A DNA stretch of 64,000 nucleotides from a virus, in the IMG/VR virus record IMGVR_UViG_3300042373_000871, positions 1 to 64,000 of that record; one strand, written 5' to 3'. A program made the position numbers and the translations under genes. The notes beneath the pieces were generated by a model. The model saw only the letters and a list, made by a program, of their open reading frames with translations, searched no databases and was not told the DNA's origin. Shown here one piece after another: positions 1-64,000 of this stretch (positions are counted from its first letter, which is position 1; each line of letters starts with the position of its first letter).

Positions 1-486
1 TTTGTTAAGTTTTTTTCTTAATTCAGGAATCATGTCTTCAATATCAAGATATTTCTTTTTATTATCCTTTTCTTTTTCTTCACCCTCTTTTACACAATTA
101 GGTACCATCTTACCATTTTTCTTTTTCCCACCGACTTCTTTATATCCTTTCCAACAAGCCTCTTCCATCTCTTTTTTAGTTGTTGAGAATAATGGAGCGG
201 AAAATCCGCCAGCAGAACCTGAACCCGTTGATTCATCAGTTTCAGTTTTTTTATTTTTTCCTTGACAATGAGCTTTTTGTGAGAAACCTTTAGGATTTTT
301 ACAATCTATACTGTCTTTATATTTTTTTGACCATTTCTCATCAATTTCATTTTCTTCACCTAATGAATTTTTAAAATCGTTAACCGCCATCATTCCTTCA
401 ATACCTTTACTATATACTCCGGCTTTACTCATTTCATCATCAACTTTATTTAATAAGTCGGCTGCCATACTTTCTTTAGTTTTCAT
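1..486 (-). CDS. Hypothetical phage protein, 3' end outside window
   Basis: Open reading frame read on the minus strand from an ATG at 486 down to base 1 without a stop, so 162 codons are visible and the C-terminus is missing. The protein is hydrophilic and lysine/glutamate-rich. It holds a Gly/Ser stretch around residues 85-90 and a motif CWKGYKEVGGKKKNGK followed by PNCV. I recall a CWKGY...PNC motif from uncharacterised proteins of T4-like aquatic phages, often encoded near structural genes. A second cysteine pair (DCKNPKGFSQKAHC) lies near the middle, so metal binding is possible. It lies 7 bases downstream of the spanin-like gene and is probably in the same operon. Function unknown; the reading frame itself is well supported by its length and composition. 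Confidence 0.75.
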   Translation of the reverse strand, partial: MKTKESMAADLLNKVDDEMSKAGVYSKGIEGMMAVNDFKNSLGEENEIDEKWSKKYKDSIDCKNPKGFSQKAHCQGKNKKTETDESTGSGSAGGFSAPLFSTTKKEMEEACWKGYKEVGGKKKNGKMVPNCVKEGEEKEKDNKKKYLDIEDMIPELRKKLNK

Positions 487-493
487 AATTATT

Positions 494-925
494 CTATTTT
501 GTTATAATAAGATAAGTTGATGCAAGAATTCCTGCGAAAGTACCAACTTTCCATAAGAAAGTTTTTGTTCTTTGTCCTTTTAATTCTTTATGTAAACTAT
601 TAGTTAATTCTTCAGAAACTTTTAATTGTTCGTCCTTTTTACCTAACATAAAGTTATTGTTCTTATCTTTTTCTTCAAGAAGAATTATGTGAGAATCTTT
701 TTCTTTTTCCCTTTCTTCAGTTTTAATAAGTTTTTCTTTAGTTAATTTTAACTCAACCTCACACCCATCACCTTTTAGAATATCCTTTATCGCTAATTTA
801 GCAACCGGAACTTTTAATCTAACTTTTGTAGTGTCACTACTAATTGTTGGTTTTGTTGTATCTGTTTGTGAAAAACTGCTCAAGCTCGTTAGCAGTAAGA
901 GTGTCAACACTATTAACTTTCTCAT
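494..925 (-). CDS. Exported coiled-coil protein with C-terminal membrane segment, spanin-like
   Basis: 143 residues. The N-terminus MRKLIVLTLLLLTSLSSFSQ is a clear export signal of flavobacterial style (ending SFSQ). Residues 55-115 are a charged Lys/Glu-rich coiled coil, and residues 122-141 form a hydrophobic C-terminal segment (WKVGTFAGILASTYLII). There is no lipobox cysteine at the end of the signal. The gene overlaps the upstream gene (840-1199) by 86 bases in another frame, and an amidase gene lies two genes upstream, so the context looks like lysis. By analogy with Rz/Rz1 it could be the outer partner of a spanin pair. Its signal-plus-C-terminal-anchor layout also resembles a unimolecular spanin, though without the lipid anchor. 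Assignment is by topology and context only. Confidence 0.6.
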   Translation of the reverse strand: MRKLIVLTLLLLTSLSSFSQTDTTKPTISSDTTKVRLKVPVAKLAIKDILKGDGCEVELKLTKEKLIKTEEREKEKDSHIILLEEKDKNNNFMLGKKDEQLKVSEELTNSLHKELKGQRTKTFLWKVGTFAGILASTYLIITK

Positions 926-1199
926 CTGTTTGTTTTTTAATTATTGTTATGTTATTATCTATGTGATGAATTTCTTTTGTAATTTTAACCACATTACCTT
1001 TTACTGAATCAATCTTAATATCAATTCCCTCATTAACCGCTTTAGCCGAATCAATCTCAGTTTGAATTGATTCTATCTTTTCTTTATATGATTTAACATC
1101 TGTTTTGATTCCATTGGTTGTAAATATGTTCCAAGCCGCCAATACAATAACGATGATTAATAATATATTTTGTTTGTTGTTTGTTACAATATCTTTCAT
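840..1199 (-). CDS. Inner-membrane coiled-coil protein, Rz/i-spanin-like
   Basis: 119 residues with an N-in membrane anchor at about residues 12-28 (ILLIIVIVLAAWNIF), then a TTNG turn and a long periplasmic coiled coil. This is the architecture of Rz-type inner-membrane spanins. The 3' part overlaps the next gene (494-925), which encodes an exported protein, by 86 bases out of frame; nested or overlapping frames are a hallmark of spanin gene pairs. The start codon shares a base with the stop of the upstream gene (TAATG), suggesting translational coupling. The membrane anchor plus TTNG turn recurs in the gene at 3197-3469. Spanins disrupt the outer membrane of Gram-negative hosts after the endolysin acts. 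No sequence family was recognised. Confidence 0.6.
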   Translation of the reverse strand: MKDIVTNNKQNILLIIVIVLAAWNIFTTNGIKTDVKSYKEKIESIQTEIDSAKAVNEGIDIKIDSVKGNVVKITKEIHHIDNNITIIKKQTDEKVNSVDTLTANELEQFFTNRYNKTNN

Positions 1200-1801
1200 T
1201 ACTCTTCAGTATTACTTGTTTGTTTTCTTGACGCTAAAACTTTTGCCCATTTTGATTTAAATTTTTCATAGAAAACTTTTAATTTATTAATCATTTCTAA
1301 AAACTCATCATCAGTTTTTAACATCTCACCGTTTATGTAAACACCATTTTCTTCACCAATTGTAAAAAAGAAATCTAAATCAAAATCAATAATTCTACCT
1401 GACCACTCCACATTATTTGGATATACGTTTAATTTATTGAAATCTACTAAATCTGAAACTTGTTCAACAAATTCATTCATTGTTTCTTGGAAAGCGATTT
1501 TTTCATCTGTAGTTAAATCTAAATCATTATTATCTTTACCGTGTAATACAATAATACCTCCAACAACTCGATATCCTTGTGATTTATCTTCTTGATTATT
1601 TGTGTCGTCTTCAATCTTATCCTCAACGTCTTTTGCAACGTTTAGTTTTGAAATAACATCATTATCAGACAAACCTACTTGTTCGTTAATAATACCGTGT
1701 TTTTGTCGAATACGATTAATATCCTCATTAATTGTACTATTTGATAACATCTTTCTAGATGCCTCAACTAATCTTTTTATTTCATCATGTGAATTGCTCA
1801 T
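1199..1801 (-). CDS. Acidic hypothetical protein
   Basis: 200 residues, not recognised. The N-terminal third is rich in Asp, Asn and Glu and likely flexible (DDTNNQEDKSQ near residues 66-76). The remainder looks folded, with an alternating hydrophobic core (RVVGGIIVLHG, then a helical stretch near residues 100-120) and an aromatic strand DFDLDFFFTIG. The C-terminus is a basic helix. There is no signal peptide or membrane segment. It overlaps the amidase upstream by 17 bases and is coupled by TAATG to the spanin-like gene downstream, so it is co-expressed with the lysis genes. Position and acidity would fit a regulator of lysis or a small virion protein, but this is guesswork. Confidence 0.7.
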   Translation of the reverse strand: MSNSHDEIKRLVEASRKMLSNSTINEDINRIRQKHGIINEQVGLSDNDVISKLNVAKDVEDKIEDDTNNQEDKSQGYRVVGGIIVLHGKDNNDLDLTTDEKIAFQETMNEFVEQVSDLVDFNKLNVYPNNVEWSGRIIDFDLDFFFTIGEENGVYINGEMLKTDDEFLEMINKLKVFYEKFKSKWAKVLASRKQTSNTEE

Positions 1802-2384
1802 GCTCTATTTTTTTTAAAAATTCTTCAAAATTAAATGCCGGGCTAACATCTGTATAATCAGTGTCAAAGTTACTTTTACTAACTATCCCGTCATATTTTT
1901 CTATACCATTTATTTTTGTATTATGCCCAATTACTTGGTTTTTAATTTTTATTTCTTTTAGTAACTTACTACACAAAATAGAAGTGTTTTCAACTTGAAT
2001 GGATGTGTAAGGTTGCCAAAAATAATAATCTCTCCATTTTTTTTCAAACACATTACCTTTATAAATATCACCAATCCAGTTAACGTAATGATTACTTAGC
2101 GGTTCTTTTTCTAACCACCCTAAATTTTCCAAACAAACGATGATAGAATTTCTATTTATGTTTGCTGAAGTAAAATAATTTGAATGCTCATTATTACCTA
2201 ATAATTGAAGTATTTGTCCATCTCGAGTAACGATGTAATTAGGTATTCGTTTAAATTTACCATTAAATCTGAGTTTTAATGATTGTAAATAATCCCCAAC
2301 ACTTCTTGAAGAGTGTGTGAGGATTATTTGATTTTTTTTCTTTTGTTTCCCACATGGTTTAAAACCATCTATTATGTCTATCAT
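1785..2384 (-). CDS. N-acetylmuramoyl-L-alanine amidase (endolysin)
   Basis: 199 residues of the Amidase_2/PGRP type, which cleaves the bond between muramic acid and the stem peptide. The family pattern is visible: a hydrophobic strand leading to the first zinc histidine (ILTHSSRS, H24), the substrate-strand NYIVTRDGQILQLLG at 49-63, the IIVCLENLGWL strand at 81-91, and the second zinc histidine in VIGHNTK (H154). The third ligand is not obvious in the following KYDGIVSKSNFDTD segment. There is no signal peptide, so release would need a holin or another membrane protein; the two membrane proteins immediately upstream (2416-3469) are candidates. Neighbouring spanin-like genes support an endolysin role. 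Confidence 0.8.
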   Translation of the reverse strand: MIDIIDGFKPCGKQKKKNQIILTHSSRSVGDYLQSLKLRFNGKFKRIPNYIVTRDGQILQLLGNNEHSNYFTSANINRNSIIVCLENLGWLEKEPLSNHYVNWIGDIYKGNVFEKKWRDYYFWQPYTSIQVENTSILCSKLLKEIKIKNQVIGHNTKINGIEKYDGIVSKSNFDTDYTDVSPAFNFEEFLKKIEHEQFT

Positions 2385-2415
2385 AACCCATAACTTTCAA
2401 GTTTATTTAATTATG

Positions 2416-3204
2416 TTAGGTATTTTTTACATAACTTAATCTAACAAGACCATCATTAGTTGTTGTTGTAGTTGTCGAATCCGCGTAATTAACATTCATT
2501 GGTTGTTGATTGGTTACTATAATTTCTTTAACAACCTCAACGGGTACTTCAACAATCTTCTCAACCTCAACTATTTTTTCAACTTCCTTAATTACTTCTA
2601 CCGGAACTTCAATTTCTTTGATTACCTCAACTATTTTTTCAACTTCCTTTATAACTTCTACCGGGACTTCAACAATTTTTTCAACTTCCTTAATGACTTC
2701 AACCTCAATGGTTTTAATTTCGTCGTCACTTTCTTTGGTTAATTCGTCATATTTTACAAAAAAGTGTAATGATGTCAATGAAATGATTGGAAGTAACCCT
2801 CCACCTAAAAACGCTAACCATCTTTTTTGAGATACAACGTCATTGATATCAGAACCTAACATTTCCCAAACAGGTGAAGTTAGTTCAACCCAAGATTTAA
2901 ATAAATCCCCGTTAACATCAATTTCTTTAAATGAAAAGAAGATATTACCAATCATTTGTATAAAGGTTACTAATCCGAACATAAACCATACACCACCTTT
3001 AATTCTGTTTGTTGCAGCAACCAATGCGGTCATAGCACCAACTTCAATAGCTATTGATAAGTATATAGCCCAACTAATTGGATTTGTTAAATCATACCAA
3101 GACACAACGTGAGATATTGAGATACCCGCAACTAAAAGTATCGGGATTAAGAACATTGCTCTTACCGGATGTTCTTTAACCCAACTTATTATTGACTTAA
3201 TCAT
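2416..3204 (-). CDS. Four-helix membrane protein with Val/Glu/Lys repeat tail
   Basis: 262 residues in two halves. The first about 150 residues hold four predicted membrane helices (roughly 13-33, 42-62, 72-92, 128-148). The C-terminal half is a charged repetitive tail built from units such as VEVPVEVIKEVEKI, ending in a short Thr-rich tail. The same repeat vocabulary is used by the unrelated protein at 10968-11591. The gene overlaps the small membrane protein upstream by 8 bases and precedes the amidase. Position before an endolysin would suit a holin-like or signal-sensing membrane protein, but four helices and a long tail are not typical of a simple holin. No family recognised. Confidence 0.7.
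   Translation of the reverse strand: MIKSIISWVKEHPVRAMFLIPILLVAGISISHVVSWYDLTNPISWAIYLSIAIEVGAMTALVAATNRIKGGVWFMFGLVTFIQMIGNIFFSFKEIDVNGDLFKSWVELTSPVWEMLGSDINDVVSQKRWLAFLGGGLLPIISLTSLHFFVKYDELTKESDDEIKTIEVEVIKEVEKIVEVPVEVIKEVEKIVEVIKEIEVPVEVIKEVEKIVEVEKIVEVPVEVVKEIIVTNQQPMNVNYADSTTTTTTNDGLVRLSYVKNT
2515..2710 (-). repeat. Val-Glu-Val-Pro/Ile-Lys-Glu-Val coding repeat
   Basis: Degenerate in-frame repeat inside the membrane protein gene. Units of about 8 to 15 residues such as VEVPVEVIKEVEKIVEV recur with mostly synonymous variation. It is read on the minus strand; the opposite strand gives long spurious open frames. Confidence 0.85.
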
Positions 3205-3469
3205 TTGTGATTTTAGTTATCTCTTTATCAATCTCTGATTGTCTGTTAACATCCATAATTTTTCTATCCGTCGCTTGAATCATTCTTTTTTCAGATTTTA
3301 ATCCTTCAATTTTGATTTCTTTAGTTATTTTAACTTCTAAAGTATCAACTTTTTTTGTCACTTTATCTACTCTACCATTAGTGGTACAAGTTTTAAAGAA
3401 CACGATAATAATTAAGAAAAACATAATTCTGTTTCCCCATACATCAATAAAATTTAATATTGCTTTCAT
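3197..3469 (-). CDS. Small membrane-anchored coiled-coil protein
   Basis: 90 residues. A membrane segment at about residues 13-27 (NRIMFFLIIIVFFKTC) is followed by TTNG and a charged coiled coil. The layout and the TTNG turn right after the membrane segment match the protein at 840-1199, so the two may be paralogues, with the spanin-like one carrying a different C-terminus. It is the first gene after the sigma-factor terminator and overlaps the next gene by 8 bases. A second inner-membrane spanin-like or holin-associated role is possible; no family recognised. Confidence 0.65.
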   Translation of the reverse strand: MKAILNFIDVWGNRIMFFLIIIVFFKTCTTNGRVDKVTKKVDTLEVKITKEIKIEGLKSEKRMIQATDRKIMDVNRQSEIDKEITKITND

Positions 3470-3502
3470 AATTTTTGTATTAGTTTTATCATAAAAGTAA
3501 AA

Positions 3503-3530
3503 AACCTTCTATTATAATAAATAGAAGGTT
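3503..3530 (-). terminator. Rho-independent terminator after sigma-factor gene
   Basis: Perfect 11-bp stem (AACCTTCTATT at 3503-3513 pairing with 3520-3530) with a 6-base loop, followed on the minus strand by a T-rich run. It lies 9 bases beyond the stop of the sigma gene and closes the 7337-3540 block. Confidence 0.85.
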
Positions 3531-3539
3531 CTAACATTT

Positions 3540-4340
3540 TTACATATAATCAAACAATACCGAGCAGTCATTCCTTAATTTTCTTAAGGCCTTTTCCTTT
3601 ATTTGTCTAACCCGTTCTTTAGTCAGATTAAAATCACCACCAATATCTTCGAGGGTTCTCTGTGTTCCGGTTAACCCGAAATAGTCCTCAACAATAACTT
3701 TTTCACGTTCATCTAAAACATTTAATAAAGAGATTAATTTTGCTTTTAATAAATCTTTACCATTAAATGCTTCATCAGGCATATCAGCACCTTCATTTTT
3801 AATAATATCAACAAGAGTATCACCATCTTCATTGATATTCATATCTAAATCAATCATTGAAGGTAGATTTTGGAACTTATCATCTAACTTACCACCATTA
3901 GATTCAATTTCTTTTTTAGCTCTATGTAAATCCTGTACCACATTAACTGGTAGTCGGATTGTACGGGCGTTGTCATTCAACGATTGGAGGATTGATTGTT
4001 TAACCCACCACACCGCATAGGAAATAAAACGTAAATTCTTGGACCAATCAAAATTGTTGATGGCTTTCATTAAACCTAAATTACCTTCGGCAATTAAATC
4101 AGGGAAATCCAATCCTTGATTTTGATATTGTTTTGCCACCGTAATAACAAAACGTAAATTACCTTCTAATAATTCTTTATTAATCGCCTTAATCTCATTC
4201 TCTGTTAGAGTACCCGAGGTAATCAATTTAGATAACTCACGTTCTCTTTCAGGGGTCATCACTTTAATCTTACGAATATCTTTTAGATATAATTGAATCT
4301 CTTCTTGATTAATTGGAATACCGGAATTTTTTTCTTTCAT
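3540..4340 (-). CDS. RpoD-like sigma-70 family RNA polymerase sigma factor
   Basis: 266 residues resembling the compact primary sigma factor of Bacteroidota. Region 1.2 is at about 11-40 (YLKDIRKI...PERERELS). Region 2 is at about 57-135, with core-binding and DNA-melting motifs LIAEGNLGLMKA, FDWSKNLRFISYAVWWVKQSI and TIRLPVNVV. Region 4 is at 205-258, ending with the helix-turn-helix RTLEDIGGDFNLTKERVRQI. Region 3 is shortened and diverged: the canonical region 3.0/3.1 helices are largely absent between about 136 and 165. T4-like phages normally use a very divergent late sigma (gp55), so a near-complete RpoD-type protein is unusual. It probably directs host RNA polymerase to phage promoters. 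It starts one base after the stop of the gene at 4342 and is followed by a terminator. Confidence 0.93.
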   Translation of the reverse strand: MKEKNSGIPINQEEIQLYLKDIRKIKVMTPERERELSKLITSGTLTENEIKAINKELLEGNLRFVITVAKQYQNQGLDFPDLIAEGNLGLMKAINNFDWSKNLRFISYAVWWVKQSILQSLNDNARTIRLPVNVVQDLHRAKKEIESNGGKLDDKFQNLPSMIDLDMNINEDGDTLVDIIKNEGADMPDEAFNGKDLLKAKLISLLNVLDEREKVIVEDYFGLTGTQRTLEDIGGDFNLTKERVRQIKEKALRKLRNDCSVLFDYM

Positions 4341-4341
4341 A

Positions 4342-4917
4342 TTAATTTGAGTATTTGTTTAAATATATTAATTCTTTTTCAGTTAGTGAATTTAATCCTT
4401 TTTCTTTAATCTTTTCTAATAATTCATCTAAAGATGGACTACGTTGTTTGTTTTTAATTTCATCAATGTCAGACCATTCATCTTCATCATATTCAAAATC
4501 AAAATTTTCAATGTTTAAATTAAAAGTATCTCGGATTTTGTCTTGTATCATTTTTCGCACCTCAAATTCATTTGGTTCTGAATTGTTAGATTTTCCTGAC
4601 ATAAAGTCACTAATACCATCATTAAAAAGATGTTTAGATATTTTTTCAGGTAATCCATATGACAATTTGTCAGATGTGTAAGGTAATAAAACATACATAA
4701 TATCGCCAACACCTAAAACCATATCAACATAATCTTTTACATCCTCATAGGAATCTAATGTTGAGATTGTGAACACAGATGACTCCGGTCCGAAATAAAA
4801 GTTAAGATTGGGTGTGTCGGAAATAACACATAATTCTTCCGCGATTTGTTCTGTAAATTCTTTTGGGTTGTCATTTTTTGCAAAGACAAATAAAATGTAT
4901 TTGGTTAAACCATCCAT
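4342..4917 (-). CDS. Hypothetical protein with Bacteroidota-type C-terminal motif
   Basis: 191 residues. The N-terminal part looks like an alpha/beta domain (KYILFVFAKND, NLNFYFGPESSVFTIST, DIMYVLLPYTSDKLSYGLP). A linker rich in Asp/Glu follows. The last 30 residues (PSLDELLEKIKEKGLNSLTE and onward) resemble a short motif at the C-terminus of some Bacteroidota membrane proteins, which I associate with DUF6576; this is from memory and needs a profile search. The gene ends one base before the sigma gene start and has its own promoter-like sequence upstream (4948-4978). A role linked to the sigma factor, such as an anti-sigma or co-regulator, is suggested only by position. Confidence 0.65.
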   Translation of the reverse strand: MDGLTKYILFVFAKNDNPKEFTEQIAEELCVISDTPNLNFYFGPESSVFTISTLDSYEDVKDYVDMVLGVGDIMYVLLPYTSDKLSYGLPEKISKHLFNDGISDFMSGKSNNSEPNEFEVRKMIQDKIRDTFNLNIENFDFEYDEDEWSDIDEIKNKQRSPSLDELLEKIKEKGLNSLTEKELIYLNKYSN

Positions 4918-4947
4918 ACGTTATACGTTTAAATTTAAATTATGTTA

Positions 4948-4978
4948 CAAAAGTACTAAACTCTTTTGGAATAACCAA
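4948..4978 (-). promoter_or_regulatory. Bacteroidota-type promoter for the sigma-factor pair
   Basis: On the minus strand, TTG (4978-4976), a 20-base spacer, then TACTTTTG (4955-4948), which fits the flavobacterial consensus TTG-N17-23-TAnnTTTG. It lies about 30 bases before the start of the gene at 4342-4917, inside the end of the preceding gene, and could drive that gene plus the sigma factor. Confidence 0.5.
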
Positions 4979-5483
4979 CTATTTGGTAAAAATCTTTTTT
5001 CCCTTCACAATATTCTTTAACCATTTCAAGTAACCCTTTGAACATAAACGCCCCGGTTGTTTGTTTTTCACAAATTGAAAATAACTCAATAAATGCCGTC
5101 AAAGTAGAAATACTGTAGTACCCACAACCATTTAACTCATTATACCTTAAATCCATAACATAATTATGTCTTAATTCATAAGTATCTCTTTCTTCAACAC
5201 AATTAAATGGTTCAGAGTTTTCATAAATCAAAATCAAATTATTAACATAAGATAATAATAATTCTTTATTGTGTTCAGCCTTAACCAATAAATCAACAAT
5301 CCAATGTGTATGTGATGGAGTTCTCAATCTTTTACCCTCTTCCTTATATTTCACAATAAAGTCAAGTTCCGGATTCTCACCCCTTACACCCTGATAGATA
5401 GCTATGGAGGTTCTATCGTCAGTAGTCCAATAAAGGAGAGGAGAATGAACCTCCCCCTTTCTTTTATAGTTTAATTGTTTCAT
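4956..5483 (-). CDS. Hypothetical protein next to DNA methyltransferase
   Basis: 175 residues, not recognised. No signal peptide or membrane helix. The protein starts with a basic segment, has a histidine-containing stretch PSHTHWIVDLL near 76-86 and a central acidic region (NSEPFNCVEERDTYELRHNY), and ends in helices with several cysteines. The start codon lies 2 bases after the methyltransferase stop, so the two are almost certainly co-translated. Possible roles are a third component of the restriction-modification-like cassette or an unrelated cargo gene. I see no catalytic nuclease motif I would trust. Confidence 0.65.
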   Translation of the reverse strand: MKQLNYKRKGEVHSPLLYWTTDDRTSIAIYQGVRGENPELDFIVKYKEEGKRLRTPSHTHWIVDLLVKAEHNKELLLSYVNNLILIYENSEPFNCVEERDTYELRHNYVMDLRYNELNGCGYYSISTLTAFIELFSICEKQTTGAFMFKGLLEMVKEYCEGKKDFYQIVGYSKRV

Positions 5484-5485
5484 TT

Positions 5486-6754
5486 TTAATTATCTAAATT
5501 TGTAAATGGTAAACTAGATAAAACTGAAGGAGTAATTGAAACTTTATTATTTGAACACATATTATTTTCTTTCATAATATTTCTAAACTCATTTGAGTTT
5601 AAAAAATTCACCGCGTTATCTAAATTTATATCAATATTATCTTTTAAAAATAAACCTATAATACCACCACCAAAAAATTCATTAACATTTCCTACCCAAA
5701 AAATATGAGTATCTCTAGTTTTCATAATACCATAAATTCTTTTTTTATTCGATTTCATTAAATTAAAATTACGGAGAGCACCATATTTCCACCAATTTTT
5801 TTCAGTAAAATTACTAATTTTTCTTTTAATTAATTTTTCTTTATGAGGTGTAAGATAATTTTTTACTTCTTCAGATAATTCACCAAAAACATCATAATTA
5901 TCCACAAAAAGATAATTAGAAACTTCCTTATTTGTACCAATGATTTGAATTATTGAATTATCCGGTAAATCAATATTATTATTTAGTTTAAATATTTTTT
6001 CCGCTCCGGTAACTAAACCAACTTTAACATCAAAAAAATCAGAAATTGTATTTCCTGTTCGGATTTCATTACAAAAAGAAATAGTATTATTATATACTAC
6101 TTTTTTATTTACAAATTTATCTAAACTATAATCATCCAATGTTTCATAATATTTAAAATCACCACTATAATTTTTAACATACCTAAAAATACATAAGGCA
6201 GGTACATCAGCATCATCAAATAATTTTTCTTCACCGCAATCAATGAAATGTGAAAAATTACCATTGTCTTTTAAAAATTCTCTCACAAATTTAGAACTCA
6301 CATTATATAACCATTCTTTCGGAACAATAAATATTAACTCCCCTCCATCAGATAATAAATTAACACAATACTTAATAAAAAAATAATATAAATTTCCATT
6401 ACCAGGAATTTTTTCCGGTAACAAATCAATAGTGTCTTGTTCAACATTTTTTAGTTTAACAAAAGGTGGGTTACCAACGATTGAATCAAATGTTCCACAA
6501 GTTTTTATAAAATTAAAAAAATTATCAACACTTATTTCAGATTTACATACTTTAGAATTAACCTTATCAACATCTAACTCCACTGATAAGACATTTCTAT
6601 TTAATTTTTTTTCAATCTCTAAAACAATATGACCCTCACCCGCAGATGGTTCCAATACACTACCATCATTTTTTATTAAACTAATTAACACATTTAAAAC
6701 TCTATTTTTTGTTGTGAAAAATTGTCCCCTACTTTTTTTTAAATTATTAACCAT
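5486..6754 (-). CDS. N6-adenine DNA methyltransferase (type II, gamma-like)
   Basis: 422 residues. Motif X is GQFFTT at 10-15, the S-adenosylmethionine motif I is VLEPSAGEGHIV at 33-44, and catalytic motif IV is NPPFVK at 95-100. This order (X-I-IV at the N-terminus, long C-terminal target-recognition region) is typical of gamma-class N6-adenine methyltransferases such as those of Eco57I/HincII-like systems. The C-terminal about 200 residues, including NWWKYGALRN and FFGGGIIGLFL, resemble a TaqI-type recognition domain. The gene starts inside the end of the upstream gene (8-base overlap), suggesting a restriction-modification pair. The whole cassette is more AT-rich than its neighbours, consistent with recent acquisition. 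The enzyme would methylate phage DNA and protect it from host or self-encoded restriction. Confidence 0.9.
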   Translation of the reverse strand: MVNNLKKSRGQFFTTKNRVLNVLISLIKNDGSVLEPSAGEGHIVLEIEKKLNRNVLSVELDVDKVNSKVCKSEISVDNFFNFIKTCGTFDSIVGNPPFVKLKNVEQDTIDLLPEKIPGNGNLYYFFIKYCVNLLSDGGELIFIVPKEWLYNVSSKFVREFLKDNGNFSHFIDCGEEKLFDDADVPALCIFRYVKNYSGDFKYYETLDDYSLDKFVNKKVVYNNTISFCNEIRTGNTISDFFDVKVGLVTGAEKIFKLNNNIDLPDNSIIQIIGTNKEVSNYLFVDNYDVFGELSEEVKNYLTPHKEKLIKRKISNFTEKNWWKYGALRNFNLMKSNKKRIYGIMKTRDTHIFWVGNVNEFFGGGIIGLFLKDNIDINLDNAVNFLNSNEFRNIMKENNMCSNNKVSITPSVLSSLPFTNLDN

Positions 6755-7337
6755 TAATTAAATTTTCCCACTCTTTAGCAGGATTTAAAATTCGTTTATT
6801 TATATATTCAATAAATAGATTATGAACTAAATTAAATTTTTCTTCGTTAGTTCTTTCAATTAATGAAATTGTTGGTATTTTAGTTTGTATTCCATTAGAC
6901 GGATTAACTATTATACAATCTAAAGGTAATTGAGTTAAAGAACAAATTAAAAATTTTTTTGTTTGTTTATTAAAAAAAACAATTTGATAATCACTAACTA
7001 ATTTAATCTCATTTTTATTTTTTTTATCCTTATACGATTTAGATATCAATTTATTAGTTGTACCGTCTAAATTTAACATCTTAGCTAATTTAGTAAAACA
7101 AATTGTATTCGTGAAATTACCCGGCTCTACACATTTTAAATCTTCACCATTTGAAATATATAAATCATTTTCTTCCCTATTGCGTGTTTTTATTTTAGTA
7201 AGTTTTAATCTTTCATTAATTTTTTTACAAATCTCTTCTTCACTATCTTGAGAATTCCTCCTACCATCATCACTAACTATCAAAATATCCCAATCATTAT
7301 ATTGATTTAAAATATTTTCAACTTCTTTATAATTCAT
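6747..7337 (-). CDS. Probable partner of the methyltransferase, candidate restriction endonuclease
   Basis: 196 residues, not recognised by family. It is lysine/asparagine-rich, without membrane segments, and overlaps the methyltransferase start by 8 bases, the arrangement expected of a type II restriction gene followed by its methylase. Possible nuclease residues are in the KIKTRNREENDLYI segment (about 47-60) and EEEICKKINERL before it, but a clear PD-(D/E)XK signature is not visible. An internal block CVEPGNFTNTICFTKLAKML looks structured. Alternatives are a DNA-mimic or a regulatory protein. The assignment is by position only. Confidence 0.55.
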   Translation of the reverse strand: MNYKEVENILNQYNDWDILIVSDDGRRNSQDSEEEICKKINERLKLTKIKTRNREENDLYISNGEDLKCVEPGNFTNTICFTKLAKMLNLDGTTNKLISKSYKDKKNKNEIKLVSDYQIVFFNKQTKKFLICSLTQLPLDCIIVNPSNGIQTKIPTISLIERTNEEKFNLVHNLFIEYINKRILNPAKEWENLING

Positions 7338-7365
7338 ATTATTATTTTTTTAAAAAAATAGACAA

Positions 7366-7404
7366 AAAAATAATACCTATCAACTGTTGATAGGTATTAT
7401 TTTT
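7366..7404. terminator. Strong terminator after gp46, two-way capable
   Basis: Near-perfect inverted repeat: about 19 bp stem (7366-7384 with 7386-7404) including ATACCTATCAAC and its complement, flanked by A-runs on one side and T-runs on the other. It closes the 14563-7403 operon and overlaps the gp46 stop codon by two bases. Confidence 0.85.
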
Positions 7405-9772
7405 ATTGAGAAACATAACTTATATTCTCTTCTTTTCTAATTCTTACTACATTATCCGACCAATTCGTCACTAGTGGATTATGTGTAATTACAAATATCT
7501 TCTCAAAGTATTCTTTAATCTTGGTGAAGAACTCTGATACCATCTCCAAATTATCGTTTGATATCTTTCCAAAAACCTCATCAAAGACAACAACATTTGC
7601 TCTTGGTAATGAACATATCTTACTTAATACCGCTCTTAACGCTAGTGATGCAATTGTTCTTTCATATCCTGAACCGGAAGACATTGGTTTCTCAACTTGG
7701 GTATTGTTATCAATCATAAGGAAGTCAACCTCATTCTTGTCATTAATTTTAACCTCTAATCTGAAGTGACAACTATCTTCTAACAATCGTTGAAGTTCAC
7801 TATTAATAAGTGGCATCATTGTTTTCATTATAAGTTTAGTCACCCCATTCTTACCGAATATCTCCAAATAGATTTTGTATATTCTTTCTCTTTCAGCCTC
7901 TTCCGCTATTTTTCTAATTGTTTCCAAATTAGAACTAATTTTATCGGTTAGAGTTTTAATGGTGAACTTATTGTTTGAGATACTAGTTTCAATAGTTTTC
8001 TTCTCACCCTCAAGTTCATCAATTCTGATTCCCGCTTTAATTAATAACCCGTCAGTCTTATTGTTTTCCACAATCTTATCCTGAACTTCAGAATATCTTT
8101 CCAATTTGGTTTTCAATGAATCAATCATCAATTGGAAACGTTCAACACTTAATTCATATTTCTCTTTGATAAGTTTGTTTTTTTCATACTCATCAAACTC
8201 TTTTTTAAGATTAACAAAACCTTCTTCTTTGTTGGTTAATTCACTCATTAACCCCTCTAATTCGTCTTTATGAGTGATAAATCCGGCAAGTTCACCAATT
8301 TTTGCGTTGGTTATAGCCGCGTTCATCAGTTCAATACCACAATGTTCACATTTGATTCCACCATCAACAGAACTCTTAAGTTCTTCGATGCTTTTAATCT
8401 TTGCATTGTTCTCCGCTTGTTTGGTAATCAAGTCCTTAATCTCTTGTTTTACCTCATCGTGTTTGTCCTCGTGGTAAAATTCAGATGGTTCAATAACCTT
8501 AACCCCATCTCTATCGGAAATGGCTTTACCCTTTTGTAAATCCAATCCATTAATCTCCTCTTGAACTTTGTCCGGAGACACTAGTGTTAGTTCCTTATCA
8601 ATGTTGTGTTTGGATTTTAATAATCCATCACGATACTCCTGACCCTTAACAATTCTACCTTTAACGTCTTCCAATTGAGTATCTAACGTAAGATTAGTTT
8701 CCGTTAGGGTATCAATGGTTTCTTGATTAGTTTGGTTGTCAGTTTTAAGTTGTTCCGAGTTATAGATGTTCGATAACATCCCTTTTGAGAAGTCACTATA
8801 AATTTCTTTGGCGGCTTCTTCCTTACGTTTAAGAAAATCTAACCCCATAAACCTTGAAAGAACTTGACCCCTCGCCGTAGGTTTGGCATCAATTAGTTCC
8901 TCCAAGTTGGTGGCAGTTGTTAGAATGGTCATTAAGAAGTCCTCTTTGGTTCCGATAGACGTTTTGATAAACGCCTCGGTCTCTCTTCGTTGTTCTCCGG
9001 TGAAGTTTTGTAAACTACCATCAGACAATCTTTTATAAAAGTCCAACTCGGTTTTAACGTTCCATTCATTTTTCTTTGATAACTTTCTCTCAATATTTCT
9101 CAATATGATGTACTCCTCACCATCGATTGTTATCTCACCTTTTACGGCAACTTTGTTTCTTTCTGTAAACCTGTTAAATATTTCCTCCGCTTTGGATGTC
9201 TTGGTTGTCTCATTAAAGAATAAGAACATCAATAAATCCACAGTCAAAACTGTCTTACCCCCAAAGTTAGGCGGGTTTGATTCCACAACCGTAATCCCAT
9301 CACACTTCTCAAAATCTATCTTCTGATTCTCACCATAGGATAAAAAGTTTGAGAACTCAATGTTCTTAATATACCATCTCTTAAATGGAGCCGCATCAGT
9401 TTGAGTTTGTAACAATTTATTATCCACAATACTATTAAGTTGGTAGATATCATCGTAGTGTTCCATATTCCCTTTTGACTCCAAGAATGAACGAACTAAT
9501 TCTAATTGATAGTTCTCATCCAAGATGTTAAAGGATATGTCTACGGTATGTGTGGTGTCGTCAGCAACCTTTGTCTTTGTAATAACATTAACATTGGTTG
9601 TGTTGTACTTCTTTTGAAAGTAATGACGAACACTTTTTATTTTTTCTTGTGTAAAGTTTTCAGCATAGTCCTCCCATACAATCTGTAGGTAAGGATTATC
9701 AAAACTTGTGATATCTAAATCTTTTATCATTATTGTGTAATTAAATTCTATGGGGGGATTGAATAAATCCAT
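7403..9772 (-). CDS. 46: gp46-like recombination endonuclease subunit (SbcC/Rad50 family)
   Basis: 789-residue ABC-type ATPase that partners the gp47-like nuclease for end processing in recombination-dependent replication. The P-loop region is at about 165-175 (NPPNFGGKTVL). A long coiled coil is broken by a zinc-hook CEHC at 475-478. The ABC signature is SSGSGYERT at 698-706, Walker B VVVFDE at 727-732, and the switch histidine THN at 763. The P-loop departs from the usual GxNGxGKS. The N-terminal 130 residues before the ATPase core (which begins at RWYIKNIEF) have no counterpart in T4 gp46 as I know it, making this protein about 230 residues longer. The gene is preceded by three 11-bp-spaced repeats and followed by a strong terminator. 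Confidence 0.93.
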   Translation of the reverse strand: MDLFNPPIEFNYTIMIKDLDITSFDNPYLQIVWEDYAENFTQEKIKSVRHYFQKKYNTTNVNVITKTKVADDTTHTVDISFNILDENYQLELVRSFLESKGNMEHYDDIYQLNSIVDNKLLQTQTDAAPFKRWYIKNIEFSNFLSYGENQKIDFEKCDGITVVESNPPNFGGKTVLTVDLLMFLFFNETTKTSKAEEIFNRFTERNKVAVKGEITIDGEEYIILRNIERKLSKKNEWNVKTELDFYKRLSDGSLQNFTGEQRRETEAFIKTSIGTKEDFLMTILTTATNLEELIDAKPTARGQVLSRFMGLDFLKRKEEAAKEIYSDFSKGMLSNIYNSEQLKTDNQTNQETIDTLTETNLTLDTQLEDVKGRIVKGQEYRDGLLKSKHNIDKELTLVSPDKVQEEINGLDLQKGKAISDRDGVKVIEPSEFYHEDKHDEVKQEIKDLITKQAENNAKIKSIEELKSSVDGGIKCEHCGIELMNAAITNAKIGELAGFITHKDELEGLMSELTNKEEGFVNLKKEFDEYEKNKLIKEKYELSVERFQLMIDSLKTKLERYSEVQDKIVENNKTDGLLIKAGIRIDELEGEKKTIETSISNNKFTIKTLTDKISSNLETIRKIAEEAERERIYKIYLEIFGKNGVTKLIMKTMMPLINSELQRLLEDSCHFRLEVKINDKNEVDFLMIDNNTQVEKPMSSGSGYERTIASLALRAVLSKICSLPRANVVVFDEVFGKISNDNLEMVSEFFTKIKEYFEKIFVITHNPLVTNWSDNVVRIRKEENISYVSQ

Positions 9773-9778
9773 TGGTTG

Positions 9779-9809
9779 AATGTCTAAAAAATGTCTAACG
9801 AATGTCTAA
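9779..9809. repeat. Three AATGTCTAA repeats with exact 11-bp period before gp46
   Basis: AATGTCTAA occurs at 9779-9787, 9790-9798 and 9801-9809, each 11 bp after the last. On the coding strand they read TTAGACATT. The last copy ends 6 bases from the gp46 start codon and the first overlaps the stop of the upstream gene. Spacing of one helical turn suggests an operator or an RNA-binding site. Confidence 0.8.
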
Positions 9810-10078
9810 ACAGTTTCAGGTGTTACAACTTCAGCATCTGTTACGTTAATGTCAGTTGTTTCACCAACAATTACATCACCACTAACAACTTCAGTATTTA
9901 AATCCACCATTTCACCATTTTCATTTTGGTATTGAGCTTTCATTTCTTCCATTTGTTTTTCAAACATTTCTTGATACTCGGCTTGAGCTCTTTTTCTTAA
10001 TCCTCTAAGCGCATTGTTTCTTGTTGCAACTCTTAATTTGTGTGCCTTTGCACCACCACGTAATTTTGACTTTGGCAT
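9806..10078 (-). CDS. Small basic/acidic conserved phage protein
   Basis: 90 residues. The N-terminus is strongly basic (MPKSKLRGGAKAHKLRVATR and following), then comes a helix rich in Gln/Glu/Met and an acidic Thr/Val-rich tail. Short proteins starting MPKSK(L/K)R with a basic head recur in T4-like phages; I know no experimentally assigned function. The basic head suggests nucleic acid binding. It lies 12 bases after the gene at 10091 and its stop codon overlaps the 11-bp repeat array in front of gp46. Confidence 0.7.
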   Translation of the reverse strand: MPKSKLRGGAKAHKLRVATRNNALRGLRKRAQAEYQEMFEKQMEEMKAQYQNENGEMVDLNTEVVSGDVIVGETTDINVTDAEVVTPETV

Positions 10079-10090
10079 AATTGTATTTAT

Positions 10091-10618
10091 TTAATTGTTA
10101 TTTATTTCGTTATTCATTTGTTCTCGTATTTCTTCTAACGTTATTCCCGGTTCATTATCAATTCGTTCCTTAACCTCACTAGTCAGTCTATCAATAATGT
10201 CTTGACCTAAATTTTTATCTCTATCTGATGTTGGCATACCATTAACATTTGTTTCATCTTCATCGTCCTCATTTTTATAATAATCTAACCAATCCGGTCT
10301 TTCTTGAACTTTAACACTCTCAACCTTCTCAATCATTTTTTGAACTTCAGTTTTAGAACCTATTAACATTTTAGACATCTGAACTTTTTTTTCAATATTT
10401 CTAAATCTATTGTAAAAATTTTGAGTTTTTGCTTCGTGAAAGTTAATATCTGTATTGTTTTCTTCTAAATAATTAATAATACTTATAATTTCATCACTAT
10501 CATCAGTAATACCCATATCATTTATTAACTGAAAAAAGTCATCACACTTGATAATCTTTCTTGTTTCTGTTTTATCTTGTAAAAACTTAATTACAAAATC
10601 ACCTAATTTAGTTTCCAT
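10091..10618 (-). CDS. Hypothetical acidic helical protein
   Basis: 175 residues, mostly helical and acidic, with no membrane segment. The visible pieces are an N-terminal domain (DDFFQLINDMGITDDSDEI near 26-45), a middle coiled coil with KVQMSKMLIGSKTEVQKMIE and a very acidic NEDDEDE linker near 118. It sits between a membrane protein and the small basic protein in the primase-to-gp46 operon. I do not recognise it. Confidence 0.65.
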   Translation of the reverse strand: METKLGDFVIKFLQDKTETRKIIKCDDFFQLINDMGITDDSDEIISIINYLEENNTDINFHEAKTQNFYNRFRNIEKKVQMSKMLIGSKTEVQKMIEKVESVKVQERPDWLDYYKNEDDEDETNVNGMPTSDRDKNLGQDIIDRLTSEVKERIDNEPGITLEEIREQMNNEINNN

Positions 10619-10621
10619 AAC

Positions 10622-10981
10622 TTAATTTTTTGTTGGTCTATTTTCTTCAAACCATTCTACCATCGAGTTGAATGACCATACAAACCCTGACGCTATCAAC
10701 CCATCAAAGAACCATCCAATCCAAGTCGGTGTTCCAATCAAAGATGTTGATGGGGAATAATAAGCAATTCCAAAGAAAAAACCAACCCAAGTTGATGTAC
10801 ACATCATACAAGATAGTAAATCCCCAATGAATTTAGCCAACCCATTGAAAGGTAATACTGATTCACCCCACGCTTTTATAAAATTTCTTAATCCCTGAAA
10901 TATTGACCCATAGACCAATATGTTTGACATTCCGTATGCCGCTAGTAACCAAATTAATAATACCATATTACATTGTTTCAT
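10622..10981 (-). CDS. Small membrane protein with CxxCTSTWVG motif (DUF1360-like)
   Basis: 119 residues with three probable membrane segments: 5-27, a central one with CMMCTSTWVGFFFGIAYY near 58-75, and GWFFDGLIASGFVWSF near 88-103. The CxxCTSxWVG motif is the signature of DUF1360-type small membrane proteins found in phages and bacteria; their role is not known. Two cysteines at the membrane face could bind metal. It overlaps the upstream gene by 14 bases, so the two are translated from the same message. Confidence 0.7.
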   Translation of the reverse strand: MKQCNMVLLIWLLAAYGMSNILVYGSIFQGLRNFIKAWGESVLPFNGLAKFIGDLLSCMMCTSTWVGFFFGIAYYSPSTSLIGTPTWIGWFFDGLIASGFVWSFNSMVEWFEENRPTKN

Positions 10982-11591
10982 TTAAGTTAGAACCTTTCAA
11001 ATATACAGCTTTTTGATTAACCGCAATAGATTCTAATTGTTTATTTTTATTTTCAAGTTCTTCAATCTTTGTGTTTTTCAAAGATAGTTCTTTTTTAAGT
11101 GTCTGTAAAGTTTCTTGAAGAAGTAATACTTTATCGTTTGGTTTTTCAATCTCAACAATCTTTTCTACTTCAACTATCTTCTCAACCTCAACTATTTTCT
11201 CCACAATTATTGGTTCAGGTTTGCCCCCAATTTCATCTATAATTGGGACAGGAACTTCCACTCTTACTTCTTTAATAACTTCTCTATCAACATATTTGAT
11301 AACCTCAACTTCTTTAATAGTTTCAACGGGAACTTCCTTGACTATTTCTTTAATAACTTCTTTAACCACCTCAACTTCTTTAATAACTTCAACCGGTACT
11401 TCCACCCGTATTTCTTTTATTACTTCAATCTCCATTACTTTTTCTGAATCACCACCTAGTAACCCATATTTGTTAATGTTATACCCTTCGGTAAAACATT
11501 TTGATATGAAATTATCTACATCCTCAATATTGTTTAACTTACAATATTCTTGAACTGACTTTAATTGACTAGTTGTTAGTTTGACTTCCAC
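10968..11591 (-). CDS. Protein with Val/Glu/Lys repeats and C-terminal coiled coil
   Basis: 207 residues. The first about 45 residues form a small helical domain (TSQLKSVQEYCKLNNIEDVD). Residues about 50-150 are a low-complexity run of units such as VEVPVEVIKEVEVVKEVIKE with interspersed Pro, then KIVEVEKIVEVEKIVEIEK. The C-terminus (about 155-195) is a coiled coil (LQTLKKELSLKNTKIEELEN). The same repeat occurs at the end of the membrane protein at 2416-3204. The gene overlaps gp47 by 23 bases and the small membrane protein by 14. No function known; the repeat may be an extended spacer. Confidence 0.75.
   Translation of the reverse strand: MEVKLTTSQLKSVQEYCKLNNIEDVDNFISKCFTEGYNINKYGLLGGDSEKVMEIEVIKEIRVEVPVEVIKEVEVVKEVIKEIVKEVPVETIKEVEVIKYVDREVIKEVRVEVPVPIIDEIGGKPEPIIVEKIVEVEKIVEVEKIVEIEKPNDKVLLLQETLQTLKKELSLKNTKIEELENKNKQLESIAVNQKAVYLKGSNLNETM
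11140..11436 (-). repeat. Second Val/Glu/Lys-Pro coding repeat
   Basis: Degenerate in-frame repeat of VEVPVEVIKEV-like and VEKIVE units inside the gene at 10968-11591. It resembles the repeat at 2515-2710 in composition and unit type, although the host proteins otherwise differ. Confidence 0.85.
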
Positions 11592-12366
11592 TGTTAACCA
11601 GTTTTTCAGTTCCGTTTATTATATCATCAAATGATTTCATTTTAAATGATAAGAAAGGTTTTGGATTATCCAAATCAACAAATGAATAATCATCTGATTC
11701 AAGATTGTAGATTCCGAATCCGTGTTTGGTTATTGTTTCACCATAGTTCTGTTGGATTGTTGAACCGACCATATATGCTTTCTTCCCACCAGGTATGTTA
11801 AAGATTTGTCTTTTGTGAATATCACCACATAATACCAAATCACATCCGTTAAACTTATCCGTTTCAAATCCGGTTTCAAACTTATATCCAATATCGGTTG
11901 TTAATCCCTGAACCGGTCCGTGGAATAAACCTATCTTTAATCTACCCGTTTTTTCAATCTCAGGTGGAATGTTATGGTCAAGTAATGAATACACCACCCA
12001 ATCAACATTATCGTCCTCGTATTCACCTCTGTTCTTCAAATAAACGATGTTGTCGTTTTTCAATGAATCAATCACTGGTGTAAGAGCGTCCAACCTTGAA
12101 GAGTTACTCTCTAAGAAGTCGTGGTTTCCAATTATAACTATGGTTTTAGCAATTTGAGAACACTCCGTAAGAATCCAAGCAACAAACTCAATAAGTTCAG
12201 GAGTCATTTGATTTTTAGAGTGAACTAAATCTCCGGTGAAAACAATTCTGTCCGGAGCAATCTCTTTGAATTGCACCAACATATCATTCAAGATTCCTCG
12301 ATATAAATCGTGGTCTTTAAATAATCTTATATGTAAGTCACTAAAGTGAACTAATTTCTTTATCAT
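11569..12366 (-). CDS. 47: gp47-like recombination nuclease (SbcD/Mre11 family)
   Basis: 265-residue metallophosphoesterase that forms the nuclease half of the gp46/gp47 complex. Metal-binding motifs appear in order: HFSDLHIR at 7-14, FTGDLVHS at about 42-49, IIGNHDFLE at about 78-86, GLFHGP in the middle and CGDIHKRQ after it. It is shorter than T4 gp47 (339 residues, from memory), with little beyond the phosphoesterase core, so the capping domain appears reduced. It is transcribed with primase, the PD-(D/E)XK nuclease and gp46, separated from gp46 by four small genes. Confidence 0.92.
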   Translation of the reverse strand: MIKKLVHFSDLHIRLFKDHDLYRGILNDMLVQFKEIAPDRIVFTGDLVHSKNQMTPELIEFVAWILTECSQIAKTIVIIGNHDFLESNSSRLDALTPVIDSLKNDNIVYLKNRGEYEDDNVDWVVYSLLDHNIPPEIEKTGRLKIGLFHGPVQGLTTDIGYKFETGFETDKFNGCDLVLCGDIHKRQIFNIPGGKKAYMVGSTIQQNYGETITKHGFGIYNLESDDYSFVDLDNPKPFLSFKMKSFDDIINGTEKLVNSGSQTNN

Positions 12367-12367
12367 C

Positions 12368-12556
12368 TTATTTTTTTATTTTCCAATTTAATAGTACCCA
12401 AATCAAAAACATTACAGGAATTGCTACCCACCACACCCATTCTTTACTTGGTGATATTATATCATTCATCTTCAGCATAAAGTAAGTCATTGTTGGTATC
12501 CACCACAATGATGCGGTACAGATACCACAAACTTCAGGTCGTTTAATTAATCTCAT
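12368..12556 (-). CDS. Small two-helix membrane protein
   Basis: 62 residues with two membrane segments (about 12-30 and 41-57, VWWVAIPVMFLIWVLLNW) and a CGIC motif near residue 10. The start overlaps the stop of the upstream zinc-ribbon gene (TAATG). It ends one base before the gp47 start. No family recognised. Confidence 0.6.
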   Translation of the reverse strand: MRLIKRPEVCGICTASLWWIPTMTYFMLKMNDIISPSKEWVWWVAIPVMFLIWVLLNWKIKK

Positions 12557-12771
12557 TACTTATCAAATAATTTAAAATCTTCATTTACATGACCACAATC
12601 GTCACATCTATAAGTTGGGAAAGGAACTATGGTGTCTTCCTGACTTCCTGTTAACAATTTGTTAACTTTTTTTATCATTGTTACTTCCTTGAAGTAGATT
12701 CCGTCACACTCCTCACACACTAATGTCGGTTGTTGTTTTAAATCAATTTTTGGTTTTAATAAATCGTCCAT
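12556..12771 (-). CDS. Zinc-ribbon protein
   Basis: 71 residues with two cysteine pairs, CEEC at 19-22 and CDDC at 55-58, followed by GHVN. The spacing and the end motif (TYRCDDCGHVNEDFKLF) match a small zinc-ribbon protein that I recall as widespread in T4-like phages, of unknown role. Basic residues and a zinc ribbon suggest nucleic-acid or polymerase binding. It lies between the PD-(D/E)XK nuclease and gp47. Confidence 0.75.
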   Translation of the reverse strand: MDDLLKPKIDLKQQPTLVCEECDGIYFKEVTMIKKVNKLLTGSQEDTIVPFPTYRCDDCGHVNEDFKLFDK

Positions 12772-12799
12772 ATGTTTTTATTTTAAATTTAGTTAATTT

Positions 12800-13663
12800 T
12801 TATTTTTTAGTCAAATACTTTGACATATCCATTTCCAATATAGTTTCTTGAACTCCTTTTGGAACACGGAATTCTTCATACTCACCAATTTCCTTAACAA
12901 GAACAATAATACACCCATACAATTTAATGTTCTCGTATTTTGTTCCTTGTAACATCTTAATAAGAAGTTTCCCATAAAATGGTAATTGGGTAAAGTAGTG
13001 ACCCAATGCGTTATTTGGTAATTTATCAAATGGGTAATACATTTTTTTGGTGAAATGACTCTCCTCAAAGTTCTTTGGTTTGTTTGACTTCCAATCGGTT
13101 ATCACTAGCCCAAACTCTGTTTGTTCCTTATTCATTATGAGCCACACCTTATCGGGTTGTCCGGTATATTTTAATTCAGGGTCTCCCAATACAATCTCCG
13201 TATCCAATAACACCGCACCTCTCTCAACCATAAGATTTAGGTATGCCGCCCCGGCTGATATCATACTATCACCTTTTAATATTTGGGTGAAGTCACATTC
13301 AAATATTGGTTGTCTTACTTCTTTGTAATCACCAAACATCTCTATGGTTTTCTTTTCTAACATATAGTGAACCCTACTTCCCATATTGGTTGAATAGTCA
13401 CCAGCAGCTTTCCATTCATCTAATAATTGTTGTTGAACTTCAGGGTCACCTTTGGCTTTCTTAAAAGATATCCCTTCTGTGTCAAACTCCTCGTAGAAAT
13501 ATTTCATTACCTTACTAACAGATGGATAATCACTTCTGATAACTCCGGTCTCATCCTTCATATAATAAGTGTGGGTGTCCTCAACGAATGTTAATTCAAG
13601 TTCCTCTCTTCGTTTATCTAATAACCCTCTTATTTCTTTCGCAACCTCATTTAAATCTATCAT
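12800..13663 (-). CDS. PD-(D/E)XK nuclease (RecB/Cas4-like fold)
   Basis: 287 residues. The catalytic signature is visible: GSRVH at 95-99 supplies the motif-I helix, E156 follows, GQPD at 168-171 carries the metal-binding Asp, and ITDWKSNK at 188-195 carries the D-x-K pair. This is the RecB-type exonuclease pattern seen in phage and Cas4-like proteins. No iron-sulphur cysteine cluster is visible, so it is not a canonical Cas4. It follows primase directly (one base between) and precedes the zinc ribbon and gp47, so a role in DNA end processing during replication or recombination is likely. Confidence 0.82.
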   Translation of the reverse strand: MIDLNEVAKEIRGLLDKRREELELTFVEDTHTYYMKDETGVIRSDYPSVSKVMKYFYEEFDTEGISFKKAKGDPEVQQQLLDEWKAAGDYSTNMGSRVHYMLEKKTIEMFGDYKEVRQPIFECDFTQILKGDSMISAGAAYLNLMVERGAVLLDTEIVLGDPELKYTGQPDKVWLIMNKEQTEFGLVITDWKSNKPKNFEESHFTKKMYYPFDKLPNNALGHYFTQLPFYGKLLIKMLQGTKYENIKLYGCIIVLVKEIGEYEEFRVPKGVQETILEMDMSKYLTKK

Positions 13664-14563
13664 CTATTTTATTTTATAATAGTAATCACTGATGTTACCC
13701 CTTAAATCGGCAACATCGGCATCACCTGTTAATTTTATTATTTTAACTTTACCATATAATTTACCACCATTTAGGTTGTGATATAACTTAACTGCGTCTG
13801 ACCACGCATCGGCGTCGAGACATATAATTATATTACCATTCGCTTTCTCATACAACGTGTTAAGTAATAACTCGGACATATGTTTTCCTAACATAGCAAT
13901 ACTATTAGGTAGGAATATAGCATCAAATGCACCTTCACAAAGATGGATGTCCTCATTCCAATTTATTGTGTTCTCAAAAAATATTATCTCATCTTTGGAC
14001 GCTTCGGGGTTTTTATATTTTGCCCTTGAGTTTGCGTCCCAACTTCTTGCAATAAAATAATTTAATACACCTTTATTATCATAAGATGGTATAATAATTC
14101 TCCCCGAGAATGCTCCCGTATCACAGAATCCAATACCATACTTCTCAATAATCTCATCGGTAATCCCACGTTGTTTAAGGTAATTGTAAGCTTGACGACG
14201 AACCGGATAAACCAAACTACTATCTTTAAATAATGTAAAACCTGTCGGTAACTTTAAATAATCTTTACGTTTCTCTTTTGGTTTATGATTTTCAGGTTGA
14301 AGTAAGTTATATATTTTCTTTTGTTTCTTATCACCAAAGTTATCAATAAGTTTACCAAGAGGACCTTTTGTGTTATTCTCGTCACCACAACTCCAACACT
14401 TATATACGTGTTCAAAGTAATTTACCTCAAGGTTTCCTTTATGTTGGTCTTCATCGCATATCGGACAATCAAAAGATATTTGACCTTTTGATTCATAGTG
14501 GAGTTTTTCATCTCCAAGAATATCGTGTAGTATTTCTAATAAAATTTCCGCATCATCTGACAT
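13664..14563 (-). CDS. 61: DnaG-type DNA primase (gp61-like)
   Basis: 299 residues starting at the ATG at 14563. A longer frame open up to 14746 would add 61 hydrophobic residues and run over the divergent gene, so I reject it. A zinc-binding motif is at the N-terminus (C33, C36, C56, C59: CPIC and CWSC). The TOPRIM catalytic core is visible as HLCEGAFDA (E210) and ICLDADAW (D250, D252). It makes RNA primers for the lagging strand with the gp41-like helicase, which is encoded at 53257. It is the first gene of the operon that ends at gp46, and a promoter lies immediately upstream. Confidence 0.9.
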   Translation of the reverse strand: MSDDAEILLEILHDILGDEKLHYESKGQISFDCPICDEDQHKGNLEVNYFEHVYKCWSCGDENNTKGPLGKLIDNFGDKKQKKIYNLLQPENHKPKEKRKDYLKLPTGFTLFKDSSLVYPVRRQAYNYLKQRGITDEIIEKYGIGFCDTGAFSGRIIIPSYDNKGVLNYFIARSWDANSRAKYKNPEASKDEIIFFENTINWNEDIHLCEGAFDAIFLPNSIAMLGKHMSELLLNTLYEKANGNIIICLDADAWSDAVKLYHNLNGGKLYGKVKIIKLTGDADVADLRGNISDYYYKIK

Positions 14564-14567
14564 ACAG

Positions 14568-14598
14568 CAAAGATAAGAAAAAATAATATAACTGTCAA
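14568..14598 (-). promoter_or_regulatory. Promoter for the primase-gp46 operon, possibly leaderless
   Basis: On the minus strand TTGACA (14598-14593), a 17-base spacer, then TATCTTTG (14575-14568), which fits both sigma-70 and flavobacterial TAnnTTTG patterns. The box ends 4 bases before the primase ATG, so transcription would begin at or very close to the start codon. Confidence 0.6.
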
Positions 14599-14648
14599 TC
14601 TTCACAAGTTTTTCATTCCCATTATATTTATTGAGATAACCTAAAGAA

Positions 14649-14864
14649 ATGAGCACACAAATAACTATAAGTAATATTACCGGAGTATCTCCTTTTAAAG
14701 TGTATCTATGTGATAACCCTATTACTTTATCAATATATATAGACACAATTTCAACATTCCCATATAATGTGACAATACCACCTATTTGGAGTTCGTTAAC
14801 ATCTTTTAATATAAAAGTTATTGATAATAATAATTGTGAATCAATTTTAAATCTAACATTATAA
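14649..14864 (+). CDS. Small virion-type protein, paralogue of 18005-18310
   Basis: 71 residues with beta-rich composition. It aligns in outline with the first 75 residues of the protein at 18005-18310: both start with a short ITGxxPF segment (ITGVSPFKVYLCDN versus ITGSNFPYTIYACD), then a central strand and a C-terminal (F/G)IKVI(D/Y)xxxCE. It is first in the plus-strand structural block and ends one base before the next start codon. The shared fold suggests a small adaptor or decoration subunit. A TATTTATT box lies 16 bases upstream. Confidence 0.65.
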   Translation: MSTQITISNITGVSPFKVYLCDNPITLSIYIDTISTFPYNVTIPPIWSSLTSFNIKVIDNNNCESILNLTL

Positions 14865-14865
14865 T

Positions 14866-15771
14866 ATGCCGTGTAGTTCTACATATTGCCTTTCAAACAC
14901 TGGTTACCCAACATTTAACGACCTATACTTTAGTGCAGGGACATGGAATTCTCAACTATATTGGACCGGTCAAACAAATGGATTATCCATTTATTATAAC
15001 ACAGGGTCAACTCAATGGTGTTTATCAACAGTTTTAGACGGGTCTTGTCTTTTATCGGGTCAATCACCTTGTTTCAACCCGTGTCCGGATTTAGATGATG
15101 TTTATTTTTCTATTGGAGCGTGTCCAACACCAACTCCCACACCAACATTAAATTGTGCAAATTTAAATTTCTCAGCAATATTTGATTGTGATTTTGAAAC
15201 AACTCCAACACCAACTGTAACTAGTACAACTACATTAACACCTACACCAACACCTACACCAACTAAATTTTGTAATGTAGTTATAAGTGCAACAATTCAA
15301 AGTGTTACTTCCACTCCAACACCAACACCTACAATGACCCCGACACCATCGGCACAAATTGCTCGTACTTGTACTTTTGAACAAGGGGTAACTTTCAATA
15401 CAATTGATGATAGTATTGTATGTCCTTATAGTTATCAATTCCAAAATTGTTATGACGGTACGATGTATTATACCACAAATCAATTAGTTACACCAGGAAA
15501 TATCCCAATTGAAAATTTTCAAGTTTATCAAGCTAACGTTAATGGGACAGTAATATGTGTTGGATATATTGGGGTTAATAATAACACAATCGGTATTGAT
15601 GATATTACATTACTAATTGGTCCTTATGGAAGTCAAATAGGTGCGGATTGTATTTTATGTTCAGAATCAATTATACCTACACCAACTCCAACTCCTACAC
15701 CAACATCTTCAGGAATTCCATCTCCGTGTATTGATTGTGGATTAGAGGGTTACTTATATAATAAAACTTAA
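14866..15771 (+). CDS. Cys-rich appendage protein with Pro-Thr linkers
   Basis: 301 residues. A Cys-rich N-terminal domain (about 1-85, MPCSSTYCLSNTGYPTFND...) is followed by three Pro-Thr runs (TPTPTPT type, about 87-95, 114-134, 149-163) that flank a short Cys-containing segment. A C-terminal globular part (about 165-270) follows, and a last PT run precedes a short Cys tail. Such threonine/proline linkers are flexible and similar to mucin linkers. No signal peptide or membrane segment. Context: an operon of appendage genes. It is likely part of a receptor-binding complex or a decoration protein; no family recognised. Confidence 0.65.
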   Translation: MPCSSTYCLSNTGYPTFNDLYFSAGTWNSQLYWTGQTNGLSIYYNTGSTQWCLSTVLDGSCLLSGQSPCFNPCPDLDDVYFSIGACPTPTPTPTLNCANLNFSAIFDCDFETTPTPTVTSTTTLTPTPTPTPTKFCNVVISATIQSVTSTPTPTPTMTPTPSAQIARTCTFEQGVTFNTIDDSIVCPYSYQFQNCYDGTMYYTTNQLVTPGNIPIENFQVYQANVNGTVICVGYIGVNNNTIGIDDITLLIGPYGSQIGADCILCSESIIPTPTPTPTPTSSGIPSPCIDCGLEGYLYNKT

Positions 15772-15781
15772 AAATTAAAAT

Positions 15782-18001
15782 ATGCCGTTTTCAGCTTCAA
15801 CTTGTTTAACCGATTTAGGAACTACCCTTTTAGGTGGAACATTTAACATATATTCAAACGTTGATAATTATACATCACCTTTTCAAACTAACGTAAGTTA
15901 TGATAGTTTATTTGGTCCGTTATGTCCGTATGTTATGGGTAATGTACCCGATTTAACTACCACAATTAGAATAATAGACATATTATCAAAATGTTGTGCA
16001 ACACTTGATTTATTATCTAACGATTTATGTACAACTTGTGAGTTATCCTTTGATTCATATCAAACTAATACTATTGGTTTAATTGTCGCAGGAGAATTAA
16101 CCGGTAGTTGTGAAAATGACATTACAGATTATAGAATAATTTGGTACGGACCAAATTCTTCAACAAATATTGCCTTCACATCAGGTTTTGGTCAAGATAT
16201 AAATTTTTTACCAAGAGATTTTACACATCCATTAGTAGGTATTAATTCTCCAATGCAGCCAGCAGGAACTTATATACCTGTAATTGATAAAGTTAAACTA
16301 AATGGACTTAATTATTCTCAAACAGGTGGAACTGGTTATATTCAAGCCGAGTTAGAATGTTTTAACGCAACAACAGTTAATGTTCAACCTTTTACTTGTG
16401 ACAATGGAACAGTACCGTTACCGAACAATTATACTCATAGGGTTAATTTTGCTGGAGCAGCCGCAGGTGTAACTCCATTAACTTTACAATCAACATTTGA
16501 ATTAGATTTAACAACCGATTATTTTTCTTGGAAATTTCGAGGGTTTAATATACCGGACTCACTTAAAATTACGTTTTATGGTTCAGCATATACAGACCCA
16601 ATTATTTTAGAGTATTGGGTAGTTGGAGGTGACCTTGGAACTTCATTTATTAATTTATTAACTTTTCCAAAATCAGCCGATACTTCAAATTATTTTTCAA
16701 AAGTAACATCATTAACATCATTAACAAGAAGTCCCGGAGATTATTTAATTTTAGAAGTAATTCCAAATCAAATTAACCCACAAACGGAATGGGATTTTTA
16801 TTTTACTTGTATGGACACCTTTGACTGTGATTTATGTTTATACGATTATTTAAATACACCATATAAAATACAATCATCATCTATTACTGGTTTTACAGGT
16901 TCTTGTTCATCAATTATAGTTAATCTTAATTTATCAGGTTGTACCTCAAGTGCTATAACTGATAACGATATTTACAAATATCAAGTAACAACTATAACAG
17001 CTATCAATACGACACAGTTCTCTGAGGTAAGCACCAATAATAGTACAGGACTACTTAATAGGAACTTCCCTAACACATTAGATTGGGACTCTACAACCTG
17101 TTCTGCAAATTATAACTTTACTACAACACCAACTTGTTCACCCCCTAACACAAATACAATTAAATTTAAAAAAGAAAACACTGGTCCATCAGGACAAGGA
17201 GTAATTAAAATGGAATTTAGTAGTTTAAGTGATTTAATACATTATAAATCATCTTATGATTTGTTGTCACCTTATTATGGAACACCATCAAATCCTGCCG
17301 ACCCAAATTATTATAGATATTTTGAGTTATATATACCAAAACAACCCCAATCTAATCCTTGTGGAGATGGAACAACTGTTGTAAAATATGATATACATTA
17401 TTCTAGTATAGTAACAACCGGAGATACAGGAGGGGTTTATACTTTAAACATCACAATGCCAACAATATCTGACGGTTTACCACCGTTTGACCCTTGTGAT
17501 ATTAGTTGTCAAACCATCATTAACGATATAATTAGAAATGTTAATGTTAGTTCAACCGGAGTAACAAATATTGAAGATTTCACAACCAATACTGGTTCTA
17601 AATATGTTAGACCTTTTGGGGCATCTTTATATTTTGTAGAAAATCCACCAACCGTTGTTAGTGCATCAACTCTCCATGGGTTTTATTGGCTAAATAATTA
17701 TCTTAACTCAACAGTACCTTTTTCAGGTAGTAGTTCACCTTATACACAAATACCTTCGTTATCCGCATTAACTTGTAATAATTTTACATCAATCGGAACA
17801 TCGAGCGGTGGAGGTATTCAACAATTTGTTTCCGTCTATCATTATAGAGTTGAATTAACAGACCCAAATAATGTTAAATCTTTTAGAATTTTAGCATCAC
17901 CTATTGTTAATGGTGTTTCTAATAGTGTATTTAGTGATGTCGTTGCAACAGTAATAAATGGTGTTCTTCAATTACCAACAAACCCATTATATACTTTTTA
18001 A
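15782..18001 (+). CDS. Large beta-rich appendage protein, function unknown
   Basis: 739 residues, beta-strand-rich with many Thr/Ser/Asn/Gly and about 30 cysteines, often in CxxC or CC pairs (SKCCATLD, CTTCELSF, DCDLCLYDY). There are no coiled coils and no Pro-Thr linker. The same Cys/Thr-rich composition is seen in its neighbours, which suggests a common origin of these surface proteins. It lies 10 bases after the preceding gene and 3 before the next. It likely belongs to the distal tail or receptor-binding apparatus, but I do not recognise a domain. Confidence 0.6.
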   Translation: MPFSASTCLTDLGTTLLGGTFNIYSNVDNYTSPFQTNVSYDSLFGPLCPYVMGNVPDLTTTIRIIDILSKCCATLDLLSNDLCTTCELSFDSYQTNTIGLIVAGELTGSCENDITDYRIIWYGPNSSTNIAFTSGFGQDINFLPRDFTHPLVGINSPMQPAGTYIPVIDKVKLNGLNYSQTGGTGYIQAELECFNATTVNVQPFTCDNGTVPLPNNYTHRVNFAGAAAGVTPLTLQSTFELDLTTDYFSWKFRGFNIPDSLKITFYGSAYTDPIILEYWVVGGDLGTSFINLLTFPKSADTSNYFSKVTSLTSLTRSPGDYLILEVIPNQINPQTEWDFYFTCMDTFDCDLCLYDYLNTPYKIQSSSITGFTGSCSSIIVNLNLSGCTSSAITDNDIYKYQVTTITAINTTQFSEVSTNNSTGLLNRNFPNTLDWDSTTCSANYNFTTTPTCSPPNTNTIKFKKENTGPSGQGVIKMEFSSLSDLIHYKSSYDLLSPYYGTPSNPADPNYYRYFELYIPKQPQSNPCGDGTTVVKYDIHYSSIVTTGDTGGVYTLNITMPTISDGLPPFDPCDISCQTIINDIIRNVNVSSTGVTNIEDFTTNTGSKYVRPFGASLYFVENPPTVVSASTLHGFYWLNNYLNSTVPFSGSSSPYTQIPSLSALTCNNFTSIGTSSGGGIQQFVSVYHYRVELTDPNNVKSFRILASPIVNGVSNSVFSDVVATVINGVLQLPTNPLYTF

Positions 18002-18004
18002 TAT

Positions 18005-18310
18005 ATGACAGCAATTAACATACAAGCAATTACAGGTTCAAACTTCCCGTATACAATTTATGCGTGTGATGTTTATGGTAATCATTGTGCGTTAATTGCA
18101 ACAATAGTTACTTCAGTACCTCCGGATAATATTATTGTGTTACCTTCACAATTTAATAATGTTGCCGCAGTAGGTATTAAAGTCATTTATGGGGATGGTT
18201 GTGAAAGATTTGAAGTGGTATATTGTAACTTATTACCACCAGTTCCAAAACAATTCCAAGATTACGAATATTTTGAATTTATGGACTTTGAGATATTCGA
18301 TTTCCAATAA
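18005..18310 (+). CDS. Small virion-type protein, paralogue of 14649-14864
   Basis: 101 residues. The first about 75 residues match the protein at 14649-14864 in outline. The C-terminal 25 residues are new and strongly acidic-aromatic (DYEYFEFMDFEIFDFQ), which could be a docking peptide for another virion component. It starts 3 bases after the preceding stop. The giant fibre gene follows after 30 bases with its own TATTTATA box. A chaperone or connector role for the fibre is possible. Confidence 0.65.
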   Translation: MTAINIQAITGSNFPYTIYACDVYGNHCALIATIVTSVPPDNIIVLPSQFNNVAAVGIKVIYGDGCERFEVVYCNLLPPVPKQFQDYEYFEFMDFEIFDFQ

Positions 18311-18315
18311 CGAAC

Positions 18316-18323
18316 TATTTATA
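18316..18323 (+). promoter_or_regulatory. TATTTATA box before giant fibre gene
   Basis: Exact TATTTATA on the coding strand in the 30-base gap, ending 17 bases before the fibre ATG. It is one of several copies placed just upstream of structural genes in this window. Confidence 0.4.
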
Positions 18324-18340
18324 ATATAAAACAAAAACCA

Positions 18341-21300
18341 ATGATTTTAACTCAAAGAACATATTCACCATCAGGGTTTACAACAAGTCAAACATTAATT
18401 CACATTGTTGATACTAATAACCCGACTCAAAATCCTGCAGGTTCATCATATAAATCAACAATCGATGAAGCAATTAGTGGTTCACCATTTGTTGTAATTG
18501 TAAGTGGTACAGGTGTTAACTCATCAATTAGAAGAGATGTTAATAATCTTGCATCAGGAGATAATTCCGGTGCTTTAGGTGGATATTCAAACTCAGCAAC
18601 TACAAACTATTCAATGGTTGTTGGTGGACGACAAAATGTAGTTAGTGGAGGAACACATTCGTTTATTGGAGGTGGTCGTTGTAATACGGTATCAAATAAT
18701 GATTCAACTATAAGTGGTGGTTTTTGTAATAGTGTTTCAGGTGGTACATCAACAATTGGTGGTGGTCTTTATAATAGTATTTTTGTGGGTGTTGGTAAAA
18801 ATGTAACACGAAGTTCTACAATTGCTGGAGGTTATTGTAATATTATTTGCAATAATTCAATAGGAAGTACAATTGGTGGTGGTAGTAAGAATACCTTATC
18901 AGATAATTATTCTTTTATTGGTGGGGGACTTTGTAATACCTCATGCGGTGGTTCAACCGTAGGTGGTGGTCAAGAAAATCAAGCATTAGGAGACAATTCA
19001 TTTATTGGTGGTGGTATATTAAACTCATCAACAAATATAACCTCAACAATAGTTGGTGGTCAACAAAATACCGCATCAGGAAACAATTCATTTATTGGTG
19101 GTGGTATTTCAAACTCAGCAACAACAGATTCTTCAGTTGTAGTTGGGGGGTCTAAAAACATAATTAGTGGTGGGACAACATCATTCATTGGTGGGGGTGA
19201 TTATAACAGAATATCAGGAAATACTTCAACAATAATCGGTGGTTGTTGTAATGTTGTTATTGGGCCAAGAAATACAATTGGTGGTGGTGGATATAATTTA
19301 GCATGTGTTATTGGTCCAGGAGCAAATAGTGGTGATGCAACTATTGCCGGTGGTTATTGCAACTATGCCTTAGCGAATAACTCAACTGTTGGTGGTGGAG
19401 CGAATAACAAATCTTATTGTGACAGTTCAACCATTGGTGGTGGAATGCAAAATACTGTTTGTGGAGATAAATCAACAATTACTGGAGGTAGATGTAATAT
19501 TACCTGTAGTCCTTATTCATTCATTGGTGGTGGAAAATCAAATATTGTGTATACAGTATATGGTACGATTGGTGGTGGTTGTTGTAATATCTCATCAGGA
19601 GCTACATCATTTATTGGTGGTGGTCGTCGAAATACCGCATCAGGAAATTGTTCAACAATTGGTGGTGGTTATCTTAACTGTTCAGTAGGTGGTTGTTCAA
19701 CAGTTGGGGGAGGTTGTTTTAATACCTCATGTTGTAATTACTCAACAATTGCCGGTGGTAGATTTAATTTTATTTGTGGAACATCTTCTTCAATAGGTGG
19801 TGGGTTTAACAATCGTATTACTAGTAATACACTGAACCCATCAAATTCAGTAATTGCCGGTGGTATTAGTAATACAATATGTAACGAATTTGGATTTATT
19901 GGTGGTGGTAGAAGTAATATGATATCGGGTACAACAGGCGTTGGTGAAGATGGTGTTATTGGTGGAGGATTAAATAATAAAACATATGGAGTTAGAGCAG
20001 CAATTTTAGGTGGATGTGGAAACTGTTTAGGTCAATGTTCTTATGGTGGTGGTATTGTAAGTGGTAATAATAATAGAGTCGTAGAAGACTTTGGTGTTAT
20101 TGGAGGCGGAAGCGTTAATGTAACATTTGCTAGTCATTCAATGATTGGTGGTGGAGCATTAAACTTTATAGGTAATTCTCAAGTAATATCATCATATTCG
20201 GCAAACACTTGTACAATACAATTGTACGGGAATCAATTATCATCATTTAGTGTAAACGACCTTTTATTAACATATGACAATTTTGGATGTAGTAGAAACG
20301 TAGTTATTACAGGTCAAACATATTCATCACCATATACAAACTTATATGTTACTGGAGCAACTGCCGCAATGGGAGCGTTCCCTTCGTCACAACCACTTTT
20401 ACGAAATTTTACAACAAGTTCAGGTGGATTTTGTCAAGGATTTATTGGGGGAGGTATTGGTAATACCGTATCAGGTGCCACTTCAAGTATTGTTGGTGGT
20501 AGTCAAAATACTATAACAAGTACCCATTCATTTATTGGTGGTGGTAGAGGTAATATATCATCCGGTAATTATTCATCAATATTAGGTGGTTCGTCTAATA
20601 ATACTAGTGGTTGCACATGTGCTATGATTGTTGGTAGTAATATAACTGCAAATAGAAATTGTACAACATTTGTTAACGACATGATTATTGACTCTATGAG
20701 TACTTGTAGTGGTTGTTATGTTGGAGTTAGCACAAATGGACTTTTAGTACCTATTGCCGGTGGTGGAGGTGGTGGTTCATCAGCCGTAATTATAACCGGA
20801 ACAGGTGTTAACTCATCTGTTAGATGTGGTGTTAGTAATCTTGCATCGGGAAATTGTAGTGCAGTATTAGGTGGGTCATCAAACTCGGGAACAACAGATT
20901 TTTCAGTTGTAGTTGGGGGAAATCAAAACATTATTAGTGGAGGAACTCATTCATTTATTGGTGGTGGTTGTGGTAATACTGTTTCTGGTAGTACTTCAAC
21001 AATTGGTGGTGGTTATAAAAACACAGCATCGGGGGCATGTTCATTTATTGGTGGTGGTAGTAGTAATATTGCTTCAGGTCCTCATTCAACAATTGGTGGG
21101 GGTTTTAGTAACGAATCTAATGGTAATTATTCAACAATAGCCGGTGGTAGAAATAATACAGTCTCTTGTAATTATACATTTATTGGGGGAGGTATAAATA
21201 ATAACGCTTTAGACTATTGTACAACAATTGGTGGTGGTGTTGGTAATATAGTATCTGGTACCTCATCAACAATTGGTGGTGGTAATCAAAACACAGTTTC

Positions 21301-23515
21301 AGGTAATTTTTCATTCATTGGTGGTGGAAGTTTAAATGTCGCCACAGGGCAAACTTCAACAATTGCCGGAGGTAGAAATAATACATCAGGAGGAATAGAT
21401 TCAACAATATCCGGTGGTAGAAATAATACCGCGTCAGGAAATTGTTCATTTGTTGGAGGTGGGTGTAAGAACATAGCATCGTCTCAGTATTCAACAGTTG
21501 GTGGTGGACAATCTAACACATCTTCATGTTTTAGGTCAACAATTGCCGGTGGACTAAGTAACACATCTTCAGGAGCTTATTCATTTATTGGCGCTGGATG
21601 TTGTAATATAGCATCAGGTAATACCTCAACAATTGCCGGAGGTTGTAAAAATGTGACATCAGCATTATCATTTGTCGGTGGTGGTACTACTAATTGTGCT
21701 ATCGGTAATTGTTCGTCAATTGTTGGTGGTTCAGGAAATACAGTATCAAGTGTGTTTTCAACAATTGGTGGTGGTAAATCTAATTATATATCTTCATATT
21801 ATACTAAATATTCATCTATAGTTGGGGGACAATCTAATTGTGTTGGATACGGTTATCAGTCATTTATTGGTGGTGGTTGTTGTAACATAGTTTATGGTAC
21901 TAGTTCCGCTATCATAGGAGGCCGTAAAAACACCGCATGTGGTAGTTATTCAATCATATCAAATGGATTTTGTAATTGTGCACGAAGTGGTTCATTTGTT
22001 GGTACAGGTGTCTGTCATCTCTCATGTAAGTCATCATTTGTTGGTGGTGGTTGTAAAAACACCTCTTCCGAATATTTTTCATTTGTAGGTGGAGGTACAG
22101 GAAACACTTCAAGTAATTGTTTTTCATTTGTGGGTGGTGGATATTGTAACACCGCATCAGGATGTACTTCATTTATTGGTGGTGGTAGTTGTAATTTATC
22201 TTCAGGTTGTTGGTCAACTGTTGGTGGTGGTTTTAAAAACACGGCATCATGTTGTTTTTCAACAATAGGTGGTGGTAATGGTAATACGGCATCAGGTTTA
22301 CGTTCTTTTGTAGGTAGTGGTGGTGGTAACATATCATCATCAACTTCAACTGTTGTTGGTGGTGGTAATTGTAATACGGCATCAGGAGTTTATTCATTTA
22401 TTGGTGGTGGTTCAAATAATACATCATCAGGTTCTACTTCAACAATTGCCGGTGGTAGATGTAATACATCAGGTGGAATAGATTCAACAATAGGTGGTGG
22501 TAGATGTAATACGTTATTAGGAGAATATTCATTTATTGGTGGAGGTCGAGAGAATAATTCAGTATGTAGAGATTCTTCTATTGGTGGTGGACGAGGTAAT
22601 TGTGCTAACGGTTATCGTTCAACAATTGCCGGTGGTGGTTTTAACACAACACAAGGTACTAACTCATTTATTGGTGGTGGTAGAAGTAATATCGCCTCAG
22701 GTGTTGATTCAACAATAGGTGGTGGGTTTTGTAACACCGCATCAGGGTGTACCTCAGTTATTGGTGGTGGTATAAGTAATATCGTTTCAGGATTTTTTTC
22801 AACAATAGGTGGTGGATGGGATAATACTGTAAATGGAAATCGTGCAACGATTGCCGGAGGTTTTTGTAATTCAGCAAGTGATAATTATTCAACTGTTGGG
22901 GGTGGTAGAGAAAATACCGCATCGGGGGCAAATTCAACAATTGGTGGTGGTCAACTAAATGTCGCATCTGGAGCATCTTCAACAGTAACGGGAGGTTTTC
23001 TTAATAGAGCGTATGGAGAAAATTCATCTATTATTGGCGGTAATAGAGCTTGTGCTCCTCGTTTTGGACAAAGGTCGTTTGCAAATGGAACTTGGACACC
23101 ATTTACCGGTACAGGTGAGACACAACAAATAGATTTATTAGGTAGAAATACAACAACAGGTGTAACAACTGTTAACATTTTTTTAGATGGTTCATCACAA
23201 AGAATATCAGTTTTAAACGAAACCGCAATGTTTGTTACTATTAATATTGCAGGAATTACTAGTGGTGGTACATCAGCAGCTCACTATATAAGAAAAGTTG
23301 CCATTAAAAATGTAGGTGGAACAACTTCATTAATTGGTGCGAGTCCGGTATCAACCATAGGGACAGATGTTGAAGATAACGCTTTGTATGACGTTACAAT
23401 ATCTGCGGATGATACAAATGATGCTTTAGATATACAAGTAACCGGTGCTGTTGGAGATACTATGAGATGGACAGTCCATATTAGTGGAGTTGAAATAAAA
23501 TATTCTTGGACTTAA
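18341..23515 (+). CDS. Giant YadA-head-like tail fibre
   Basis: 1724 residues, nearly all built from 14-15 residue repeats of the form IGGGxxNxASGxxST, the trimeric beta-roll repeat of YadA-type adhesin heads. The order is: a short N-terminal domain (1-50), a lead module (from about 52), repeats, a non-repeat insert at about 610-697, more repeats, and an exit segment at about 770-807 (NRNCTTFVNDMIIDS, then a Gly linker). The lead module then appears a second time (from about 816) with a second long repeat array, ending in a C-terminal beta domain (about 1577-1724, with FLDGSSQRIS and ADDTNDALDIQVTG). The C-terminal domain resembles the receptor or trimerisation tip of other phage fibres. Many repeats carry Cys at fixed positions. 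It is likely a trimeric fibre of extreme length that binds the host surface. Confidence 0.9.
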   Translation: MILTQRTYSPSGFTTSQTLIHIVDTNNPTQNPAGSSYKSTIDEAISGSPFVVIVSGTGVNSSIRRDVNNLASGDNSGALGGYSNSATTNYSMVVGGRQNVVSGGTHSFIGGGRCNTVSNNDSTISGGFCNSVSGGTSTIGGGLYNSIFVGVGKNVTRSSTIAGGYCNIICNNSIGSTIGGGSKNTLSDNYSFIGGGLCNTSCGGSTVGGGQENQALGDNSFIGGGILNSSTNITSTIVGGQQNTASGNNSFIGGGISNSATTDSSVVVGGSKNIISGGTTSFIGGGDYNRISGNTSTIIGGCCNVVIGPRNTIGGGGYNLACVIGPGANSGDATIAGGYCNYALANNSTVGGGANNKSYCDSSTIGGGMQNTVCGDKSTITGGRCNITCSPYSFIGGGKSNIVYTVYGTIGGGCCNISSGATSFIGGGRRNTASGNCSTIGGGYLNCSVGGCSTVGGGCFNTSCCNYSTIAGGRFNFICGTSSSIGGGFNNRITSNTLNPSNSVIAGGISNTICNEFGFIGGGRSNMISGTTGVGEDGVIGGGLNNKTYGVRAAILGGCGNCLGQCSYGGGIVSGNNNRVVEDFGVIGGGSVNVTFASHSMIGGGALNFIGNSQVISSYSANTCTIQLYGNQLSSFSVNDLLLTYDNFGCSRNVVITGQTYSSPYTNLYVTGATAAMGAFPSSQPLLRNFTTSSGGFCQGFIGGGIGNTVSGATSSIVGGSQNTITSTHSFIGGGRGNISSGNYSSILGGSSNNTSGCTCAMIVGSNITANRNCTTFVNDMIIDSMSTCSGCYVGVSTNGLLVPIAGGGGGGSSAVIITGTGVNSSVRCGVSNLASGNCSAVLGGSSNSGTTDFSVVVGGNQNIISGGTHSFIGGGCGNTVSGSTSTIGGGYKNTASGACSFIGGGSSNIASGPHSTIGGGFSNESNGNYSTIAGGRNNTVSCNYTFIGGGINNNALDYCTTIGGGVGNIVSGTSSTIGGGNQNTVSGNFSFIGGGSLNVATGQTSTIAGGRNNTSGGIDSTISGGRNNTASGNCSFVGGGCKNIASSQYSTVGGGQSNTSSCFRSTIAGGLSNTSSGAYSFIGAGCCNIASGNTSTIAGGCKNVTSALSFVGGGTTNCAIGNCSSIVGGSGNTVSSVFSTIGGGKSNYISSYYTKYSSIVGGQSNCVGYGYQSFIGGGCCNIVYGTSSAIIGGRKNTACGSYSIISNGFCNCARSGSFVGTGVCHLSCKSSFVGGGCKNTSSEYFSFVGGGTGNTSSNCFSFVGGGYCNTASGCTSFIGGGSCNLSSGCWSTVGGGFKNTASCCFSTIGGGNGNTASGLRSFVGSGGGNISSSTSTVVGGGNCNTASGVYSFIGGGSNNTSSGSTSTIAGGRCNTSGGIDSTIGGGRCNTLLGEYSFIGGGRENNSVCRDSSIGGGRGNCANGYRSTIAGGGFNTTQGTNSFIGGGRSNIASGVDSTIGGGFCNTASGCTSVIGGGISNIVSGFFSTIGGGWDNTVNGNRATIAGGFCNSASDNYSTVGGGRENTASGANSTIGGGQLNVASGASSTVTGGFLNRAYGENSSIIGGNRACAPRFGQRSFANGTWTPFTGTGETQQIDLLGRNTTTGVTTVNIFLDGSSQRISVLNETAMFVTINIAGITSGGTSAAHYIRKVAIKNVGGTTSLIGASPVSTIGTDVEDNALYDVTISADDTNDALDIQVTGAVGDTMRWTVHISGVEIKYSWT
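18491..18675 (+). repeat. Lead module copy 1 (direct repeat with 20785-20970)
   Basis: Encodes SGTGVNSSIRRDVNNLASG and on to SGGTHSFIGGG. It matches the segment at 20785-20970 over about 60 codons, about 2.29 kb downstream in the same gene. The two copies differ mainly at third positions and a few residues, indicating an old internal duplication of half the fibre. Confidence 0.85.
18590..23040 (+). repeat. Array of about 42-45 bp coding repeats (IGGGxxNxxSG)
   Basis: Roughly 90 to 100 degenerate units, interrupted by the insert near 20170-20430 and the domain boundary near 20650-20790. At DNA level units read like tcaacaattggtggtggt followed by a variable part. Antisense and off-frame reading of this array produces many spurious open frames. 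Confidence 0.9.
20785..20970 (+). repeat. Lead module copy 2 (direct repeat with 18491-18675)
   Basis: Encodes TGTGVNSSVRCGVSNLASG and on to SGGTHSFIGGG. It restarts the fibre after the Gly-rich linker that ends the first half. Confidence 0.85.
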
Positions 23516-23691
23516 ATATTTTCTTGTTTGGTTTTATTCAAACCCTCATAAATCCTTAAAAGTTTTAAGGATTCGTTGTAGTTTTTTTCTAATCTATCTA
23601 ATTCTTTTTCGTTGACACCTTTTTCACAGGCTTCTTCGTAAATTTTTTTAGATTCAGTTACCAAATTCGATATTGTTCTAATCAGTTTCAT
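23512..23691 (-). CDS. Small antisense-oriented helical protein (59 residues)
   Basis: Frame read on the minus strand from ATG at 23691 to TAA at 23512-23514. The product is a charged helix (MKLIRTISNLVTESKKIYEE, then KGVNEKELDRLEKNYNESLK) ending KTKQENI, with normal codon use. It is the only minus-strand gene in the plus-strand fibre block. Its stop codon shares bases with the fibre stop (TTAA), so the two genes meet tail to tail. A TATTTATA box lies 4 bases before its start. Such a small coiled-coil protein could be a regulator or an assembly factor. No family recognised. Confidence 0.65.
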   Translation of the reverse strand: MKLIRTISNLVTESKKIYEEACEKGVNEKELDRLEKNYNESLKLLRIYEGLNKTKQENI

Positions 23692-23695
23692 ATTA

Positions 23696-23703
23696 TATAA
23701 ATA
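23696..23703 (-). promoter_or_regulatory. TATTTATA box 4 bases before the 59-residue gene
   Basis: Exact TATTTATA on the minus strand, followed by TAAT and the ATG at 23691. The 78-bp gap 23692-23769 separates divergent starts and also contains AT-rich sequence before the glycosyltransferase gene, where I see no clear promoter. Confidence 0.4.
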
Positions 23704-23769
23704 TCATCATCTTTACCATTTATTACATTTGATTGTCATTTATATTTAATTAAAAACGTTTTATATAAT

Positions 23770-24750
23770 ATGATTTTTGTTACAGCACAACCTGATGTAC
23801 CTTATTTCCATTGGCAAATAATGGTGTATATACATAACTTTATTGAACATGGTGTTCCCCCTAATCAAATACACGTATTACTTGGAATAATAAGTAAAGA
23901 TGGTAAACCAACTAAAGAATCTTTAAAATTAAAAGATACCGGAGTTAACGTACATCATTATATCGACGATAGACCTCAAAAACATTATATACCGACAGTT
24001 AAACCTTTTTTAATTTCAAAATGGTTAAAAGATTTTCCTGAACATGGTAAATGTTTCTTCTTACACGATTCTGATATTATATTCAGAAAATTACCAAATT
24101 TTGATAGTTTAATTAATGACGATATTACTTACTTATCCGATACCATAGGTTATATCGGATATAACTATATTATGGATTGTTGTAATCGTTATGAAAGTGC
24201 TCACCCTACATCCGGTAAAGGTCAATTACTTAACGAAATGGCCGACGTTATTGGTGTGTCAGTCGAATGTATCGAATGTAATCAAGAAAATTCAGGTGGT
24301 GGTCAATACCTAATTAAAAATACGGATTGGTTATTATGGGAAAAAATTTATGCAGATTGTGTTCCACTATATGACCAAATGTTAGATTATCAAAGAAGAT
24401 TCCCAATAAGTCCCGGTGAAATTCAATTTTGGACCGCAGAAATGTGGTCATTATTATGGAACTTATGGTTACACGGAATTGAGACAAGAATTACACCCGA
24501 GTTTGAATTTTCATGGGCAACCGACTCAATAAAAATATATGAAGATAAACCAATTCTTCATATGGCGGGTGTGACCGGTAATCAAAAACAAGATAAATTT
24601 TATAAAGGAGATTTTATTAATATTAACCCATTAGATAAATTAAAAGAGGATATTAACTTTTTTGATTATGTTAGTTCTCAAAGTTCAACAAAAAAATATG
24701 TAGAAGTTATGAAATCTTTGGTAAAAAAACAAATAAAGGATTATTTATAG
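23770..24750 (+). CDS. Glycosyltransferase, GT-A type (HPAT-like)
   Basis: 326 residues. The N-terminal strand-helix pattern (MIFVTAQPDVPYFHWQIMVY) and the metal-binding DxD motif in KCFFLHDSDIIF (D100-D102) fit a GT-A glycosyltransferase that uses a nucleotide sugar. The overall pattern, including HMAGVTG near the C-terminus, reminds me of hydroxyproline/serine O-glycosyltransferase-like proteins found in large phages. There is no signal peptide or membrane segment, so it acts in the cytoplasm. It is embedded between the giant fibre and proteins with long Thr-Pro tracts, so O-glycosylation of virion proteins is an attractive hypothesis; modification of DNA or host glycans is an alternative. 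Confidence 0.75.
   Translation: MIFVTAQPDVPYFHWQIMVYIHNFIEHGVPPNQIHVLLGIISKDGKPTKESLKLKDTGVNVHHYIDDRPQKHYIPTVKPFLISKWLKDFPEHGKCFFLHDSDIIFRKLPNFDSLINDDITYLSDTIGYIGYNYIMDCCNRYESAHPTSGKGQLLNEMADVIGVSVECIECNQENSGGGQYLIKNTDWLLWEKIYADCVPLYDQMLDYQRRFPISPGEIQFWTAEMWSLLWNLWLHGIETRITPEFEFSWATDSIKIYEDKPILHMAGVTGNQKQDKFYKGDFININPLDKLKEDINFFDYVSSQSSTKKYVEVMKSLVKKQIKDYL
24742..24749 (+). promoter_or_regulatory. TATTTATA box before the LRR/SprB protein gene
   Basis: Exact TATTTATA at the end of the glycosyltransferase gene (overlapping its stop), 21 bases before the next ATG. Confidence 0.35.
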
Positions 24751-24770
24751 TATAACAGAAACAAATTATA

Positions 24771-27023
24771 ATGATATATTATTTTCAAACATGTTGCGTC
24801 AAATTAAATGAATCCGATAATTATTTCGGAGTAAATGACCTTACATTAACAACTCCTATTTTAGGGAATGTTTATGCAATCACAATACCATCATTTAGTG
24901 GATGTGCGACACTAATACAAGGTCCGATACCATCAGGGTCATTAATTTATGATGCTGGAAATGGAAGTGTTGTATTATATCCTAATCGTTCTGATTGTAT
25001 AGAAAACGCATATAGTTGTTTTCCACCTCCTCCACCTCAGCCAGCAATTACTTATATTCAATCAAATGAATGTGATGTAATTACAATATTTCCAATGACC
25101 GTTGAATGTGAGGTAATAAACCCGTCAACTGTTGGTGGTCGTGATGGTAGAGCCTCTATTTCTATTACAGGAGGTACACCACCTTACACCATTACTTGGT
25201 CCGATGGTAGTATATCACCAGCAATTATGGATTTAGAATCGGGGTCATATCCTGCGACTATTGTGGATTCATATGGTGATTTTACGGCAAATACCGTATG
25301 CGTATTGTCAGGTCCAACACCTACACCTACTCAAACACCTACGTTAACACCTACACCAACTCAAACACCTACTTTATCTCAAACGGCATCACCTACACAA
25401 ACACCTACACAAACATTAACCACAACCCCAACTAATACACCTACACAAACACCTACCCAAACTTTAACTCAAACATCAGGGGCTGTCCCTACTAATACTC
25501 CAACTCAAACACTGACTCAGACATTGACTCAGACACCTACCCCAACTAAAACATTAACACCTACACCAACTCAAACATTAACACCTACATCATCAACACC
25601 AATATTACCACCATACGGTCAAACTTTCACGATGATTGCGAGAAGTTTGAATAGTATCACAGTAAGCCCTTCATTACAATCATTTATAGTAATTACATCT
25701 TTACCGTTTAGAGTTGTTTGGGGAGATGGTAATACAACAAATTATCCGGCAGGGTCAATTAACATTACACATACGTATTCAACACCTTACACAGGAAACA
25801 TATTAATTCAGACAGCAGATTTAACATCTATAACCCAATTATCACCTGGAGGTGTGTCTCCTCAAATAACTTCAAATAGTGTTAGATATTTAGAAGTCGA
25901 AACTTCTCAAATAAATATTTTAGATGGATTAACAACATTTGGTAATTATGGTTCTGGTTTTTTCACATCAGGTAATATAAGTTTATTACCATCAACGTTA
26001 ATTTCTTTTGCGTCAAACTTAACTAGTTGTTCCGGAAATGTTGCAAATTTACCAAGCAGTTTAGAAACATTTGGTGTAGATTTATTCCAGAGTCTCCCAA
26101 ACCAATCAAATAATATATCAGGTAATATATCTAATTTACCGACAACATTAAAAAACTTTTTTGTTGGTGGTAATAATACTATAACTGGTAATATTGGTAA
26201 TTGCCCACCATTAATGGAGGATTTACAGATTACAGGTCAAAACACTATCACTAATGACATTTCTTTAATGTCAACACCTAATTTATTTAGAATACAATTA
26301 AGAGGACTTAATACTGTTTCAGGTGATTTAGGAGGTTTATCTAATTCTGTAACTGTTATACAATTATATGGGCAAAATTCTGTAACAGGTGATATATCAA
26401 CATTACCACCAAATCTAACATTCTTAGAGGTTGCAGGTAGTAACACTCTCTATGGTAATATTGGAACATTAAATTATACAACGTTATCTACAATAATTAT
26501 TCTGGGGAATAACACTATTTCAGGAAATATTAGTGGTGTTAATTTAAAAACTAATGCAAGTTTAAGATTAGATGGTAATAACACTGTTACAGGAAATATT
26601 AGTGGTTTAGGTAATTCTTACATTAATCAACAATTATATATTAATGGTAATAATACAATTTCAGGAAATATTCAAGATTTACCATCTAACAATCGTAATG
26701 TTACTATACTAGGTAATAACACAATATCTGGTGATTTATCATTAGTTCATTTAAATATTAGATTTTTAGTCATTAGCGGTAATAACACAATATCAACATT
26801 CTCAAATAGTTCAAGAATTTTTACTGATTTAAATCAAATTGAAATACTTGGTAGTGGACTTAATAGTACTAACATTAATAATTTATTAACGAGTTACGCA
26901 TCATCAACTTGGTCGGGTATTAAACTATTAGCACTTAATGGAACTTCATCACCACCATACACTAACTATACATCCTATAGCACTCTTCAAACAACAAAAG
27001 GTGTAACAATATCAATATCATAA
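24771..27023 (+). CDS. Appendage protein with SprB, Pro-Thr, PKD-like and LRR-like parts
   Basis: 750 residues in clear order. Residues 1-90 are a Cys-containing beta domain ending in a PPPPPQP run. Residues about 115-175 are a SprB-type repeat with the ITGGTPPYTITWSDG core. Residues about 181-277 are a Thr-Pro-Gln tract. Residues about 310-335 hold a PKD-like strand pair (RVVWGDGNTT...HTYS). Residues about 360-720 hold some 12 to 15 LRR-like units in which NNTISGNI alternates with leucine-rich strands (LPPNLTFLEVAG). SprB repeats occur in Bacteroidota gliding adhesins, and NxxxSGxI-type LRRs are common in surface recognition proteins. It likely recognises the host surface. Confidence 0.75.
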   Translation: MIYYFQTCCVKLNESDNYFGVNDLTLTTPILGNVYAITIPSFSGCATLIQGPIPSGSLIYDAGNGSVVLYPNRSDCIENAYSCFPPPPPQPAITYIQSNECDVITIFPMTVECEVINPSTVGGRDGRASISITGGTPPYTITWSDGSISPAIMDLESGSYPATIVDSYGDFTANTVCVLSGPTPTPTQTPTLTPTPTQTPTLSQTASPTQTPTQTLTTTPTNTPTQTPTQTLTQTSGAVPTNTPTQTLTQTLTQTPTPTKTLTPTPTQTLTPTSSTPILPPYGQTFTMIARSLNSITVSPSLQSFIVITSLPFRVVWGDGNTTNYPAGSINITHTYSTPYTGNILIQTADLTSITQLSPGGVSPQITSNSVRYLEVETSQINILDGLTTFGNYGSGFFTSGNISLLPSTLISFASNLTSCSGNVANLPSSLETFGVDLFQSLPNQSNNISGNISNLPTTLKNFFVGGNNTITGNIGNCPPLMEDLQITGQNTITNDISLMSTPNLFRIQLRGLNTVSGDLGGLSNSVTVIQLYGQNSVTGDISTLPPNLTFLEVAGSNTLYGNIGTLNYTTLSTIIILGNNTISGNISGVNLKTNASLRLDGNNTVTGNISGLGNSYINQQLYINGNNTISGNIQDLPSNNRNVTILGNNTISGDLSLVHLNIRFLVISGNNTISTFSNSSRIFTDLNQIEILGSGLNSTNINNLLTSYASSTWSGIKLLALNGTSSPPYTNYTSYSTLQTTKGVTISIS
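25313..25600 (+). repeat. Pro-Thr-Gln coding tract, plus strand
   Basis: About 96 codons of TPTPTQTPT-like units made from acacctacaccaactcaa-type DNA. Closely similar DNA lies in opposite orientation at 31885-32145, and shorter tracts occur at about 15120-15360, 15670-15715 and 28653-28820. Confidence 0.85.
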
Positions 27024-27024
27024 C

Positions 27025-28050
27025 ATGGAAATAGAATATAATTTTTGTCTAAATATAAGTATTAATAACTTACAAATTCATTTTAATCCAAATGGATTAG
27101 ATGATAATGGATATAATCAATGGGTGTCTGATGATTACACTTATTCAATTAATTGGGACGTTTCATTAAGTAGATGGAAATTGAATGGTGGTAATCTAAC
27201 TTATTCAGTATTTTCTTCCTTACCATCTTCTGTACCCCCACTTAACTCTTGGTATATATTAGGAGCTAACGGAACTGTTTATGCTAACGAAGGTGTTTGT
27301 AATCCATTAGGAATTAACTCATTAACTTTTAGTGTTAATCAACCAATATGTACTTGTGATGGTAATTTAATGATTAATCTTTCGGGAGGTTATCCTCCAT
27401 ACCAATATTCAATAGATAATGGTGTCACTTATTTTAATTCACCAATTTTTAATAATTTATGTTCGGGTATGTATAGTGTTAAGGTGATTGATTCAAGTGG
27501 TAACACAAATAGTAATAATGTAAAATTAAATGAACCGGCACCTCCGACATTATATCAATTAAAATTAAATACAACAATAACAAATCCGGTTAATACAAAT
27601 ACAACACTAACTAAACAATACACAACAACTTTTAGTGTTATTCCTGAATTACCAAGTGGAGTAATAGTTAATTTTAACATATTACATTATAATACTTTTT
27701 ACTATTCTCCAAGCGCTACCACAGCAACTTTAACTACTAATACTGTGTTATCTAAAAATAATGTTTCTATTCCACTAACAACAAGTGGTTTAACAACAAC
27801 TAACACTGATTATAATCCATTACAAGGATGTCAGAATTTAACAAATTATTTAGATTATTATACTGAAAGTTGGAATTCTTTAAGTTTTACATCTTCAGAT
27901 AGTATCATATTAAATACTACAACGACAATAACACAAAACGACCCATTAACCCCTTGTACTTACACATCAAGTCAGGATTCATTCTCAATTGGTAACGCAA
28001 GTATTAGTGGTTGTGGATGTTGTAGAGTAGAAATAATAAGTGTCAATTAA
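27025..28050 (+). CDS. Appendage protein with one SprB-type repeat
   Basis: 341 residues. An N-terminal beta domain (about 1-105, with NISINNLQIHFNPNG and a Trp/Tyr-rich part) is followed by a SprB-type repeat at about 108-172 (CDGNLMINLSGGYPPYQYSI...NLCSGMYSVKVIDSSGN). A Thr-rich beta region (175-341) ends in SGCGCCRVEIISVN. It starts one base after the preceding stop, so it is likely co-translated with the LRR-like protein and may form a complex with it. No signal peptide. Confidence 0.65.
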   Translation: MEIEYNFCLNISINNLQIHFNPNGLDDNGYNQWVSDDYTYSINWDVSLSRWKLNGGNLTYSVFSSLPSSVPPLNSWYILGANGTVYANEGVCNPLGINSLTFSVNQPICTCDGNLMINLSGGYPPYQYSIDNGVTYFNSPIFNNLCSGMYSVKVIDSSGNTNSNNVKLNEPAPPTLYQLKLNTTITNPVNTNTTLTKQYTTTFSVIPELPSGVIVNFNILHYNTFYYSPSATTATLTTNTVLSKNNVSIPLTTSGLTTTNTDYNPLQGCQNLTNYLDYYTESWNSLSFTSSDSIILNTTTTITQNDPLTPCTYTSSQDSFSIGNASISGCGCCRVEIISVN

Positions 28051-28068
28051 AAATAAAAAAAATAAGAA

Positions 28069-28076
28069 TATTTATA
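28069..28076 (+). promoter_or_regulatory. TATTTATA box 4 bases before 28081 gene
   Basis: Exact TATTTATA followed by TCAC and the ATG at 28081. If it is a -10 element, the transcript would be leaderless. Confidence 0.4.
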
Positions 28077-28080
28077 TCAC

Positions 28081-30570
28081 ATGGGATACATATTAAAAAA
28101 TACACAAGGTTTACTTAGCACAAGGTTAACCGATACCGCAAGGTTAAAACTATCACAAGGTAGTTTTAATATCTCTTATTTTCAAGTAGGTGATAGTGAG
28201 GTTTCTTACAATACATTAACAGGAACACCTTATAATCAATTCACAACAAATATTCTTGAACCCGCATTTAATGCTCAGAATTCAACTGCTGCACCTGAAA
28301 CAAACAAACAAAATGTTAAATACCCGTATTATGTTGATGGAATAACCGGTAACACATACGGAATTCCTTATATGGCATCAGTACCTCAAGCGGTTTATAA
28401 TAGAGCCGCTATGAGAGGATTTTTTACAGGTAATACAACAGCAACTACAATTAATTGGAGTGCGTTAACAAATAGCCAATACACAATTAACTCTAACTAT
28501 CTTGTAGATATGTCTACATTAACAGGTGGTAGTGTTATTCAATTAGTGTATTCAGGGTGTAATTCAAATATTGTAAGATTACCAATGATTGGTGATTTTG
28601 TTACAATATATTACGACGGTCAAGGTGAATACAATTGTTATTGTGACCCTAACCCAACACCTACACCAACTTCAACACCTACACCTACACCAACTTACGA
28701 GGCCAATCCAACTCCAACACCTACACCAACAATAACTAAGAGTGCTAACATATGTGACCAAGGTCCAACACCAACACCTTCTTCAACTTGTTGTACTACA
28801 CCTTTACCTCCAACTCCGACACCACCTGATTGTGAGATGTCAATGAGTAGTTGTTACCCAATATTAACTTATAAAATTATAGATATCTGTAATGGTTTAT
28901 ATACATTAGACAGACCAACACCTGACTTTTCAAACTTTTCAAGTGGATGTTTCGCTAGAGTATTAGTATACCCACCAAATATGACAACATTATACGATAG
29001 TATTACACCTAACTCACATTGGAATCAAAATGTTATTAATTTTGAATCTTTATGTAGTACGGATGAATCAGATGTTAAGATTTGGAATATGAATATTCCT
29101 TGGTCGGAAAATCCTGCTGGATTGTATGATTCATTTTATAAAGGTTATCAATATTTTGGTTCAGCGTCTTATTTAGGTAGTAAAGAATATTTTGGATATA
29201 TGTCAGATAGTGGACAAACCGATACAAGTGTTGTTTATTATTATAATTCATTTGATGAACAAGTTGTTGTTCAACCAAGTGAGCAAAAAGCTATTGCTAT
29301 TATTCACTATACTAATCAATCAATTGATTTCTTCTATGGTGAGAAATTTGCCTTTGAACCTTACGACTCTAATAACCCTTCAGATACTACAGGTGAAGCT
29401 CGTAACTTTAGATTACATTTGCCGTGGTTAATGTGGCATAAAAATCCTGAATGTTGTAAAGGTCAAACTTTTTGGGTTGACCCTCCAGGATTTGACTCAG
29501 ACACATTTCCTCAAATATTTAAAGACCAATATATTCTATCAACTAAAAATTTAGGTATGAATGACCCGGGTATTAGATATTATAATTTATGGGACACTAA
29601 TGTTAACGAGAGTACTGGTCTACCAAATAGAGTTGGTAAAGTATTCCCTGATTCACAAATTATCATTATTGATGATGAAGAGATTATTGCCGCAATGTCT
29701 TACAAGTCAAACCGTAACTGGACATTACCGGCACCTAAAGTTGGGTTAACTACACCAAACACTTGTGTTGTTGAAAATAATCAACCAACAGTTAATGGTA
29801 TATTAACTGCGGACACTGAATATATGTATGTAACTTATAGATTTAGTAATACCGATATTTTCACTAATTCATTACATTGTAATTATTATACTAAAATTCA
29901 AGGGCCAAACATTTCTTGTGGTAATTTAACCGAACAAAACGTTTCAATTAGATTTGGAGCTGAATTCCCTTGTTTAAACCAACCAACGTTAATTCCAACC
30001 ACAACGACAACAACGACAACAACAACGACTCTGTGTCCTTCCTGTGACTTAATTACAGGGTTTTATGCGGACACATTCCAAGTTATTTGTCAAAAAGTAA
30101 TTGGTACAGGTAGACCTAACCCGGATGATTGGAAAATCATTGATTTTACTTCACAAATAAGTGCAACTACTATCAATGGATATTTAACCGTAGATAGTTT
30201 AACAGGTACAACATTTACCATTACTGAAGAAAATTACGCAGCTGCTGATGATTACAATTTAAATGATTATATTCCATTAGTGTCAGGTAATACAACCACA
30301 CCTTCATTAAATTTTGGTGATGAATATTATTTCTATGGTTCATTAGAAACTGATATTGAAGCAACTATCTATGAAATGAAATATAAGATAAATCTTGGTC
30401 AAGCGGAGTTTCAATCGACCTCAAATCCTACATGGACTAAAGGAACAAGTTCATATATTACTGAAATTGGGCTTTACGATAACGAAATGAATCTTATGAT
30501 TGTATCAAAGCTACAATCTCCTGTGTTAAGACAAGGGATTCAACAGTTTTTGGTTAAATTTGATTTCTAA
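28081..30570 (+). CDS. Tail fibre/baseplate-attached appendage protein
   Basis: 829 residues. The N-terminus (MGYILKNTQGLLSTRLTDTA, then QGSFNISYFQVGDSEV) matches a segment I associate with tail-fibre or baseplate proteins of large Bacteroidota phages. The C-terminus carries YITEIGLYDNEMNLMIVSKL, the pattern of the DUF3751-type tail-fibre N-terminal domain. Between them lie a Pro-Thr linker (about 191-247) with Cys pairs, a large beta region, and a run of 11 Thr near 640-650. The two halves of a fibre attachment domain are therefore separated by a large insertion. It probably attaches to the baseplate or carries adaptors. Confidence 0.7.
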   Translation: MGYILKNTQGLLSTRLTDTARLKLSQGSFNISYFQVGDSEVSYNTLTGTPYNQFTTNILEPAFNAQNSTAAPETNKQNVKYPYYVDGITGNTYGIPYMASVPQAVYNRAAMRGFFTGNTTATTINWSALTNSQYTINSNYLVDMSTLTGGSVIQLVYSGCNSNIVRLPMIGDFVTIYYDGQGEYNCYCDPNPTPTPTSTPTPTPTYEANPTPTPTPTITKSANICDQGPTPTPSSTCCTTPLPPTPTPPDCEMSMSSCYPILTYKIIDICNGLYTLDRPTPDFSNFSSGCFARVLVYPPNMTTLYDSITPNSHWNQNVINFESLCSTDESDVKIWNMNIPWSENPAGLYDSFYKGYQYFGSASYLGSKEYFGYMSDSGQTDTSVVYYYNSFDEQVVVQPSEQKAIAIIHYTNQSIDFFYGEKFAFEPYDSNNPSDTTGEARNFRLHLPWLMWHKNPECCKGQTFWVDPPGFDSDTFPQIFKDQYILSTKNLGMNDPGIRYYNLWDTNVNESTGLPNRVGKVFPDSQIIIIDDEEIIAAMSYKSNRNWTLPAPKVGLTTPNTCVVENNQPTVNGILTADTEYMYVTYRFSNTDIFTNSLHCNYYTKIQGPNISCGNLTEQNVSIRFGAEFPCLNQPTLIPTTTTTTTTTTTLCPSCDLITGFYADTFQVICQKVIGTGRPNPDDWKIIDFTSQISATTINGYLTVDSLTGTTFTITEENYAAADDYNLNDYIPLVSGNTTTPSLNFGDEYYFYGSLETDIEATIYEMKYKINLGQAEFQSTSNPTWTKGTSSYITEIGLYDNEMNLMIVSKLQSPVLRQGIQQFLVKFDF

Positions 30571-30576
30571 TAAATT

Positions 30577-31176
30577 ATGAAAAAAACACTTAAAGAAAGT
30601 CCTAAAGTTTTAGGATTAGATGTGAGTACAAAAACAATTGGTTGGGCGTTATTTGATATACAAAGTCAACAACTACTTGAATTAACTCATATATCACCCA
30701 TACCAAAACCGAAAGAAGAAAATAAAATAAAAGAATTACTTTTAAAGGGTCAAATCTTTAGAACTAAACTTTTAGAATATAAAGATATGGGGATTACTAA
30801 AGTGATTATTGAAGAACCTTTATTAAACTCAAATAATGTTTACACTGTTCAAACTTTATTAAGATTCAATACTTTAGTCACAAAAGAAATATATGACGTA
30901 TTAGGTGTTGTACCTAACTTTATATCAACATACAATTCTCGTAAGTTTGCCTTTCCGGAATTAACTCAATTAAACGATAAAGGTAAATACGTACTATTCG
31001 GAGGACTTCCTAAAGACATTGACAAGAAAATGATTATATGGGATTTAATTGCCAAAAGAGAACCTCAAATCACTTGGTTATACACAAGAAACAATACTCT
31101 GAAAAAAGAAAATTTTGACCAAACAGACGCTTACTGTTGTGTTATAGGTCATATGAAACAAGAAAAAATATGGTAA
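30577..31176 (+). CDS. RuvC-like Holliday junction resolvase
   Basis: 199 residues with the RNase H-fold resolvase pattern. The first Asp is in VLGLDVSTKTIGWALFD (D15), the second acidic residue in KVIIEEPLL (E86-E87), and the last in NFDQTDAYCC (D181, D184). Such enzymes cut four-way DNA junctions before packaging. T4 itself uses endonuclease VII (gp49) for this, so this is a substitution. It is the last gene of the plus-strand block, 6 bases after the preceding gene, just before a two-way terminator, and it is unusual to see a DNA enzyme here among appendage genes. Confidence 0.82.
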   Translation: MKKTLKESPKVLGLDVSTKTIGWALFDIQSQQLLELTHISPIPKPKEENKIKELLLKGQIFRTKLLEYKDMGITKVIIEEPLLNSNNVYTVQTLLRFNTLVTKEIYDVLGVVPNFISTYNSRKFAFPELTQLNDKGKYVLFGGLPKDIDKKMIIWDLIAKREPQITWLYTRNNTLKKENFDQTDAYCCVIGHMKQEKIW

Positions 31177-31182
31177 AAAAAT

Positions 31183-31205
31183 AACCCCCTTTTAACGAGG
31201 GGGTT
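31183..31205. terminator. Two-way terminator between convergent blocks
   Basis: 8-bp stem (AACCCCCT at 31183-31190 with AGGGGGTT at 31198-31205), 7-base loop, A-run on the left and T-run on the right. It stops the plus-strand block (ends 31176) and the minus-strand baseplate block (ends 31211). Confidence 0.9.
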
Positions 31206-31210
31206 TTTTA

Positions 31211-34200
31211 TTATTGACAATCACCTGCAGTCACAAAAATTTCTAAAGTATCTGTTGGTAAAATTGTTACACCCGTAAATGAAACATCTATAAATAAAAC
31301 CCCACTTGAGAATGTCCCTATTTGTGACGCTGCTACAGAACCATTAACGATTAATGAAATACAAATATTTGTATTTGATTCATTAATTGATTGAATCGTA
31401 ATAAATATAGTTTCATTGTTAATACCGTTATGTGTACCATACATAGGATTTAAGACCCCTACAGGGAAATTATATGTATTATCATATAGGTAGAACGGTG
31501 GTTGTACATCTATGATTTGCGAATCATCTTTTGTAACACTAATAAGGAAATTATTTGTTGGTTCTAAAATTAATTCAATATCTTTCTCGCATAATCCACA
31601 AGCATCAACAGCACCATTTTGTGAATCGTAAATACCATTACCAATTGTTGTAAAATAATTAGTGTTCCAAATTTGAACATTAAATTGTGGTGGTAAGTTT
31701 GTTGGTTGTCCATTATAAATTTCTCTTAATATCCAACACGTTACCTTACCATTTTCATCAGTAAAAGTAAATCCGTCACCAACACCTAATAAAGGATTTA
31801 CTAATATAGGTTGTAAAATTAAGTAGGCCGGTCCCTCAGTATTAACATCAACTTCACATGATGTATATAAATACCATAATTGTTTTGAACTAGGAGTTGG
31901 TGTCATAGTTGATGTAGGTGTTTGAGTTGGTGTTAATGTTTGAGTTTGAGTTGGCGTTAATGTTGGTGTTTGAGTTGGTGTTGGTGTTAATGTTTGTGTT
32001 AATGTTTGAGTAGGAGTCGGAGTTGGTGTTAATCCAGCAGTTGATGTAAGAGTTTGAGTTGGTGTTGGAGTTTGAGTTAATGTTTGAGTTGGTGTTGGAG
32101 TTTGTGTTGGAGTTTGTGTTGGAGTTTGTGTTGGCGGTAAACTACAATATTGACATGAAATATTATATTCAATAAACATATCAACAGTAACATCAGTTGT
32201 CACTAAATATTGTTCTTGACATTTAGCAATTATTTGAATTCCGTTGTTTAATGGGTCAATGTTAACTTGAGCGACTTGGTCAAAAGTTTCTAATAACGCG
32301 ACTAAAGCGTCAAAATATTCATTATCTGTTGGAAAATCATTTAAAGCATAACTTGTATAAAACTCTGAAGTTTCTGTTACATCACCAATAGTTGCAACTA
32401 TATTAAAAATTGCTTGATTAAGTAAACAATTTGTATATCCTGATGTTAAATCATAATAACCTTCATTCAACATTTCTTTAGGACCTTTTTTAACTAATTC
32501 CCCAATGTTTTCAAATTCACTATCACAAATATTAAATGTTTGAAATGATGAGATAGAGTCAAACCCATCTATTGTTACCTCTCTAATTTTAACACACGCT
32601 TCACTATCCGTGATTTGTAAACTGTATGTTCCGGCACTTAAATTACTTAAATAATACCCTGTTTGACCATTTACGTTATTACTCCATAATAATGTGAATG
32701 GAGGTGTTCCACTTGTAATATATGCTGAAACTGTACCATCATTACCATTGTTAGCATCAGTACCTGATAACATAAAATCAACGTTGTTTGATGGGTTAAT
32801 CATAAAACTACTTGTTTGTTTACAAATAATACCAGGAGTTGATTCTGTTATTTCTAACGAATAATCTCCGGAATATAAATCAATAAAAGTATATGCACTT
32901 AATGGTGTTTGGATAGAGTCATAAGAAAATTCACCCCCAACAGTATATGTGTAAGGCGGTGTACCACCTGATACTGTAATCATTACATAACCATTATTTA
33001 AATTACATATTGTATCTGTAGTATCTGCAGTAAACGTAAATAAAGGAATATTATTTATGGTGATAGGTGGACTAACATAAGTACAACCTCCATTATCAGA
33101 AATAGTTAAAGTATATGTCCCCGTCGCTAAATTAGAAAAAATCCAACTTCTAAAATCAGTAGGTTCAATAATACTATTACCTAAAGAATCTGTTAAAGTA
33201 TAAGTAAAAGGAACTGCACCACCACTTACCTGAATATCTATTTTACCATCACTATTACCACAATTTGAATTAGTTGTCGTTACACTTACGATATTAAACC
33301 CGTTTGGTGGAATAATTGTTGTTGTTGGAGTTATTTTACATAAAGCTGCGTCAGTAACTTCAACAGCAAATGGTCCACCACCAATATTATAAAATGTTTG
33401 AGATGAACTAAAAGAAACCTCTATAACACCTGTCGATGCTGAATAATAATATGGTCCAGTCCCTCCTGTAATTACAAGAGTCACTTGACCATCATTATTA
33501 AAACATGTTGGTGGTATGGCGGTAAACGACCCAAAACCTAATGGTTCAACTTCAGTAACTGTTGCTGTTTGAGATAGGGTACACCCTAAACTATCAGTAA
33601 TAAGAACAGAATAACTACCCGCAGTCAATCCTGTAATAAAATCGTCTGTCCCTCCATTAGACCATAAATAAGTAAATGGTGGTGTTCCGGTAAGACCTGT
33701 TACATATATTTTCCCCGAATCAACATTAGCACATCCGGAATCCATTACAGTATAAAATCCCCACGTAATATTTGTCGAAGGTTGAATAATAGTTGTTTCA
33801 CTCTGACCACTACATCCACCACCATCGTCAGCATTAACATAGTATATACCCGGAGATAAATTATTAAAAATATAATTATTGGTAAATGATGCGCCTGAAG
33901 TAATAAAACCTGTTAAGGTATTATACAAACTAAACGTACTTATACCATAAAGATTAGACGTTTGTCCTGTTATTGACCCATTATTGTCATTACACGTCGT
34001 GTTAGATATTCCAACAATACTTGCACATGTACCACTAGATATGTTAATATTCACCGGCAATGAACTCATAGTGGGTGAACATGAATCAAGAATGTTAAAT
34101 GAATATGTTCCCGCGGACAATGTAGTCGCGGTATAACCTGTAACTCCGACACCTAATACAATAGTCCCTAAAGCAGGATTAACCCACTGAATACTATAAT

Positions 34201-34300
34201 CCGGTGCGGTTCCAGTTATATCAATACTAAAACCACCTAAATTAGAATTAGTACAATCTCCCGATAAACTCGTTAATACATATGATAAACTACAAGCCAT
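31211..34300 (-). CDS. Seven-repeat SprB-type appendage protein
   Basis: 1029 residues. Seven SprB-like repeats of about 80 residues cover residues 1-580. Each has an acidic N-x-DG/NG start, a central GGTPPYTY or similar turn, then an [12 protein letters not shown] strand pair and Cys residues (for example [38 protein letters not shown]). A helical-beta region (580-715) follows, with a Cys pair QYCSLPP, then a Thr-Pro-Gln tract (about 718-805) and a C-terminal domain (805-1029) with CGLCEKD. It starts on the stop codon of the upstream gene (TAATG). SprB repeats are a hallmark of Bacteroidota gliding adhesins and I infer capture or mimicry of host surface domains. It is likely a distal appendage for attachment. 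Confidence 0.8.
31885..32145 (-). repeat. Pro-Thr-Gln coding tract, minus strand
   Basis: Same unit DNA as the tract at 25313-25600 but in inverted orientation, about 6.5 kb apart, so the two could pair and recombine by inversion. Confidence 0.8.
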
Positions 34301-37300
34301 TAATTACATAAAATTTCAAAATTTATTCCAACATTCAATTTAAAATTGATTCCCGAATCATTTACCGAACAAATTGAACTATAAATAACCACATCGGTAT
34401 CATTTAAAATATACTCAAAACCATACAAATCTAAACCATTTAAAGCAGGTATTAACGCAGCATCCCATTGAGCTGTTGTTGGTGAACTCAAACCAGTGTT
34501 TGTATATCCTATACCCGTAAAGAATTGATATTGGACAACCACAACATCATCTAAACTTAACACCACATACCAAGTACTTTTTAAAGTATTCAGTTTACAA
34601 TCATCTAACTCATAACCTTGTGGCTCCAAATAATTAGTTAACAGATATCCTAACACCGCACTAAATTCTGTCAATAGAGGATTAGTTTGCCACGGATAGA
34701 TTGAACATTGTACCGATTGGACATAACAATCATAGGTATACAGGTTGCTAGTCATTGAACATGGGTTACAAGGTACAGGTATTAATTGACAACCCTCTTG
34801 TCTTCTCCAAACAAATTTTTGTCTATGAAATATAGAATTTTCGTATTTAACACCCGTATTCCATATTGTACTTGCTGGAACCATTTGTTCAACTAATCTT
34901 ACCCAATAATCACCCATTCCATCTACATACTCAATCATGTTAGTATAATTAAAACTACCATCCGGTACCCCAGCTAAATTCTGAGCGTCTAAATATTTCC
35001 AATAAATTGACTGAAGGGTTGGATACCCCATTGTTTTACCATCAGTAGAGAATTGTCTATTTCTAACATTAATCATGTTTTTCCAAAATGTTTGGGCGAA
35101 CTCAAAGAATGTCTTACGTTTTGGTTGTGGATTTATTTCCGTCCAATCCACTCCACCCCTCATCGGATAATTCGACACAGGATTTGGGTCACAATATGTT
35201 GGTTGAACATAATTTAAACCTTCATTTGGTATTGGAAAATTATATTCCCTTGACATAACCCATACATCATATGAAAGACCTTGAGCCGGATTCAAAAATA
35301 AATCGGTATTTTTAGCGTTAAGAACTAACGCATCATTTGTTGTAAAATATCTTGCATTGTATCCACCTTCTAAATTTGAACGTAGTCCAACTTCGGTATC
35401 AACCCAACTTTTATTATTATCAATAGTTTGAGTTAGATTGTACCCTAAAGTCATAAAAGGAAAATCTCTAAACCTATTGAAATATTCTTGACCATAACTA
35501 TATGGTGTTAGAACTGTTTGATAATTAGGGTTGGCACCTGTAAATACACTATTAGTAAAACTTACTTCTTCAGGGGCTCTATGTTTTGGTGTTTGTTCAA
35601 ACCATCCACTACCTTTTTCAAAGAAAAAATCTTCAGTATTTGGCGGTGCTTTAGGAAATCCTAAATCATCCATCGGATACTCGTCTTTAGTTATATTAAC
35701 ATCTTGGATTACTGTGGTTGTTGTGAAACCAGTGTATTCAATATTTCTTAATCTGTATGTATTACCCGCCTCAAGTGTTGGTAGTTCTTGAGTATATGTA
35801 CCACCCGATATTTGAGCAAACTGTGTGTTGAATTGATTAACATTAATTCTTTGGTCAGCCAAATAAATGTATTCGTTAAATTCAACTAAAGCATCAGGAG
35901 CACCAATTAAAGCCATTAACGTTTCAATTGATTTTCTTGTACCTTTTGATTTAAACAAGTAAGCCGAGTTCAATATTAAATTTCTATAATATTGATAATT
36001 TAACTCATCCGGAGTAGTTGCGTCTGAAATACCCGGATATTGAGACCTATCAGTATTTGTTTGACCAAAAACTGAACTTAAAAAGTCATCAGTAGAAACA
36101 GGAGACATATTTGTTTGCCACCCTAATGTTTGTGCTAAGTTTTTAAGTAATTGAGATGGAATATCATCACCAGGGTTATAATGAACTGAATTCATAAACG
36201 CTAACGCACTTATGAATTTATTTGTTTCGTCAAAACTTCTACCGTAGATTTGTAATACCTTTTCCATTTTTTGACCTATTGTGTCAAACTCTTGGAACGC
36301 ACCGGTAGTTAAAAATCTTGCAACAATATTGGTCTTATACTCATCCATTGTTACACCAATATCATTTAATTGAACTAAATAATTAGTGAACGCATTTGTA
36401 ACTATATCTAAATTCCAAGAACCATTTAATGGGAATGTTATAAATTCCTGTGAAGAAAAATATGTCCCATCTTCAGCGTCTCTTGGTACATTAAAACTTG
36501 CTGTATATTTTGGTGTAACATTTCTATTTAAAAGAAAATTTTCAACCTCATCTAAATGTTCATTGAAAATTCTATTAACCTCATAATCATTTGGTCTAAT
36601 AACTAAATCATCAAAAGTAACTGTTTGAAATGGAAATGGGTGACCACTAACACTTATGTTTAAAGTCCCCGATGTCATTGAGGTTGTTGGAATAATTGCC
36701 GTAACATTATATCCATTACCATTATAATATAAACTATAATTAGCATATTGAACCGTCATATCTCTAAGTGAAGATACCTGAATTTCTTTTAATTCCAAGT
36801 TTCTAGTTGAGTTAATGGTAAAATCAATTGCAAATGGATTCCTTAAACGAGCAATATCTAAATCAAAACTAGTGATATTATCAATCTCATTATAAGTTAT
36901 ATTTGTTGCAGTTTCACCTTTAATATAGTTCTCACCCATAAGAGTCGCTTCAAGTGCCGCAGGAAATTTTGCAATAATTGTTTCAACAGCTGTGGATAAT
37001 CTTTTTACTAAAGACCCGTATTGAGTAAAATTAGTAATTTGACTTAAATCAAAATTTGGGTAAACTTTAAAGTTATTTTCAAATATGGTTCTTGACTGAA
37101 GAGTACTTTCTAAACCTAACCCTTCTAAACTAATTGGGTCAGAAAATGTTCCGGTGTTAAAAGTTCTATTTGTTTTTTCATTAAAAGAAGTCGCAAATTC
37201 AAAATTACCCTGTGTCAAACCACCCCCCGTAACTAGTTGGAAACCAACTAAATCATCAGAGAATGAACTTGCACCGGATGGACCTTGTGGAGGACATGTA

Positions 37301-37317
37301 AATTTTTGTAATGCCAT
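34300..37317 (-). CDS. Large baseplate/tail protein
   Basis: 1005 residues. Segments such as [35 protein letters not shown] and [20 protein letters not shown] (around 310-480) resemble the family of tail proteins that sit between wedge and fibres (P2 gpI-like in outline). A conserved end part reads [20 protein letters not shown]. Its start shares the stop of the upstream gene (TAATG). The order gp25, gp6, large protein, several mid-size proteins and then this gene mirrors the baseplate order of T4-like phages, so a baseplate wedge or fibre-anchor role is likely; the exact T4 equivalent is unclear. Confidence 0.7.
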
Positions 37318-38234
37318 TATTCAGTTATGTTTGTAAAGTTTTTACTAAAATCAATATTATCACCTCTATTTTGTCTAACTTCGTATAATAACGTATTAAA
37401 TTGGTCTCTAATTTCGTATAAGTTATATTGTTGGTAAATGTTGTTATTTGCGTCGTAAATAGTGTAAATACCATCATCCATAGATTTAGTTTGATTACCA
37501 TAAAGAGCAATCGCCAATGTTGAGAAATCTTGGTCCGCAATCTCTATATCAAGTGTTATAGGATTAAAGAAGGTATTCGACATTATTATAGTTTGATTTG
37601 GCTGCCCAATATATGGTGTAGCATTTGGTTTGTTTGTCGGAGATGACGACGGAGAAACCGTACAAAAGATTAGATTTGTATTGTTATCAGTATATCTATA
37701 TCTAATTGCTTTTTGTGACGTATTTGTTAAATTTTGAACAACCGGTTCACAAAAGAATGATGATGTTACAATTCTAAAGAAATTAGGTATTTTTGTCCCA
37801 TCAGAGTTTAAATACTCAATTCTAAAACCAACCAAACCTTGATTCACAAATTTATTTCTAAATTGACTTGGAACATCATTCAAATCAATAACAAGTCCTT
37901 TTACGTTAGGTAATGATGATAACACACCACAATCTAATATACTCGTTCTAATCTCCGCAGGTCTTATGTATAAGGTATAGATACCTAATTGGTTAAATTG
38001 TTCCGCTGGCAATCTTAAATTGTACAATCCACCTAATATTTCAACATTAGGGTTAGGACTTGAAGGATTTGTCTGTGAATTATTAAAATAAGGTCTCAAT
38101 ATAGATACCGCATCTAACTTTGTTAATACAAAATTATCTGTTTCATCTCTTGATGGTGTATAATTAAGAATGATGTCTACATCCTCCGGTGATACATCTG
38201 CCGGTCTTATCGTTCCATATGTTCCTGTTGCCAT
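37317..38234 (-). CDS. Baseplate-region structural protein
   Basis: 305 residues, beta-rich with a helical N-terminus (RPADVSPEDVDIILNYTPSR). No motif recognised. It is TAATG-coupled to the next gene (34300-37317), so the two are probably made in similar amounts. A block GKTNPxxx-free and with IADQDFSTLAIALYG near the C-terminus looks like a protein interface. Position in the baseplate operon suggests a wedge or tail-tip component. Confidence 0.6.
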   Translation of the reverse strand: MATGTYGTIRPADVSPEDVDIILNYTPSRDETDNFVLTKLDAVSILRPYFNNSQTNPSSPNPNVEILGGLYNLRLPAEQFNQLGIYTLYIRPAEIRTSILDCGVLSSLPNVKGLVIDLNDVPSQFRNKFVNQGLVGFRIEYLNSDGTKIPNFFRIVTSSFFCEPVVQNLTNTSQKAIRYRYTDNNTNLIFCTVSPSSSPTNKPNATPYIGQPNQTIIMSNTFFNPITLDIEIADQDFSTLAIALYGNQTKSMDDGIYTIYDANNNIYQQYNLYEIRDQFNTLLYEVRQNRGDNIDFSKNFTNITE

Positions 38235-38243
38235 ATTATTATT

Positions 38244-39470
38244 TTAATCTATTTTTATTATGTTGAAATATTTATAACCATATTTTTCAAGGTCACCTAA
38301 ATTATCCACTTCTCCCAATCTTTCCATTGATTCAAATCCGGAAACTTTTCCTCTCTCTATAAATACATTGGATTGAACTTCTGGCTCATCAATTACATTT
38401 AATAATGCTTCATTTTTTACAATTGGTTCACATACCGTATCTATTTGTGTTACACCACTAACTACAAAGACGGTTGTACCATCACTAAAATCATAGTAAT
38501 CAACACCATTTATTGTATACCCGGTGTATAATTGATTACCGTTTGCACTTCCACCCCAATATGTCCCGACAACACCTGTAGTACCTGTTATCTGAACACC
38601 AACCTTATAATACCCGTCATCTAAATCTTGTTTTTTACCATAAACCCTTAAATCTGATACCGTTGATTGAGTGTATCCACTAACAACTAATGGTACGGTT
38701 AAATAAGGATTAACACCACTTTGATAAGTTTCACAACTCGCATCACCACTATAAATAAAGTCATAACAAATTGGTGTTGCCGACCAACTACCGCCCATAG
38801 GAGTAAAACAAGTTGTACCTTTTGGGTCTAATATAGTTGCGTTAGTAAATGGTACTGTGACCGTTTTCTTCACTACATTAGAACCCCACGGACTCATACC
38901 TGACATACTAATCGTAAATTCACCGGATTGTGAGTATGGATGTGAATAAAAATTAGGACTGACATTTGTAACTGTTTGTTTTGGTGTACCATCACCCCAA
39001 TCTATTTCATAAGACGAAAATTCTAAATATTTTTTAAACTCAACATCAGAAGTATTATAAAAATTGTAAGTATATGCTGATAAAGTATTGGCCGAAAATA
39101 AAAAGTTAGTCATAACTTCTTGTTGGATAATCATACCATCAAATACAGAATAATACCCAACGTCCACGGTATTTTCAGTTATTAATATTGGAATAGTCAT
39201 TCCGGTTAATAATGATGTGCCTCGTTTGAGTGTTGCTTTTGAAATATTAGAAGTCGCTGTTGTTCCCGTAGCACCTGTTAATATTTGAGTCATTGATGAA
39301 TATACATAAGCAGACCCATCAATATATTTGGTCACTTCTCTAGTATATATGTCACAACAAAAAGGAATTTTTTGTTCTTCAAGATATGGGTCACCGATAT
39401 AATTAATTTTAAAAATATCCCCGTTTATAACTTCAGGTGATATTCTTATACGATAGGTGTTTGCACTCAT
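38244..39470 (-). CDS. Baseplate-region protein with PKD domain
   Basis: 408 residues. A PKD-type Ig-like domain is visible at about 155-205: YEIDWGDGTPKQTVTNVS, then the typical HPYSQSGEFTISMS strand. The flanking parts are beta-rich, and the C-terminal 60 residues are more charged (VFIERGKVSGFESMERLGEV). PKD domains often mediate surface binding or spacing in Bacteroidota extracellular proteins. The gene is TAATG-coupled to the one upstream. Confidence 0.65.
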   Translation of the reverse strand: MSANTYRIRISPEVINGDIFKINYIGDPYLEEQKIPFCCDIYTREVTKYIDGSAYVYSSMTQILTGATGTTATSNISKATLKRGTSLLTGMTIPILITENTVDVGYYSVFDGMIIQQEVMTNFLFSANTLSAYTYNFYNTSDVEFKKYLEFSSYEIDWGDGTPKQTVTNVSPNFYSHPYSQSGEFTISMSGMSPWGSNVVKKTVTVPFTNATILDPKGTTCFTPMGGSWSATPICYDFIYSGDASCETYQSGVNPYLTVPLVVSGYTQSTVSDLRVYGKKQDLDDGYYKVGVQITGTTGVVGTYWGGSANGNQLYTGYTINGVDYYDFSDGTTVFVVSGVTQIDTVCEPIVKNEALLNVIDEPEVQSNVFIERGKVSGFESMERLGEVDNLGDLEKYGYKYFNIIKID

Positions 39471-40270
39471 TATGGATTAATATATTCATACCATTTTATG
39501 GAACTAGTCGTTCCTGCCCTATTACCTGAATCATCCAAGATTTCATAGGTTTTGTTAACATAATTTAAATTAACTTTATAATAAAAATACTTCGACTCAA
39601 ATTGAAAAGCACTTGGTATTGTTGGAGGAATTTGAGGTACTTTCATCATTTTAACAAACACACCTAATTTACCATCAAAAAATTTAGCACTCATATAAAA
39701 AGTAGTTAAATCATAAAACTTAATATTTTTTAACCAATAAATGAAAAACCCTTCCTTATCACCAACAAAATCTAATTTGTAGGATGGACGTTTAATTAAA
39801 ACATCCGGAATGTAAGGAGATAATGTAACCAATTCCGTAAACCCCTGTTGAACGGGGATAATTATTGTGAAATAATTAGTTTGGGATTTACCATCCATTG
39901 TATCATAAAAATCCAATTTAAAGAATGATTTGGTAAAAGGTTTTTCATAATAATATATTTCACTCTTATCAAATCCTTCAGGTAAATAACTAGTCACCCA
40001 ATCATTACTTGTTGCGGTCGTAACATTATTAACATTACCACTATAGAAATGAAAATCATACTTAACATCTGTTTTTGTATCATTATCATATGGTTTATGT
40101 GAAAATCTCAATAACTCAAAATCTTCAGCAACACCAATGATATCCTTGATAACATCTTCCTCATAAAGTTCAATACTATCTTCTTGTCCATACATATCCC
40201 ACTTCAGTTCAATCGGTAAAAGAATGTACTGTTCATCATTTGGGATTACAAATCTAAATTTATTACTCAC
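39470..40270 (-). CDS. Baseplate-region protein, GTG start
   Basis: 266 residues starting at GTG (40268-40270), overlapping the previous gene by 8 bases, so the start is fixed by the overlap rather than by a ribosome site. The N-terminus (NKFRFVIPNDEQYILLPIEL) and later FKLDFYDTMDGKSQTNYFTI are beta-strand-like with aromatics. No family recognised. A structural role is inferred from the operon. Confidence 0.6.
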   Translation of the reverse strand: MSNKFRFVIPNDEQYILLPIELKWDMYGQEDSIELYEEDVIKDIIGVAEDFELLRFSHKPYDNDTKTDVKYDFHFYSGNVNNVTTATSNDWVTSYLPEGFDKSEIYYYEKPFTKSFFKLDFYDTMDGKSQTNYFTIIIPVQQGFTELVTLSPYIPDVLIKRPSYKLDFVGDKEGFFIYWLKNIKFYDLTTFYMSAKFFDGKLGVFVKMMKVPQIPPTIPSAFQFESKYFYYKVNLNYVNKTYEILDDSGNRAGTTSSIKWYEYINP

Positions 40271-42131
40271 AATCGTCTATTATTGGTTCTGCAGTTATTA
40301 TCTGTTCATTATAATTAGTACCTTCAGGTATTATTCTAAAAATAATATTTGTATAAGGGTAATGAGACCCATTTAAAAATGGATAATTAACCCCAATATT
40401 ATTAGAGTCAATAAATCCGTAACTATATAAATCCTTCCATAAAAAAGTATCTTTACTTGGAGAGTAATACGCATAATTAGGAACATCCACCACATTTTTC
40501 TTATCTCCCTCCTCAATGTAATCTGAGAATTGTCTAATAGTTAAACTATTATGTGGTTGATAATAATACCCGTAAGGATTGTCCAAAGACATACGATAAC
40601 CTGTTGAACTAGTTGGTCTTCCAATATTAAATACTTTTGCGTTATACGTTATCTTATGATATAAATTAGATATAACTCTTTCTGTTTGTTCAAAATTATT
40701 CCACTCACAATAATCACCATCTAACGTATCACCTTCCTTTAAAGACCTATTATATGTGAAAACTATTGGTACTCCATTATATATTCCCAACGGTGCGTTG
40801 CTTGGTGGTGGACCTAACGTTGTATTCACATAGGTATCTATTGGGATATTTGTGTCCGACAAATTATTTATTTCACTCCACCAATATGAGGGTAATTTAG
40901 TTTGGGGATTTAAAGGTAAATTAAAATCATAACCAAATTTCATACCCTGATAACCCAATCCCGGCCCAATTAACCTACCAAACGTATAACCAAAATAACC
41001 TTTCCAAATTGTTGTAAAAAACAATTCAGTTAATGGTCTTTTTTGATTATCAATTAAATCATTAATTCTAATATCCTTATCAAATGATAATGTGTAAGAT
41101 TGAGAACCTTCCTTTATAGAAACTCTAGCAATTCTGTTAGGTGTAAAACCACTACTTTCATATTTTTTCTTAACACCAAAAATATTTTGGTCAAATCCCG
41201 CATTTACTAAAATCGCATTATCAGGGTTTGTTAAAATTTTATGTCTTCTAACATAATATGTTGAGATAGTATCACTTGGGTTATCACTATTTATAATTCG
41301 TTTAAAAGTCCCTTCTGTTCCGGTAGTAAATGTTGTTCCTGTAAACCCAACATTAAAAATGTTAAAAATATATAAGTCACTTTCGTATTTCCCATCACCT
41401 AAACTATATACTTCAAAAGTATCAACCCCATTGTAGTTAAAATTTAATTTAACAAACTCTCCCGGTGTTAATCCATGTTTCATCGGACATATACATTTAA
41501 TAATCCCTCTTCCGTTATATACAGTTGTATCATCATTTTCAACCACAAAAGGAATCCCGTCTGAAGCGACCCAATCTAATGTAACTGCGTTTGAAATTGA
41601 TGGTATTTTAATAATAGCATTTAATTGTTTTTGATAATCATTTTCAAATGGATAACTAACATAATGCGTCCAATTATATGTTGAAGCACTTTTGCTTACA
41701 AAAGTCAAATGATTATATGGTGGTTGAGTATAACCCGGAACATTGTAATCAGTTCTAATAAAATCAAATTCATTATATTGTGGAAATCCTGACCAAATAA
41801 CACTTGGATTTATACCAGTTGGGGTACAATTATTCGCCGCCGCTTGAGCTTCATTAACATAATACAGATTATTTTCAAATGGTATGTAATCCGTACTACC
41901 TGTATATGAATTATTAAATAATAATGAAAATTTACAGGTAGGTCTAAATATATCAGATTTTTGTCTTTCATCATCAAACACTTGTTCCAAACTAACATCA
42001 ATATTCCTATCAAATTCAACATTTATTTGAGCGGTTTGAACTAAAGGAACATTGAACATCAGATTGGTGTCTGGTGCCGATTTATATCGTAAAGAACCTA
42101 AAATTACTCTAGTATCAATTCTATTTCCCAT
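40263..42131 (-). CDS. Baseplate-region structural protein
   Basis: 622 residues, beta-rich with many Tyr/Asn/Gly and few charged helices. The N-terminus (MGNRIDTRVILGSLRYKSAP) is followed by a long extended region and a conserved-looking MKHGLTPGEFVKLNFNYNGV near 210. It comes right after the 1762-residue protein (1 base gap), the place where gp8-like proteins lie in T4-like baseplate operons. I cannot confirm homology to gp8. Confidence 0.6.
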   Translation of the reverse strand: MGNRIDTRVILGSLRYKSAPDTNLMFNVPLVQTAQINVEFDRNIDVSLEQVFDDERQKSDIFRPTCKFSLLFNNSYTGSTDYIPFENNLYYVNEAQAAANNCTPTGINPSVIWSGFPQYNEFDFIRTDYNVPGYTQPPYNHLTFVSKSASTYNWTHYVSYPFENDYQKQLNAIIKIPSISNAVTLDWVASDGIPFVVENDDTTVYNGRGIIKCICPMKHGLTPGEFVKLNFNYNGVDTFEVYSLGDGKYESDLYIFNIFNVGFTGTTFTTGTEGTFKRIINSDNPSDTISTYYVRRHKILTNPDNAILVNAGFDQNIFGVKKKYESSGFTPNRIARVSIKEGSQSYTLSFDKDIRINDLIDNQKRPLTELFFTTIWKGYFGYTFGRLIGPGLGYQGMKFGYDFNLPLNPQTKLPSYWWSEINNLSDTNIPIDTYVNTTLGPPPSNAPLGIYNGVPIVFTYNRSLKEGDTLDGDYCEWNNFEQTERVISNLYHKITYNAKVFNIGRPTSSTGYRMSLDNPYGYYYQPHNSLTIRQFSDYIEEGDKKNVVDVPNYAYYSPSKDTFLWKDLYSYGFIDSNNIGVNYPFLNGSHYPYTNIIFRIIPEGTNYNEQIITAEPIIDDCE

Positions 42132-42132
42132 A

Positions 42133-45100
42133 TTATAATGTTGTTGTTGTATCTAACCATTTAGTTGTGAATCTATCAAATGCCGATTTACCTTTTTTCA
42201 ATCCAAAATAAAAATAAAACGGAGCTCCGGTATTAAACAATCTGTCATCATATGAATTTGATTCAATAGAGTTAAACTCCGGATTTAATGTTCCATCAGG
42301 ATAAACAGAATAAATATAACCTTTAAAGTATTTGTTTTCAGGACTTTGAGATGTTCTCATATATCTTGATGAAGGTTCAGTTCTGTCTAACAATTGATAA
42401 GGATAATTAAAAAATGCTGGGTTGTTTATTGGGTTAGTATACCACCCATTTTTTTGAGACCCAAAAATACTATTGGTGTCATCTGGTTTTATATTCCATT
42501 GATAAAATGGAACCGTTTGAGTGAATACCGAAAAATAACTAAAAGTACACGGTTGATTCGCAATCCCATCAGGGTCAATAATCGTTCTTTTTGGTGATAT
42601 AAAATCTCGCGTTTGAGTATCTGAAGAAAAGAAAACACCAAACACCACCTTATTAATATCACTTGACGGGTTATAATATATTGGGTTTTGTTGTCCAGCA
42701 GGATTGTCAGGATAATTTAATGATTGGAACGGCGCCACCGATAATTCAGAATTAATAGCAATCATTTGAGCATAATCACCATCAATCATAAGTTTAGTTC
42801 TACTGAAAAATGATAGGATACCAGTATTATTTAACCCAATTTTTTGCAAAAATCCGGGACTAGCTAATCTTGTAATAATTAAAAGATTTAATAATTCAGA
42901 AACATCACCATAACTTGACGTATTTAACCTATTCATAACATACCCATCAAAATCATCAGACATAACCAATTCTTGTATATATAAGTTTCTTGGTCCTAAA
43001 TCCATGATAGTTGTTGGATATTTTAAATTTTTTAAATTACCACCATAACCACCAAATATACCTTCTATAACTGAAGCAGGACGAGGTCTATCCATACCAA
43101 TAAATTCAGAAATACTATCATTCCAAGGACTACTTCTATAATAAAAATTATTAGTGTCTTGGTCAAAATAAATATTTTCACTACAAATTCTACTCACAGG
43201 TCGATTTTGACTATTGAAAACAATATCATTAGAAAATGAAAAAGTGTAAAGAACTCCATTAATCCAATTGTTCGTAAATAAATGAGAAAATACATTTCTA
43301 CATGCACCAAACATTACTTGAATCCTATTTGTCCATTCAAACACTACTTGAAAATCTTGACCTGATAATAAAGAAAGTATTGGTTGAGTAATTAATATGT
43401 AACAACCACCATCAAACTTAACTTTACCACCACCAAAACTCCAACAAGAATTTCCTTTATCATATATTCTTAAATTATTTTTTCCACCAATTTCTTCACT
43501 ATAATAACACCCTAACGGTGCCATATCACCACAATTAAATGACTTTAAAATTTGATTAACAAGTTCTGGTTCAGCATCCGGACCAACTATTGGTTCAGGT
43601 GCAAAAGCCCCCGCTTCTCCCACAAATACATTTGATGACCCCGTACCACCAACACTTTGATTAATAGTTGCACCATCATCAGTTACAACAAAAATTGCAA
43701 AATTAGTGTTTGTGTGTAAAGGGAAACTATTACCTAAATTATTTTGTACAACTGTTGATGTTGGTAATCTATCAGACCTCATCACTATTTTACGTTGATT
43801 AACACTAGTTAAATCAAAATTTAAAACCGCCGTACTTGGATATTTTGGCGCGTAATAAATACCTTCAACTGAAAATGGGTTACTTCCAGTAGTTTGATTT
43901 ATATCTAATCTCTGATAAAACATAGTACCACCTTCAACTATCTCACCTAAATAATAACCTCTATTATCATTAGGAGAAACGTTGTATGTTCCCGCTCTTC
44001 TATTATAAGGAACACTAAATACTATACACTGTATGTCATAAGTATACTGAATGTCCCACTCCATAATAAACCCATTCCAACCACGCGTTCCTTCTTGATA
44101 AGGAAATGGTGGGTTATCATCATTCGTATATTGGTTAACCACTTTAGACACTGTAGATGATGGTGATGTCACGGATGATAATGTAGGAAGTCCATTTACC
44201 GGAGTAAAACCACCGTTTGTTGTATCTAAATTAGAATAATACGTATGTAAATTACTCGAGAAAGCACTAAAACCAAATGTTTCAAATAATGGGTTAGGTG
44301 GTGTTATAGATGGTAGAAAACGAAACGAATTAAAATAAAAATCAGATGTTAAATTACTATTAGTAATATGATTAACACAATTTAAAGTACCTTGAATTGG
44401 GTAATTTAATTTATATTTTTCACCCATTACTATTGTTGATGAATTACCAAAATTATAACCAAATAATCGACTTAAATCATATTGAACTTTAGTTCTACTT
44501 GAATTAGGGTCAACACCTCTAACCAAGAAAATAACTTTCTGTTTATCCATTGATTTATAATAATCTATAGGTGAAAAATATCTTTCTATTGTTGACCAAG
44601 ACAAGTGTGGATTACAAGGAAACGCAAATTCTTGAGGTTGGCTTACACGATAAAATCTCATATCGTTATTTAAAAACCTATTATAAAATGAATTATTGCT
44701 GTTCCAATCATTAGGTAATGAAGCCGTACTAGTATTACACATTCCACTATATTGAGCATAAGTCATACCTGTAATAACTTGAAAATATTCAACATCCATA
44801 GGGAATCTAGCATATCGAGGGTCACCTGAAAAAGTAACAATTTGATATGATACAGATTGATTACCTGAAGTACCATCAGGATTTGCATAAGTAATCGAAA
44901 TTGTTCCGGGATTAGTTGTTGACCCACTATTTATTGTCGTACCTGTAATGGTATTTGTACCATACTCATTTAATGTAGTTCCGGTATTAATAACATTTTT
45001 ATCTTTTGATAGAGTAAAATCTTGAAAAGATAACATAGTACCCGCTTCTAAATTTGTTGCACTTTGAGTACATACTATCGCAACCACATTATCATAATGA

Positions 45101-47421
45101 AAATTAGTTGTTGGTGTCGGAGGATTTAAATCCGGTTGAAATGTTACTTTAATTCTATTAACCCCCCCACCAGGATTATCACCACTTTCATTAAAATATT
45201 TTCCTTTAGTATTAAACAAATTTAATCTTTCAGATACAGTTAAACTCGATGAAAAATATAAATATTCAGGATTATCCGCAGATAATGCAGGGTCTTCGTC
45301 ATCATTTGTTGATATAACTGAAGTAGGAACTCTTGTTGAGGGTGTAAATGACGCATTGTCAGCATTACCCAAACCATCTCCCGCAAATAAATTTTGATAA
45401 ACAGAATCACCTGTGTTAACACCGGGTACAGGTGGTGGTCCGGGTGTTCCATTATTTAATCTATTAATCTTATATTGTGAGGCGATTTCAAATGGGGTTA
45501 ATAATGATGAACCAGCCCCTTCAGGAAGAGATTCGTCTGGCGCGTCTATTTCTAATTGTTCTACATCAGGTTCATCTTTAGGTAAATCTCCATTATCACC
45601 ACAATCACAAAATGAACACTCCGGATAAGATAAATTTGGTATTTTAATATTTTTTAACTTATCAGGAAATTCAAGAATTTGTTTTGCCAAACGATTAGCG
45701 TCTGATATACCAGGACAATTCATTTTGTCTCTTAATTTTCTAAATCGTCTACCAATTATCGGCAATGCCCCAAGAATACCTAAAAGTGGTTTTAAAATAG
45801 CCGCACAAATAAACCCAACAAGAAGTATTAAAGGATAAAGAATAACGACTAATATTATTCCTATAACTTTAAGAACAAACCAAAGAATATGAATAACAGG
45901 TATTAATGAGATAAAAACAGGTCTGAATAAAAACAACATTATCCAAAATAAAAAATAAATTAAGTCAAACCTAAAAACACCATCATTTGTTGGAAATTTA
46001 TTGTTCTCACTTTCACAAGAATCATCAATAATATTTTTAATACCAATAAATTGTGTATTTAAATACCCTTTTCTATATTGGTCAACTAATTGAGATACAG
46101 TATAAACTTTATTATATTGCATTAAATAAAACGTATCTGTACAATCTATTGCCGATTGAAAATCAACATAATCATCCCAATCTAAACTAAACGCATATGA
46201 CTTCTTTTGAAGTGTTGCGTTTGGGTTTGAACCACTAGTTGTCCAACCGTGTTCTTTAACATTTGGTACTAAAAAATACCCTCTTCTAACAGGTTCTGAT
46301 ATTGATGGTGATTGATTCCATTTAACTTTGAATCGGTATTTACCTTTAGTCGGGATACCTTTTTTAGGGTCATCAGATATAACTTGTTCCCCAAACTCAT
46401 TAGTTATTAAATAATCTAAATTCATTGGGACATCTACTAACCACGCACCATTATCATCAATAACTTGACCACCTTCTTCTAAATCCACTGTCTCTAAAAT
46501 TGGTTTACCCTGAGCATCTAAAAAAATAGTTTGTCTTATTGCTAATATTTCTCCCGGGCCGGTTACTAAAGTACATTGTGAACCGGATTTAAGTCGGGGT
46601 TTACAATTTCTCGGAAGGGCTTCGTCATCGTTACTTGAAACAATCGAACCCATAAAGATGGATGTTGGTCTAATATCAATACCGGATTCTTTAGATAAAT
46701 CAAAATCAGTTCTTGTTATACCCAAATTACATATTTCAGGTTGACCCCATAACGGCTCAACCTCAATAGTTCTATTAAAATTAATAATTTGAGGTAACGA
46801 ATTTAAATTTGATGATGCTTTGAAATTTATACCAGCAACTTGAGTTGGTGTTGCAAGACCCATTCTAATTAAATCTTGAGGTGATAATGAAAATTCCCCA
46901 ATATCTGATAAGTCAATATCAACAACAACTGTTTGACTTCCGGTTGGTACACCAAAAATCATATAGTCACCGCTAGAGTTTGTTACAGTAGAGTATTTGT
47001 AGTATTTATCGTATACCTGTATTAAAGTTGGGTCGGTTAAAACATCCTTCCGATTAAAAAAAGTTCCTGTTGGATTATGTCCACTATGAGATTTAACATA
47101 TGGTAGTAGATTATATCTATAACCATCTTCATTTAAATCTGTTAATGTTTTATACGGATATAAATCAGAAGTAACAGGATTAAGTTCGTCATTTGTGTCT
47201 AAAGGTATAAACACAGAAACTTTAGCATTTGGAATACCAAAACCATTGTTCACACTTACCCTACCAACAATTACCCCGTAATCAGAGCATTGTCTAGTAT
47301 ATATTTGACTTTGTAATAATTTTAGAGATAGTATTTCTAAATACTCAAATTCTTGGTCTATCAAGACGTTAAGTGATTTGTCAACACCAGGCTCAGTACG
47401 TATTCTAAATGAATTGGACAT
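42133..47421 (-). CDS. Very large baseplate protein with internal membrane segments
   Basis: 1762 residues. The N-terminal 470 residues hold carboxypeptidase-regulatory/CnaB-like beta domains (CSDYGVIVGRVSVNNGFGIP, NSSGDYMIFGVPTGSQTVVV). Residues about 478-560 are strongly hydrophobic and form three or more helices (WIMLFLFRPVFISLIPVIHI, then VLKVIGIILVVILYPLILLV), followed by a basic GRRFRKLRDK patch. A Cys-containing linker (SYPECSFCDCGDNG) follows. The C-terminal 1100 residues are beta-rich with many Asn/Tyr. Position directly after gp6 suits the gp7-like wedge organiser, but membrane segments are foreign to T4 gp7. It could insert into the host membrane during DNA entry. Confidence 0.7.
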   Translation of the reverse strand: MSNSFRIRTEPGVDKSLNVLIDQEFEYLEILSLKLLQSQIYTRQCSDYGVIVGRVSVNNGFGIPNAKVSVFIPLDTNDELNPVTSDLYPYKTLTDLNEDGYRYNLLPYVKSHSGHNPTGTFFNRKDVLTDPTLIQVYDKYYKYSTVTNSSGDYMIFGVPTGSQTVVVDIDLSDIGEFSLSPQDLIRMGLATPTQVAGINFKASSNLNSLPQIINFNRTIEVEPLWGQPEICNLGITRTDFDLSKESGIDIRPTSIFMGSIVSSNDDEALPRNCKPRLKSGSQCTLVTGPGEILAIRQTIFLDAQGKPILETVDLEEGGQVIDDNGAWLVDVPMNLDYLITNEFGEQVISDDPKKGIPTKGKYRFKVKWNQSPSISEPVRRGYFLVPNVKEHGWTTSGSNPNATLQKKSYAFSLDWDDYVDFQSAIDCTDTFYLMQYNKVYTVSQLVDQYRKGYLNTQFIGIKNIIDDSCESENNKFPTNDGVFRFDLIYFLFWIMLFLFRPVFISLIPVIHILWFVLKVIGIILVVILYPLILLVGFICAAILKPLLGILGALPIIGRRFRKLRDKMNCPGISDANRLAKQILEFPDKLKNIKIPNLSYPECSFCDCGDNGDLPKDEPDVEQLEIDAPDESLPEGAGSSLLTPFEIASQYKINRLNNGTPGPPPVPGVNTGDSVYQNLFAGDGLGNADNASFTPSTRVPTSVISTNDDEDPALSADNPEYLYFSSSLTVSERLNLFNTKGKYFNESGDNPGGGVNRIKVTFQPDLNPPTPTTNFHYDNVVAIVCTQSATNLEAGTMLSFQDFTLSKDKNVINTGTTLNEYGTNTITGTTINSGSTTNPGTISITYANPDGTSGNQSVSYQIVTFSGDPRYARFPMDVEYFQVITGMTYAQYSGMCNTSTASLPNDWNSNNSFYNRFLNNDMRFYRVSQPQEFAFPCNPHLSWSTIERYFSPIDYYKSMDKQKVIFLVRGVDPNSSRTKVQYDLSRLFGYNFGNSSTIVMGEKYKLNYPIQGTLNCVNHITNSNLTSDFYFNSFRFLPSITPPNPLFETFGFSAFSSNLHTYYSNLDTTNGGFTPVNGLPTLSSVTSPSSTVSKVVNQYTNDDNPPFPYQEGTRGWNGFIMEWDIQYTYDIQCIVFSVPYNRRAGTYNVSPNDNRGYYLGEIVEGGTMFYQRLDINQTTGSNPFSVEGIYYAPKYPSTAVLNFDLTSVNQRKIVMRSDRLPTSTVVQNNLGNSFPLHTNTNFAIFVVTDDGATINQSVGGTGSSNVFVGEAGAFAPEPIVGPDAEPELVNQILKSFNCGDMAPLGCYYSEEIGGKNNLRIYDKGNSCWSFGGGKVKFDGGCYILITQPILSLLSGQDFQVVFEWTNRIQVMFGACRNVFSHLFTNNWINGVLYTFSFSNDIVFNSQNRPVSRICSENIYFDQDTNNFYYRSSPWNDSISEFIGMDRPRPASVIEGIFGGYGGNLKNLKYPTTIMDLGPRNLYIQELVMSDDFDGYVMNRLNTSSYGDVSELLNLLIITRLASPGFLQKIGLNNTGILSFFSRTKLMIDGDYAQMIAINSELSVAPFQSLNYPDNPAGQQNPIYYNPSSDINKVVFGVFFSSDTQTRDFISPKRTIIDPDGIANQPCTFSYFSVFTQTVPFYQWNIKPDDTNSIFGSQKNGWYTNPINNPAFFNYPYQLLDRTEPSSRYMRTSQSPENKYFKGYIYSVYPDGTLNPEFNSIESNSYDDRLFNTGAPFYFYFGLKKGKSAFDRFTTKWLDTTTTL

Positions 47422-47434
47422 AATAATCTTTTTT

Positions 47435-47442
47435 AATAAATA
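47435..47442 (-). promoter_or_regulatory. TATTTATT box before 1762-residue gene
   Basis: On the minus strand TATTTATT, ending 13 bases before the start codon at 47421, in a 71-bp gap after the gp6 gene. One mismatch from TATTTATA. Confidence 0.3.
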
Positions 47443-47492
47443 GTTTATATACTATTTTCAAAAGATAATTCAATAAATTTTAAAATAAATTG

Positions 47493-49331
47493 CTAAGAGA
47501 AATTAACCGTTTTAATATTTTTAACTCTCACATTGATATCTTTGTTTGGATATCTAACTTGATACACTTGTCTTGGTTCGGCAAAAATTGTATCATCAAC
47601 TAATTCAATTTGTTTAGTTTCCGAATCAATATATCTTTGTGATGTTTGAGAGGAAGAATATTGACCACCAACTTTATTAAAAAATGTCATGTCAGAAACG
47701 GAAATAACCCCATTTTCACTTTGAACTAATCTTCTTAATTCTGATACATTAACATTTTCACCCATTTCTTGGTTTGTTGGGTCAAAATAATCTGTGATTA
47801 TATTAATTATTTGAGAAATAATAGAACCTTGATTTTGTGAATTGTCTAACACAACGTCAACATTTATTGCTAAATCAATAACATTTGCACTTTCAATTGA
47901 CACATAATCATTAATCATACGATAATTTGACAGGTAGTTTGCAACATTATTTTTTAAAGTGTTTGAAACAATCTCAGTTAATCTACCAGTTTCATCATAT
48001 GATAACATTTGAACTTTAATTTTATTATTCTCTTCAGTTATCGCAACTTTAGCCGGTGCTCCAAATTGTGAGGGCATTGTTCTAATGATTGATTCATAAT
48101 CATTTACTGTAACTGCTCTGTTTTGTGCTGTAAAGTTATATGAAACTAAATTTCTAACTTCTTCTGTTGTTGGATAGTTTGCCCCACCAATAGCCGCTGT
48201 AATATTATTACATCTTAATGAATTAACCACAGTCGTATTAACTGATTCAGATGGACCATTCACAAAAAATGAAACTGTACCAATTTGTGTTATAACCCCA
48301 ACACCTAAATTAGTTCCTGTACCACCACCAATTCTATATTGAACAAATAATGTGGTATTAGGTTTTAAAGTACTACCTAATGCGAAGTTATTAGAATATT
48401 TGTATAAATTTAATGGTTTACCATCTCGGGCAAATTCTCTTAATTGTTCATCAGCCGATTGACTACCACCACCAAAGGTCATTTTAAAGAAACCTTCAGG
48501 TGTAAATTCTGTTATGAATTTAGTTGCGGTATTCACATATCTACCAACTTTAATACCAGGGTTATCCGAAACTTTTGTTGGGTCTTCAATAAACACTCTA
48601 TCTTGGGCTAAAGCCTGTACTTCAAACCATCTATTATCAACACCTAAAAATTCTTGATTTGAGGGTACATTGGCGTATTGAGTTCCATCTTTTAATAAAA
48701 CACTTGTTACTCCTAAAACGGTCTTTTCAGGTAAAAATAATTCAAAAAATGGTCTAACATCATTTGCGGTAATAACTCTTTTAAAAACTTTAGTTATACC
48801 ATTAACAACGGTCTCACGTTTAACAATTGTATAATTTAATAACTTATTGTTTGAGTCGAAATTTGGGATTTTTAGTCTATTAGGAAATCCGTCTGCGTTT
48901 GATGGTGAAGAAAAATCAATATCATAAACAGTTTCAAATACTTGACCCGCGCCACTTACTTGAGAACCTCTACGTAGAATACCACAATACCTTAAATCCT
49001 CTTTATCTCCAAAAGCAGGTACAGTTATTGAAAAATCAACTAAAGCAACTGAAGGTCTTTGACCCGGAACTTTTAATCCATAAGTTTTGGCGATGTTAAA
49101 TACTGATGACCTTTGTTGAGCGTACTGTAATACCGTTTCTTGAATACTTCTATCTATGTTGAATTGAAGGTTGTCGGTAACCGCAGCGTTTAGGTCTAAT
49201 AATACAGAGAATACACTCGCATCATTAAAGTTGTCAACTAAATCCGGATAATAAGTTCTTGTAAAGTTTATTAACTCGGTTCTAATTGATTGGAAATCTC
49301 TCGTAGTATACGATATTTTTTTATTTGCCAT
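47493..49331 (-). CDS. 6: gp6-like baseplate wedge protein (baseplate J-like)
   Basis: 612 residues. The N-terminus (SYTTRDFQSIRTELINFTRT, then FNDASVFSVLLDLNAAVTDN) is the classical start of gp6/baseplate J family proteins. The middle includes an FGGGSQSADEQLREFARDGK block, and the C-terminal part has VNDYESIIRTMPSQFGAPAK, also typical. gp6 forms the iris-shaped ring of baseplate wedges. It follows gp25 after 5 bases, as in T4-like phages, and its assignment anchors the interpretation of the whole baseplate block. Confidence 0.9.
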   Translation of the reverse strand: MANKKISYTTRDFQSIRTELINFTRTYYPDLVDNFNDASVFSVLLDLNAAVTDNLQFNIDRSIQETVLQYAQQRSSVFNIAKTYGLKVPGQRPSVALVDFSITVPAFGDKEDLRYCGILRRGSQVSGAGQVFETVYDIDFSSPSNADGFPNRLKIPNFDSNNKLLNYTIVKRETVVNGITKVFKRVITANDVRPFFELFLPEKTVLGVTSVLLKDGTQYANVPSNQEFLGVDNRWFEVQALAQDRVFIEDPTKVSDNPGIKVGRYVNTATKFITEFTPEGFFKMTFGGGSQSADEQLREFARDGKPLNLYKYSNNFALGSTLKPNTTLFVQYRIGGGTGTNLGVGVITQIGTVSFFVNGPSESVNTTVVNSLRCNNITAAIGGANYPTTEEVRNLVSYNFTAQNRAVTVNDYESIIRTMPSQFGAPAKVAITEENNKIKVQMLSYDETGRLTEIVSNTLKNNVANYLSNYRMINDYVSIESANVIDLAINVDVVLDNSQNQGSIISQIINIITDYFDPTNQEMGENVNVSELRRLVQSENGVISVSDMTFFNKVGGQYSSSQTSQRYIDSETKQIELVDDTIFAEPRQVYQVRYPNKDINVRVKNIKTVNFS

Positions 49332-49336
49332 ATTCT

Positions 49337-49795
49337 TTAAATATTTAGGATTACAAAATCACTAGCGTTAAACACGTCATTATTTATTTGATAATCTATT
49401 TTTACTTTCGCAGTGTGTTCTTTAGTTCCAATACCCGGTACTCTAAAAACACGTGTATCGTATTGGTCAACATAAGTACCTTTATCTTCTTCACCATCTG
49501 ATGCCGCGGTGATACTTATGTTTTTAATTGTTATTCCCGGTATATATTCCTCAACAGCGTCCCTAATTTCAGCATCAATATCTGAAAATGTAGGACCATC
49601 TAATGGTTCAAAAATAAATTCATACAATCTTGTACCAAAATCGGGTAAAAAATATCTACTTCCTTTTCTAGTCAATAATAAATGTATTAAGTCCGTTCTT
49701 GTTTCTTGAGTACTATCTGTGGAAAGGTCTAAATACTTTCCATCATAAGAATCCCTAAAAGGGAAATTAATACCATATGTTTTTCCATCTGCCAT
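49337..49795 (-). CDS. 25: gp25-like baseplate wedge protein (GpW/Gp25 family)
   Basis: 152 residues from the ATG at 49795. A longer frame to 49858 would add 21 hydrophobic residues read from promoter-like DNA and is rejected. The family motif RKGSRYFLPDFGTRLYEFIF (about 44-63) plus EP and a final DFVILNI are visible. gp25 is a sheath-initiating wedge component related to type VI secretion TssE. TATTTATA boxes lie 3 and 30 bases upstream, which supports this start and suggests it heads the late baseplate operon. Confidence 0.92.
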   Translation of the reverse strand: MADGKTYGINFPFRDSYDGKYLDLSTDSTQETRTDLIHLLLTRKGSRYFLPDFGTRLYEFIFEPLDGPTFSDIDAEIRDAVEEYIPGITIKNISITAASDGEEDKGTYVDQYDTRVFRVPGIGTKEHTAKVKIDYQINNDVFNASDFVILNI

Positions 49796-49798
49796 ATC

Positions 49799-49833
49799 TA
49801 TAAATATAGTGTCGTAATTATTTCTTATAAATA
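49799..49833 (-). promoter_or_regulatory. Two TATTTATA boxes before gp25
   Basis: Exact copies at 49799-49806 and 49826-49833 on the minus strand, 3 and 30 bases before the gp25 ATG. The farther copy lies at normal promoter distance and the near one would be leaderless. They sit just after the nrdA terminator, where a new transcript should begin. Confidence 0.5.
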
Positions 49834-49846
49834 GAGTAAAATAAAA

Positions 49847-49868
49847 AATCACGACCAAAGTCGTGATT
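49847..49868 (-). terminator. Rho-independent terminator after nrdA
   Basis: 9-bp stem AATCACGAC/GTCGTGATT (49847-49855 with 49860-49868), 4-base loop, then a T-run on the minus strand. It ends the gp32-nrdA operon. Confidence 0.9.
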
Positions 49869-49882
49869 AATATTTATTTCTA

Positions 49883-52297
49883 TTAAGAACCACATCCAAA
49901 ACACTCAAATTCTGTGTCTGTTGGTTTTGAAGTTAGTTCAACTGTTGGTTTCTCAATTGGTTTTAATTGACCAACTTTTGAGATATCCACCGCCAAGTGT
50001 TTAGCTCCGGTTGATATCGCTTTAGTTCTAACATAATAACAAAGAGTTTTCAATCCTTTACCCCAAGAATGGAAGTGTGATGATGAAATCTTTGATAGTG
50101 TTGGATTAGACATATAGATATTCATTGATTGTGATTGGTCAATGAATGGTGCTCTGTCTGCCGCCATATCAATAAGTTCTCTTTGAGATATTTCCCAAAT
50201 TGTTTTGTATTTTGGAATTAAATGTTCAATTCTTTTAACTTTCTTGTTATAATTTTTATCTTCTTGGTCAAGATAATTATTAAAGTTAATATTTTGAATT
50301 GACCCTTCATTCATAATGATTTCATTTTTCAAATCTTCAGACCAAATACCAATTTTCTCAAAATCACTAATTAAGTATTTGTTAACAATTAAAATTTCTC
50401 CTCCAACTACACGACGATTAAATAATGCCGAGTGAGCCGGTTCTGTCATTTCAAATGAACCTGTAATCTTAGCTGAAGATGCAACTGGCATCTGAGCCGT
50501 GAATAATGAGTTACAAACTCCGTGATTAGATACTTCTAATTTAAGTGAGTCCCAATCCCACATTCTTCCTAAACCTTCATAATCTAACCCCCACATATCG
50601 AATTGGAATATACCTTTTGACATTGGCGAACCGTTAAAGAATTCGTATGGTTTGTATTCACCTGATTTACATAATTCCATACTTTCGGTGATTGCCGCAA
50701 AGTAGATTGTTTCAAAAATTTCTTTGTTTAATTGTTTCGCCTCTTCAGATGTGAAGATATAATCCATTAAGAAAAATACGTCAGCAAGACCTTGAGTTCC
50801 AATCGCAATTGCTCTTTGTTCTAAACCACCTTTTCTACCTTGTTCAGTTGAATAACTATTAATGTCAACAACTTTGTTAAGTGCTCTAACAACCTTTCTA
50901 ACTTCACTATAAAGTAATTTGAAATCAAACTCCCCTTTAACGATAAAGTTTTTCAATACCATAGATGATAACGTACAGATTGCCGTAGTATTTTCATCGG
51001 TATATTGGTAAATCTCATTACATAGATTAGATTGTTTAATCACCCCAATGTTTTGATGGTTAGTTTTTCTGTTAGCACTATCTTTAGAACATAAGTAAGG
51101 AACTCCGGTTTCAACTTGAGATTCAATAATTTTATTCCAAATTGTTTGTGCTTTCACTTTTTTACCAAGACCAAGTTCAACCGCTTTGTTGTAGTTTGCC
51201 TCATACTCAACACCATAAGTTTCCTGTAATGGTTTGATACCCGCCTTTTTAATGTCGTTAGGACAGAACAAATACCAATCAGAATTATTCTTAACCGCCT
51301 CCATAAAGTTGTCCGGTAACCATATTGAGGTAAATAAATCTTTTGCTCTTAATTCTTCAGCTCCCGTATTCTTTTTGATTTCAAGTAAATCAATGATGTC
51401 TTTATGCCAAGGTTCAATGTAGATAGCTGCACTACCCGGTCTTCTACCTTGTTGATTAAAGAATCTTAATCCTTCATTTACAATCTTTAAGTATTTTAAT
51501 AAACCACCCGCAAATCCACCTGATGAGTTAATACGACTTTCTTTACTACGAATGTTAGACATACATAATCCAATACCTGCAGCATCTGACGAATACGTTG
51601 AAATATCGTTGAATGTTTGCAATAACCCTTCTCTTGAGTCCCCGTGATTGTATTTCAATACACAAGATGCTAGTTGAGGTGTTTTAGTTCCCGCGTTAAT
51701 CATAATCGGTGTCGCAGGAGATATAACTTGATTTGATAATGATTGATAATATTCAACCGCTTGTTCAAATGATTTAGTAACCCATAAAGCAACTCTCATA
51801 TACATATGTTGAGGTCTTTCAATTACTCTACCTTCAGGATTTTTTAACAAATACATTTCTTGTAATGATTTCCAAGCAAAATAATCAAAATTGTAATCAT
51901 TCTCGTGATTAATTACAGAATCAATATTTTCAGGACCATATTGTTCAATAGTTTCCATTAACTTATCGTTAATAATACCATCAACGTGTAATGTGTGCAT
52001 TGTGTTACAGAAACTTTCATCAGTTTCTTTATGATACGCAGAAATAGCAACAGATGATGCTAATCTTGAGTAGTCGTGATGACTTCCGGTATATGCCGCA
52101 GCAATCTCATAAACTAACTTATCCAACTCTTTGGTTGTAATAACACCCTCTGTTGGAACTGAAGTAATCACCTTAATGAATACCTCATCAGCATTTACGT
52201 TTAATCCTCTTGCCGCTCGTTTAACTCTATTATAAATTTTTTGGGGGTTGAACGAAACTTCGTCTCCCCCTCTTTTTCTTATCTTTAATGACATCAT
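49883..52297 (-). CDS. nrdA: Ribonucleotide reductase class Ia, alpha subunit
   Basis: 804 residues. The N-terminal ATP-cone (about 3-92, KIRKRGGDEVSFNPQKIY) is present, so the enzyme should be allosterically inhibited by dATP. Catalytic residues are visible: C212 in QLASCVL, N424-x-C426-x-E428 in SNLCNEIY, and C441 in ICTLS. The C-terminal redox pair is in FECFGCGS. It converts ribonucleotides to deoxyribonucleotides with NrdB, encoded one base upstream. The ATG at 52297 gives a Met-Met start; either is possible. No thioredoxin/glutaredoxin gene is adjacent, so it would draw on host reductants. Confidence 0.95.
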   Translation of the reverse strand: MMSLKIRKRGGDEVSFNPQKIYNRVKRAARGLNVNADEVFIKVITSVPTEGVITTKELDKLVYEIAAAYTGSHHDYSRLASSVAISAYHKETDESFCNTMHTLHVDGIINDKLMETIEQYGPENIDSVINHENDYNFDYFAWKSLQEMYLLKNPEGRVIERPQHMYMRVALWVTKSFEQAVEYYQSLSNQVISPATPIMINAGTKTPQLASCVLKYNHGDSREGLLQTFNDISTYSSDAAGIGLCMSNIRSKESRINSSGGFAGGLLKYLKIVNEGLRFFNQQGRRPGSAAIYIEPWHKDIIDLLEIKKNTGAEELRAKDLFTSIWLPDNFMEAVKNNSDWYLFCPNDIKKAGIKPLQETYGVEYEANYNKAVELGLGKKVKAQTIWNKIIESQVETGVPYLCSKDSANRKTNHQNIGVIKQSNLCNEIYQYTDENTTAICTLSSMVLKNFIVKGEFDFKLLYSEVRKVVRALNKVVDINSYSTEQGRKGGLEQRAIAIGTQGLADVFFLMDYIFTSEEAKQLNKEIFETIYFAAITESMELCKSGEYKPYEFFNGSPMSKGIFQFDMWGLDYEGLGRMWDWDSLKLEVSNHGVCNSLFTAQMPVASSAKITGSFEMTEPAHSALFNRRVVGGEILIVNKYLISDFEKIGIWSEDLKNEIIMNEGSIQNINFNNYLDQEDKNYNKKVKRIEHLIPKYKTIWEISQRELIDMAADRAPFIDQSQSMNIYMSNPTLSKISSSHFHSWGKGLKTLCYYVRTKAISTGAKHLAVDISKVGQLKPIEKPTVELTSKPTDTEFECFGCGS

Positions 52298-52298
52298 A

Positions 52299-53249
52299 TT
52301 AAAAATCGTCTGTAAATGTTAATGACTCACCTAACTTGGCCTTTTGATACTCCATTGTTCTTGATTCAAAGAAGTTACCTTTTGTTTCAACAGCAATCTG
52401 TTCCATAAATTTAAATGGTTGTTCCACATTAAAGTGTTTTTTACAACCAAACTTAACCAATAATCCGTCAGTAACAAATTCAAGATATTGTTTCATTAAG
52501 TTTGAATTCATACCAATTAAAGACACAGGTAATGATTCAGTGATAAATTCTTTTTCAATTTCTAAAGCGGATAGTAAGATTTCTTTAATTCTTTTCTCCG
52601 TTGGTTTGTTCTCAACGTGATTGTTAATCAAATGAATAGCAAAATCACAATGTAAGTTCTCATCTTTAAAGATTAATGAATTTGCATTACATAATCCTTG
52701 CATAATTCCTCTTGATTTCATCCAAAAGATAGAACAGAATGAACCGGAAAAGAAAATTCCTTCAACAGCCGCGAACGCAACTAATCTTTCTTGAAAAGAG
52801 GCGTTCTCAATCCAATCAAGAGCCCATTTAGCTTTCTTTTGAACTGCCGGTAATCTATCAATTGCGTGGAAACATTCGTCTTTCTCTGTTTCATCAGAAA
52901 CATAAGTATCAATCAATAATGAATACATTAACGAGTGAATGTTTTCCATCATAATTTGAAATCCGTAGAAGAATTTCGCCTCAGCGTATTGAACCTCTTT
53001 TAAGAAATTTTCAGCCAAGTTTTCATTTACAATACCATCAGACGCTGCAAAGAACGCTAATATATTTTTAAGGAAATATCTTTCATTATCAGATAGGTTT
53101 TCCCAATCTCTAATATCGTTAGATAAATCTACTTCTTCTGCCGTCCAAAAAGCCGCTTGATGTTGTTTGTAAAATTCCCATATATCATTATGTTCAATAG
53201 GGAAAATAACGAATCTGTCATTATTTGGTTCTAATATTTTTTCTTTCAT
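52299..53249 (-). CDS. nrdB: Ribonucleotide reductase class Ia, beta subunit
   Basis: 316 residues with all metal and radical residues in place: D41 (EEVDL), E102 and H105 (MENIHSLMY), the radical Tyr109, E163 (AAVEGIF), E197 and H200 (DENLHCDFA). The C-terminus ending in FTDDF should dock to NrdA. It is somewhat shorter than T4 NrdB. It lies 8 bases after the helicase gene in the downstream direction and one base before nrdA. Confidence 0.95.
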
Positions 53250-53256
53250 TTTTAAA

Positions 53257-54639
53257 TTAATTTTGTGTTTGTTCTTTTTGTTTTCTTTTGTCTAACAAAT
53301 CTTTTATTCTTTGTCTGTTTCTTTCTTCGGTTTGTTCTTCTAACCCTAAAAATGTTACAGAACTTTCAGTGTCAATCTCCAACATACCATTATCAAATTT
53401 ACAATTCTCAAATACAACACCATCATCACCAATACGTGATTTAGTAATTGCAATCGTTGCTAGTTTCATTTCTTTTTGTTGTAGAGATTTTGCCACGGAA
53501 ATGATTACGTGTCCAACCTGTGCTTTTTTAATAGAACCCCCCATTTGGTCAGTAGTTACAACATCAGAAGATATTGAACTTCTATTACCTTGAGTTGCCG
53601 TCCACCCTACCAAGTCAAGTTCGTGACACATAGATTCAAATGCTCTCATCACAGACCCTTCAGATTTCCATTCATCCCCCAAGTTTTTATCCGGAACTAC
53701 ACAATCAATGTAGTCCAATAATACCATATCAATTTTGTTTCCTTCAGAAATCATTTTTCTAATTTGATTCTTAATTTGCATCATTGTTACGGTGTCAGAT
53801 GGAAGTTTTTTAAGTATAAGTTCATTAGGCATTTTCTCCTTAATCTCTTGAACTTTAACCATAACTTCATCCTTTTTTAAAGACAATTCATCCGGATGAA
53901 TTTTTGTCCATAATGTAATGTGTTTACGTTGGATAATCTTTGGGTTATCCTCAAAGAATATTTGTAAAACATTATATCCCAAATTAAATGCGTGATTTGA
54001 GATTTTTGTCAGTAAAGTTGATTTACCAACACCTGTTGGTGCTAATACAACACCGATTTCACCTTTAGCTAAACCACCTTTTAATAACCTATCTATTCCC
54101 GGAATACCCATTGGTATCGGATGTCGATAATCTTCGTTTAAAACGTCATCTAAATTACTGAAAACACTTTCCGTTCCTTTTTCGTGTTCCCCAACTTGAA
54201 GAGCTTTACTAACCATTTCCTCTAATGTGTCATAACTCTCAAATTCACCAGTGTCGATGATTTTTTGAGCTTTAACCATTACTTTCTGTAACTCCTGTTG
54301 CTTACAGAACTTCATTGATTTTTCTTGTACAAATTCTGCACCCTCAAGAGTAGATTCCTTAACTTTTGTAAGGGTATCAATAATGATTTTTGCCGCCAGA
54401 GGTTGTTGTATCTCAGATTTTGTGATTTGTTCTAATGTGTCAAAGGTTGGTGTATGTTCGTATTTTGTATAATACTCTTTAATCATTTGAATGATTAGTT
54501 TAAAGTATTTATTTTCAAAATAACTTGTTTCAATCACATCGATAATAGACCTTGAGAAATCTTTGTCGATAATGATTTGGTTTAATAATTGTATCTGAAA
54601 GGTACTACCTAGATACTCGAAATTTTTGTTTGACGCCAT
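53257..54639 (-). CDS. 41: gp41-like replicative DNA helicase (DnaB family)
   Basis: 460 residues. The N-terminal helical domain (1-150) is followed by the RecA-like motor: Walker [10 protein letters not shown] (200-208), Walker [10 protein letters not shown] (304-312), and sensor-type [10 protein letters not shown]. It unwinds the fork in the 5'-3' direction and loads the primase encoded at 13664. Its location beside nrdB, FEN nuclease and UvsX shows a replication cluster. The start has a 30-bp gap and an AATAAATA box (TATTTATT on the coding strand) at 54662-54669. Confidence 0.92.
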
Positions 54640-54669
54640 ATAATTTTTCTTTTAGTGTATTAATAAATA

Positions 54670-55122
54670 CTACACACTTAAGGTAACATCCAGATATTTT
54701 TTTGTTAAATTTTTAGATGAAAAAATGTCAGTCAAGTTCATCAATAAGTTTTTTAGGTGTGGGCGTACATCCACAGTATATCTTATCTTTGGGGGGTATA
54801 TTTTAGCATCCACTTGTCTATGACAAATTGTCATATCATTTTGTTTAATGAAGATGTTAAAATACTCCGGACCATCAGTATATGACGTTTCCAAAATAGC
54901 CGGATTGTTAATAATTTCATACATGTTATCAGACATATACGTTACTGTTTTCAATGATAATTGAGTTTGAATGTCTTCTTTAAATTCACGAAGTAATTCA
55001 TAAAGTTCTAATGAGTTTTTTGCCTCATTGTTAAACTCTCTTACGTTAAAAAATCTTTGTACAATGATGTTATCATTTACCATCATTAAGAATTCTAATT
55101 TTACCGATTCTTGGTCTTTCAT
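54670..55122 (-). CDS. Conserved-context hypothetical protein
   Basis: 150 residues, soluble, with strands and helices: VKLEFLMMVNDNIIVQRFF, NVREFNNEAKNSLELYELLR and a C-terminal VDVRPHLKNLLMNLTDIFSS. I do not recognise a fold. It sits between the helicase and the FEN nuclease, where T4-like phages often carry replication accessory genes, so a helicase-loading or regulatory role is possible but unproven. Confidence 0.65.
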   Translation of the reverse strand: MKDQESVKLEFLMMVNDNIIVQRFFNVREFNNEAKNSLELYELLREFKEDIQTQLSLKTVTYMSDNMYEIINNPAILETSYTDGPEYFNIFIKQNDMTICHRQVDAKIYPPKIRYTVDVRPHLKNLLMNLTDIFSSKNLTKKYLDVTLSV

Positions 55123-55130
55123 AGTTTTAA

Positions 55131-56135
55131 TTAATTGTTGTTATAATTTCTTTTTTCTTTTCTCGTTAGTTTCATAAAGGGTCTAACAAAATTCACCCAC
55201 GCGTCATCCCCCTTTGGTAGATATTTAAAAAAACCGTCTTCCATCATCATCTTTATAAGATTCCTATGTCCCCGACCATCCGGGTCTAACGTTTCTCTAT
55301 AATATAACTCTACAAGTTCTTTAGCATCATCAGTAATTAACGGATTCGATAGATTTATTATTTTCTCATTAATAGTGAAAAATTCCTCCCCATGAACACC
55401 TCTTTTAGTTTTACCCGATATTAAATTTTGTAATGTTTTATTATTCTTATTTTCTTTAAGTAGGTTCTCAGCTTTTTGTAAAATATCGGTAATAGTAACC
55501 GGTTTTTCAAGTAACTCAGGGAAAAACTTAATAAGTGTTTTTTCACCTAAACCTGAAATACCATCAATGTTATCAGATTTGTCACCCGATAAAATTTTAT
55601 AAGTTTTAATATTTTGATGCGGAAATTCGTAAATATCACATTTGATTTTACTACCTAATTGATAAGTTTCTTTAGTTCTTGGGTAATACACCGAAACCTT
55701 ATCTGAAATAAGTTGGGTGAGGTCTTTATCCCCCGAATAAATGGTTTTTTGTTCGTTATCAGAGATTTGGCAATAGTAAGCAATCAAATCATCCGCTTCG
55801 TTATTATCTACGTTGATTTGTCTCACATAACAGTCCTCCAAGTATTGTTTAATTCTTTCTTTCTGCTCAGTGAAAGAATCTAACTTATACTCGTTGTCTC
55901 TGTCTCTACGTTGTTCTTTGTATTGGGGATAAATAAGTTTGCGAGTTGAAGAGTTATCATCACCATCCCACATAACAACAACCTTATCAAAGTTTTGTTC
56001 ATCTATGAATCGTCTAATGGTGTTCACAAAGTGCCATAAGGCACCTATATGTTTTCCATTATGATAATAATCTTTTACTCCGTGAAATCCAATCTTTACT
56101 AAATTATTGCCGTCCACTAATAGGGTTTTAACCAC
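55131..56135 (-). CDS. FEN-type 5'-3' exonuclease / RNase H
   Basis: 334 residues starting with GTG (56133-56135). Acidic motifs of the FEN family are in order: LLVDGNNLVK (D8), VVMWDGDDN, DNNEADDLIAYY, IYSGDKDLTQL, then the helix-hairpin-helix SGDKSDNIDGISGLGEKT. These proteins remove RNA primers (T4 Rnh role). The C-terminal region (240-334) is more charged and ends KLTRKEKRNYNNN, a basic tail. The gene lies 21 bases from uvsX and 8 bases from the unknown gene downstream. Confidence 0.9.
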   Translation of the reverse strand: MVKTLLVDGNNLVKIGFHGVKDYYHNGKHIGALWHFVNTIRRFIDEQNFDKVVVMWDGDDNSSTRKLIYPQYKEQRRDRDNEYKLDSFTEQKERIKQYLEDCYVRQINVDNNEADDLIAYYCQISDNEQKTIYSGDKDLTQLISDKVSVYYPRTKETYQLGSKIKCDIYEFPHQNIKTYKILSGDKSDNIDGISGLGEKTLIKFFPELLEKPVTITDILQKAENLLKENKNNKTLQNLISGKTKRGVHGEEFFTINEKIINLSNPLITDDAKELVELYYRETLDPDGRGHRNLIKMMMEDGFFKYLPKGDDAWVNFVRPFMKLTRKEKRNYNNN

Positions 56136-56156
56136 TTGTTTTGTTTGTATTCGTTA

Positions 56157-57161
56157 CTAATCTTTTTCTTCTACTTCTTTCAAATCAAAATCACCATCTG
56201 TTCCAATGATGTTTTTCCAATATTCAGAGTATTCTTTTTTGTACTTCTCAATTGAAGCTTTTTCTTCTGTAGTCTCTTTACCTGCCAAGAATCCATGAGG
56301 TGTTACTATAATTTTACCATCCTCATAACCTAATCCATTGATGTGGTTTTTCATTACTGAAATTTTAGTTCTCACAGCAAATTTGATAGTTCTCTTATCT
56401 TTAGTCGCAGTAATTTTTGTTGTTCCCGCACCTTTCTCATTACCAAAACGGAATACTAATGAAGAGTTTAACCAAATTGCCTCACCACCTTTAGCTTTAA
56501 TTTTAGGTTGTCCAAATGGATTATCCGGAAGTTCAACCCAAGGTTGGTTAACAATAACCAAAGTATTCTCATATTTAGAATCCGCTTTACGACTTCCTGA
56601 AATTCTTTGATTAATTCCCATTCCAATTTTATCAGCTAATGCAGCAGCATTATGTTGTTTTCCACCTTTACCTTCATAAGTCATTTTACAAGGGACTGAA
56701 CCAACAGAATCCCATAAGAACAATAAACTATAATCTAATTCACCTTTCTCTTGAGCATCTAATAAAGAGTTGATGTAGTCAGTAATTTGTTCAATATAAC
56801 TGAAGTTATTATTGAAGATGTAGAACCCGTCCCATTCTAATTCACCTGTTTCTTCATCAACCATTTCTTCACACTCAAAACCCATAAGTTTAGCATGTTC
56901 AAACGACCATTTTTGTTCCGTAATAATGAATACAGGTAATATTTGTTTTTTCTGAGCATCAACCGCACATTTAACTAAAGCTGTGGTTTTACCTGTATCG
57001 GAATGACCCAAGAACATATTTAAATGTCCAATAGCCGGACCCGGAATACCAACAGCATCCAAAAAGTCAGGACCTAAATCAAAGAACCTTTGTGGTTTGT
57101 ATTTTGCAGATGTAGAGAATTTGTCCTTAATGGACTTGAAATCATGTTTTTTAATTGCCAT
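56157..57161 (-). CDS. uvsX: UvsX-like recombinase (RecA family)
   Basis: 334 residues from ATG at 57161 (the upstream frame to 57230 begins with TTG inside a hairpin and is rejected). Walker A is GHSDTGKTT (52-60), Walker B LLFLWDSVG (about 146-154), followed by Q- and N-rich loops (NQPWVELPDNPFG). The C-terminus is acidic (DGDFDLKEVEEKD), as in other phage RecA proteins. It drives strand exchange with gp32, encoded directly upstream, in recombination-dependent replication. Confidence 0.93.
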   Translation of the reverse strand: MAIKKHDFKSIKDKFSTSAKYKPQRFFDLGPDFLDAVGIPGPAIGHLNMFLGHSDTGKTTALVKCAVDAQKKQILPVFIITEQKWSFEHAKLMGFECEEMVDEETGELEWDGFYIFNNNFSYIEQITDYINSLLDAQEKGELDYSLLFLWDSVGSVPCKMTYEGKGGKQHNAAALADKIGMGINQRISGSRKADSKYENTLVIVNQPWVELPDNPFGQPKIKAKGGEAIWLNSSLVFRFGNEKGAGTTKITATKDKRTIKFAVRTKISVMKNHINGLGYEDGKIIVTPHGFLAGKETTEEKASIEKYKKEYSEYWKNIIGTDGDFDLKEVEEKD

Positions 57162-57201
57162 ATCTCTAATTAATTTAATTTTTTTAGTTTTTTTAGACAA
57201 G

Positions 57202-57230
57202 TTGGACACCAAGTAAGACCTAGTGTCCAA
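57202..57230 (-). promoter_or_regulatory. Stem-loop between gp32 and uvsX
   Basis: 8-bp inverted repeat (TTGGACAC at 57202-57209 and GTGTCCAA at 57223-57230) with 13-base loop in the 95-bp gap. No T-run follows on the minus strand, so it is more likely an mRNA stability or processing element than a terminator. Confidence 0.5.
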
Positions 57231-57256
57231 GTAATATGTCTATATTTTTTTTTTGA

Positions 57257-58111
57257 TTAGAAAGGCATATCATCTTCCGGTTCATCACCCGCTTGTGGGT
57301 CAATCGGAGCAGATGGTTTAGAACCACCAAATGACATCTCATCAGAATCAGAGTTACCATAATCGTAACCACCTTTATCAGAGTTCCATTTTGGAGTCTC
57401 ACCTCTTGCGATAGCTTCTAAATACTCAACAGGTTTTTTAGAGTAAACATCTTCCCAAGATAACTCATCGTTAACCCATCCGTCAGCAGTTGCTTTGTCC
57501 TCATGAACAGGAGCCGCGTCATCATACATAACTGTTTGGATTACTGTGTAAAATGCACCTTTTGGAGTTTTAGCTTTAGTCAATTCTAAAATGATATCTC
57601 TACCTGTTACCGGGTCAGTAATATCACCTTTATTTCTCCAAATAGGAATAATTTTATCTAAAATTCCTTCATTTTTGTAGTTGTGTTTAAATCTCCAAAA
57701 TTTAACACCGTCTGCCTCGTTATCTCTATCAATAACTTTCACAATGTAAAATTTACGTGATAAATAATTTTTAGCTAACTCTTTGTCAGATTCTTTTCCG
57801 GTTGAACGAAGTTCTTCGTAAACCTCATTTAAAGGTGAACGTTCGTTGTCGTTTTTTCCCGGGTCATAAAATTTTTGGAATTTTCCATCTACTTGAATCT
57901 CGTGATACCAAACTTCTTTAAATGGGGTTGAACCATCTGTAGTTGGTAAGATTCTTAATCTTCGTTGCCCTTGAGTTTCCTTGTCTTGAAGGATTGCCGC
58001 GAAGTATTTTTTCATTCTCTCTTCTTGTGTAAATTTTGAGGTAGAAGAAGAACTACCTTGTTTTGATTGCTCGTATTGAGCCAAAACTGCGTCTAATGAA
58101 TTTGTCGCCAT
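57257..58111 (-). CDS. 32: gp32-like single-stranded DNA-binding protein
   Basis: 284 residues. The layout fits gp32: a short N-terminal self-assembly region (MATNSLDAVLAQYEQSKQGS), a core OB-fold with GQRRLRILPTTDGSTPFKEV and RKFYIVKVIDRDNEADGVKF, then a Ser/Gly/Asp-rich tail. There is no cysteine in the protein, so the zinc site of T4 gp32 is absent. The tail ends DEPEDDMPF, like the acidic DDIPF-type tip of bacterial SSB, which recruits partner proteins. It is first in the replication operon behind a near-consensus promoter. Confidence 0.9.
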   Translation of the reverse strand: MATNSLDAVLAQYEQSKQGSSSSTSKFTQEERMKKYFAAILQDKETQGQRRLRILPTTDGSTPFKEVWYHEIQVDGKFQKFYDPGKNDNERSPLNEVYEELRSTGKESDKELAKNYLSRKFYIVKVIDRDNEADGVKFWRFKHNYKNEGILDKIIPIWRNKGDITDPVTGRDIILELTKAKTPKGAFYTVIQTVMYDDAAPVHEDKATADGWVNDELSWEDVYSKKPVEYLEAIARGETPKWNSDKGGYDYGNSDSDEMSFGGSKPSAPIDPQAGDEPEDDMPF

Positions 58112-58140
58112 AGTGTTTAAAATATTTAAAGGTTTATTAA

Positions 58141-58169
58141 AGTATAAGTGTCAGCCGTGTGTTTGTCAA
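58141..58169 (-). promoter_or_regulatory. Near-consensus sigma-70 promoter for gp32 operon
   Basis: Minus strand TTGACA (58169-58164), 17-base spacer, TATACT (58146-58141), about 30 bases before the gp32 ATG. The -10 is also close to the Bacteroidota TAnnTTTG form (TATACTTTA). It is the strongest promoter I can see in the window. Confidence 0.75.
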
Positions 58170-58185
58170 ATTGTTTTGTAAAAAA

Positions 58186-58203
58186 AACGGTCCGAAGACC
58201 GTT
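58186..58203 (-). terminator. Terminator after 58208 gene
   Basis: 7-bp stem AACGGTC/GACCGTT (58186-58192 with 58197-58203), loop CGAA, T-run on the minus strand. It separates the late hub block from the gp32 operon. Confidence 0.85.
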
Positions 58204-58207
58204 AAAA

Positions 58208-58888
58208 TTATCTTACTTGTCTAAATGGATTTACTTCGTCTTCAAAATTTCTGAAGGTTTTTTTAATCTCATTTGGTGAATAATCTTCAACTTCGTCTTG
58301 AGTTAAAACATATTCATTTTTTCCTGTTTTTTCCATATCCTCCTCTTTATCATCAAAGAATTGACTTAATTTTTGATTGAAAGGACCTGAATCTAATGTT
58401 CTTAATTCTAATTTTTCTTGAGGAGTTTTTTCTCTGTATTTTTCAACTTTAGCTTCTAAATCATTTAATTTAGTCATGATACCATCCATTTCACCTAATT
58501 TAGTTTCTAAATTATCTAAATGTTGGAATAAGTTATTAAAATACTCTTCTTGTTTCTCTTCAACTTTTTTCTGTGATTTTACTAAATCAGTAATATCCAT
58601 TTCTTCCGTTTTTGATTCTGATTTTTCATCATCACCAATTTTTTCCACATCCGGGTCAGTCGCAACATCAACCGGTTGAGGTCCTGCCGGAGCCGGTGGG
58701 GCAATCGCAGCATTTGGGTCTGCCGGTGGAGCCGTTTCAGGAGCTAATCCTGCATCAGGAGCCGGAGCTGCGTTTGGGTCAACTTCACCAGGTGGAGGAG
58801 GTAACGTAGCATCTTGTTCAACAATATATTGATTGATAGAATTATATCTAGCAATTTCCTCTAAAATTTGATTGTCTATTTTTTTCAT
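58208..58888 (-). CDS. Pro/Ala-rich protein with coiled coil, possibly virion-associated
   Basis: 226 residues. A short N-terminal helix (DNQILEEIARYNSINQYIVE) precedes a Pro/Ala-rich low-complexity region (about 28-75, PPPPGEVDPNAAPAPDAG), then acidic residues and a coiled coil (about 95-150, FQHLDNLETKLGEMDGIMTK). A charged C-terminus with EVNPFRQVR follows. The arrangement suggests a scaffolding or structural connector, but no family is recognised. It is the last gene of the late block and ends at a terminator. Confidence 0.65.
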   Translation of the reverse strand: MKKIDNQILEEIARYNSINQYIVEQDATLPPPPGEVDPNAAPAPDAGLAPETAPPADPNAAIAPPAPAGPQPVDVATDPDVEKIGDDEKSESKTEEMDITDLVKSQKKVEEKQEEYFNNLFQHLDNLETKLGEMDGIMTKLNDLEAKVEKYREKTPQEKLELRTLDSGPFNQKLSQFFDDKEEDMEKTGKNEYVLTQDEVEDYSPNEIKKTFRNFEDEVNPFRQVR

Positions 58889-58892
58889 GTTA

Positions 58893-59117
58893 TTAACCGT
58901 TTAATAGTTGTTTTACACCTGTTAAAGTTTCAACTTGAATTTTTTTATTTTTGTTTAATGTGTTATCAACTCTTTCAATTAAACCATCTTTCATTCTGAT
59001 AGTATAACAATCTCCAGTGTCTAAATCACATACTTGTTTAGAACCATCCCCCAAATCTTTTTCGGTACTTCTGGTATTTTTACCTAAATAGTTGTCTAAT
59101 ATTAATTTTGTGTCCAT
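58893..59117 (-). CDS. Small hypothetical protein
   Basis: 74 residues: MDTKLILDNYLGKNTRSTEK then DGSKQVCDLDTGDCYTIRMK and a basic helical end. Two cysteines flank a DLDTGD turn. It lies 4 bases from the next gene and has a TATTTATA box 11 bases before the ATG. Not recognised. Confidence 0.65.
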   Translation of the reverse strand: MDTKLILDNYLGKNTRSTEKDLGDGSKQVCDLDTGDCYTIRMKDGLIERVDNTLNKNKKIQVETLTGVKQLLNG

Positions 59118-59128
59118 AATCTTTTATT

Positions 59129-59136
59129 TATAAATA
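59129..59136 (-). promoter_or_regulatory. TATTTATA box before 74-residue gene
   Basis: Exact TATTTATA on the minus strand, 11 bases before the ATG at 59117, within the 43-bp gap after the hub gene. Confidence 0.4.
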
Positions 59137-59160
59137 TCTTTTATTTTGAAAAAACTTAAT

Positions 59161-62100
59161 TTAACATGTTGTTCCGTTTCTAGAACATGGTTTACTATCC
59201 CAAATAATTTCAGAACCTGTATATGGTTGACTATAACATTTACAACAAATATTATCCTTAACTTTTTTCCACAAATTGACTTCAATCACTTTACGAGCTC
59301 CAAAATCCTCATCAGGACATTTTATTGGTGTGAAAACATATTGAAATGAATAACTAATATTTGGAAAAGCATTAACTTTTACAACCAAAGTAAATGTATA
59401 TTCCTTATCATTTCGAGCTTCCTCTAAAATTGCTCTAATGTTAGGAACTGAAACAAATGCACCAATATTTTTATTTTTGTCTGGTTCTATGGTAAAACTA
59501 CCAATTTCTACTTTATCAATACCTCCCACAATATATAATTTAGCAGGATAGTTTTGTGTTAATAATTCATCTTCATAATCAATAACAAAATCACCCCTAA
59601 GTTGACTATTATATATGTCAATATTTTCTATAGTCGCTTTACTAAATTTTTTACTATTTGCAAAAATTTCTTCATCAGTTGTGGCTTTTGGTGGTGTATT
59701 AGGTGGTGGAGTACCACTTACATTTCCACTACCGGTTTTAAATAAATCAATAGATTTTTGAACACTAGTTTCCATTTGACTTAATTGACTAGGATTATCT
59801 TGAACCAATTTGTTATAAACATCAATATTTTTTTGATTTGCCGAGAAATATAATGTATAAAATTTAACAATTTCTTTTGCGGTTATATCAGGTAATAAAC
59901 TAATTTTACCACTAAATCTCGCAATTAAAAATTCAACATGTTTAGACAAATCTGAAAAAATCGCATATGGTACATTACTTGAATTACAATAAAATTGTGG
60001 ATTAAAATAAGAAACACCTGTTTGACCCCAATTTTGTAATAAATCAACACCTGAATAGTTGTTTTCTTTTGTTTCCAATTCAGTTCCATTTGATGACCCC
60101 AAATAAATTGTTGCAAACACTAAATACCTTAATTTTTGGTCAGCGGTTTGAGTAATAATTGTACTAATAGAGTCTTTATATTTAGATTTAGTTGTTGTTG
60201 GAGAATCAACTTTATCATATTTTCCATAATTACTTATTGGTGTACAACTTGGGTAATCTGTTGAACTGTTTGCTGGTTTGTCTACCGCGTCTTTAACAGT
60301 ATTATTAGTTTGACTAATAACATTATCTTGTTTAGTACCACTTTCTTTAATTGCCGCTTGTTTGTCTTGTTTATTTTTCTCAATAATTGAAGTTAATAAA
60401 TTAGTTTTTAAAGTTTGTATGTAACTATCTATTTCAGGTAAATTTGACACAGATTGTCTGATTCCCTTAAATATTGTTTCAAACGTGCCAGGCCCAATAC
60501 TATGATTAACTTCTTGAATCATGTAAGCCCCACTAAACATTGGTACGTGTCTCAAATTAAAATACATAGTTGGTTGAATCATAGCGTTACCCATCATTGA
60601 CACAGTACAAGCATAACTTCTATTTTTATATAAATTATATAATGAAATATTTTGAGTTCCCGATGATTTACCTGAAGATTGTTTAACTAACTCATCTGTT
60701 TGTTGTAACGATTCTGCGGTTGCTTGTCCGGCACTTTGGTCTATTTGAAATCCATGAAAAATTGATTGACTTTGTGGGCCAACATCAACATTAAAACCAA
60801 CAACTTTATTAGATTTATCCCAATCTTGTTTACCTATTTGGTCTTCAATTAATGGGTTATCACTAGCACGTCTTAAATCAAAAGAATCACCTTTAAATCT
60901 TACATTAGCATTATTTTTAAAATCCGGTTGCTCACTTGGTTTACCGGCATAAAAACAAACCATTTTAGCTGAAGAATTTCTATAATCAACATTTAAAAAT
61001 GTACCAAACATTGTATTAGCAAATTCAAGAGACCCTTCCGGTTTTGGAACAGGATTTTTGACCGCATCTTGTACATTATAAAAGTTAACGTATGAAGGTA
61101 TGTTCATAACAACAAAATTATTTTCAACTAAAATTGTTTGAACAAAAGTCAACATACTTGTTTTAGGGTTTATATCTGTTAATCTAAATTTTAATTTATT
61201 AACATCAACTAATACTTTATCCCCAATGTTTCTGTTTGCTCTATCCATTAATAAAACATCTTCAAAAAGTGTTTTAGTTTTAAAGTCATTACCTGAAATC
61301 CATTTATCGTTTAACGCTTTAAACGCCTCCCAATATTCTAATTTTGTTTGAGGACCTTCTAATGCAGTTGCAAGTGCAGCATCAGGTGTACTCCCAACAT
61401 CAGGTAATTGTTTACGTAATTTAGGCATTAATTTATTAATAATGATATTTTGAAAATTATCTGTACTAGTTATGTATTCATTCATTAAAGTAACAAATTT
61501 ATTATAATTCAAAGTACTATCATTTAATTTTTGTGTTGCGTATATTTTAATAATTGGTGCAAATATTTTAATATTATCCACACTAAAATCTATATTACAA
61601 TCAACAAAGAAATCGGTTATATATGAACCATCATTTGTATATTGTAATTGAGGTATTTCGGAAAAACCAACATATACTTGTAACGCTTTCCATTCATTAG
61701 GATAATTTGTTATAGATTGTGATAACGTTACCGTTCCACCTGATGTTGGTAATGGTGTTGGTGTTTGAAATGAATACTTACTCCATGTATATGGGTCAGC
61801 AAGTAATCTATTTGAAAAAGTGTAAAATAATCTCTTATCAAAGTTTGCCGGATTACCATATTTGAAAACAACATCGTAACTTAAAAATGATTGTAAAATA
61901 TTTGTTAAAACACTTAGCTGCGAATCTTGTACCGCAGAAACTAATTCAGTATTAATGTTAGTACCACCTACTTTTGGAATTCTCATTAAACTTCTCATCA
62001 ACATTTGGAAATTTTTAAATGATTTGGTTGTTTCGGTATCACTATTTGATATAAACTCATCATCAAAATCATATATAGATTTTGAAAAATTTAAAAATTC

Positions 62101-64000
62101 CGATTCAAAACTATCTAAAACTTCTTTTTCAAAAACTGAAAACATTTCACTTATTTCGGAATATTGGTCTTGTTTACCATTAATTGAGAAATTTTCTTGT
62201 TTGGTATCACCCGTAATGTTAAAAACTTGTTTTAAATATTTTATAGGTGTTGGCTTAACAACTTTATTAATATCAAAATACCCATAATTAGGTGCAACCC
62301 AAAACATTCTAACCGAACCATTATACATTGCAGTATTACCGGTGATTTCATATTTCAATTGATTAGTTTCTTCAGTTATACACTCATTACTTGTCTGATT
62401 TATTAACGCACCTTGTGATGGTACAATATATGACGAAATGTTATCTAATGTTGTAATGTAAACTGACCAAGGAATAACTCTCAAATCTCTTTTTGGATTA
62501 TTTGGGTCAAACCCTTCAGGCATATTAATTATTGCTTCAGGCACATAATTTAATGTAACTCCTGAAGTAAATCCATTTTGAATGTCCGAATCAGTATAAC
62601 CTGAATATATTTGGAATCCTTGATAAAAAACATTAAAGTCATTAATTAATAATGGATAAAAACCTGTATTAATTAATGAAGATGTTTCAGCACCTAATGT
62701 TGTGTTTTTTTCTAACACAATATCCATTTGAGCCCCATTTATTATCAAATTATAGTTTCTTGTTGGTGAATTTGTTACCGGGTCATAGTTATGAACATAA
62801 CTAAATCCTGACCATGATGTGTCTAAAATATCTTTACCAGTTTCAACAAAATTTTTATATCTACTCCAAACAGAACCAATTTTTAATATCCAAGCGTATG
62901 GTAACTTATGAACCGCTCCAAATTTCTTAAGTGTAGCAAAAATATAATCTAAATCAGTTACTGAATTTGACGAATAAGTTTTATATTTTTCTCTAAGTGT
63001 AGATAATGGTAAACTATTTAAAAACAGATATGCCGATGCAACGAATGGATATTCGTCACCATTTCTAAAATTCTTTACACCTTCTTGTATTGAATTAACA
63101 AAATATGGTGTGTTAAACATTGAAACGGTTTGATTACTCGTAACTAACCCTGAATAGTCATTATATCTTAAATTACCTTCTGTCGGTAATTGTGAGTCAA
63201 AACTTCTATTTTCATAAAATAATTTTAAGTCAAAATAATAAATTGGTGATTTTATATTATTAAATAAGAAATTAGTAAATGGTCTTCTATCATTATTATT
63301 AGTAATATCTAAAAAATTAGATATAATTTTCTTATTAGTATTATATGTTAATACTTTTGCTGTATTATATGATGATTTAATATCAGAAATTGAATTACCA
63401 TTAGCCAATTCATTTTTAACCCAAGTAAAATTTGTAAATGGGTATGTATCAGTTAAATTAAAAATATTACTTGATGTTGAATTTGATATAAAATTAACAA
63501 CATTATTTTCACCAGGTAACGAAACCAATGGTTGTGATTTATTTTCATTCAATAAGTTTTGACTTAAAAATTCAAAACTTGAATTATTAACTTTGTTTTT
63601 AATGTAAGATGTATTAAAAATACCTCTAATAAAATTTTGCCAACTTTCACCTGTACCATCATTAGATATATGTCTCATTAATATCTCAAAATTTCCGGCA
63701 TTAACCCCAAACTCTTTTAATTTTTTAATAATAAAAGGATTATCATTAGATAAACTTTGAATAATATTAATACTTTCCGCCTCAGCAATAACATCTGTTA
63801 CTTTATCTTGGTCTTGGGTGTTACCATTACTTCTTAATAAACCTGAATAATTTGATGTTAAAAATATTCTTTCAAATATTTCATAAAAATATTTAATTTC
63901 TTCCTTGTTATCATAAACCGCATTACTAATTGGAAATTCTATAGCGTCTAACGATACTCGTTGAATATCAGTTAATGGATTTTCAGTTGTTAAAGGGTCA
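59161..64000 (-). CDS. Giant tail-hub-like protein with probable cell-wall hydrolase part, 5' end outside window
   Basis: The frame is open from base 64000 to the stop at 59161, so at least 1612 residues are visible and the true start lies beyond the right edge. The ATG at 63678 is internal: upstream codons continue as protein (for example LRSNGNTQDQDKVTDVIAEA). The region near 60555-60630 encodes CTVSMMGNAMIQPTMYFNLR and MIQEVNHSIGPGTFETIFKG, the end pattern of tail-hub proteins of the gp27/gpD type. Further downstream (60050-60140) is YLVFATIYLGSSNGTELETK then ENNYSGVDL, which recalls glucosaminidase or lysozyme cores. The protein thus looks like a fusion of hub and wall-cutting functions (gp27 plus gp5 roles). 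Confidence 0.75.
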   Translation of the reverse strand, partial: DPLTTENPLTDIQRVSLDAIEFPISNAVYDNKEEIKYFYEIFERIFLTSNYSGLLRSNGNTQDQDKVTDVIAEAESINIIQSLSNDNPFIIKKLKEFGVNAGNFEILMRHISNDGTGESWQNFIRGIFNTSYIKNKVNNSSFEFLSQNLLNENKSQPLVSLPGENNVVNFISNSTSSNIFNLTDTYPFTNFTWVKNELANGNSISDIKSSYNTAKVLTYNTNKKIISNFLDITNNNDRRPFTNFLFNNIKSPIYYFDLKLFYENRSFDSQLPTEGNLRYNDYSGLVTSNQTVSMFNTPYFVNSIQEGVKNFRNGDEYPFVASAYLFLNSLPLSTLREKYKTYSSNSVTDLDYIFATLKKFGAVHKLPYAWILKIGSVWSRYKNFVETGKDILDTSWSGFSYVHNYDPVTNSPTRNYNLIINGAQMDIVLEKNTTLGAETSSLINTGFYPLLINDFNVFYQGFQIYSGYTDSDIQNGFTSGVTLNYVPEAIINMPEGFDPNNPKRDLRVIPWSVYITTLDNISSYIVPSQGALINQTSNECITEETNQLKYEITGNTAMYNGSVRMFWVAPNYGYFDINKVVKPTPIKYLKQVFNITGDTKQENFSINGKQDQYSEISEMFSVFEKEVLDSFESEFLNFSKSIYDFDDEFISNSDTETTKSFKNFQMLMRSLMRIPKVGGTNINTELVSAVQDSQLSVLTNILQSFLSYDVVFKYGNPANFDKRLFYTFSNRLLADPYTWSKYSFQTPTPLPTSGGTVTLSQSITNYPNEWKALQVYVGFSEIPQLQYTNDGSYITDFFVDCNIDFSVDNIKIFAPIIKIYATQKLNDSTLNYNKFVTLMNEYITSTDNFQNIIINKLMPKLRKQLPDVGSTPDAALATALEGPQTKLEYWEAFKALNDKWISGNDFKTKTLFEDVLLMDRANRNIGDKVLVDVNKLKFRLTDINPKTSMLTFVQTILVENNFVVMNIPSYVNFYNVQDAVKNPVPKPEGSLEFANTMFGTFLNVDYRNSSAKMVCFYAGKPSEQPDFKNNANVRFKGDSFDLRRASDNPLIEDQIGKQDWDKSNKVVGFNVDVGPQSQSIFHGFQIDQSAGQATAESLQQTDELVKQSSGKSSGTQNISLYNLYKNRSYACTVSMMGNAMIQPTMYFNLRHVPMFSGAYMIQEVNHSIGPGTFETIFKGIRQSVSNLPEIDSYIQTLKTNLLTSIIEKNKQDKQAAIKESGTKQDNVISQTNNTVKDAVDKPANSSTDYPSCTPISNYGKYDKVDSPTTTKSKYKDSISTIITQTADQKLRYLVFATIYLGSSNGTELETKENNYSGVDLLQNWGQTGVSYFNPQFYCNSSNVPYAIFSDLSKHVEFLIARFSGKISLLPDITAKEIVKFYTLYFSANQKNIDVYNKLVQDNPSQLSQMETSVQKSIDLFKTGSGNVSGTPPPNTPPKATTDEEIFANSKKFSKATIENIDIYNSQLRGDFVIDYEDELLTQNYPAKLYIVGGIDKVEIGSFTIEPDKNKNIGAFVSVPNIRAILEEARNDKEYTFTLVVKVNAFPNISYSFQYVFTPIKCPDEDFGARKVIEVNLWKKVKDNICCKCYSQPYTGSEIIWDSKPCSRNGTTC

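Follow-up and report, generated by a model that had tools for sequence, protein, structure and literature searches.

An RpoD-like sigma factor without region 3.1 in a clade of large T4-like phages, and its predicted place beside a gp55-like protein

Sigma factors close to RpoD are already known as a kind in T4-type jumbo phages: according to the part of the source drawn on here, phages of group 2, which include phages of Bacteroidota, carry such factors, and these are thought to have been acquired from cells (PMC7824862). Neither a loss of region 3 nor promoter classes are described for them in that part of the source. The sigma factor reported here resembles the RpoD of Bacteroidota (sigma-ABfr type) in the absence of region 1.1, the presence of regions 1.2, 2 and 4, the Bacteroidota-type DNA-recognition residues and a nearly identical -35 helix. 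It differs in being encoded by a phage, in overall identity, in a region 3 that has lost the 3.1 helix-turn-helix and in a longer stretch between regions 1.2 and 2.1. A second point of reference is T4 gp55, a phage-encoded factor for the host core polymerase, as the present protein is presumed to be, and likewise situated in the neighbourhood of genes 46/47. Unlike the present protein, T4 gp55 has no region 4, carries a clamp-binding epitope at its C terminus and occupies another place in the sigma tree.

The gene lies in a stretch of 64,000 nucleotides of viral DNA (the window), which belongs to IMG/VR record IMGVR_UViG_3300042373_000871. The whole record comprises 98,739 bases (98.7 kb) and is judged to be a fragment because relatives reach 322 kb. 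The carrier is a T4-like phage by its T4-type tail and recombination genes, which include those for sheath, tube and baseplate hub together with UvsW-type helicase, SbcC/SbcD-like (gp46/47), UvsX-like and DnaB-like proteins. The sigma locus consists of the following features.

3540-4340, minus strand: RpoD-like sigma factor of 266 amino acids with regions 1.2, 2, 3.0, part of 3.2 and 4, without the 3.1 helix-turn-helix (Pfam, PHROG, alignment, tree, dN/dS).
4342-4917, minus strand: open reading frame of 191 amino acids in the same operon, with a C-terminal DUF6576 segment (Pfam, E 7.5e-8).
4948-4978, minus strand: putative early promoter, of host type, for the sigma operon, with a -33 TTG(G) at 4976-4978, 20 nt and a -7 element TACTTTTG at 4948-4955 (sequence, relatives, host consensus).
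3501-3532, minus strand: intrinsic-terminator-like hairpin directly 3' of the sigma gene (sequence).

The sigma reading frame is intact and starts 1 nt past ORF 4342-4917. The sequence-only reading saw in ORF 4342-4917 a possible modulator of the sigma factor; the arrangement is conserved, a reading frame of 165-202 amino acids immediately preceding the sigma gene in all 79 loci of relatives that could be checked. In 79/79 of the relatives' loci TAnnTTTG precedes the operon, and in 68 it is accompanied by TTG at the -33 spacing, within a search window of 130 nt that is wider than the one used for the block counts given below. The sigma factor would thus appear to be made early in infection. 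The TATTTATT found within the stem-loop of the hairpin at 3501-3532 is not a promoter box. Also on the minus strand of the window are a 422-residue open reading frame near the sigma operon (5486-6754), which has an NPPF motif and is probably an adenine-type DNA methyltransferase, and two open reading frames with long VEVIKEVEKIVEVPVEVIKE runs (2416-3204 and 10968-11591), whose products are likely to be coiled or fibrous; open frames on the opposite strand mirror their VEVIKEVEKIVEVPVEVIKE repeat.

The sequence-only reading of this DNA had proposed that regions 1.2, 2 and 4 are kept, and Pfam bears this out: Sigma70_r1_2 (E 2.8e-6, 27.6 bits), Sigma70_r2 (E 1.6e-16, 60.3 bits) and Sigma70_r4 (E 1.4e-14, 53.7 bits) all score above their cut-offs, and Sigma70_r3 gave no match in the same search. 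The protein also matches phrog_351 (RNA polymerase sigma factor; E 3.7e-53), and it is the only one with a Sigma70_r2 or Sigma70_r4 match among the proteins of the window's record. It is distinct from ECF (group 4) factors, which have regions 2 and 4 only, in possessing region 1.2 and the 3.0 helix. A second proposal, that much of region 3 had been lost, holds in part. Counted in aligned sequences from RLP, the landmark of region 3.0, to NEDG at the end of region 3.2, the phage protein is 22 residues shorter than Bacteroidota RpoD: the 3.1 helix-turn-helix is absent, and a short stretch stands in its place in all aligned relatives. Between regions 1.2 and 2.1, on the other hand, it is some 6 residues longer. 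The extended -10 helix of region 3.0 persists, with the R451 and H455 positions identical to the host in 80/80 phages and the E458 position occupied by Q in the phage sigma versus G in the host. So does the end of the 3.2 finger, which reads NEDGDTLVD in the phage and NEDGGTLMD in the host, the alignment at the 3.2 tip being ambiguous. An AlphaFold model of modest confidence shows a single helix (132-148) and then a low-confidence stretch up to region 4 (mean pLDDT 65.5), and a Foldseek search with this model returned SigA, RpoD and RpoS structures. The protein therefore has something less than the complete region 3 (3.0, 3.1 helix-turn-helix and 3.2) of an RpoD-type factor, and looks able to work like RpoD though not a complete one.

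Relatives of this sigma factor are encoded on at least 345 viral stretches in IMG/VR, on contigs of up to 322 kb. The best 80 of them are 79-100% identical to it across all 266 residues, and 75 of these 80 nearest relatives are exactly 266 residues long. Region 2 has a mean conservation of 0.96 among the phage sigma relatives, and dN/dS values of 0.03-0.11 against close relatives point to strong purifying selection on the gene. The nearest cellular sequences are RpoD proteins of Bacteroidota and related bacteria, at about 42% identity. In a maximum-likelihood tree, whose long branches make the finer placement unsure, the phage proteins form one clade (support 100/100) that joins Bacteroidota RpoD (100/99), and T4 gp55 and gp55-like proteins fall apart from it. 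Descent from Bacteroidota RpoD, and not from gp55, is what this topology argues for; the RpoD origin claimed in the sequence-only reading is thereby upheld, and the grouping with gp55-type factors that would have spoken against it was not seen. No close member occurs in named phage records, where all matches are below 40% identity. Matches of 34-40% in human-gut 'Bacteriophage sp.' records were discarded, as most of those examined are full-length bacterial-type rpoD. Four such loci from human faeces, L304-L307 (MT837335, MT839976, MT836790 and MT835471), look like bacterial contamination, and in L304 rpoD sits beside a dnaG-like reading frame. The huge phage LR756500.1 (462 kb) encodes four Sigma70_r2 proteins above the Pfam cut-off, together with a phrog_234 match (E 1.7e-12).

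Residues that read promoter DNA were compared in an alignment of 80 phage sigmas with 80 RpoD sequences, in E. coli numbering. All 80 phages have the same residues as host RpoD in the -11/-12 core (Y430, W433, W434 and Q437) and, in the -35 helix, at E585, R586, R588 and Q589; only R584K differs in that helix. The Bacteroidota-type F386, I428, S429, L440 and N455 are common to nearly all rows, phage and RpoD alike. Seven residues have been listed for the pocket that accommodates T-7, the L110, L/I111 and K426 positions among them (PMC7566282), and precisely these carry L110V, L/I111M and K426R in 80/80 phages. Q103K, G106R and A382G, which likewise concern the surroundings of -7 to -5, and F425L are further differences from host RpoD that all 80 phages share. 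With the -35 residues kept and those of the -7 pocket changed, reading of the -33 element is probably preserved, and reading at -7 to -5 may be altered.

Candidate promoters were surveyed in four genomes, the window's record and three of 304-322 kb, with genes taken from a simple caller. The Bacteroidota host consensus is TTTG/TAnnTTTG, with a -7 element T-12 A-11 n n T-8 T-7 T-6 G-5 (PMC6847099). One class of phage promoter, class E, follows it closely as TTG-N19/20-TAnnTTTG, most often in the form TATCTTTGT. The other, class L, is TATTTATA, which lies in sense orientation, usually 15-45 nt ahead of gene starts, with a preceding A and an A-rich downstream flank; no -33 element accompanies it in the four-genome scan. 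When the gene map is divided by eye into blocks, class E stands at 56/396 starts of the accessory block versus 1/189 of the structural block, and class L at 116/396 and 95/189. Among the genes with class E boxes are those for primase and DNA-binding proteins; those with class L boxes cover the portal, sheath, tube, head protease and baseplate, among others. From this distribution and these kinds of gene, class E is read as early and class L as late. The number of TATTTATA boxes in the window is not beyond chance (19 versus 16.4 expected). Within 12-60 nt before starts, sense boxes outnumber antisense ones significantly in G000 (12 versus 4) and in the three other genomes (43 versus 21, 53 versus 18 in G003, and 48 versus 22). 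The same strand comparison is not consistently significant for bare TAnnTTTG, and the case for class E hence lies in its -33 partner: where TTG at -33 is combined with TA at -12, TTTG follows at -8 to -5 in 52 instances versus 1.3 expected. A TTTA variant with a -33 TTG was considered as a third class and set aside as a probable overlap with TATATTTATA. A phage-specific early box was likewise not retained: TATCTTTGT is more uniform than the boxes of the Bacteroidota loci compared, where the following base is C in 29/45, and sample size and base composition bar a conclusion. The window contains these predicted late boxes, recognized by sequence and positioning.

18316-18323, plus strand: TATTTATA late box before 18341-23515; probably no target of the sigma factor.
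28069-28076, plus strand: TATTTATA late box before 28081-30570.
49799-49833, minus strand: two TATTTATA late boxes before 49337-49795.
59125-59136, minus strand: TATTTATA late box before 58893-59117.

A second sigma-like protein, of 249 amino acids, is encoded in all eight searched records above 215 kb (G001-G008) and also in G014; it was not found in shorter, probably partial records, including that of the window. It matches the gp55 profile phrog_234 weakly (E 3e-5 to 5e-3 in genome searches, 4.5e-4 with hmmscan) and the sigma70-ECF superfamily under the cut-off. Its AlphaFold model, again of modest confidence, found nothing below E 0.001 in a fold search of the PDB, several of the top matches being sigma factors. 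Since these profile, superfamily and fold matches are weak, the protein is termed only gp55-like and is a candidate late factor. Its gene is the last in a long late-block operon rich in sugar-modifying genes. The RpoD-like sigma factor, for its part, has no phrog_234 match among its PHROG matches, nor was one seen in G000 at E<=10, and it possesses the region 4 that gp55 family members lack. Its C-tail SxLFDYM bears only a loose resemblance to the SLDFLF/SLDFLY of T4. A clamp-binding function was considered for this tail and is not favoured: a similar tail is missing from the relatives' phage polymerases, and no gp45-type clamp was found in 12 records. The idea that the sigma factor replaces gp55, suggested by its position near 46/47, is also weakened by the separate gp55-like protein and by a gene order unlike that of T4.

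By tail sheath, the nearest named relatives are Microcystis phage Mel-JY01, huge phage LR756508 and Flavobacterium phage immuto. Each encodes the gp55-like protein, at E 1e-11 to 1e-15 with the A4 profile; a Sigma70_r2 protein above cut-off is lacking in all three, the single weak Sigma70_r2 match of LR756508 being its gp55-like gene. Positioned TATTTATA boxes are present in immuto (23 sense versus 6 antisense), where they precede the genes for sheath, hub and tape measure as well as the tail gene next to the sheath gene, and in Mel-JY01 (13 versus 1). They are absent from LR756508, so TATTTATA is not universal for the gp55-like family. On this comparison TATTTATA appears not to need the RpoD-like sigma. 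Because immuto and Mel-JY01 combine the box with the gp55-like protein and lack that sigma, the gp55-like protein is the likelier reader, and the earlier suggestion that the TATTTATA boxes are the target of the RpoD-like factor is probably wrong.

Some further observations concern these named phages. The immuto relative of the 249-residue protein (immuto26A_153, MW353175.1 78174-78872) is annotated as a hypothetical protein and is a candidate late sigma factor. Between 60 and 77 kb of the same genome lie some 20 almost identical units that resemble early promoters (AGTTGC-N-TATATTTAGGTATCAATAATTAAAAC), and TAnnTTTG before genes is almost absent. In Mel-JY01 (PP395634) several genes have Bacteroidota-type promoters, for example CTTGCAT...TATATTTGTA, and late genes have TATTTATA; its listed host is Microcystis elabens, but a member of the Bacteroidota present in that culture may be the true one.

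The explanation preferred here, to which a probability of roughly 0.5 is given, is that a captured RpoD, made early by the host enzyme, reads host-type bipartite promoters with a shifted preference at -7 to -5 and leaves TATTTATA to the gp55-like factor. A clade of T4-like phages of about 270-320 kb would have captured a Bacteroidota RpoD long ago, and the captured protein would then have lost the 3.1 helix-turn-helix. Produced early by the host holoenzyme, it would engage the core enzyme of the host by way of regions 2 and 4. Its retained DNA-reading residues suggest that it would recognize promoters with a -33 TTG and a -7 element like TAnnTTTG, with the preference altered at -7 to -5. It is predicted to be active on its own operon promoter, TTG-N20-TACTTTTG, and on a TATCTTTG promoter. 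It would in this way sustain the transcription of early or middle phage genes, strengthen that of its own operon and act as a competitor of host RpoD, the late TATTTATA promoters without a -33 element being served by the gp55-like factor. Several points count against this explanation: the early promoters in question ought to be readable by host RpoD alone; the remodelled -7 pocket may point to an unrecognised target; immuto and Mel-JY01 manage without the sigma factor using similar early boxes; and the gp55-like gene itself ends a late-block operon at whose start no clear host-type promoter was seen. The original notion of a near-complete housekeeping-type factor that hijacks the polymerase is plausible in so far as this sigma factor may be able to redirect host core enzyme to a different set of preferred promoters. 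It is not a substitute for a gp55-type factor, since a gp55-like protein accompanies it in 8/8 searched records above 215 kb.

Among the alternatives, the one that survives best, unlikely as it is, assigns the sigma factor no special role at phage promoters and has it mainly compete with or reprogramme host transcription, by displacing RpoD or shifting host promoters. Early and late promoters of a similar kind also occur in relatives without the sigma factor, which therefore does not seem indispensable for them, and its -7 pocket and region 1.2 are unlike those of the host; the DNA-binding residues of regions 2 and 4, however, are constrained beyond what a mere core-binding decoy would need. 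Next, and already doubtful, comes the view of the sequence-only reading that the RpoD-like protein is itself a late factor reading TATTTATA with no need for a -33 element. This view can draw on the small distance between TATTTATA and the host -7 element, with just two substitutions at conserved positions (T to A at -7, G to A at -5), on the changes in the -7 pocket and region 1.2 in 80/80 phages, on the early-type sigma operon in 79/79 loci and on the location of the gp55-like gene itself in the late block. It is opposed by immuto and Mel-JY01, which have positioned boxes and the gp55-like protein and no Sigma70_r2 protein, and by the retention of the -35 recognition helix in spite of late boxes that have no -33 element. 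More doubtful again is a two-sigma relay in which the captured RpoD, with its remodelled -7 pocket and region 1.2 and without 3.1, took over late initiation at the -35-less TATTTATA or shares it with the gp55-like factor, the RpoD-like protein acting early and the gp55-like one later. An undetected third promoter class, read perhaps with the help of ORF 4342-4917, is improbable: neither box is found at many of the gene starts that have a gap before them, and the conserved co-transcribed reading frame could be a partner, yet k-mer and bipartite scans of four genomes gave no convincing third motif.

Against the background of RpoD-close factors in T4-type jumbo phages, what is new is that region 3.1 is consistently missing, that residues around the -7 pocket have changed uniformly, that the operon is of early type and that the sigma factor coexists with a gp55-like factor. 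The clade is uncultured, and no description of its sigma factor was found in the open-access literature. A widespread group of uncultured phages of Bacteroidota thereby gains a transcription plan, with early promoters of host type, a late box lacking the -35 element and two proteins that resemble sigma factors. TATTTATA late boxes accompany the gp55-like factor also in phages without the RpoD-like sigma. Promoters of Bacteroidota are unlike those of E. coli, and this sigma factor represents a natural test of the role of region 3.1 and of the residues that set -7/-5 specificity in Bacteroidota.
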